Source: Acidimicrobiales bacterium
GTDB taxonomy: Bacteria; Actinomycetota; Acidimicrobiia; Acidimicrobiales; AC-14
Direction: 5' to 3'
DNA: 32,933 nucleotides
Assembly (NCBI GenBank): GCA_025463925.1
Contig: JAODBK010000050.1
Location: forward strand, 1-32,933
The stretch's first letter is position 1; every line of letters begins with the position of its first letter. Made by a program: the position numbers and the translations under genes. Shown piece after piece: positions 1-32,933 of the stretch. The notes below the pieces were generated by a model. The model did not search any database. It saw only the letters and a program-made list of their open reading frames with translations, and was not told the DNA's origin.

Positions 1-502
1 GGTACGGCACGAACCGGCCGGCGGCCAGCGCGAGCGCGACGGCGACGGCGGCACCGGCGGCCCGCACAGCCGCGCCGCGAGCCGTCACTGCCGACGGACC
101 GGCGACGAGCAGCCCGGCCGCGATCCCGCACGCGACCGCGGTGGACCAACGGCGACCGCCCGCCAGCGCGCATGCGATCGCGGCGCACCACGACGACGCG
201 ATCAGCGACGCCGGGCCGGTCCACCCGGCGGCGCCGACGACAGCCTGCGCTCCGGTGACCGCGGCCAACGACGAGGTGCCGTACCGCGCGATCGTCGCGA
301 CCGCCGCCAACCCGATTGCGGTCGCGCCGAACGCGTCTGCGGCCGCCAGCGCCAGCACCGCGGCGAGGACGATGACATCGCCGGTCGCGGTCGCAGCGAC
401 GAGCGCCGCGCCGGCCGCGACCGGCGCGGTCAGCCCTGGCCGGATCGCCGGGCGCGTGCCGCGGTCCCGCCGATGAGGAACGTCCGGGCCAGGTGGTTCC
501 AC
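1..502 (-). CDS. Partial hydrophobic membrane protein (C-terminus beyond window)
   Basis: A leftward frame with no stop runs from about 502 to the window edge. Read on the minus strand it gives a basic N-terminus followed by several long Ala/Val/Leu/Gly-rich stretches, the pattern of a polytopic membrane protein. The chosen start is a GTG at 502, which overlaps the last 70 or so bases of the DUF5318 gene. No clear Shine-Dalgarno precedes it, so the start is uncertain, and a start nearer 433 is possible. The gene follows DUF5318 in the same direction and is probably co-transcribed with it. In mycobacteria the DUF5318 gene is followed by a penicillin-binding protein and a membrane glycosyltransferase-like protein, but too little is visible here to assign either. 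High-GC sequence can leave spurious frames open; the hydrophobic periodicity is the main reason to believe it. Confidence 0.5.
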   Translation of the reverse strand, partial: MEPPGPDVPHRRDRGTRPAIRPGLTAPVAAGAALVAATATGDVIVLAAVLALAAADAFGATAIGLAAVATIARYGTSSLAAVTGAQAVVGAAGWTGPASLIASSWCAAIACALAGGRRWSTAVACGIAAGLLVAGPSAVTARGAAVRAAGAAVAVALALAAGRFVPY

Positions 503-852
503 GAGCACTCGGTGCAGACCTCGACGACATAGGCGGCGAGCTCGTCGGGGCGGCGGGCCAGCTTCGTCAGCTCCTTGGCGTCGGTGACGCAACGGCCGTG
601 CGCCGGGAGCCGCGCCCCGAACACGAAGGTGACGAGCACGAGCGGCGCGTCCTCGCAGATCGGGCACGTCTCGTCGCTCGGGCGGCCGATGTGGGTCGCG
701 GCCCGCAGGAGCTCCGGGTGGGCGTCGCACACGTCGAGCCGCGAGAGCCGGCCCCGGCGGAACTCGGCGATGGTGTGCCGGCGGGCCAGGCGGTAATCGA
801 TCTGCCCGGGGACGCTCGACGCGCCCCGGATCGACTCGGCCCGAAAGCTCAT
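430..852 (-). CDS. DUF5318 family protein (CxxC-pair protein)
   Basis: The product is about 140 residues, starting at ATG 852. It carries two Cys pairs, CPIC in the middle and CTEC near the end, followed by SWNH; this spacing suggests a zinc ribbon, though that is inference. The N-terminal part (QIDYRLARRHT, then CDAHPELLRAA) and the C-terminal VVEVCTECSWNHL match my memory of the actinobacterial DUF5318 family, whose function is unknown. In mycobacteria the homologue lies next to padR and ino1, divergently transcribed, exactly as here. An in-frame GTG at 882 would add ten residues of low-complexity Ala/Gly. A short leftward reading frame (849-929) ends over this start codon and could couple its translation. 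Family assignment is firm; role unknown. Confidence 0.85.
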   Translation of the reverse strand: MSFRAESIRGASSVPGQIDYRLARRHTIAEFRRGRLSRLDVCDAHPELLRAATHIGRPSDETCPICEDAPLVLVTFVFGARLPAHGRCVTDAKELTKLARRPDELAAYVVEVCTECSWNHLARTFLIGGTAARARRSGQG

Positions 853-929
853 GGAACGACCGCCATCGGCGGCGGCGGCCACGAGTGGCGCGCAGCCCCG
901 ATCGGCTCGCTCACCTGCGGTTCGCTCAC
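849..929 (-). other. Possible 26-codon leaderless upstream ORF of DUF5318
   Basis: A GTG at 929 opens a 26-codon frame whose TGA overlaps the ATG of the DUF5318 gene as ATGA. A TAGCCT hexamer lies 7 nt upstream of the GTG (937-942, minus strand), so a transcript could begin almost on the start codon. The peptide is Pro-rich and resembles nothing I know. If it is translated, its stop would feed ribosomes to DUF5318. Speculative. Confidence 0.25.
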
Positions 930-936
930 GAGGGGC

Positions 937-942
937 AGGCTA
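937..942 (-). promoter_or_regulatory. -10 hexamer TAGCCT of the DUF5318 transcript
   Basis: TAGCCT on the minus strand fits the actinobacterial TANNNT -10 pattern and lies 7 nt before GTG 929. No good -35 is seen. The same hexamer precedes other genes in this window at similar distance. Confidence 0.4.
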
Positions 943-952
943 CCGCCGGTGC

Positions 953-981
953 TTGCAGATCGCCGCGACGCACGGCATAGT
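953..981 (+). promoter_or_regulatory. padR promoter, TTGCAG-N17-CATAGT
   Basis: A -35 TTGCAG (953-958) and a -10 CATAGT (976-981) are separated by 17 bases. The predicted transcription start, about 988, falls at the left edge of the twin-palindrome operator, the layout expected for autorepression. The leader to the preferred padR start would be about 50 nt. Confidence 0.55.
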
Positions 982-986
982 GGTCC

Positions 987-1009
987 CGATATATCGAATC
1001 GATATATCG
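987..1009 (+). promoter_or_regulatory. Twin-palindrome operator, probable PadR binding site
   Basis: Two copies of the 10-bp perfect palindrome CGATATATCG are separated by AAT, centre to centre 13 bp. The element is strikingly AT-rich for its surroundings and lies between the padR -10 and the padR ribosome binding site. PadR-family regulators commonly bind ATAT-containing palindromes next to their own genes; that PadR binds here is inference. Confidence 0.7.
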
Positions 1010-1038
1010 GCGGAATGATTCAGGGACGCGGAGGCGAC

Positions 1039-1671
1039 GTGCTCGAGCTGGCCATCCTGGGGCTCCTCAAGGAACAGGAGCTCCATGGCTACGAGCTGAA
1101 GAAGCGGTTGACCGAGGCGCTGGGCAGCTTCTCCAGCGTCTCGTTCGGGTCGCTCTACCCCGCGCTCAACCGTCTCGAGGCCGCCGGCGCCGTCAAGGCG
1201 GTCGAGGCCCACGAGACACGCGACGCCCGGGGCACCCGCCGGCCGCTGGCACCGATGACGGGCTCGCTCGCCGGCGAGGCCGCCGCCTTCCGCACCCGCA
1301 TCAGCGGCAAGCGGCAGTCCGGCGGACGGAGCCGCAAGGTCTACGGCATCACCGATCGCGGGGAGCGCCTCTTCGAGGAACTGCTCGCGGCCGACACTGC
1401 ATCGGGCGACGACGACCGCGCCTTCAACCTCAAGCTGGCCTTCTGCCGGTACTTGCCGCCCGAAGCACGCATCGGGCTGCTCGAGCGGCGGCGGGCCCAC
1501 CTGGTCGAACGCCTGGCTCGCGCCCGGCAGAGCATCCGTGGCAGCCGCGAGCGGATGGACACCTACACCCGCTCCTTGATGGAGCACGGGACTGAAGCCA
1601 CCGAGCGAGACATCTCGTGGCTCGATTCGCTGATCGCCGACGAGCGACAGCAAGGAGGATCACCAACGTGA
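1039..1671 (+). CDS. PadR family transcriptional regulator
   Basis: The 210-residue product begins [20 protein letters not shown] after the initiator, the standard winged-helix N-terminus of PadR regulators, followed by [18 protein letters not shown] (recognition helix and start of the wing). A linker of about 40 residues rich in Arg/Gly/Ala comes next, then [18 protein letters not shown] and a long helical C-terminal part (roughly residues 135-200) typical of the dimerisation coiled coil in the larger PadR subfamily. GTG 1039 is preferred because GGAGG lies 4 nt upstream; ATG 1015 would add eight residues and lacks a Shine-Dalgarno. The stop overlaps the ino1 start as GTGA, so the two are translationally coupled. 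The palindromic operator at 987-1009 implies autoregulation and hence PadR control of ino1. In mycobacteria padR and ino1 are also adjacent. The effector is unknown. Confidence 0.93.
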
Positions 1672-2744
1672 GCACCGACAAGATCCGAGTGGCGATCGCC
1701 GGCGTGGGGAACTGCGCGAGTTCGCTCGTGCAAGGAGTCGAGTACTACCGCGACGCCGATCCCACCGACACGGTGCCCGGTCTCATGCACGTGAAGCTCG
1801 GCGAGTACCACGTCGGCGACGTGGAGTTCGTCGCCGCCTTCGACGTCGACGCCGCCAAGGTCGGCCTCGATCTCGGCAAGGCGGTGTTCGCCGGCCAGAA
1901 CAACACCATCAAGTTCGCCGCGGTCGGCGAGCTCGGCATCGGCGTCCAGCGCGGGCCGACGTTCGACGGTCTCGGCAAGTACTACCGGCAGACGATCGAG
2001 GAGAGCCCGGCCGAGCCGGTCGACATCGTGCAGGTGCTGCGTGACTCGCGAGCCGACGTGTTGGTGAGCTATCTCCCCGTCGGGTCGGAGCAGGCCCAGA
2101 AGCACTACGCGCAGTGCGCGATCGACGCCGGCGTCGCCTTCGTCAACGCCATCCCGGTCTTCATCGCGAGTGACCCGGAGTGGGCGCAGAAGTTCACCGA
2201 CGCCGGCGTGCCGATCATCGGCGACGACATCAAGAGCCAGGTCGGCGCCACCATCGTCCATCGCATCCTCGCCCGGCTGTTCGAGGATCGCGGCCTGGTC
2301 CTCGACCGGACCTATCAGTTGAACGTCGGCGGCAACATGGACTTCAAGAACATGCTCGAGCGCGAGCGCCTCGAGTCGAAGAAGATCTCGAAGACGCAAT
2401 CCGTCACCAGTCAGCTCGACAACGGGATCGCGGCCGACGACGTGCACATCGGCCCGTCGGATCACGTCCCCTGGCTGGAAGACCGCAAGTGGGCCTACAT
2501 CCGTCTCGAGGGCCGCAACTTCGGCGACGTCCCGCTCAACGTCGAGCTCAAGCTCGAGGTGTGGGACTCCCCCAACTCGGCGGGCGTGATCATCGACGCG
2601 GTGCGCTGCGCCAAGATCGCGAAGGACCGCGGCATCGGCGGCCCGCTGACCGGCGCGTCGGCGTACTTCATGAAGAGCCCGCCGGTGCAGTACCACGACG
2701 ACATCGCCCACCAGATGGTGGAGGACTTCGCGAGCGGGACCTGA
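1668..2744 (+). CDS. ino1: Inositol-3-phosphate synthase
   Basis: This NAD-dependent cytosolic enzyme converts glucose 6-phosphate to 1D-myo-inositol 3-phosphate (EC 5.5.1.4), the first step toward phosphatidylinositol and mycothiol in actinobacteria. The 358-residue product has the N-terminal Rossmann segment [20 protein letters not shown] (about residues 8-27), the central [15 protein letters not shown] segment and [13 protein letters not shown], all typical of the short bacterial and archaeal class; eukaryotic synthases are about 500 residues. The GTG start overlaps the padR stop, and AAGGAGG (1652-1658) sits 9 nt upstream. Regulation through the PadR operator is likely from the operon structure. 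The methyltransferase gene follows after 23 nt. Confidence 0.96.
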
Positions 2745-2767
2745 CGCTGACAGGCAAACTGACCGGC

Positions 2768-3502
2768 ATGCCGGTCGACAACGTTGCTGCCTGGGACCGC
2801 CACGCCGCGGCGTACCAGGCCGGCGCCCACCTGCCCACCGACGTGGCCCACTACGGGCCGGACATCGGCACCGAGGCCGACTTCCGCCTGCTGGGCAACC
2901 TCACCGGCAAGCGGGTGCTCGAGCTGGGCTGCGGCGGCGCCCAGTGCTCGATCGCCTTCGCCAAGCAGGGCGCGACCGCGATCGGGGTCGACGCGTCCAC
3001 CGAGCAGCTCGCGTTCGCCAAGCGCCTCTGCGACAAGGAGGGCGTGAAAGTCGAGCTGCACCACGGCGACCTGGCGGACCTGGCATTCGTCCGGGGCGGC
3101 ATCGACCTGGTGTTCTCGGCGTATGCCTTCGGCTACGTCGACGATCTCAACCGCGTGTTCCGGCAGTGCCATCGTGTGCTGAAGGAGGGCGCGCCGCTGG
3201 TCTTCTCGCTGCCCCACCCCTTCTACAACGTCGTCGACCAGGACGCCGACCAGCCGCTGCTCGCCCGGCGCTCGTACTTCGACCGCAGCCCGATCGACTT
3301 CGAGTTGGACGGCACCTGGTTCACCGAGCACCAGCACACCGTCGGCGACGTGTTCACCGGCCTCGCCCGCGCCAACTTCCGCGTCGACACCATCCTCGAG
3401 CCCGAGCCGTCCCCGTCGGGCCCGCGCTCCATGCACTGGAGCGAGACCTTCAAGACGATCCCGCGCACCCTCATCGTCCGGGCCCGCAAAGAAGGCATCT
3501 GA
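2768..3502 (+). CDS. Class I SAM-dependent methyltransferase
   Basis: The 244-residue product carries motif I VLELGCGGAQCS (around residues 46-57), an acidic residue after the second strand (GVDAS), HHGDLADLAF before motif II, and VFRQCHRVLKEGAPLVFSLPHP, the usual post-II region of Methyltransf_11/25 domains. The C-terminal third (YFDRSPIDFELDGTWFTEHQ, then TFKTIPRTLIVRARK) resembles small-molecule methyltransferases annotated only generically; the substrate cannot be told. It lies 23 nt after ino1 in the same direction, so co-transcription is plausible, but no metabolic link is evident. ATG 2768 is the start that gives the normal N-terminus (AAWDRHAAAYQ); no strong Shine-Dalgarno is visible. 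Confidence 0.88.
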   Translation: MPVDNVAAWDRHAAAYQAGAHLPTDVAHYGPDIGTEADFRLLGNLTGKRVLELGCGGAQCSIAFAKQGATAIGVDASTEQLAFAKRLCDKEGVKVELHHGDLADLAFVRGGIDLVFSAYAFGYVDDLNRVFRQCHRVLKEGAPLVFSLPHPFYNVVDQDADQPLLARRSYFDRSPIDFELDGTWFTEHQHTVGDVFTGLARANFRVDTILEPEPSPSGPRSMHWSETFKTIPRTLIVRARKEGI

Positions 3503-3552
3503 CTCCCCGACCCACCCACCCCCCACCACCCCCCACCGTTTTCCCCGCAGTT

Positions 3553-3571
3553 GGTGTCGCTATGCGACACC
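3553..3571. repeat. Perfect 8-bp inverted repeat between convergent genes
   Basis: GGTGTCGC and GCGACACC form a perfect 8-bp stem with a TAT loop in the 89-nt gap between the convergent methyltransferase and cca genes. There is no T-run on either side, so it is not a classical intrinsic terminator, but a bidirectional termination role or membership of a dispersed palindrome family is possible. Confidence 0.5.
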
Positions 3572-3591
3572 GGCGATGTTCGGAATCACGG

Positions 3592-4971
3592 TCAGTGGGG
3601 CTGGGCGGCCCACCATGCGTCGAGGCGGCGGCCGGCTTCCTCCTCGCCGAGGGGACCTTCGTCGAGGCGCAGGTCGAGCAGGAACTCGAGGGCCTGGCCG
3701 ACGGCCGGGCCGGGCGGCACGCCGAGCCGCTGCATCACGGCCCGGCCGTCGAGATCCGGGCGGATGGCATCCAGCTCCTCCTGCTCACGGAGGCGCGCGA
3801 TCCACGCGTCGAGCTCGTCCATGCGGGCCGAGAGCGCCTTCGCCTTGGCCTGGTTGCGCGTCGTGCAATCCGATCGGACCAGCTCGTTGAGCCGGTCGAG
3901 CAGTGGCCCGGCGTCGCGCACGTAGCGGCGCACCGCGCGATCCGACCATCCCATCTTGTAGGTGTGGAACCGCAGGTGGAGCTCGACGAGCTTGCGGACC
4001 GTCGCGATGTCCTCGGCCGGATAGCGCAGCGCCCGCATCCGCTCCTCCGTCATGCGCGCACCCACGACCTCGTGGTGGTGGAACGACACGCCGCGCTCGC
4101 CGAACGATCGCGTCTTCGGCTTGCCGACGTCGTGGAACAGCGCGGCGAGCCGGAGCAGCCGGTCGGCCGACGTCCGCTCGACGACCGCGATGGTGTGGGC
4201 CAGTACGTCCTTGTGCCGGTGGATCGGGTCCTGCTCGAGCGCCAGTGCCGGCAGCTCGGGCAGGAACTCCTCGGCGAGACCGGTGTCGACGACGAACCAC
4301 AAACCCGGTCCGGGCTGATCGACGACGACGAGCTTGTCGAGCTCGTCGCGGATCCGCTCGGCCGAGACGATCTCCAAGCGGTTGCGCATGGCCCGCACGG
4401 CGTCGACCAGCGCCTCGTCGGGTGTGAGCCGGTAGCCGGCGATGAACCGGGCGGCCCGCAACATGCGCAGCGGGTCGTCGCTGAAGGACTCCTCCGGAGC
4501 CAGCGGGGTGCGGAGCCGACCGGCAGCCAGATCGGCGATGCCGTCGAACGGGTCGATGAGGCGCGGCTCGGGGAGCGCCAGCGCCATCGCGTTGACGGTG
4601 AAGTCACGGCGCTCGAGGTCGGCCTCGACGGCGTCGGAGAACTTCACGTCGGGCTTGCGACTGTCGGGCTGGTATGCCTCGGCCCGGTGGGTGGTCACCT
4701 CGTAGTGGCGGTCGCCCCTCTTGGCCCCGATCGTGCCGAACCGCTTGCCCTGGTTCCACACTGCGTCGGCCCACCCGCTCAGCAAGGCCTCGGTCTCGTC
4801 GGGCCGGGCGTCGGTGGTGAAGTCGAGGTCGCGATCGTCGAGCGGTCGGTTGGCGAGCAGGTCGCGCACCACGCCGCCGACGAGGTAGAGGCGATGGCCG
4901 GCATCGCCGAATCGCTCGGCGAGCGGCGTGACCTCGGCCAGCACGGGCTGCAGCCGCTCGGGAACCTCCAC
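3592..4971 (-). CDS. cca: CCA-adding tRNA nucleotidyltransferase
   Basis: The enzyme adds or repairs the 3' CCA end of tRNA in the cytosol. The 459-residue product has the class II nucleotidyltransferase head: LVGGVVRDLLANRP (about residues 29-42) with the metal-binding DRDLDF just after, and RRDFTVNAMAL (about 141-151). It continues with the neck (DDPLRMLRAARFIA) and an HD-type domain with HRHKDVLAHTI and LAALFHDVGKP, as in actinobacterial CCA/poly(A) polymerase-like proteins. The start is GTG 4971, 18 nt after the pilT-like stop; an in-frame TAG just upstream excludes a longer protein. No strong Shine-Dalgarno is seen, suggesting translation coupled to the upstream gene. The mycobacterial homologue also sits at the left end of the ori block. 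Strict CCA specificity is inferred from family and context. Confidence 0.95.
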   Translation of the reverse strand: MEVPERLQPVLAEVTPLAERFGDAGHRLYLVGGVVRDLLANRPLDDRDLDFTTDARPDETEALLSGWADAVWNQGKRFGTIGAKRGDRHYEVTTHRAEAYQPDSRKPDVKFSDAVEADLERRDFTVNAMALALPEPRLIDPFDGIADLAAGRLRTPLAPEESFSDDPLRMLRAARFIAGYRLTPDEALVDAVRAMRNRLEIVSAERIRDELDKLVVVDQPGPGLWFVVDTGLAEEFLPELPALALEQDPIHRHKDVLAHTIAVVERTSADRLLRLAALFHDVGKPKTRSFGERGVSFHHHEVVGARMTEERMRALRYPAEDIATVRKLVELHLRFHTYKMGWSDRAVRRYVRDAGPLLDRLNELVRSDCTTRNQAKAKALSARMDELDAWIARLREQEELDAIRPDLDGRAVMQRLGVPPGPAVGQALEFLLDLRLDEGPLGEEEAGRRLDAWWAAQPH

Positions 4972-4989
4972 GGCCCGCGAGGGTAGTGA

Positions 4990-6069
<1,080 letters not shown>

Positions 6070-6084
6070 GCTCTCCTCATCGGC

Positions 6085-7086
6085 TCACCCGGGGCGCAAC
6101 ATGAGGGCCGCGGACACCACATCTCGCCCGAGCGGGCCGGAAGTGGACGGCTCGGGCCGGTGCAACTCGCCGGCCAACCCCGCGACGCAGGCGCCGGCCG
6201 ATCCGGCCAGCGCCTCCAGGTCGTAGCCGCCCTCGAGGAAGGCGATGATGCGGCCCGGCGCCGCGAGGTCGGTCACCCGGGCGGTGAGGTCGGCGAAGTC
6301 GCCGGCCGACAACCCCAGGCCGGTGAGCGGGTCGGCCCGGTGGGCGTCAAACCCAGCCGAGACGAGCCACCAGGTCGCGCCGTGCGCCTCGGCCGCCGGG
6401 GCCACCACCTCGTCGACGGCGGCCAGGTAGGCGTCGCCACTGGTCCCGGCGGCGAACGGGAAGTTGATCGTCGCCGCCGCGCCGTCACCCGCACCGGTCT
6501 CGTCCAGCCGCCCGCTCCCCGGATAGAGGGGGAACTGGTGCATCGAGACGTAGAGCACGCGGCCGTCGCGGTAGAACGCGTCCTGGGTGCCGTTCCCGTG
6601 GTGCGCATCCCAGTCGAGGACGACCACCCGCTCGCCCCGATCGACCAAAGCGGCCGCCGTCACCGCCACGTTGTTGAGGAGGCAGAAGCCCATCGGCCGC
6701 TCGGGCGTGGCGTGATGGCCAGGCGGCCGGACCGCGAGGAACGCAGCGGTCGCCTCGCCGCGATCCAGCCGCTCGACCGCGTCGAGCCCGGCGCCGGCGG
6801 CGAGGCAGGCCGCCTCCCATGAGTCGACGCCGGCGTGGGTGTCGGGATCGAGATGGCCACCGCCCCGCGCGCAGAAGGCCTCCAGCGCGTCGAGGTACGC
6901 CGGCGGGTGGATGCGCGCCAGCTCGTCGCGCGTGGCCGTCCGGGGGGTCGCGGTGACGACCGCATCGGCGACGCCGGCCGACTCGATCCCGGCGAGCACC
7001 GCCCGCAGGCGGGCGGGGCGCTCGGGGTGCCCGCTGCCGCTGTCGTGGTCGAGATACCGCGGGTGGGTCTCGACGAGCACGGCCAT
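6085..7086 (-). CDS. Histone deacetylase / AcuC / AphA superfamily hydrolase
   Basis: These zinc enzymes remove acetyl groups from lysine or small amines such as polyamines. The 333-residue product has the class II-like signatures HPERPARL near the N-terminus, RPPGHHATPERPMGFCLLNN (catalytic His pair), DWDAHHGNGTQ (zinc Asp and His), SAGFDAHRADPL (zinc Asp) and FLEGGYD near the C-terminus, so the active site looks complete. The length is usual for bacterial members. ATG 7086 lies 6 nt after a TAGCCT hexamer, the spacing of a leaderless promoter. It is the first gene of a leftward operon (15 nt to pilT-like, then cca) and is read divergently from a GNAT acetyltransferase, so an acetylation/deacetylation pairing is conceivable. 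The substrate is unknown. Confidence 0.93.
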   Translation of the reverse strand: MAVLVETHPRYLDHDSGSGHPERPARLRAVLAGIESAGVADAVVTATPRTATRDELARIHPPAYLDALEAFCARGGGHLDPDTHAGVDSWEAACLAAGAGLDAVERLDRGEATAAFLAVRPPGHHATPERPMGFCLLNNVAVTAAALVDRGERVVVLDWDAHHGNGTQDAFYRDGRVLYVSMHQFPLYPGSGRLDETGAGDGAAATINFPFAAGTSGDAYLAAVDEVVAPAAEAHGATWWLVSAGFDAHRADPLTGLGLSAGDFADLTARVTDLAAPGRIIAFLEGGYDLEALAGSAGACVAGLAGELHRPEPSTSGPLGRDVVSAALMLRPG

Positions 7087-7092
7087 GACCGG

Positions 7093-7098
7093 AGGCTA
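7093..7098 (-). promoter_or_regulatory. -10 hexamer TAGCCT, leaderless promoter of the deacetylase operon
   Basis: TAGCCT on the minus strand occupies -12 to -7 relative to ATG 7086, the placement expected when transcription begins at the start codon. No Shine-Dalgarno is present between hexamer and ATG. No -35 is convincing. Confidence 0.5.
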
Positions 7099-7113
7099 CG
7101 CGCCGGCCGCCGT

Positions 7114-7119
7114 TATCCT
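7114..7119 (+). promoter_or_regulatory. -10 hexamer TATCCT before the GNAT-DUF6049-murJ-degV operon
   Basis: TATCCT ends 8 nt before ATG 7128, so the transcript would have a leader of at most a few bases. The only gap in this divergent region is 41 bp and it also contains the opposing TAGCCT. Confidence 0.4.
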
Positions 7120-7127
7120 CGCCCCGG

Positions 7128-7850
7128 ATGGCCAGCCGCATCAGCGTCATCGAATGGGGTCGCGAGCGGGCCAAGGCGGGGCCCTGGCGTGGCGACGACC
7201 GGACCGCCTACCTGGCGCCCGTCCCGGACGCGCCCACGCCCTCCGCGGTCTTCCTCCGCCGCTGCCTCGGCACCCTCGCCGACCGCGGCTTCACCACGGT
7301 GATCACCGCGGCACTGGCGCCGCCCGAGCAACGCCCGTTCCTCACCGTCGGCTTCGAGGAGCACGAACGCCTGCACCTGCTGGCCCGTGAGCTGGTCGAC
7401 CTGCCGGAACCGCCGCCCGCCGCGATGCGCCGCGGGCACCGCGGCGACCGGCCGCGCGTGCTCGACGTCGACGGCGCCGCGTTCCGGCCGTTCTGGCGGC
7501 TCGACGACGCCGGGCTCGACGAGGCCATCGCGGCGACGCCGTCGGCCCGCTTCCGCGTCGGCACCGACGACCAGCGCGAGGTCATCGGGTACGCGGTGTC
7601 CGGACGAGCGGGACGGCACGGGTATCTCCAGCGGCTGGCGGTGCACCCGGACTCACAGGGTTCCGGGCTCGGCCGGGCCCTCGTCATCGACGGCCTGCGG
7701 TGGATGGAGCGGCGCGGCGCGGCGCGCGCCGTCGTCAACACGCAGCTGGACAACGACGCCGCGCTGGCGCTGTACCGGTCGTTGGGGTTCCGGGTGCAAC
7801 CGGCGGGGCTGGCGGTGCTCCGTCGGCAGCTCACCGGGTTGTGGTCGTGA
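7128..7850 (+). CDS. GNAT acetyltransferase with a degenerate N-terminal GNAT-like half
   Basis: The 240-residue product ends in a good GNAT domain: VIGYAVSGRAGRHGYLQRLAV (β4 and motif A strand), then HPDSQGSGLGRAL (acetyl-CoA pyrophosphate loop, about 173-185) and DNDAALALYRSLGFR (motif B, about 208-222). The first 95 residues, with FLRRCLGTLADRGFTTVIT and FLTVGFEEHERLHLLAREL, look like the second half of another, decayed GNAT domain, giving a tandem architecture. The acceptor is unknown. In mycobacteria this position next to the DUF6049 gene is held by a Nudix protein. The stop overlaps the next start as GTGA, so it is the first gene of a coupled four-gene operon. ATG 7128 lacks a Shine-Dalgarno and probably starts a leaderless message. 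Confidence 0.87.
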   Translation: MASRISVIEWGRERAKAGPWRGDDRTAYLAPVPDAPTPSAVFLRRCLGTLADRGFTTVITAALAPPEQRPFLTVGFEEHERLHLLARELVDLPEPPPAAMRRGHRGDRPRVLDVDGAAFRPFWRLDDAGLDEAIAATPSARFRVGTDDQREVIGYAVSGRAGRHGYLQRLAVHPDSQGSGLGRALVIDGLRWMERRGAARAVVNTQLDNDAALALYRSLGFRVQPAGLAVLRRQLTGLWS

Positions 7851-9871
7851 GGTTCCGGCGCGCCGCGGCCGCGGCCATCGTCGCGATCGTGCTGGCCGCC
7901 CCCGCGGCCGCGTCCGGGCGCGCGAGCGCAGTAGCCGCGACCGGCCGCATCCGGCTCGCCGGCCAGACGCCGTGGGTGCCCGCCGCGGGCGTGTTCAACA
8001 TGTCGCTGAAGGTCAGCGACATCACCGACCCTTCGGCGCTCGAGATCGCGGTGACGACCTACTCGCGCATCACCAGCCGGAGCGCGTTCGCGCGCACCCT
8101 GCAGGACCAGTCCCAGGGCTCGGTCCTGCACTTCGAGTCCACCGCACTCTCGACGCTGGTGGTCGACGCCGCCGGCAACGTCAACATCCCCGTGCTGGTG
8201 CGCGATCCCAACGCGGCACCGGATCCCCGGCACGTGCCCATCACCGTCGAAGGCGTGTACCCCGTGCGCGTCGAGTTGCGCGAGAAGGGCGGTGACGTCG
8301 TCGACCGGCTCACCACCCACCTGATCTACCTGCCCACGGCGGTGTCCGGACCGCGGCTGTCGGTGGCATGGGTCGTGCCGGTGCACGCGTCACCCGCGAT
8401 CGGAGCCAACGGCACCCGCACCCAGCCCGATCCGTCGCCGCTGCTGGCCCTCGTGCGCGAGCTGCAACTGGCACCGACGTTGCCGGTGACCCTCGCGCCG
8501 ACGCCCGAGACGGTCGAAGCACTGACCGCGTCCTCGATCGCCGTCGGCGCGGGGCAAGCCGGTGCCGACGCCGCGAAGGCGGCACTCGACGGGCTCCGCG
8601 CCGCGGCCACCGGGCCAGGCCGCCAGCTGATCGCCCAGCCGTTCGTGCCCGTCGCCGCCGGGCCGATGCACGCGCTCGGGCTCGACGAGGAGCTGCGGCG
8701 CGAGCGGACCGCGGGCGCCGATGCCGTGGGGACGGCCGTCGGGAAACCGCCCGACACGCGGACGTGGCTCGCCGACGAGCAACTCGACGAGGGCGCGGCC
8801 GACGCACTGGCCGCCAGCGACCTGCCCGTGGACCGGCTGATCGTTCCCGAAGCGCGGCTCGCGCCGACGACCGCGCCGCTGCGGGTCACGCTGACCAATC
8901 CGTTCGAGCTGGCTGGCCAGGACGGCCGGACCCACGAAGCCGCGATGGCCGACGCCTCACTGGCGAGCCACTTTTCACCGGCCACCGATCCGGTGCTCGC
9001 CGCGCACCACCTGCTCGCTGACCTCGCCGTGCTGTACGAGGACCAGCCGGGCAGCGGGCCGCGCGGCGTCGTGGTCCTGGCGCCGCGCTCGTGGACACCC
9101 GATCGCGCCTTCGTCCGCGCCGCCGTGGCCGGGCTCACCGGCCCGGAGGCGCTCCCGGTCGTCAACCCCGTCACGCTCGACACGTTCTTCGACACCGTCC
9201 CGAATGCCAAGCAGGGTCGCTCGCCGATGGTGCGCAAGCTCGCGCCGCCGGCGCCGAGCGACCTCACGATCGCGCACGCCGCCGAAGCCCAGAAGGAGCG
9301 CCGGCGGATCGAGGCATTCGCCGCCATGACCGAACCGGCCAACCCGCTGTACCAGTCCCTCGATCGACGGCTGCTCGTCGCCGAGTCGGCCGACTTGCAC
9401 GGCGCGCGGGCGCGCGCCGCGTACCTCAACGCGGTCGGCAACACCCTCGACAAGGAGCTGGCGAAGATCGAGCTGCCGCACGGCCGGTCGCTGACGTTGA
9501 CGTCGCGGCGCGCCCAGATCCCGCTCACCTTCCACAAAGGCGTCGACTACCCGGTGCGGGTGGTCATCCGGTTCACCAGCGACAAGCTGCGGTTCCCGAG
9601 CGGCCGCACCCAAGCCATCGAGCTGCGGCGGGCCAACACCGTCGAGCGGATCCCGGTCGAGGCGCTGACGTCGGGCACCTTCCCGGTGAAGGTGGAACTC
9701 GAGTCGCCCGACGGGACGCTGCGCTTCGCGCAGGCCAAGCTCACGGTGCGGTCGACCGCGACGTCGGGCGTCGGGCTGTTCCTCTCCGCCGGGGCGGCGC
9801 TGTTCCTCGCGGTGTGGTGGGCCCGCCACCTGCACAAGGGCCGGCGGGCCCGGCGGTTGGTCCCGGCATGA
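7847..9871 (+). CDS. DUF6049 family exported membrane-anchored protein
   Basis: The product is 674 residues from the GTG that overlaps the GNAT stop. It begins with MRFRR and an Ala/Val-rich hydrophobic run ending in AAPAAASGRASA, a signal peptide with probable cleavage near residue 25. The long central part is predicted extracytoplasmic and opens with β-type sequence (VFNMSLKVSDITDP). Near the C-terminus, VGLFLSAGAALFLAVWWARHL is one transmembrane helix, followed by a short Arg/Lys-rich cytoplasmic tail. This architecture and the location directly before murJ match the actinobacterial DUF6049 family (Rv3909-like), thought from context to act in cell-envelope assembly; no biochemical role is known to me. 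It overlaps murJ by ATGA. The frame extends upstream into the GNAT gene, but the signal peptide fixes the start. Confidence 0.88.
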   Translation: MRFRRAAAAAIVAIVLAAPAAASGRASAVAATGRIRLAGQTPWVPAAGVFNMSLKVSDITDPSALEIAVTTYSRITSRSAFARTLQDQSQGSVLHFESTALSTLVVDAAGNVNIPVLVRDPNAAPDPRHVPITVEGVYPVRVELREKGGDVVDRLTTHLIYLPTAVSGPRLSVAWVVPVHASPAIGANGTRTQPDPSPLLALVRELQLAPTLPVTLAPTPETVEALTASSIAVGAGQAGADAAKAALDGLRAAATGPGRQLIAQPFVPVAAGPMHALGLDEELRRERTAGADAVGTAVGKPPDTRTWLADEQLDEGAADALAASDLPVDRLIVPEARLAPTTAPLRVTLTNPFELAGQDGRTHEAAMADASLASHFSPATDPVLAAHHLLADLAVLYEDQPGSGPRGVVVLAPRSWTPDRAFVRAAVAGLTGPEALPVVNPVTLDTFFDTVPNAKQGRSPMVRKLAPPAPSDLTIAHAAEAQKERRRIEAFAAMTEPANPLYQSLDRRLLVAESADLHGARARAAYLNAVGNTLDKELAKIELPHGRSLTLTSRRAQIPLTFHKGVDYPVRVVIRFTSDKLRFPSGRTQAIELRRANTVERIPVEALTSGTFPVKVELESPDGTLRFAQAKLTVRSTATSGVGLFLSAGAALFLAVWWARHLHKGRRARRLVPA

Positions 9872-11448
9872 CTGCCGACCCGCTGACACCGACGCCCGCC
9901 GGGGAGCGGTGGTCGCGCTCGACCGGGACGATGGCGATCGGCACCACGCTGTCGCGCGTCACCGGCTTCGGCCGGCTGATCGCATTGACGTACGCGCTGG
10001 GTGCCGGTGCGATGGCCGACGCCTACAACCTCGCCAACACCCTGCCGAACGTCTTCTACGACCTCGTGCTGGGCGGCATCCTCGCCCAGTTCATCGTGCC
10101 GGTGTTCGTCGACCAACTCGTGACGCGCGGCGATGACGAGGACGGCTGGCACGCCATTTCGGCGGTGACGAGCGTTGCGATCGCGATGCTCGTCGGCGCG
10201 ACCGTCGTGGTGATCGTCGCCGCGCCCGCGATCATCGCGGCCTACGGCGTGCCGGCCGACCAGCAGGCGATCGCGACGCTGCTGCTGCGGATGTTCGCGC
10301 CGCAGATCCTCTTCTACGGCCTCACCGCGCTCGGCAGCGCGGTGCTGAACGTGCGGCACCGGTTCTTCGCGCCCGCGGTGACGCCCGTGCTCAACAATCT
10401 GGTGACGATCGGGGTGCTCGTCGCGCTCCCCCACCTGCGCCACGACCTGTCGGTCGGCTCGCTCCGCCACGACAGCGGTCTGCTGTGGTTCCTCGGGCTC
10501 GGCACGACCGCGGGCGTCGGCATCCAGGCGGTCGCGCTGTGGCCGGCGATCGGCTGGGCCCACGCGCCCGTGCGATGGGTGTGGGACCTGCACCATCCCG
10601 CGGTCCGCACCGTGGCGCGCCTCTCGGGCTGGACGCTCGGGTACGTCGCGACCAACCAGCTGGCCTTCCTGTTCGCCAGCTGGCTGGCGGCCCGCAAGAC
10701 CGGTGGGATCAGTGCGTACCAGTACGCGTGGACCCTGTTCATGCTGCCGTACGGCATCCTCGCGTTCTCGCTGCTCACCGCCTTGATGCCCGACCTGTCC
10801 ACGCGCTGGTCCGAAGGTGACCGCGAGGGTCACCGCCGCGCGCTCGGGCTCGGGCTGCGCGGCGTCACCCTGCTCATGCTCCCGTGCGCGGCCGGCATGG
10901 CCATCCTCGCCCGGCCGGTCGTGCAGGTCCTGTTGCAGCACGGCCAGTTCACGGGCCAGGACACCGCGCTGACCGGCGATGTCCTCGCGTTGTTCGCGAT
11001 CGGGCTGCCGTTCTTCGCCGGCTACCTGCTCCTGATCCGCGGGTACACGTCGATGCTCGACACCCGCACCCCGTGCATCGTCAACGCCATCGAGAACGGC
11101 CTGAACATCGTGTTCGACGTCGTCCTCTACCAAGTGCTCGGCGCGCGCGGGCTCGCGCTCGGGTTCTCGTTGGCGTACGTGTGCGCGTTCGTCTTCACCG
11201 CGGTCGACCTGTCGGGCCGCCTCGGCGGGTTGGGCGGTTCGGCGGTGCCCCGCACCGCAGCGCGCATCGGGACGGCAACCGCGGCGATGGCCGTCGTCGT
11301 CGCGCTGGTCAACCACCTGTTGCCCGGCGACAGTGGCGCCGGGCTCGTCGCGCGGCTCGTGGTCGCGGTGGTGGCCGGTGTTAGCGTCTTCGGGTTGGCC
11401 GCACGACTGCTGGGCAACGAGCTGGCGTTACTGCTCAGGAGGACCTGA
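9868..11448 (+). CDS. murJ: MurJ (MviN) lipid II flippase
   Basis: MurJ flips lipid II across the cytoplasmic membrane for peptidoglycan synthesis. The 526-residue polytopic product has the family N-terminus TTLSRVTGFGRLIALTYALG, then ADAYNLANTLPNVFYDLVLGG and FAPQILFYGLTALGSAVLN, and later segments such as LPFFAGYLLLIRGYTSMLDT, all standard for the MVF family. Arg in LSRVTGFGR and in the later helices are candidates for the conserved cavity residues. The length fits a stand-alone flippase of about 14 helices. In Mycobacterium the MviN protein continues into a pseudokinase and an extracellular carbohydrate-binding-like domain; here the protein ends after the transporter and the kinase is a separate gene beyond degV. 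The start overlaps the DUF6049 stop (ATGA), and the stop overlaps the degV ATG by one base. Confidence 0.95.
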   Translation: MTADPLTPTPAGERWSRSTGTMAIGTTLSRVTGFGRLIALTYALGAGAMADAYNLANTLPNVFYDLVLGGILAQFIVPVFVDQLVTRGDDEDGWHAISAVTSVAIAMLVGATVVVIVAAPAIIAAYGVPADQQAIATLLLRMFAPQILFYGLTALGSAVLNVRHRFFAPAVTPVLNNLVTIGVLVALPHLRHDLSVGSLRHDSGLLWFLGLGTTAGVGIQAVALWPAIGWAHAPVRWVWDLHHPAVRTVARLSGWTLGYVATNQLAFLFASWLAARKTGGISAYQYAWTLFMLPYGILAFSLLTALMPDLSTRWSEGDREGHRRALGLGLRGVTLLMLPCAAGMAILARPVVQVLLQHGQFTGQDTALTGDVLALFAIGLPFFAGYLLLIRGYTSMLDTRTPCIVNAIENGLNIVFDVVLYQVLGARGLALGFSLAYVCAFVFTAVDLSGRLGGLGGSAVPRTAARIGTATAAMAVVVALVNHLLPGDSGAGLVARLVVAVVAGVSVFGLAARLLGNELALLLRRT

Positions 11449-12290
11449 TGCCGGGAGTTCGCGTGGTCACCGATTCGAGCTGCGACCTGCCCGACGACCT
11501 CGTCGCGCAGCACGGCATCACCATCGTCCCGCTCACGATCCGGTTCGGCGCCGAGGAGCTCGTCGACCGGCGCGATCTCACGCCCACCGAGTTCTGGGCC
11601 CGCTGCAGCACCTCGGCGGTGCTGCCGGAGACGGCGGCTCCGTCGCCCGGCGCGTTCGAGGCCGCCTTCCGCCACGCTCGTGAGTCCGGCGCCGAAGGCG
11701 TCGTCTGCGTGAACCTGTCGTCGAAGCTGTCGGCGACGATCCAGGCGGCGGCGCAGGCGGCCAAGGCGGTGGCCGACGACATCCCAGTGCGGGTGATCGA
11801 CTCGCTCACGGTCAGCATGGGCCTCGGTCTGCAGGTCCTGCGCGCCGCGCGCTTGGCCACCGACGGTAAGGGCCTCGACGACGTCGCCGGCGCGGTGGCC
11901 GACGTGATCCCCCGCACCTCCATCTACGCCACGCTCGACACGCTCGAGAACCTCAAGAAGGGCGGCCGCATCGGCGGCGCCCAGGCGTTCATCGGCTCGC
12001 TGCTCTCGGTCAAGCCGGTGATCGAGGTGCGCGACGGCGAGGTGCACGCCGAGTCGAAGCAACGCACCCGCGGTCGCGCCGTCGGGTACGTCGTCGACCT
12101 GGTCCGCCGCGCCGGCGCGATCGAAGACCTCGGCGTCGTCCACGGCCAGGCCGCCGATCTCGAGGACTTCCTCGACGCGCTGTCCCAGATCGTGGATCGC
12201 GACCGCATCGTCGTCGGCGACATCGGCGCGGTGATTGGCACCCACGCCGGCCCGCGCGCCATCGGTGTGGCGATGATCAAAGGGGCATAG
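11448..12290 (+). CDS. DegV family fatty-acid-binding protein
   Basis: DegV/FakB proteins bind a fatty acid, in Firmicutes presenting it to the kinase FakA. The 280-residue product shows the family opening VRVVTDSSCDLPDDL (strand plus TDSS loop), ITIVPLTIRFG, the TSAVLPETAAPSPGAFE substrate-binding segment, VNLSSKLSATIQAA, VIDSLTVSMGLG and the LENLKKGGRIG motif. Length and motifs are complete. Its start is preceded by AGGAGG (11438-11443) and overlaps the murJ stop by one base, so its supply is tied to murJ. No fakA-like partner is visible. Placement between murJ and the kinase is unlike mycobacteria. A role in lipid homeostasis of the envelope is inference. Confidence 0.93.
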   Translation: MPGVRVVTDSSCDLPDDLVAQHGITIVPLTIRFGAEELVDRRDLTPTEFWARCSTSAVLPETAAPSPGAFEAAFRHARESGAEGVVCVNLSSKLSATIQAAAQAAKAVADDIPVRVIDSLTVSMGLGLQVLRAARLATDGKGLDDVAGAVADVIPRTSIYATLDTLENLKKGGRIGGAQAFIGSLLSVKPVIEVRDGEVHAESKQRTRGRAVGYVVDLVRRAGAIEDLGVVHGQAADLEDFLDALSQIVDRDRIVVGDIGAVIGTHAGPRAIGVAMIKGA

Positions 12291-12298
12291 CCCCGCAC

Positions 12299-12304
12299 TA
12301 CCGT
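12299..12304 (+). promoter_or_regulatory. -10 hexamer TACCGT, leaderless promoter of the kinase gene
   Basis: TACCGT occupies -12 to -7 relative to GTG 12311, with six bases between and no Shine-Dalgarno. It lies in the 20-nt gap after degV, giving the kinase-sigma-anti-sigma group its own transcript. Confidence 0.5.
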
Positions 12305-12310
12305 GGACCG

Positions 12311-13804
12311 GTGCCCGATGCCGCGCCCCGCATCGCCACCGACTGCGTCCTCATCGACCGGTACCGCCTCGTCCGGCTGATCGCGCAGGGTGGCATGGCC
12401 CAGGTGTGGGAGGGCCACGACCCGGTGCTCGACCGACCGGTCGCCGTCAAGATCCTCCACCCGCATCTCGCGGCCGACGACGCGTTTCTCGAGCGCTTCC
12501 GGCGCGAGGCGGTGGCCGCTGCCAAGCTGGCCCATCCCAACGTCGTGGCGACCTACGACACCGGTGTCGACGGCGGCCTCGCGTTCATCGTGATGGAGCT
12601 GGTGCGCGGCCACACCCTGCGGGACGAGCTGGGTCGCGGCCCGTTGACGCCCGGCCGCAGCGCGTACATCGCGGCCGAGGTGGCCGACGCCCTCGAGTAC
12701 GCCCACCAGGCAGGGATCGTCCATCGCGACGTGAAGCCGGCCAACATCCTGCTGTGCGACGACGGGCGCGTGAAGGTCGCCGACTTCGGCATCGCCAAGG
12801 CGGCGTCCGTCGGTCGTGACCTCACGCAGACCGGCGCGCTGCTCGGCACCGCCAAGTACCTGTCACCCGAGCAGGTGGACGGCCAGCCACAGGACCGCCG
12901 GTCCGACGTCTACGCCCTCGGAGTGGTGCTCTACGAGATGCTCTGCGGTCGGCCACCGTTCACCGCCGAGACCGAGATGGCCATCGCGCTCGCCCACCTC
13001 CGCTCCGAGCCCATGAGCCCGCGACGGGTGCGGGCCGGCGTCCCCCGGCCGCTCGAAGCCGTGGTGCTGCGAGCCATGGCGAAGTCACCCGTCGACCGCT
13101 TCCAGACCGCGGCCGACTTCTGCATCGCGCTGCGGTCGGTGGACCTCGGTGACGACGACGCGGTGCCGATGGTGACGCGCGATCCCACGCCGCCGTCGGG
13201 GATCACGCCGTCGTTCGCGCAGACCGAGCGGTCGTGGCTCGTGCCAGTCGTGGCGATCGTCGTCGTCATGATCGTGCTCGGGGCGATCGGCGTGGTGGTC
13301 GCGCGCACCCCCACCGGCAGCAGCCTCCTGCATGGCGGAGGCGGAGGCGCAGCATCGAGCAGCACATCGGGCGGACCGGCGATCGCCATCGCTTCGGCCA
13401 AGGCGTTCGATCCGCCACCCGGCGACGGGGTCGAGCACGACGGCGACCTCCACAACCTGTTCGACGGCAACCCGCAGACGACGTGGGAGACGCAGTCGTA
13501 CGCGAGTGCCCGGTTCGGCGGTCTGAAGGACGGCGTCGGATTCGTCCTCACCCTCGGTACGCCCACCAAGCTCAATCACCTGAAGTTGACGACGCCGTCG
13601 CGCGGATGGAGCGGCCAGGTGTACGTCGCCGACGGCCCGAAGGCGAGCCTCGCCGAGTGGGGCCAGCCGGTGGACTCGAAGACCGGCATCTCGGGCGGGG
13701 TGACGTTCGACCTCAAGGGCTCGACCGGTGCGGTCGTCCTGGTGTGGATCACCGAGCTCGGGAGCAGCGGGTCGGTGGCGGTCGGCGAAGCGACGCTCAC
13801 GTAG
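12311..13804 (+). CDS. Transmembrane Ser/Thr protein kinase with extracellular discoidin-like domain
   Basis: The 497-residue protein has a Hanks-type kinase domain (about residues 18-277), a Thr/Pro-rich linker, one transmembrane helix (about 309-331) and a Gly/Ser-rich spacer. The outer domain (about 357-497) contains AKAFDPPPGDGVEHDGD, LFDGNPQTTWETQ and LNHLKLTTP, resembling F5/8 type C (discoidin) sugar-binding folds. Catalytic features are intact: VAVK with Lys47, HRDVKPAN with Asp140, DFG at 158-160, and GTAKYLSPEQ in the activation segment. It should therefore be active, unlike the pseudokinase region fused to MviN in mycobacteria, whose domain order (kinase-like, helix, outer domain) it otherwise matches. 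It likely senses wall or glycan state and phosphorylates envelope-synthesis proteins such as the CwlM-like protein; the target is inference. The GTG start fits a leaderless message. Confidence 0.93.
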   Translation: MPDAAPRIATDCVLIDRYRLVRLIAQGGMAQVWEGHDPVLDRPVAVKILHPHLAADDAFLERFRREAVAAAKLAHPNVVATYDTGVDGGLAFIVMELVRGHTLRDELGRGPLTPGRSAYIAAEVADALEYAHQAGIVHRDVKPANILLCDDGRVKVADFGIAKAASVGRDLTQTGALLGTAKYLSPEQVDGQPQDRRSDVYALGVVLYEMLCGRPPFTAETEMAIALAHLRSEPMSPRRVRAGVPRPLEAVVLRAMAKSPVDRFQTAADFCIALRSVDLGDDDAVPMVTRDPTPPSGITPSFAQTERSWLVPVVAIVVVMIVLGAIGVVVARTPTGSSLLHGGGGGAASSSTSGGPAIAIASAKAFDPPPGDGVEHDGDLHNLFDGNPQTTWETQSYASARFGGLKDGVGFVLTLGTPTKLNHLKLTTPSRGWSGQVYVADGPKASLAEWGQPVDSKTGISGGVTFDLKGSTGAVVLVWITELGSSGSVAVGEATLT

Positions 13805-13807
13805 CCT
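13802..13807 (+). promoter_or_regulatory. -10 hexamer TAGCCT overlapping the kinase stop codon
   Basis: The hexamer begins with the kinase TAG stop codon and occupies -12 to -7 relative to an in-frame ATC at 13814, the only plausible initiation codon at the expected N-terminus of the sigma factor. This is the same spacing as at 7093-7098 and 12299-12304. Confidence 0.4.
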
Positions 13808-13813
13808 CTTCGC

Positions 13814-14383
13814 ATCGACGAGCGCGGGGATCTCGACCTGGTCGCCGCGGCGAGGGCCGGTGACTCGACCTCGCTCGACACGCTCCTGCGCCGCCACTAC
13901 GACCGCATCCACGCGCTCTGCCGGCGGATGACCGGGTCCGACACTGACGCGCTCGACGCCGCGCAAGAGGCACTCATCGCCATCGTCCGCGGCCTCGACC
14001 GCTTCGACCAGCGCTCCGCGTTCTCGACGTGGGCCTACCGAATCGCCACCAACGCGTGCCTCGACGAGCTGCGCCGGCGGCGGCGGCGGCCGATCCCGAC
14101 CGAACCCGACGACGTGAGAGCCACCGTGCACGACGCCGCCGACGCGGTCACTGCCCGGATCGACGTCGATGCTGCGCTGGCCGGGTTGCCCGACGAGTTC
14201 CGCGTCGCCGTCGTGCTGCGCGACTTGTGCGGCCTCTCCTATGACGAGATCGCCCAGGCCGTCGACATCCCGCCGGGCACGGTGCGCTCCCGCATCGCCC
14301 GTGGCCGGGCCATGCTGGCCGACCGCTTCGGGAAACCGGAGTCCGGGAACCCGGCGCCGACGCTGGAGCGTCCAACCCCATGA
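13814..14383 (+). CDS. ECF RNA polymerase sigma factor (SigM position) with non-canonical start
   Basis: The product, 189 residues from ATC 13814, is a group 4 sigma factor. Region 2 runs from DLVAAARAGDSTSLDTLLRR through LDAAQEALIAIVRGLDRFD and FSTWAYRIATNACLDELRRR. Region 4 has LAGLPDEFRVAVVLRDLCGL, then SYDEIAQAVDIPPGTVRSRI and ARGRAMLAD. No ATG, GTG or TTG exists in frame between the kinase stop (13802) and ATG 13928; starting at 13928 would delete the first helix of region 2. Candidates are ATC 13814, at leaderless distance from TAGCCT, and CTG 13838. The frame is the same as the kinase frame, so amber readthrough is a formal alternative. The stop overlaps the anti-sigma ATG (ATGA). Mycobacterial sigM occupies this same position before trxB. 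Identity is sure; the start is unresolved. Confidence 0.88.
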   Translation: MDERGDLDLVAAARAGDSTSLDTLLRRHYDRIHALCRRMTGSDTDALDAAQEALIAIVRGLDRFDQRSAFSTWAYRIATNACLDELRRRRRRPIPTEPDDVRATVHDAADAVTARIDVDAALAGLPDEFRVAVVLRDLCGLSYDEIAQAVDIPPGTVRSRIARGRAMLADRFGKPESGNPAPTLERPTP

Positions 14384-15156
14384 TGTCGCCCCACCCCGAC
14401 GACGAGGCCCTGTCGGCCGCGCTCGACGGCGAGGACCCGGCCGCCGCCGGCCACGCCGCGAGCTGCGCCGACTGCCGCGCCCGGATGACGGCGCTGGCCG
14501 GGGCCGCGGCCCTCGTCGCCACCGTGGTGGCCCCGCCGGCGGAGCACGAGCGTGATCGGGCGGTCGCAGCCGCCATGGCCAACGCCGGCGACCGCGTCGT
14601 CGCGCCGCCGACGGCCGGCACCGACAGCCGCTGGCGTCCGGTCCTCGTCGCCGCGGCCGCCGTCGTCCTCGTGGTCGGGATCGTCGCGGGGGTCGCGTCC
14701 CTCTCGAGCGGCGGTTCGAAGCCGGCGACCACCGCGTCGCGGGCGCCGGCTTCGATCGGCAACGCCCAACCGCCGGCAGCCACCGCGAACGCCAGCGCGG
14801 GGTCGCTGAACGCGACATCGGCGCCCGCCGACCTCGGCGCCGTGCCCGACGAGGCCACCTTGCGTCAACGCCTGAACGACGCGCTGACGGCCCGGAAGTC
14901 CTCCGCCACCGGGGACTCCGCCGCCGGCAGCACCCAGGCGGCCCCGAGCGCGCTGGCGGCCAGCCAGTGCGAGGCGCCCGCCGTCCGGTCCGCCGGGCCG
15001 AACGCCCAGGTGGTCTTCCGGGCGACGCTGACCTACGCCGGCCAGCCGGCAGACGTCGTCGTCGTCAAGCCGGAGCCGTCGGCACCTCAGCTGCTCGCCA
15101 TCGTCACGGCTCGGTCGACGTGCTCGACGTTGGCGCGCGCGCCGGTCGGACCCTGA
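14380..15156 (+). CDS. Membrane anti-sigma factor with zinc-finger motif
   Basis: The 258-residue product is translationally coupled to the ECF sigma gene by a 4-nt overlap. Its N-terminal cytoplasmic part has His25, Cys29 and Cys32 in the H-x3-C-x2-C arrangement (HAASCADC) of zinc-binding anti-sigma (ZAS) domains. One hydrophobic helix follows at about 87-108 (VLVAAAAVVLVVGIVAGVASL), then an Ala/Ser/Pro-rich, low-complexity outer part and a final, more ordered segment with two cysteines (QCEAP and STCST), perhaps a disulfide-bonded domain. It should hold the sigma factor at the membrane until a signal releases it. The last 53 bases overlap the convergent small membrane-protein gene. Redox sensing is suggested only by the Cys residues and the nearby trxB-trxA. 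Confidence 0.88.
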   Translation: MMSPHPDDEALSAALDGEDPAAAGHAASCADCRARMTALAGAAALVATVVAPPAEHERDRAVAAAMANAGDRVVAPPTAGTDSRWRPVLVAAAAVVLVVGIVAGVASLSSGGSKPATTASRAPASIGNAQPPAATANASAGSLNATSAPADLGAVPDEATLRQRLNDALTARKSSATGDSAAGSTQAAPSALAASQCEAPAVRSAGPNAQVVFRATLTYAGQPADVVVVKPEPSAPQLLAIVTARSTCSTLARAPVGP

Positions 15157-15457
15157 CGGCGGCGACGGCCGCTCCCAGCGCTACCGCGATCCACGCGGCC
15201 GCGGGAAGCCCATGACCGGTGCGCCGGATCGAGATCCACCCGCCCCACACCAGCCCGCCGGCCGAGCACGCGGCCACGAACGCCGACCACGCGTAGCCGC
15301 GCTCCCGGCTGACGGAGGCGACCGCTTCGGCGACGAACAGGCCGAACAGCACGCCGGCGACCGGGCCGAGCGTCCACGTGAACTGGTACTCGCCGAGGAT
15401 CAGCGCGCCGGCCGCGGCGATCGCGATGCCGGCCAACACGGCAAGGGATCGTCGCAC
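15104..15457 (-). CDS. Small four-helix membrane protein, unknown
   Basis: The 117-residue product has about four hydrophobic stretches: LAVLAGIAIAAAGALILG, TLGPVAGVLFGLFVAEAVA, AFVAACSAGGLVWGGWISI and AWIAVALGAAVAAV, with a short Thr/Ser-rich tail. I do not recognise the family. GTG 15457 is chosen over TTG 15463 because a TACCCT hexamer lies exactly 6 nt before the GTG (-12 to -7), and starting there gives MRRSLAVL, a normal signal-anchor start. It faces the anti-sigma gene and overlaps its 3' end by 53 nt, so the two messages are antisense to each other there. No mycobacterial counterpart sits at this point. Confidence 0.72.
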   Translation of the reverse strand: MRRSLAVLAGIAIAAAGALILGEYQFTWTLGPVAGVLFGLFVAEAVASVSRERGYAWSAFVAACSAGGLVWGGWISIRRTGHGLPAAAWIAVALGAAVAAVRVRPARAPTSSTSTEP

Positions 15458-15463
15458 GGGCAA

Positions 15464-15473
15464 AGGGTAGGCT
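15464..15473. promoter_or_regulatory. Overlapping divergent -10 hexamers (TACCCT minus, TAGGCT plus)
   Basis: TACCCT on the minus strand (15469-15464) lies 6 nt before GTG 15457. TAGGCT on the plus strand (15468-15473) lies 7 nt before ATG 15481. The hexamers share two base pairs, so polymerases cannot occupy both at once, and the two start codons are only 23 bp apart. Both would give leaderless messages. Confidence 0.5.
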
Positions 15474-15480
15474 CCCGCGC

Positions 15481-15786
15481 ATGTCCGACTGGCCGGTCCA
15501 GACGACCGACAAGATCGTTCGCGCCGTCGACACGGTGCGGTCGAACACCTCCGACCGGCTCGTATCGGTGGCGCGTTGGCTGGTCTACGGCCTGCTGGCC
15601 GCCTTCATGGGGCTCACCGCGCTCGTGCTCGTCGCCATCGGGCTGGTGCGGCTCGTCGTGGTGTACGTCGAGAACGTCCGGGGCGTCGACCACGCCCGAG
15701 CCGTCTGGATCGCCGAGGCCGGGCTCGGCGCAATATTTGTGCTCTTCGGAATGTTGGCCTGGCTCCGACGCACTGCCCGCAAGTAG
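15481..15786 (+). CDS. Small two-helix membrane protein, unknown
   Basis: The 101-residue product has an amphipathic, charged N-terminus (KIVRAVDTVRSNTSDRLVSV), one transmembrane helix (WLVYGLLAAFMGLTALVLVA), a short loop with RGVDHARAV, a second helix (AEAGLGAIFVLFGMLAWL) and a basic end (RRTARK). I recognise no family with confidence; the layout is holin-like but so are many small actinobacterial proteins. ATG 15481 follows TAGGCT by 7 nt and has no Shine-Dalgarno, consistent with a leaderless message. The trxB gene begins 12 nt after its stop, so it probably heads the trxB transcript. Confidence 0.78.
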   Translation: MSDWPVQTTDKIVRAVDTVRSNTSDRLVSVARWLVYGLLAAFMGLTALVLVAIGLVRLVVVYVENVRGVDHARAVWIAEAGLGAIFVLFGMLAWLRRTARK

Positions 15787-15798
15787 CCGGAGGCACCC

Positions 15799-16776
15799 GT
15801 GCCCGACGTTCGTGACGTGATCATCATCGGGTCAGGCCCCGCCGGCCTGACCGCGGCGATCTACACCGCCCGGGCGAACCTCGCCCCACTCGTGATCGAG
15901 GGCGAGCCGTCGTCCACCACGGACCAACCTGGCGGCCAGCTGATGCTGACGACCGAGGTGGAGAACTACCCCGGCTTCGTCGACGGGATCCAGGGCCCCG
16001 AGCTCATGGACGCCTTCCGGAAGCAGGCAGCTCGGTTCGGCGCGGAGTACCTGACGGCCAAGGTGACGCGGGTCGACTTCTCGGTGCGCCCGTTCAAGTT
16101 GTGGATCGGCGAGGAGGAGCTGCCCACCCGCTCGGTCGTGGTGGCAACCGGTGCCCAATCACTGATGCTCGGTCTCCCCAACGAGCTCGAGCTGGTCGGG
16201 CACGGCGTCTCGACCTGCGCGACGTGCGACGGCTTCTTCTTCCGCGGCCACCCGATCGCGGTCGTCGGCGGAGGCGACTCGGCGATGGAGGAAGCGTTGT
16301 TCCTCACCAAGTTCGCCGACAAGGTGTCGATCGTCCACCGGCGCGACTCGCTGCGCGCCTCGAAGATCATGCAGGAGCGGGCGTTCGCCAATCCCAAGAT
16401 CGAGTTCGTCTGGGACTCCGTCGTCACCGGCCTGAAGGGCAAGGAGAAGCTCGAGGGCCTGCAACTCACCAACCTCAAGACCGGTGAGGAGTCGGACTTC
16501 GACGCCACCGGCTTGTTCGTCGCCATCGGACACGTCCCCAACACCGGGCTCTTCAAGGGCCAGCTCGAGATGGACGAGAACGGCTACCTCGTCACCCACG
16601 ACGGCTCGCGGACCAACGTCGACGGCGTGTTCGCGTGCGGCGACGTGCAGGACCACATCTACCGCCAGGCCATCACGGCCGCCGGTTCCGGCTGCATGGC
16701 CGCGATCGACGCCGAGCGCTGGCTCGAGAGCCAGCCACACGAGCACCACATCGAGCCGACTACCACCGACTGGTAG
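15799..16776 (+). CDS. trxB: Thioredoxin reductase
   Basis: This FAD enzyme reduces thioredoxin with NADPH in the cytosol. The 325-residue product has the FAD-binding VIIIGSGPAGLTAAIYTARA (about 7-26), the redox motif CATC at Cys140-Cys143 followed by DGFFFRG, the NADPH-binding VVGGGDSAMEEALFL with the 2'-phosphate-binding HRRDSLRAS, and FACGDVQDHIYRQAITAAGSG near the end for FAD. All catalytic elements are present and the length is standard for the low-molecular-weight class. GTG 15799 has GGAGG at 15789-15793. It follows the two-helix membrane protein by 12 nt and precedes trxA, as in mycobacteria, where the sigM-trxB2-trxC order is the same. Confidence 0.97.
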   Translation: MPDVRDVIIIGSGPAGLTAAIYTARANLAPLVIEGEPSSTTDQPGGQLMLTTEVENYPGFVDGIQGPELMDAFRKQAARFGAEYLTAKVTRVDFSVRPFKLWIGEEELPTRSVVVATGAQSLMLGLPNELELVGHGVSTCATCDGFFFRGHPIAVVGGGDSAMEEALFLTKFADKVSIVHRRDSLRASKIMQERAFANPKIEFVWDSVVTGLKGKEKLEGLQLTNLKTGEESDFDATGLFVAIGHVPNTGLFKGQLEMDENGYLVTHDGSRTNVDGVFACGDVQDHIYRQAITAAGSGCMAAIDAERWLESQPHEHHIEPTTTDW

Positions 16777-16781
16777 CGCGT

Positions 16782-16802
16782 ACCCGCGGAATGGCCGCGG
16801 GT
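16782..16802 (+). terminator. Hairpin after trxB, possible attenuator or weak terminator
   Basis: ACCCGCGG and CCGCGGGT form a perfect 8-bp GC-rich stem with a 5-nt loop immediately after the trxB stop. The following bases have some T residues but no true T-run, so termination may be partial. Confidence 0.4.
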
Positions 16803-16808
16803 GGTCGG

Positions 16809-16835
16809 TTGTTCCCTTCCCAGCACGGGTACCAT
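16809..16835 (+). promoter_or_regulatory. Candidate trxA promoter, TTGTTC-N15-TACCAT
   Basis: A -35-like TTGTTC (16809-16814) and -10-like TACCAT (16830-16835) lie in the 89-nt trxB-trxA gap, after the hairpin. The 15-nt spacing is short. A start near 16842 would leave a leader holding the GGAGG at 16851-16855. Confidence 0.35.
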
Positions 16836-16865
16836 CCCGCCACGCTTCCTGGAGGAACCGTTCCG

Positions 16866-17192
16866 ATGGCCGAGGGCATCACCACGCTGACCGACACGAC
16901 CTTCGACGAAGAGGTCAAGGGCTCGGACGAGCTCGTCCTCGTCGACTTCTGGGCCGATTGGTGCGGGCCGTGCAAGTTGATCGCGCCGATCCTCGAGGAG
17001 CTCGCGACCGAGTACGCCGGCAAGCTGCGCGTCTGCAAGCTCGACGTCGACGACAACCCCGGCATCACCGGACGCTTCAGTGTCATGAGCATCCCCACGC
17101 TGATCCTGTTCAAGGACGGCGACATCGCGACCCGCATGGTGGGCGCCAAGGGCAAGAACCAACTGCGTCAGGAGCTCGAGGCATTCCTGTAG
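16866..17192 (+). CDS. trxA: Thioredoxin
   Basis: The 108-residue cytosolic protein has the active site WCGPC (Trp32 to Cys36) inside VLVDFWADWCGPCKLIAPIL, the conserved cis-Pro loop VMSIPTLILFKDG (about 72-84) and the C-terminal Gly-containing helix region (MVGAKGKNQLRQEL). It is the partner of the adjacent reductase and supplies electrons to ribonucleotide reductase, methionine sulfoxide reductase and peroxiredoxins in general. ATG 16866 has GGAGG 10 nt upstream. An extra Cys (RVCKLDVD) outside the active site could allow regulation, as in some other thioredoxins. Length and motifs are complete. Confidence 0.97.
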   Translation: MAEGITTLTDTTFDEEVKGSDELVLVDFWADWCGPCKLIAPILEELATEYAGKLRVCKLDVDDNPGITGRFSVMSIPTLILFKDGDIATRMVGAKGKNQLRQELEAFL

Positions 17193-17230
17193 CGCCGGCG
17201 CGCGCCGGGCTGCCCCTGCGGCAGGGCTCC

Positions 17231-18190
17231 ATGGGGGAGGGCGTGCGCGACCTCCAGGTCCGCTTGGGTGGGCTGGGGTTCGCGACCGAGGGTGACGAGC
17301 CCGGTGTCTTCGGCCCGGCCACCGACGCGGCACTCCGGGCGTTCCAAGCCGAGCGCGGGCTCCGAATCGACGGCGTGTGCGGCGAGCAGTCGTGGTCGGC
17401 GGTGGTCGAGGCCGGCTGGCACCTCGGCGAGCGGCTGCTCTACTACACGACCCCGATGCTGCGGGGTGACGACGTCGCCGGCTTGCAGCGGCGGCTCGGC
17501 CAGCTGGGGTTCGACGCCGGCCGGGTGGACGGCATCTTCGGCGAGCGGGCCCAAGCGGCGCTGCTCGACTTCCAACGCAACGCCGGGCTCACGACTGACG
17601 CGGTCTGCGGCCCGGCCACCCTGGCCACCCTCGACCGCCTGGGCGCGGGCGGCCGAGGCGATCCGGTCGAAGGGGTCCGCGAGCGCGCCGCACTCCGTGA
17701 AACGTCAGGCACCTTGCGTGGGCAGACGCTGGTGGTCGGGGAGAACGGCGGGCTCGACGCGCTCGCCGGCGCGGTGGCGCGGGTTCTCGTGGCCGCCGGC
17801 GCCACCGTGGTGACGTTGCACCAACCCGACGAGTCGGAGCAGGCGGCCCAGGCGAATGCGATCGGCGCCGCCGCCTACCTCGGCCTGGCCGCGGCACCCG
17901 ACGCCGGCTGCACGGTCGCCTACTACGCGGCCCACGGCTTCGAGTCGGCCGGCGGCCGGCGCCTCGCCGAGTGCCTGCAGTCCGAGCTCCCGGGCGTGTT
18001 GGGCGGCCCGGCTGGCGGGGCACCCGGCTCGCCGACCGGCATGTCGCTCGCGGTGCTCCGCGAGACCAGGATGCCGGCGGTGGTGTGCGAGCTCGGCCCG
18101 CCGACGGCGCTGGTCGAGCACGGCGCACGGCTGGCCGCGGCGTGCGAGCGGGCGTTCACCTGCTGGGTCGAGGGTTTGGCCGAGGTCTAG
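17231..18190 (+). CDS. CwlM-like peptidoglycan-binding protein with inactive amidase domain
   Basis: The 319-residue product has two PG-binding type 1 repeats: residues 1-58, with VRDLQVRLGGLGF and GVFGPATDAALRAFQAERGL, and residues 78-137, with DVAGLQRRLGQLGF and GIFGERAQAALLDFQRNAGL. An N-acetylmuramoyl-L-alanine amidase-3-like domain follows (about 164-319). The zinc-binding opening, usually DPGHGG, is VGENGG here, and the later His and Glu ligands are not seen, so it should be catalytically dead. In mycobacteria CwlM, in this same position after trxC, is a cytoplasmic pseudo-amidase that stimulates MurA after phosphorylation by PknB; a similar role with the nearby kinase is inference. No signal peptide is present. 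ATG 17231 is the only canonical start, but homology-like sequence (PLRQGS) extends a few codons upstream, so a CTG at 17210 or 17216 may be used. Confidence 0.85.
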   Translation: MGEGVRDLQVRLGGLGFATEGDEPGVFGPATDAALRAFQAERGLRIDGVCGEQSWSAVVEAGWHLGERLLYYTTPMLRGDDVAGLQRRLGQLGFDAGRVDGIFGERAQAALLDFQRNAGLTTDAVCGPATLATLDRLGAGGRGDPVEGVRERAALRETSGTLRGQTLVVGENGGLDALAGAVARVLVAAGATVVTLHQPDESEQAAQANAIGAAAYLGLAAAPDAGCTVAYYAAHGFESAGGRRLAECLQSELPGVLGGPAGGAPGSPTGMSLAVLRETRMPAVVCELGPPTALVEHGARLAAACERAFTCWVEGLAEV

Positions 18191-18208
18191 AGGTCAACGT
18201 CAACCTCG

Positions 18209-18237
18209 ATCCACAGCTTCGCACACAGCCTGTGGAT
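18209..18237. repeat. Inverted repeat between convergent cwlM-like and parB genes
   Basis: ATCCACAG and CTGTGGAT form a perfect 8-bp stem around a 13-nt loop. Each arm contains the core of a DnaA box (ATCCACA, TGTGGAT), so it could be a hairpin at the 3' ends of both genes or a pair of DnaA-binding sites. No T-run follows. Confidence 0.4.
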
Positions 18238-18258
18238 GACTGTCCTCGCCCGATCGGG

Positions 18259-19134
18259 TCAGTCCTTTGGTCGCGGCTCCGTCATCGCCCGGTACAGCCG
18301 CTCGAGATCCTCGAGGGTCGCGAACTCGATCATCACTCGACCCTTCGACGCGCCCATGTCGACCTTGACGCGCGTGTCCAGGTGGGCGGAGAGCAGCTCC
18401 TCGAGCTCGAGCAGGCCCGGCGCGCGCAACTTGTTGGATTTGCTGCTCTTTGAAGGCTTCTGGCCCCGCTGATCGTGTTCCCGGACCGCGTCCTCGACCG
18501 CCCGCACCGAGAGGCCTTCGGTGGCCGCCCGCTTGGCCAGCAGCTCCTGAAAGGCGCGGTCGGGGGTGCCGAGCAGCGCCCGAGCGTGGCCGGCGCTCAG
18601 CTTGGCATCGGCCACCATCTTCTGGATCGATGCTGGCAGCTGGAACAAACGCAGCGTGTTGGTGACCGCGGCCCGGCTCTTGCCGACCCGCGTGGCGATC
18701 TCCTCGTGGGTGACGTGGAAGTCCTCGACCAGCTGCTGGTAGGCAGCCGCCTCGTCGATCGGGTTGAGATCCTCCCGTTGCAGGTTCTCGACCAGGGCCT
18801 GCTCGAGCACCCGGGTGTCGGCGACCGGGCGGACGATCGCCGGGATCGTCTGCAACCCCGCCCGCTTGGCGGCTCGCCAGCGCCGCTCCCCCGCCACGAG
18901 CTCGAAGCCGTCAGCGCCGCGGGGCCGGACCAGGATCGGCTGGAGGACGCCCAGCTCACGGATCGACGCCGTCAGCGCCGCCAACGACTCCTCGTCGAAC
19001 GTGGTCCGGGGCTGGAAGGTGTTCGGCTGCACCGCCGACACCGGAATCTCCTGCAAGGCGGAGCCGGTCTCGCCGGTGACCCCCGTCGGGATGAGCGCCC
19101 CGAGCCCCCTACCCAGTCCGCTGCGGCGCGCCAC
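18259..19134 (-). CDS. parB: Chromosome partitioning protein ParB
   Basis: ParB binds parS near oriC, spreads as a CTP-dependent clamp and drives origin segregation with ParA. The 291-residue protein has the N-terminal ParA-contacting SGLGRGLGALIP, the CTP-binding ParB/Srx domain with QPRTTFDEESLAALTASI, GERRWRAAKRAGL and LVENLQREDLNPIDEA. A helix-turn-helix follows (THEEIATRVGKSRAAVTNTL), then SAGHARALLG, a Lys/Ser linker and a C-terminal dimerisation segment (SKGRVMIEFATLEDLERLYRA in part). The start is GTG 19134, overlapping the end of parA by 26 nt. All motifs are complete. Confidence 0.97.
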   Translation of the reverse strand: MARRSGLGRGLGALIPTGVTGETGSALQEIPVSAVQPNTFQPRTTFDEESLAALTASIRELGVLQPILVRPRGADGFELVAGERRWRAAKRAGLQTIPAIVRPVADTRVLEQALVENLQREDLNPIDEAAAYQQLVEDFHVTHEEIATRVGKSRAAVTNTLRLFQLPASIQKMVADAKLSAGHARALLGTPDRAFQELLAKRAATEGLSVRAVEDAVREHDQRGQKPSKSSKSNKLRAPGLLELEELLSAHLDTRVKVDMGASKGRVMIEFATLEDLERLYRAMTEPRPKD

Positions 19135-20182
19135 CGCTCACCTCCTTGGCCAGCTCGCGGTAGGCGATGGCACCCCGCGAGGACGGATCGAACACGATGA
19201 TCGGCTGGCCGAACGACGGCGCCTCGGACAGCCGCACCGTGCGGGGCACGATGTTGCGGCAGACCTTGGCCCCGAAGTGGGTCCGGACCTCGGTCGCCAC
19301 CTGGTCGGCCAGCTTGGTGCGGGCGTCGTACATGGTGAGGATGATGTTGGACATCTCCAGGCGAGGATTCAGGTTCGTCTGGACGAGCTGGACATTGCGC
19401 AGCAGCTGCCCGAGGCCCTCCAGCGCGTAGTACTCGCACTGAATCGGGACCACGACCTCATCGGCCGCCGCCAACCCGTTGACCGTCAGCAGGCCGAGCG
19501 ACGGCGGGCAGTCGATCAGCACGAAGTCGAACTCCCCGGCCATGCCTTCGAGGGCCCGGCGGAGCCGCAGCTCGCGGCTGAACGCCGGCACCAGCTCGAT
19601 CTCGGCACCGGCCAGATCGATGGTGGCGGGGGAGACGAACAGGTTCCGCACCGCCGTCGGCTCGATGCAGTCCTCGAGCGGGGTGTCGTGCATCAGTGCG
19701 TCGTAGATCGACGACTGGAGGTTCCGGGCGTTGATCCCGAGGCCCGTGGTCGCGTTGCCCTGAGGATCGAGGTCCACGACCAGCACCCGGTAACCGAGCT
19801 CGGCCAGGCCGGCTCCGAGGTTCACCGCGGTCGTAGTCTTCCCCACTCCGCCCTTCTGGTTGGCAATGGCGATGGTCCGTGGGAGCGGCCGGAAGGGCGC
19901 CGCCTCGTCGGCCTCGTCCGCCGCGGTCACCGCATCGGCGGCCTCGGCCAGGCCGGGGACATCCAGCTCCGGCAGTTCAGCCGAGCCAACCCTGGCCTCG
20001 TCGGCCACCGGGGGCTGCGGCTGGGCGTCGACCTCGGGGGCCGGCGGCGTCTCCTGAGCGGGGAGGTCCTCGGACACGCCCCGCTGATCCGTGGGGGACG
20101 AGGGTGTATCGGGAGGGCCGGCTCGGAGTCGCTCGAAGATGGCCCGGCCGCGCTCGGCCAAACCCTCAAGCTCGGTGCTCAC
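19109..20182 (-). CDS. parA: Chromosome partitioning ATPase ParA with long N-terminal extension
   Basis: ParA (Soj) is the Walker-type ATPase that moves ParB-parS complexes. The ATPase core starts near residue 102 with TIAIANQKGGVGKTTTAVNL (deviant Walker A, 110-117), then VLVVDLDPQGNATTGLG, FVLIDCPPSLGLLTVN and IPIQ-type VVVPIQCEYYALEGL. The 357-residue length exceeds the usual 250-260 because of about 100 Pro/Ala/Asp/Glu-rich residues before the core, probably disordered; mycobacterial ParA also has an extension. GTG 20182 is chosen because a TTGTCT-N17-AAGATA promoter ends 5 nt upstream, giving a leaderless message. In-frame ATGs at 20221 and 20281 would place the promoter or the parS site inside the gene. 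Confidence 0.93.
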   Translation of the reverse strand: MSTELEGLAERGRAIFERLRAGPPDTPSSPTDQRGVSEDLPAQETPPAPEVDAQPQPPVADEARVGSAELPELDVPGLAEAADAVTAADEADEAAPFRPLPRTIAIANQKGGVGKTTTAVNLGAGLAELGYRVLVVDLDPQGNATTGLGINARNLQSSIYDALMHDTPLEDCIEPTAVRNLFVSPATIDLAGAEIELVPAFSRELRLRRALEGMAGEFDFVLIDCPPSLGLLTVNGLAAADEVVVPIQCEYYALEGLGQLLRNVQLVQTNLNPRLEMSNIILTMYDARTKLADQVATEVRTHFGAKVCRNIVPRTVRLSEAPSFGQPIIVFDPSSRGAIAYRELAKEVSGGAPQRTG

Positions 20183-20187
20183 CTGGG

Positions 20188-20216
20188 TATCTTGCCACGC
20201 TCGGCCCGCCAGACAA
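20188..20216 (-). promoter_or_regulatory. parA promoter, TTGTCT-N17-AAGATA
   Basis: On the minus strand the -35 is at 20216-20211 and the -10 at 20193-20188 with 17 bases between. Five bases later comes GTG 20182, so transcription should begin on or next to the start codon. The two parS-like sites lie 13 and 50 bp upstream of the -35, where ParB could influence transcription. Confidence 0.5.
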
Positions 20217-20228
20217 AGCATTCCGTCC

Positions 20229-20242
20229 GTTTCAGGTGGAAC
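20229..20242. promoter_or_regulatory. Degenerate parS-like site
   Basis: GTTTCAGGTGGAAC differs from the consensus GTTTCACGTGAAAC at two positions, one of them in the central CACGTG. It lies 37 bp from the better site, across the rsmG stop region. Confidence 0.45.
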
Positions 20243-20243
20243 G

Positions 20244-20891
20244 TCACCCAGCCGGATGCCGGCTCGTTTCACGTGGAACATCGAACAGGGGACGCTTCGC
20301 CGCCATCCCTGCCTTCCGTGGGAAGCGCTCCGGGCAGGCCGCGATGCCGCGGATGACGACGTAGGTGCCGGCGGGCGCCGTGACCAGGCTCGCCGGACCC
20401 AGGCCGAGTTCGGCCAACCCTGCGGCCGGCCACCGGTCTGGATGGCCGCCGGGTGGCTCGCTCACGATGAGGACGCCGCCCTCCCGGAGCAGCGGGGCCC
20501 CGAGTTCAGCGGCCACCGCCGGCGGTCCCACACCTCGGGAGGTGACGAGGTCGTGGGCACCGCGGGAGGCGGCGGCACGGCCGGCCACTTCGGCTCGTCC
20601 ATGCGCGACCACCATCCGGTCGGCCAGCGCCAGCGACGACACCGCCCGCTGCAGGAACGCGGCCCGGCGCCCGATCGTCTCGATCAGCAGCCAGCGGGTG
20701 CCCGGCCAGGCCAGCGCCAGGGGTAGGGCCGGCAGGCCCCCGCCCGAGCCCAGATCGGCGGCCGCCATGGGCTCCGTATCGGCGGTCGACGCCCAGGCCG
20801 CGGCGAAGCCCAGGGCGTGATCGATCTGGGGCGGGATGAGCCCCGGGCCGAGGAACCCGAGATCGCGGGCCTCCCCGAGGACCGCGACCAG
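20244..20891 (-). CDS. rsmG: 16S rRNA (guanine-N7) methyltransferase RsmG, non-canonical start
   Basis: RsmG (GidB) methylates G527 of 16S rRNA (E. coli numbering) using SAM. The SAM site is ADLGSGGGLPALPLALAWP, followed by LIETIGRRAAFLQRAV, HGRAEVAG and VTSRGVGPPAVAAELGAPLL, the usual family order. The first ATG in frame, 20768, would start right at the SAM motif and lose the expected N-terminal region. Upstream codons read ALVAVLGEARDLGFLGPGLI and PPQIDHALGFAAAW, which fit RsmG, but contain no ATG, GTG or TTG. CTG 20891, 10 nt after the jag TGA, is the best candidate, giving 215 residues, perhaps by termination-reinitiation. The C-terminus (LFDVPRETSRHPAG) is encoded across the parS site. 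Loss of RsmG gives low-level streptomycin resistance in other bacteria. Confidence 0.85.
   Translation of the reverse strand: MVAVLGEARDLGFLGPGLIPPQIDHALGFAAAWASTADTEPMAAADLGSGGGLPALPLALAWPGTRWLLIETIGRRAAFLQRAVSSLALADRMVVAHGRAEVAGRAAASRGAHDLVTSRGVGPPAVAAELGAPLLREGGVLIVSEPPGGHPDRWPAAGLAELGLGPASLVTAPAGTYVVIRGIAACPERFPRKAGMAAKRPLFDVPRETSRHPAG
20266..20279. promoter_or_regulatory. parS site within the 3' end of rsmG
   Basis: GTTTCACGTGGAAC matches the parS core GTTTCACGTGAAAC at 13 of 14 positions; its reverse complement GTTCCACGTGAAAC is a known natural variant. It encodes the DVPRET segment of RsmG and lies just upstream of parA, close to oriC, as expected for ParB nucleation. Confidence 0.88.
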
Positions 20892-20901
20892 TGCGGAGCG
20901 C

Positions 20902-21753
20902 TCAGTCGTCGGCGTCGGCCGGAGCGATCACGACCCGGCGGCGGGGCTCTTCGCCTTCCGACGTCGTCGCCACGCCGACGATCGTGTTGACGGTGTCGTG
21001 CACGACCTTCCGGTCGGCGGCCGACATCGGCTCCAGCGCCCGGGCGGCCCCGTTGGCGATGACCTCGTCGGCGACCTGCTGGGTGAAGATCTCGAGCGCC
21101 GCCCGGCGGCGGGCCCGGTAGCCCGAGATGTCGATCAGCAAACGACCCGAGCGCCCGCCCAAACGGTGTTGTACCGCGGTCCGCGTGAGTTCCTGGATCG
21201 CGGCGAGCGTCTGGCCCTTCGGCCCGATGAGCACGCCCAGATCGTCACCCTCGACGGACACCTCGACGGTGTCCTCGTCGAGCTCGTCGGCCTGCACCTG
21301 CCCCGATCGGCCGAACACGCTCAGCAGCCCCTGGAGGAACTCGGTGGCTGCCTGACCCTCTTCGGCCAGCGTCGGATCGTCGCTCATCGTTTCCCCTCGT
21401 GTGTCAGCGGGCCGGGCCACGGGCTTCCTCGCGACGGCCCGGTCGGGCTTCTCCGGCTTGTCGGCCCTTTCCACCTTGTCGGGCGTCGGCGACCGCTCGG
21501 CCTTCTCGGCTCGATCGCCGCGACCACCGCCGCGCGCCGGGCGCCGCCGCTCCCGGCGGTCCACCTTGGGTCGGGGCGCGGTGGGCGCCACTCGGGCCCG
21601 CACCCGTGCCTCGGCCCGCAGCCGGCCGAACAGCCCCGCCTTCGGCTCCTCGAGCACCTCGAACTCGGCGTCGGACTCATCCACCCCTAGCTGGTCCAGC
21701 GCGGCGTCCTTCGCCTCGTCCACCGTGCGGCCGGTGACCTCCACCCATTCCAT
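20902..21753 (-). CDS. jag: Jag/KhpB RNA-binding protein
   Basis: The 283-residue product has an N-terminal Jag-N domain (EVTGRTVDEAKDAALDQLGV, then FEVLEEPKAGLFGRL), a long Arg/Lys/Asp/Pro-rich linker (about 55-120), a KH domain with the GxxG loop in LGVLIGPKGQTLAAIQELTR, and an R3H domain ending the protein (ARALEPMSAADRKVVHDTV). Jag/KhpB binds RNA and, with KhpA, affects cell elongation and division in Gram-positive bacteria; it is nearly always next to yidC. ATG 21753 follows the yidC stop by 6 nt and has no room for a separate promoter, so it is in the rpmH-parB chain. The linker composition suggests disorder. Confidence 0.94.
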   Translation of the reverse strand: MEWVEVTGRTVDEAKDAALDQLGVDESDAEFEVLEEPKAGLFGRLRAEARVRARVAPTAPRPKVDRRERRRPARGGGRGDRAEKAERSPTPDKVERADKPEKPDRAVARKPVARPADTRGETMSDDPTLAEEGQAATEFLQGLLSVFGRSGQVQADELDEDTVEVSVEGDDLGVLIGPKGQTLAAIQELTRTAVQHRLGGRSGRLLIDISGYRARRRAALEIFTQQVADEVIANGAARALEPMSAADRKVVHDTVNTIVGVATTSEGEEPRRRVVIAPADADD

Positions 21754-21759
21754 CGGTGC

Positions 21760-23046
21760 CTACCGGCCCCGCCGGGCTCGGGATCGTCGCGATCCACCTG
21801 GCGCGGCGCGGCCGTTGCCGCCCGACCCCCGGGTGGGCTTCGGTTTGGGCTTCGCCGGCGTACCGCCCCCCTTGGGCCCAGCCTTGGGGCCGCTCGGTCC
21901 GGGCTTCGGCGCGTCGCCGTCCGTGCTCTTGGCACCGGGTGGGTCGGCGGCATCCATCGAGCGGAACAGGATCGCCTGCTGGCCGATCTGCCATGTGTTC
22001 GACACGATGAAGTACACGACCACGCCCGCTGGGATGTTCAGCGAGATGAAGCCGAAGAACAGTGGGAAGATCTTGCCCATCATCTGGGCCTGCTGGTTCT
22101 GCGCGTCGGCCGGCGTCCGGCTCGTCATCTGCCGCTGCTGGTAGTAGCCGGTGAGCACGGTGAGCAGGACGAGGATGTAGAAGGGCACCGCGCTGCCGAA
22201 GCCCTTGACGCCGCTGGCCTTCTTCGCCAGGTCGATCCCCCACGAGACCATGTGCCCCGGGTGCTGCGCGAGCGCGTTGTGCAGCTTGCTGTTGGCCGGC
22301 ACGTGCTTCGGTTTCGCGAGATGGTCGGCCCGTTCAACCGTGGCGTCCTTCAGGGTGCCGATGACGGTCTTGCCGGTCGGGTCGAGGACGTTGGCCGGCA
22401 CGGTGAGGGCTGTCGGGTCGCCGCCGCCGTGGATCTTGCCGTGGGTCACGTAGCTGTGGCCGGCGTCGAGGTGGCCGACCGTCTTGCCATCGGCCTCGAG
22501 GTCGGCCGAGATCCGCGCTCCGGTGACCGTGCAGTCGCGGTTGGGTGGCGTCTGGCACTGCTCCACCGTGCCGCCGTGGATGGCGACGTGGGTGACGACG
22601 GCGGTTGGCGGAAGGCTCGTGCTGGTGGTCGGCACGATGGTGCCACCAGCGACGATCGCACCGACGATCACGGTGTGCGTCAGCTCGAGGATGAGCCGGT
22701 AGAGGACGATGAACAGCGGCATCTGCAGGACGAGCGGCAGGCACCCCGCCAACGGGTTGATGTTGTGCTCTTTGTAGAACTTCATCATCTCTTCGTTGAG
22801 CTTCTGGCGGTCGTTCTTGTACTTCGCCTGCATCCGCTTCAGCTCGGGCTGCACCCGCTGCATGGCCTGCATCGACTTGGCTTGTTTTGCAGTGAGAGGG
22901 AAGAGAATCAATCGAACAGCCACAGTGAGCAGGATGATGGCCACCATGAACTGCGGGACGACGCCGTAGAACCAGGTGAGGAGGGTGCCGAGCACTGTGT
23001 AGATGGGGTCGAGGACCGACCCGGCTGCGAGGATGGGCGGGGCCAT
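21760..23046 (-). CDS. yidC: YidC/Oxa1 membrane insertase with extracytoplasmic insertion
   Basis: YidC inserts proteins into the cytoplasmic membrane alone or with SecYEG. The 428-residue product has the Gram-positive layout: TM1 with the conserved groove Arg45 (LTVAVRLILFPL), the cytoplasmic coiled hairpin (RVQPELKRMQAKYKNDRQKL), TM2 (CLPLVLQMPLFIVLYRLI), TM3 (VPFYILVLLTVLTGYY), and TM4/5 (IFPLFFGFISLNIPAGVVVY). Between TM2 and TM3, residues about 135-265 form an unusual outer insertion rich in Thr/Val/Gly with repeated β-like segments and two cysteines (164, 172). The C-terminal tail is Pro/Lys/Gly/Arg-rich, probably ribosome-contacting. The start ATG overlaps the yidD stop (ATGA). The insertase identity is certain; the insertion has no function I can name. 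Confidence 0.95.
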   Translation of the reverse strand: MAPPILAAGSVLDPIYTVLGTLLTWFYGVVPQFMVAIILLTVAVRLILFPLTAKQAKSMQAMQRVQPELKRMQAKYKNDRQKLNEEMMKFYKEHNINPLAGCLPLVLQMPLFIVLYRLILELTHTVIVGAIVAGGTIVPTTSTSLPPTAVVTHVAIHGGTVEQCQTPPNRDCTVTGARISADLEADGKTVGHLDAGHSYVTHGKIHGGGDPTALTVPANVLDPTGKTVIGTLKDATVERADHLAKPKHVPANSKLHNALAQHPGHMVSWGIDLAKKASGVKGFGSAVPFYILVLLTVLTGYYQQRQMTSRTPADAQNQQAQMMGKIFPLFFGFISLNIPAGVVVYFIVSNTWQIGQQAILFRSMDAADPPGAKSTDGDAPKPGPSGPKAGPKGGGTPAKPKPKPTRGSGGNGRAAPGGSRRSRARRGR

Positions 23047-23273
23047 CAGGCACCTCTTTCAGGCACGGGGTCCACGCCATGGCGGCCGAACGGATGGCAG
23101 CGCGCGACGCGCCGGACCGCGAGCCAGGTACCCCGGCCGGCGCCGAAGCGCTCGATCGCTTCGAGGGCATAGGTGGAACACGACGGGAAGAACCGGCACG
23201 GCGACGGCCGGCCGGCGAACAGGCGCTGGTAGCCCCGGATCGCGGCGATCTCGGCGCGGGCGGCGCGGCTCAC
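23046..23273 (-). CDS. yidD: YidD membrane protein insertion efficiency factor
   Basis: The 75-residue product has the YidD signature [20 protein letters not shown] followed by [15 protein letters not shown] and [18 protein letters not shown]. The three conserved cysteines are present (in CRFFPSC and RCHPF). YidD is a small membrane-associated protein that helps YidC-dependent insertion. GTG 23273 overlaps the rnpA stop (GTGA), and its stop overlaps the yidC ATG, so translation of rnpA, yidD and yidC is coupled. Length is normal. Confidence 0.95.
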
Positions 23274-23779
23274 CGACGGGGGGCGGGCCGCAGCCCGGGC
23301 GCTTGGCCCACGAGGTCGAACACGGTTGTTCTCAGCTCTCTGAATGACATGGTGGTCGCCGCCGGCCCGGCGCCGATGAGCCAGGCGCCGGGTGCGAGCC
23401 GCGGTCGGACCTCGGCCACGATCGCCCGCAGTTGGCGACGGAGCCGGTTCCGGACGACCGCACTTCCGACGGCCCGCCCGACCGCGTAGGCGACTCGCGG
23501 AGGTCGGTCGACGTCGCCGGGCAGGAACGTTACCGCCAACGCGCCGCTCCGAACCCGCGTGCCGTCACGGCGAAGCGCGGCGAAGGTGGCCTGGTCGCGG
23601 ATCCGCCAAACGGCCGTGCTCGACGGGACTTGGCTCAGTCCGACGCCGAGAGGCGGTGACGACCCTTGGCCCGACGGGCGCGCAGGATCGCCCGGCCGGC
23701 CCGGGTCGACATGCGGTGACGGAACCCGTGGCGCTTGGCGCGCTTGCGGTTGTTCGGCTGATACGTGCGCTTCACTCAT
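23270..23779 (-). CDS. rnpA: Ribonuclease P protein component, extended, encompassing rpmH
   Basis: RnpA is the protein subunit of RNase P, which trims tRNA 5' ends. The core (about residues 55-169 of this model) has [40 protein letters not shown] and [16 protein letters not shown]; the RNR motif in VVRNRLRR is diagnostic. In frame there is no ATG, GTG or TTG between the core and ATG 23779, which lies 4 nt before the rpmH GTG and 2 nt after AGGAGG. From 23779 the protein is 169 residues with a Pro/Arg-rich N-terminal extension translated from the same DNA as rpmH in another frame. This is the arrangement described in Thermus. The alternative is a CTG start at 23638, overlapping the rpmH stop as CTGA, giving 122 residues, the usual size. 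I cannot decide between them from sequence. Confidence 0.85.
23635..23775 (-). CDS. rpmH: 50S ribosomal protein L34
   Basis: The 46-residue, strongly basic product reads [20 protein letters not shown] after the initiator, then [20 protein letters not shown], a textbook L34. L34 is part of the large ribosomal subunit. GTG 23775 has AGGAGG (23782-23787) with a 6-nt spacer. The whole gene lies within the open rnpA frame, and the ATG of that frame is only 4 nt upstream. Transcription is leftward from the TTGAGC-TAGCCT promoter, divergent from dnaA, the standard ori arrangement. Confidence 0.97.
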
Positions 23780-23781
23780 GG

Positions 23782-23787
23782 CCTCCT
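23782..23787 (-). promoter_or_regulatory. Shared Shine-Dalgarno AGGAGG for rpmH and extended rnpA
   Basis: AGGAGG on the minus strand is 6 nt from the rpmH GTG (good spacing) and 2 nt from ATG 23779 of the rnpA frame (short). If both are used, the ribosome must choose between two frames at one site, favouring L34. Confidence 0.7.
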
Positions 23788-23834
23788 GCGAGCGGCGCGC
23801 GAGCATGACACGGCAAGGCCGCGCCGCGGGGAGG

Positions 23835-23863
23835 AGGCTAGACGCGTCGGCGCCGATGCTCAA
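23835..23863 (-). promoter_or_regulatory. rpmH promoter, TTGAGC-N17-TAGCCT
   Basis: On the minus strand the -35 TTGAGC (23863-23858) and -10 TAGCCT (23840-23835) have ideal 17-bp spacing. The leader to rpmH would be about 55 nt. It drives the leftward chain rpmH/rnpA-yidD-yidC-jag-rsmG. Confidence 0.6.
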
Positions 23864-23879
23864 CCTCCCAATCGACCCC

Positions 23880-23908
23880 TTGCCCGGCCCGGGAGGCGGG
23901 TCTACGGT
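23880..23908 (+). promoter_or_regulatory. dnaA promoter, TTGCCC-N17-TACGGT
   Basis: A -35 TTGCCC (23880-23885) and a -10 TACGGT (23903-23908) are separated by 17 bp. The leader to the dnaA start would be about 150 nt and includes DnaA boxes near 24012-24043, consistent with autoregulation by DnaA. Confidence 0.5.
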
Positions 23909-24011
23909 GCCACATCCCCTCACGGACGACGTGTTCACGGGGGCGCGACCTCCCGACTTCCCCGGGCCGCCGTTACATCTCCGCGTCGTCGGGCTCGCCT
24001 CGTCGGCTCGG

Positions 24012-24043
24012 TTATCCACAGTTGTGGACGGGATTGTGGATCG
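24012..24043. promoter_or_regulatory. DnaA boxes upstream of dnaA
   Basis: A perfect DnaA box TTATCCACA occupies 24012-24020. Two weaker inverse boxes follow, TGTGGACGG at 24023-24031 and TGTGGATCG at 24035-24043 (7 of 9 each). They sit 19-50 bp before the dnaA start codon and could serve autoregulation or be part of the origin. Confidence 0.75.
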
Positions 24044-24061
24044 ACTGAGAGGAAGGACCTG

Positions 24062-25462
24062 GTGGGGCTGGTGGTGAGTGCAGACCACCTGTGGACAACC
24101 TGCTCGGACACCCTGCGCGGGCGTTTGAGTGAGGCCACGTGGAAGACCTGGTTCGAGGCGGCGACGCCCCGCGACCTCGACGGCGACCGCCTGGTGCTCG
24201 CAGTGCCGAGCTCTCTGGTGAAGGATCGCATCGAGGCCCGGTACGCCGACGTGGTGCGCGATGCGCTAGCCGAGGCCGGCCATCCCCACGTGCGCGTCGT
24301 CTTCGAGGTCGCCCCGGACAGACAGGTCGAATCCGTCCACAGTCCGCCCCCAGATGGCGAATTCCGTGAAGCGCCAATGGCCACGCCGCCGGCACCTGCC
24401 CCGCTGTCCGCCGGTGAGTGGCGCCACGCCGACGACCTGCCATTGAACCCGCGTTACACCTTCGAGGACTTCGTCATCGGTGCGTCGAACCGGTTCGCCC
24501 ACGCCGCCGCGCTGTCCGTCGCCGAGACGCCCGCTCGCTCGTACAACCCGCTGTTCATCTATGGCGGATCGGGCCTGGGCAAGACGCATCTGCTGCATGC
24601 GATCGCCCACTATGTCCGCCAGAACTACCCGACGCTCCACGTCCGGTACGTCTCGACGGAGACCTTCCTCAACGAGTTCGTCGACGCCATCCGGGCCAAC
24701 GCGACGACCGCCTTCAAGCGCCGCTATCGAGAATGCGACGTGCTCCTGGTCGATGACGTGCAGTTCATCGAGAACAAGGAGCGGTTCCAGGAGGAGTTCT
24801 TCCACACGTTCAACTCGCTCCACGGCGCCGGCCGGCAGATCGTGATCTCCTCGGACCGCCCGCCGCGGGCCATTGCCACCCTCGAGGATCGCCTGCGCAA
24901 CCGGTTCGAGTGGGGCCTCATCACCGACGTTCAACCTCCTGAGCTCGAGACGCGCCTCGCCATCCTGCGCAAGAAGGCCGAGGGGGAGCGCACCAACGTC
25001 CCCGACGAGGTGCTCGGCTACATCGCGACCCACGTCACCGACAACATCCGCGAGCTCGAGGGCGCGCTCATCCGGGTCTCTGCGTATGCCAGCCTCAACC
25101 GCGAGACGGTCGACCTGGCCATGGCCGAGCGGGTGCTGGGCGACCTCGTCCGCAGCGACGAACCCCGCCAGATCACGCCCGGGGTGATCCTCGACGCCAC
25201 CGCCAAGACGTTCGGGTTCACCGTCGACGAGCTGTGCAGCCACAGCCGCAGCCGGCCCCTGGTCACCGCCCGCCAGATCAGCATGTACGTCTTCCGTGAG
25301 CTGACCGACTTCAGCTATCCCGCCATCGCCCGGGAGTTCGGCGGTCGCGATCACACCACGGTGATCCATGCCGTCGAGAAGATCTCCACGCTGATGAAGG
25401 AGCGCCGCGCGATCTTCGACCAGGTCACCGAGCTCCTGAACACCATCAAGAGCGGTGGATAA
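24062..25462 (+). CDS. dnaA: Chromosomal replication initiator DnaA
   Basis: DnaA binds DnaA boxes at oriC, forms an ATP-dependent filament and melts the origin. The 466-residue protein has domain I ([20 protein letters not shown]), a short Pro-rich domain II (about 95-120), and AAA+ domain III starting at [20 protein letters not shown] with Walker A GGSGLGKT (about 168-175), Walker B LLVDDVQF and sensor [14 protein letters not shown]. Domain IV has the DNA-binding signature [16 protein letters not shown]. Among GTG candidates, 24062 is chosen because GGAAGG ends 5 nt upstream; 24071 and 24074 are possible and would shorten it by 3-4 residues. A perfect DnaA box lies inside the first codons, and the stop codon is part of another box. 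Confidence 0.97.
24090..24098. promoter_or_regulatory. Perfect DnaA box inside the dnaA coding start
   Basis: TGTGGACAA, the exact complement of TTGTCCACA, encodes part of the LWTT segment at residues 10-13 of DnaA. Together with 24012-24020 it brackets the dnaA start codon. Confidence 0.65.
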
Positions 25463-25680
25463 CCCTGTGGACATGTGCGTCCAACCAGTGGACATCTTCA
25501 TGGTTGCCCACATGGCATCCGTTCGTTGGTCCTGGGCCTGTGGGAGCCTGGGTACGGCGGTGGGACGGTGAAAGCGCCGCTGACCTGCGCCGATGTCGTG
25601 TCGTCCACAATCCCCAGGCCTTATTGCTATTTCTGGAACATCCTCTCTTTGAAGAACCAACAAAAGCGCGAGGTTGAGCT
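25454..25680. other. oriC: Probable oriC core: DnaA-box cluster and AT-rich stretch between dnaA and dnaN
   Basis: Five DnaA-box-like 9-mers lie here: 25454-25462 (GGTGGATAA, overlapping the dnaA stop), 25466-25474 (TGTGGACAT), 25487-25495 (AGTGGACAT), 25504-25512 (TTGCCCACA) and 25601-25609 (TCGTCCACA). The third matches 7 of 9 and the others 8 of 9. Bases 25617-25670 are unusually AT-rich for this DNA (TTATTGCTATTT, TCTTTGAAGAA) and are the candidate unwinding element. Position between dnaA and dnaN matches the origin of mycobacteria and streptomycetes. No perfect box is in the gap, so the origin may extend to the boxes around the dnaA start. Confidence 0.75.
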
Positions 25681-26778
25681 GTGAAGTTCCGTTCCGAGCG
25701 AGACGCCCTCCTCGACGCCTTGGGCATTGCCGCCCGAGCGGCGACGACCCGGGGTGGTGCACCGCAGGCGCTTTCCGGTGTGCGGGCCGAGGTCGTCGGG
25801 GACACCCTCCATCTCGCCGGCAGCGACCTCGATCTCACGGTGCAGGTCGAGTTGCCGGTGTCGGCCACCGAGCCCGGAGTCGCGGTCATCCCGGCCAAGC
25901 TGGCCACCGACATCGTTCGGGCCCTGGAGCCGGGGGCGGTGTCGGTCGAGGTCGACGAAGGGGAGGCTCGCATCGCCGCCGGCCGGTCGCAGTTCGCGGT
26001 GCGGCTCCTGGCATCCGAGGAGTTCGTGAAGCTGCGGGACCCGGCGCCGGACGCGGTGACGTTGGCCGCGGCGGACTTCGCCGACGCGCTGCGCCAGGTG
26101 GTGCCGGCAGTCAGTCACGACGAGGCCACCCGGCCGATCCTCACCGGCGTGTTGATGGCCGCCGAGCCTGGTGGGTTGCGGTTGGTGGCCACCGACTCCT
26201 ACCGCCTGGCCGTTCGTGACCTTCCGGGCCAGACCGTGCTGCGCGAGGGGCAGAAGGTGCTGGTCCCGGGCCGGGCACTCGGGGAGCTGGCGCGGGTGCT
26301 GGCCAATGCCGAGACGGTGACGCTTCGGCTCGATCCCGAGCAGGCGACGTTCGAAGTCGGCACGACGCGTGTGTCGACCCGACTGATCGAGGGCGAGTTC
26401 CCGAACTACCGCCAGCTGATCCCGGCGAGCTACCCGAACAAGCTGACGGTTGGGCGTGAGCCGCTGCTGGCGGCCGTCCGCCGCGTGCGGCTGCTCGCGC
26501 GGGAGAACACACCGGTGCGGTTGAACCTCCGGCCCGACGGGCTCGAGCTCACCGCGATCGATCCGGAGCACGGCCAGGCTCGGGAGGACCTCGACGCGAA
26601 GTACGAGGGCGCCGAGATGGTCGTGGCGTTCAATCCGCAGTACCTGATCGACGGTGTCGAGGCGGCCACCGGCGTCGAGGTGACACTCGAGACGCTCGAC
26701 GCCCTCAAGCCGGCGACGCTGCGCTCCACCGAGGCTCCCGATTACCTCTACCTGCTGATGCCGGTGCGGGTGAGTTGA
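25681..26778 (+). CDS. dnaN: DNA polymerase III beta sliding clamp
   Basis: The ring-shaped clamp tethers DNA polymerase to DNA. The 365-residue protein has the three-domain layout: MKFRSERDALLDALGIAARA at the start, DEATRPILTGVLMAAEPGGL with RLVATDSYRLAVRD in domain 2, IEGEFPNYRQLIPASYPNKL at the domain 2-3 junction, and the C-terminal YLLMPVRVS, whose MPVR is the conserved end of the protein-binding pocket. GTG 25681 is preceded by a weak GAGG. It follows the oriC region and lies 10 nt before recF. Confidence 0.97.
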   Translation: MKFRSERDALLDALGIAARAATTRGGAPQALSGVRAEVVGDTLHLAGSDLDLTVQVELPVSATEPGVAVIPAKLATDIVRALEPGAVSVEVDEGEARIAAGRSQFAVRLLASEEFVKLRDPAPDAVTLAAADFADALRQVVPAVSHDEATRPILTGVLMAAEPGGLRLVATDSYRLAVRDLPGQTVLREGQKVLVPGRALGELARVLANAETVTLRLDPEQATFEVGTTRVSTRLIEGEFPNYRQLIPASYPNKLTVGREPLLAAVRRVRLLARENTPVRLNLRPDGLELTAIDPEHGQAREDLDAKYEGAEMVVAFNPQYLIDGVEAATGVEVTLETLDALKPATLRSTEAPDYLYLLMPVRVS

Positions 26779-26788
26779 GCGGGCCGAG

Positions 26789-27862
26789 GTGCGCGTCGCG
26801 CGACTCTGGCTGACCGACTTCCGGAACTACACCTCGGTCGAGGCCGAGCTGGCGGCGGGCCTCACCGTCGTCGTCGGTCGGAACGGCGAGGGGAAGACGA
26901 GCCTGCTGGAAGGCATCGGGTACCTCGCGACGCTGTCGTCGTTCCGCGGCGTCCCCAATGAGGCCCTCGTGCGTTCGGGCGCGCCGCGCGCCGTCGTCCG
27001 GGCCGAGGGCGAGCGAGAGTCGCGCTCGCTGATCGTCGAGGCCGAGATCCCGACCAGCGGACGGGGGCGGGTGCTCGTGAACCATCAACCGCTGCGCCGA
27101 TCACGCGACCTGCTCGGCGCGCTGCGGATCACCGTGTTCTCCCCGGACGACCTCGAGCTCGTCAAGGGCGGCCCGGCCGGACGGCGGCGGTACCTCGACG
27201 ACGTGCTGGTTTCGCTGCACCCGAAGCACGACGCGCTGCGCGTCGACGTCGAGCGGGTCCTCCGCCAACGAACGACGCTGCTGCGCCAGTCCGGAGGTCG
27301 GCTCACCGCCGAGATCGCGACCACGCTCGATGTGTGGGACGCGCAATTGGTGGAGCACGGCGAGGCACTCGTCGCGGCCCGTCTCGAATTGTTGCAGCGA
27401 CTCGAGCCCGAGCTGACCAAGGCGTACGCCGGGTTGGCCGGTGGTGGTCAGGTGTCGGCTCGGTACGAGGCCTCGTGGCCGATGGACGGCGGGTTGGCCG
27501 CGGCGTTGGCTGCGAGCCGGGCCAACGACCTGCGCCGCGGGGTGACCCTCGTGGGCCCGCACCGTGACGAGGTCGCCCTGGGGATCGACGGGCTGCCGGC
27601 GCGGACGCACGCGTCGCAGGGCGAGCAGCGCTCGCTCGCGCTGGCGTTGCGATTGGCGGCGCACGCCGTCGTCCGCGAGGTCACCGGGGAGCCGCCGGTG
27701 CTGCTCCTGGATGATGTGTTCTCCGAGCTCGACGCCGGCCGCAGCCACGCGCTCGTCGAACTGCTTCCCAGCGGGCAAGCGGTGCTGACCACCGCCGGAC
27801 CGGTGCCCGAGGGCGCCGAACCGGAGCGGGTGCTGCGGGTCGAGTCGGGGGTGCTGTCATGA
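26789..27862 (+). CDS. recF: RecF recombination/repair ATPase
   Basis: RecF is an SMC-like ATPase that helps load RecA at single-strand gaps through RecOR. The 357-residue protein begins LWLTDFRNYTSVEAEL with Walker A GRNGEGKT (30-37), continues with FSPDDLELVKGGPAGRRRYL, and ends with the ABC signature HASQGEQRSLALALRLA and Walker B VLLLDDVFSELDAGR. All RecF landmarks are present and the length is normal. GTG 26789 is 10 nt after dnaN, and the stop overlaps the next ATG (ATGA), so the dnaN-recF-DciA-like genes form one unit. Confidence 0.96.
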   Translation: MRVARLWLTDFRNYTSVEAELAAGLTVVVGRNGEGKTSLLEGIGYLATLSSFRGVPNEALVRSGAPRAVVRAEGERESRSLIVEAEIPTSGRGRVLVNHQPLRRSRDLLGALRITVFSPDDLELVKGGPAGRRRYLDDVLVSLHPKHDALRVDVERVLRQRTTLLRQSGGRLTAEIATTLDVWDAQLVEHGEALVAARLELLQRLEPELTKAYAGLAGGGQVSARYEASWPMDGGLAAALAASRANDLRRGVTLVGPHRDEVALGIDGLPARTHASQGEQRSLALALRLAAHAVVREVTGEPPVLLLDDVFSELDAGRSHALVELLPSGQAVLTTAGPVPEGAEPERVLRVESGVLS

Positions 27863-28197
27863 CGTGGCGTCCGATCCCCGGCGAGAACCGCGACCGCGAC
27901 CCGCGTCCGGTGGGGGAGTCGCTCGACCGGTTGACGCGTTCGTTCGGCGGTCCGTCGGCGGCCGCGCTGTCGACGATCTTCGCGGCGTGGGCCGACGTCG
28001 TCGGCCCGGCCATCGCCGAGCACGCGCGGCCGCTGTCGCTGCGCGGGACCACCCTCGTGGTGGGTGTCGCCGACCCGATGTGGCGCACCCAGTTGACCTA
28101 CCTCGGTGCCGACCTCCAGCAGCGCCTCGGCGAGGCCATCGGCGCCGGCGTGGTGGAGCGGATCGAGGTGCGCGTGAGGCCTGCGAAAGAGGCCTGA
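27859..28197 (+). CDS. DUF721 (DciA-like) protein
   Basis: The 112-residue product has the DUF721 core: SLDRLTRSFGGPSAAALSTI with FAAWADVVGPAIAEHARPLS, then the KH-like strand LRGTTLVVGVADPMWRTQL and helix TYLGADLQQRL, and a final strand ERIEVRVRP. DciA proteins load or recruit the replicative helicase DnaB in bacteria that lack DnaC/DnaI; the mycobacterial homologue (Rv0004) lies in the same place between recF and gyrB. The start overlaps the recF stop by 4 nt. Whether it acts as a helicase loader here is inferred from the family. Confidence 0.9.
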   Translation: MTWRPIPGENRDRDPRPVGESLDRLTRSFGGPSAAALSTIFAAWADVVGPAIAEHARPLSLRGTTLVVGVADPMWRTQLTYLGADLQQRLGEAIGAGVVERIEVRVRPAKEA

Positions 28198-28221
28198 GAA
28201 CGTCGTTTGCGTCACGGTCGT

Positions 28222-30294
<2,073 letters not shown>

Positions 30295-30303
30295 GTAGCT
30301 GCA

Positions 30304-32748
30304 ATGAGTGACACACCGCTGGAATTCGGGTCGGTCGAGCCCATCGAGCTCCAGGAGGAGATGGAGCGCTCCTTCCTGGACTACGCGATGTCCGTCATCG
30401 TGTCTCGGGCGCTGCCCGACGCGCGCGACGGGCTCAAGCCGGTGCACCGCCGGATCCTTTGGGACATGTTCGAACAGGGCTTCCGGCCCGACCGACCGTT
30501 CGTGAAGTGCGCGCGTGTCACCGGCGACACCATGGCGAAGTACCACCCGCACGGAAACTCCGCGATCTACGACGCCCTGGTCCGCATGGCTCAGCCGTTC
30601 AGCCTGCGTCACCCGCTCATCGACTTCCACGGCAACTACGGATCGCCCGACTTCGACGCCGCGGCCGAGCGGTACACCGAGTGCCGGCTGGCCCAGCTGG
30701 CCATGCAGATGCTGCTCGACATCGACGAGGACACCGTCGACTTCGTCGACAACTACTCGGGCGAGTTCACCGAGCCGTCGGCGCTGCCGTCGCGCTTCCC
30801 GAACCTGCTCATCAACGGCAGCCAGGGCATCGCGGTCGGCATGGCCACCAACATCCCGCCGCACAATCTCGGCGAGGTCATCGACGCCACGCTCCACTTG
30901 ATCGACAATCCCGCCGCCACCCCGGACGACCTCATGCAGTTCGTCAAGGGCCCGGACTTCCCGACGGGGGGCTACATCCTCGGTCGGGCCGGCATCATGG
31001 ACGCCTATCGCACCGGCCGGGGTTCGATCCGCATGCGAGCCAAGGCCGAGATCGTCGAGGGCAAGGCCGGCGCGGTGCAGATCGTGGTCAGCGAGCTGCC
31101 GTACCAGACGAGCGTCAACTCGATCGCGTCGAAGATCGCCGATCTCGTCGACAGCCGGCAGCTCGACGGCATCCGGGAAGTCACCGATCTCTCGTCCGGT
31201 GACGACACCAAGCTGGTCATCCTGCTCAAGCGCGACGCGGTGGCCAACGTCGTGCTGAACAACCTCTACAAGCACACGCCGCTGCAGACCAGCTTCGGCG
31301 TGAACATGGTCGCGTTGGTCGACGGCGTGCCCCGCACGCTCAACCTGGCGGCGGCACTCACCGCGTACGTCGAGCACCAGCGCGACGTCATCACCCGCCG
31401 AAGCGAGTTCCGGCTCAGGAAGGCGCAGAAGCGGGCCCACATCGTCGAAGGCCTCATCAAGGCCCTCGACATGATCGACCGGATCATCGCCCTGATCCGC
31501 GGCTCCGACGACCGCGCCGCGGCCCGCACCGGTTTGATGGGCGAGGGGTTCGCGTTCAGCGAGGAGCAGGCCGAGCACATCCTCGACATGCGGCTGGTGG
31601 CACTCACCCGTCTGGCGCGGACCGACCTCGACGAGGAGATGGCGAAGCTGCGCGCGACCATCACCGAGCTCGAGAACATCCTCGCCAACCCGTCCGTGCG
31701 CGACGCCGTGATCAAGAGCGAGATCACCGAGGTGCGCGACAAGTACATCGCGCCGCGTCGCGCGCAGATCACCTTCGATCCGGGCGACATGGACATCGAG
31801 GACCTGATCGCCGACGAAGAGCTGATCATGACGATGACCAAGGCCGGGTACGTGAAGACGGTCGTGGCCACCGCGTTCCGGACGCAGGGACGAGGCGGCC
31901 GCGGTGTCGCGGGCGCCAAGCTGAAGGAAGAAGACCTCGTCACCCACATCATCTCGACGACTGCGCACGCGTACCTGCTGTTCTTCTCGAATCGCGGCAA
32001 GGTGTACCGGCTCAAGGCCCACGAGATCCCGATGAAGGAACGCACCGCGCGGGGCACCGCGATCGTGAACCTCCTGCCGCTGCAGCCCGGCGAGCGCATC
32101 CAGGCCGTCATCGACACCCGCGACTACGAGACGTCACGGTTCTTGTTCTTCGCCACTCGGTCGGGCCAGGTGAAGAAGACCCGTTTCACCGAGTACGACT
32201 CGTCGCTCCGGGGCGGCTTGATCGCCGTCAACCTCAAGCCGGGCGACGAGCTGGTGAAGGTGATCCAGACGAGCGGCGACGACGACATCTTCATGGTCAC
32301 CCGCAACGGGACGACGATCCGGTTCAACGAGAACGACGTCCGACCGATGGGCCGCTCGACCGCCGGCGTGCGCGGCATGAAGATGAAGCAGGGGGATGAG
32401 GTCGTCTCGTGCGACGTCGCCCGCGACGAGGTCGCGATCCTGATCGTCACCGACGCCGGCTACGGCAAGCGGACGCAGCTCGACCGGTTCAACCGCCAGA
32501 CGCGGGGCGGGCAGGGCGTCCGCGGCATCAAGCTCACCGCCAAGAAGGGCTACGTCGTGTCGGCGTTCATGGTCGGCCTGGACGACGAGATCTTCCTGAT
32601 CTCGTCGGGTGGCGTCACCATTCGCACCGCCGTGCGCGACATCTCCTCGCAAGGCCGAGACGCCACTGGCGTCCGGGTCATGAACCTCGACGCCGGCCAG
32701 TCCGTTGCCTCGGTTGCGCCGGTGCTCGCGGCTGACGAGACCGAGTAG
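30304..32748 (+). CDS. gyrA: DNA gyrase subunit A
   Basis: GyrA cleaves and religates DNA in the gyrase heterotetramer. The 814-residue protein has the winged-helix CAP region ([20 protein letters not shown] and [13 protein letters not shown]), the QRDR with [20 protein letters not shown], the catalytic Tyr124 in [30 protein letters not shown], and a β-pinwheel C-terminal domain (about 505-800) with the GyrA box QGRGGRG, which distinguishes gyrase from topoisomerase IV. The QRDR has Asn85 in place of the usual Asp (E. coli D82), while Ser86 and Asp90 (E. coli S83, D87) are normal. The segment around the Tyr ([20 protein letters not shown]) is slightly shorter than in E. coli. ATG 30304 lies 9 nt after gyrB. 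Confidence 0.97.
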
Positions 32749-32807
32749 CTCGGCGGCATTCGCTTCCCCTTCACGACGCGTGGGTTTGACGCGCTCCTCG
32801 GAGGGAC

Positions 32808-32933
32808 ATGCAACGGAAGGAAGCCGGCTCACTGACCCCGCTGCTCGCGGTGATCGTGCTGGTCGCCGGCGGCGCGGCACTGCTGATCGGGCGCCTGGGC
32901 GGGGCCGCGGTCGCCCGGGCCCGCGCCCGGACT
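32808..32933 (+). CDS. Partial TadE/TadG-like pilus or secreted membrane protein
   Basis: Forty-two codons are visible before the window ends. The peptide starts with a short charged stretch, MQRKEAGSLTP, followed by one hydrophobic helix, LLAVIVLVAGGAALLIGRLG, and an Ala/Arg-rich region, AAVARARART. This is the N-terminal signature of TadE/G-like proteins of Flp pilus or secretion loci, in which a Gly before the hydrophobic stretch marks the prepilin-type or TadG region. ATG 32808 has GGAGGG (32800-32805) just upstream. The 59 bases between gyrA and this start hold nothing else I recognise. Family call is tentative because only the N-terminus is present. Confidence 0.55.
   Translation, partial: MQRKEAGSLTPLLAVIVLVAGGAALLIGRLGGAAVARARART

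Follow-up and report, generated by a model that had tools for sequence, protein, structure and literature searches.

The locus analysed here raises the question of how translation of an ECF sigma factor gene begins when its reading frame offers no canonical start codon ahead of the conserved domains. The sigma gene lies in a 32,933-nucleotide stretch of DNA (hereafter the window) from an Acidimicrobiales bacterium, and the genes of the locus, all on the forward strand, follow one another in the order kinase, sigma, anti-sigma-like and TrxB-like. The kinase gene (positions 12311–13804; PknB-like Ser/Thr protein kinase, Pfam Pkinase, E 3.4e-46) starts with GTG, which is preceded by TACCGT (12299–12304) and six further bases. 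The C-terminal part of the kinase (13430–13800) presumably resembles a discoidin (F5/8C)-type domain, as judged by eye; a Pfam search of this region at 1e-3 gave no match. The sigma gene (13814–14383) comprises 189 codons and a TGA stop, and its product contains Sigma-70 regions 2 and 4 (PF04542 and PF08281, Sigma70_r4_2), both above the Pfam cut-off; Sigma70_r2 covers residues 24–92, counted from the ATC at 13814, with E 8.7e-22. The best NCBIfam match of the protein is SigM (PRK09643), with 153.3 bits under a curated cut-off of 190, so we call it SigM-like on the basis of best match and gene order rather than a certified SigM. The ATG of the putative anti-sigma factor gene (14380–15156) overlaps the sigma stop codon (ATGA); its product resembles an NCBIfam antisigma model weakly (E 4.8e-5; 23.5 bits, cut-off 100) and gave no match in the Pfam search. 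The gene at 15799–16776 encodes a putative thioredoxin reductase-like protein (TrxB). It served as a downstream synteny marker: for 21 of the 25 named loci L031–L055, tblastn gave a TrxB match on the downstream side of the sigma gene. The mycobacterial cluster has the order sigM, anti-sigma, trxB2 and trxC. The present locus resembles it in the succession of sigma, anti-sigma-like and TrxB-like genes and in the best NCBIfam match of the sigma protein, and differs from it in the start codon and in the kinase gene that stands upstream.

Reading of the sigma frame together with the Pfam boundaries bore out the claim of an earlier note, made from the letters of the window, that this frame lacks ATG, GTG and TTG until position 13928. 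The ATG at 13928 is codon 39 from the ATC at 13814; starting there would remove the first 38 residues and, given that Sigma70_r2 begins at residue 24, would cost the first 15 residues of region 2. The same note placed the beginning of region 2 directly after the kinase TAG. This holds in part: the Pfam domain begins 23 residues past the ATC, while conserved sigma sequence is already recognizable from residue 9 (L9, A12, A13, G16, D17). The motif TAGCCT, a putative −10 box of the form TANNNT, does occupy 13802–13807, its TAG being the kinase stop codon (13802–13804), and the six bases 13808–13813 separate it from the in-frame ATC (13814–13816), as had been stated. The earlier note had offered a leaderless AUC start and amber readthrough of the kinase stop as explanations. 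With a probability that we put at about 80%, ATC 13814 is the start of the sigma gene, in leaderless form, and would thus be both the proposed start codon and the +1 position of the mRNA; this proposal is based on the pattern in relatives, a frame test and comparison with shuffled sequences.

When the sigma protein was used as the query, some ECF match at E ≤ 0.001, paralogs included, was obtained in 60/60 relatives, and 149 of 297 same-order genomes had a match at E ≤ 1e-42. We read 147 ortholog loci from 144 genomes (30 from the first search, a further 17 from the second, and 100 retrieved in addition), taken among the matches listed; G034 (truncated), G255, G190 and G168 lie outside this set, and G084, G251 and G254 are represented by two loci each, the second of which is probably a paralog. 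The ortholog segments were anchored on the conserved glycine 16, and the first scan was limited to codons −8 to −25. Within this range, a TANNNT box followed after six or seven bases (N6/7) by an in-frame ATC, ATT or ATA (collectively ATH) was present in 75/147 loci, as ATC in 71, ATT in 3 and ATA in 1, the spacing being N6 in 62 loci and N7 in 13. The remaining 72 loci, which show that the pattern is not universal in the order in the first range scanned, had ATG or GTG (RTG) at the box position in 6 cases, a canonical codon without the box in 58, and neither in 8. The comparison of this junction among relatives, which the earlier note had proposed as a check, thus strongly supports the leaderless AUC start. 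The ATH pattern was found in 27 of the 38 families of the order.

The pattern is tied to the sigma reading frame. At spacings of six and seven bases, ATC occurred 71 times in the sigma frame of the 147 loci and 0 times in the other two frames; when the scan was widened to codon −60, 84 loci had it in frame, as against 0 and 1 in the other frames. Counting of in-frame TANNNT-N6/7-ATH over codons −8 to −22 gave 72/147 loci, whereas 500 mononucleotide shuffles gave a mean of 0.7 and a maximum of 4, and 500 doublet shuffles a mean of 0.64 and a maximum of 3. The third base of the start triplet in the 62 N6 cases was C in 93%, T in 4%, A in 1% and G in 0%. We also defined a set of 56 forced cases among the 147 loci, in which an in-frame upstream stop is present and no canonical codon precedes codon −8; 51 of these carry the ATH pattern. 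Twenty of the 75 ATH loci also offer a canonical codon further upstream than codon −8, still within the open frame. A quick tree built from the sigma proteins gave 25 changes between ATH and other states; when the labels were shuffled 100 times, the mean was 49.6 and the lowest count 41. As judged from this tree, the ATH state appears to be inherited, yet lost or gained repeatedly.

Some loci depart from the common form. In G135 (locus L221) the junction reads TAGTGT-N6-ATC, and a GTG follows in the same frame two codons on. L010, L117, L127, L131 and L037 retain the box, as TAGGGT, and have CAA, GAC or ATC as the triplet at or close to N6, together with a near-leaderless ATG at codon −12. This group may represent an escape from the ATC form or its source. 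In L115, L139, L143 and L171, an in-frame TACGCT-N6-ATC lies 42–43 codons upstream of the anchor, and these loci perhaps encode an N-terminally extended sigma factor with the same type of start.

Outside the order, we read 42 distinct relatives, comprising 30 genomes of the same class but other orders (of 87 matching) and 12 named loci, the latter taken to lie outside the order because of their weaker TrxB matches (57–64% identity, as compared with 68–76%). ATH at the box was found in 0/42 of these relatives, and 23/42 had a canonical codon at N6/7 (19/30 and 4/12). The ratio of ATH to RTG at the box was 75:6 in the order and 0:24 outside it (Fisher p = 2e-18, uncorrected for relatedness), the latter becoming 0:23 by the same spacing rule. 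A second ECF sigma gene of the order provided a further comparison. The SigR/SigH-type paralog, assigned by best match to TIGR02947, whose cut-off was exceeded in 1/31 genomes, starts with ATG or GTG in 20/20 same-order genomes, and TANNNT-N6-8 directly precedes this start in 15/20. The genomes of this order therefore use a leaderless RTG for one ECF sigma factor and often AUC for the other.

We surveyed a genome sample of about 719 kb (the window, L228–L247 and L278–L297), in which 627 genes were called by our own codon-usage script, false calls such as antisense ORFs included. In 100/627 predicted genes, an in-frame ATG or GTG close to the predicted 5′ end followed immediately on TANNNT-N6-8, so leaderless starts are common in this genome. 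One ORF of the window, at 15481, has its ATG seven bases after TAGGCT. ATH after the box occurred as two ATC and one ATT (the sigma gene, L282 with ATC and L280 with ATT). Other codons occupied this position at background level, with no more than 5 cases each (most for GCC), and the sample also had one CTG, two TTG and two GTC. The two ATC cases lie within this codon background; the sigma gene thus stands out by its frame without a canonical codon and not by number. The ATC of L282 was rejected as a leaderless start, as it lies inside an ORF that looks glycosyltransferase-like by eye and a canonical codon precedes it by 8 codons. The L280 gene (G000:C1:78288-79304, minus strand), cyclase-like by eye, has TAGCGT-N6-ATT where its 5′ end appears to lie, with a canonical codon following 10 codons later, and its relatives share only 35–42% identity; it is a possible second leaderless start, with AUU. 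By these sequence features, the sigma gene appears as the only clear leaderless ATH case in the 719-kb sample, in a screen for genes without a canonical start that was insensitive, infC having been missed although its stretch (L287) was sampled. Base frequencies upstream of the box showed a weak T-T-C at −39 to −37. We did not retain it as a −35 element, since it lies far from the box and is possibly kinase coding sequence.

The position of the box at the end of the kinase gene bears on two other explanations, in which the sigma factor is made from a kinase-sigma transcript. The −10 box itself supplies the upstream stop, as its TAG or TAA 12 nt ahead of the ATC, in the window, in 4/17 ATH loci of L001–L030 whose upstream gene was confirmed as kinase by tblastn, and in 12/75 ATH loci by a cruder count, the window included. 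Such closeness would suit an AUC reached by termination and reinitiation after the kinase rather than on a leaderless mRNA. Across the 17 confirmed loci, however, the kinase stop lies anywhere from 12 to 102 nt upstream and in all three frames, and the box-to-ATH pattern exceeds the shuffled expectation about a hundredfold. Moreover, an upstream stop no more than 4 nt away from the start was found in 1/75 ATH loci as opposed to 22/52 loci with a canonical start (Fisher p = 2e-9, uncorrected for relatedness), the latter being an upper figure, as the overlapping canonical codon was preferred where several were possible. We regard reinitiation as unlikely. The contrast in stop proximity suggests instead that there are two arrangements, a canonical codon coupled to the upstream gene or the gene's own promoter with AUC; canonical sigma starts that overlap or abut the stop of the upstream ORF are seen in L118, L119, L132, L138, L167, L180 and others. 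Readthrough of the kinase TAG into a kinase-sigma fusion has in its favour that, in the window, this amber codon is in frame with the sigma gene. Among the confirmed loci, though, the kinase stop is TGA in 9, TAG in 6 and TAA in 2, and it shares the sigma frame in 8 loci but not in the other 9; the cruder count, covering the 74 of 75 ATH loci with a long upstream ORF, gave TGA 36, TAG 29 and TAA 9, of which 41 share the sigma frame and 33 do not. In addition, a box beginning with TAG or TAA at N6 spacing, as present in 35/75 ATH loci, necessarily gives the sigma frame a stop codon four codons ahead of the ATC. The identity and frame of the stop thus speak against the readthrough that the earlier note had considered: we judge it very improbable for the window, and the sequences do not support it as a conserved design.

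The remaining explanations take the ATC not to be a start codon. If it were merely the first transcribed triplet, the sigma factor could start at a downstream canonical codon, near −6 in some relatives and at ATG 13928 here. Shortened ECF proteins can exist, and 21/56 forced cases have their first canonical codon, a GTG or similar, at −7 to −5. In 29/56, however, there is no canonical codon before region 2, the first one lying at or inside Sigma70_r2 (in the other 6 it lies at +5 to +7). Moreover, the spacing between the ATC and the conserved block is variable (the ATC mostly at codons −14 to −21), yet the ATC keeps the frame, from which it follows that the stretch between them must be coding. 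This explanation appears to us slightly less probable again than reinitiation. The ATC might, finally, be a sequencing or assembly error for ATG, since the genome is a draft of 119 contigs; yet ATC is present in 71 loci, including the one-contig genomes G093, G135, G173 and G232, and the recurrence of the same feature in 74 other loci makes an isolated error very unlikely, to the point that we give it hardly any weight.

A leaderless AUC start therefore remains the explanation that we prefer, and the following mechanism can be proposed for it. The sigma gene would have a TANNNT promoter of its own, and its mRNA would open directly with the start codon AUC (rarely AUU or AUA); in the window we infer transcription to start at 13814, with AUC as the codon used. 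Because AUC would pair imperfectly with the initiator tRNA, a leaderless arrangement that is good with AUG or GUG would become weak and its yield lower. In a selection in Mycobacterium smegmatis, ATG or GTG at +1 was found necessary for leaderless translation (PMC4633059), by which measure AUC might be nearly silent. The sigma gene has the −10 box TANNNT at the 6–7 nt from the start by which leaderless genes are recognized, with ATC in place of ATG or GTG; it would thus work like a leaderless gene while breaking the codon rule. It shares the box and the distance with the 100/627 genes of this genome described above, and differs from leaderless actinobacterial genes in its ATC, as those start with ATG or GTG. 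The conservation of so odd a start suggests that it keeps the sigma factor low and controllable. The sigma/anti-sigma junction has an RTGA overlap in 63/75 ATH loci; an SD-like word precedes the overlapping anti-sigma start in 11/63, the window among them, and a TANNNT box at N6-8 in 0/63. As the anti-sigma start overlaps the sigma gene, mostly without an SD-like word or a TANNNT box, anti-sigma output should follow sigma output, and the AUC of the sigma gene would set the output of the whole pair.

The nearest precedent is sigR of Streptomyces, of which the sigma start described here may be a leaderless relative, as it may be of the noncanonical start of infC. According to PMC5472188, sigR has a GTC start and is repressed by IF3, the start being GTC in 32/34 Streptomyces and GTT in 2, and a change to a canonical codon makes SigR exceed RsrA. 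In common with sigR/RsrA as presented there, the present locus has an ECF sigma gene, an overlapping anti-sigma gene and a start other than ATG, GTG or TTG that is kept in the clade. The two differ in that sigR combines GTC with a strong AGGAGGTG leader (PMC5472188), whereas the AUC is here at the presumed 5′ end, and in that RsrA has its own promoter and RBS (PMC5472188). Unlike the GTC of sigR, the AUC should therefore scale the sigma/anti-sigma pair and not its ratio. By analogy with sigR, it is likely that the AUC holds the sigma factor low, and a limiting role of this start for the sigma level is plausible. IF3-repressed genes are recognized by a noncanonical start conserved in relatives, which was found here in 75/147 loci and 27/38 families, and by a Shine-Dalgarno leader before the weak codon; an SD-like word before the ATH was seen in 1/75 loci.

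In its AUU/AUC/AUA class of start, the sigma gene resembles infC, the case of IF3 autoregulation. The infC gene of this genome (L253, G000:C35:12455-12958 and upstream) starts with ATA after an SD-like leader. Among 30 infC loci (L248–L277), 3 of which were unreadable by the motif used, the start was ATA in 19 and ATC in 8 of the 27 readable loci; 2/27 also have an in-frame canonical codon in the 90 nt ahead of it. An SD-like word preceded the start in 24/27; unlike infC, the sigma gene has no such leader. Work on E. coli (PMC9031893) indicates that IF3 disfavours noncanonical sites and that raised levels of it inhibit some leaderless mRNAs, while at low concentration IF3 can stimulate leaderless translation in vitro. 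We infer that IF3, which discriminates against weak codons and is able to inhibit leaderless mRNAs, may set the sigma yield, and by this analogy the sigma and anti-sigma factors are possibly throttled through it. It is conceivable, though we advance this only tentatively, that the SigM-like stress switch responds to the state of the ribosome. Having both a weak codon and no leader, the sigma mRNA would then be doubly sensitive to IF3, and, as infC itself starts with AUA or AUC, IF3 and the sigma factor would form one small translational regulon. Should this be true, lower IF3 activity or more free 70S ribosomes under stress would raise the sigma factor and the coupled anti-sigma factor together, and the order would provide the first class of leaderless AUH starts to have been kept in evolution; our search of the open-licence PMC literature found no published leaderless AUC, AUU or AUA start.

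This sigma regulator will be truncated or missed by gene finders restricted to ATG, GTG and TTG starts. The locus contrasts with the conclusion from mycobacteria that leaderless mRNAs require a 5′-terminal AUG or GUG, and offers a natural comparative test of start-codon recognition without a leader and of the role of IF3 in it. The retention of AUC in 27 of 38 families, beside canonical leaderless genes, would mean that the codon of a leaderless mRNA can differ when low output is wanted.
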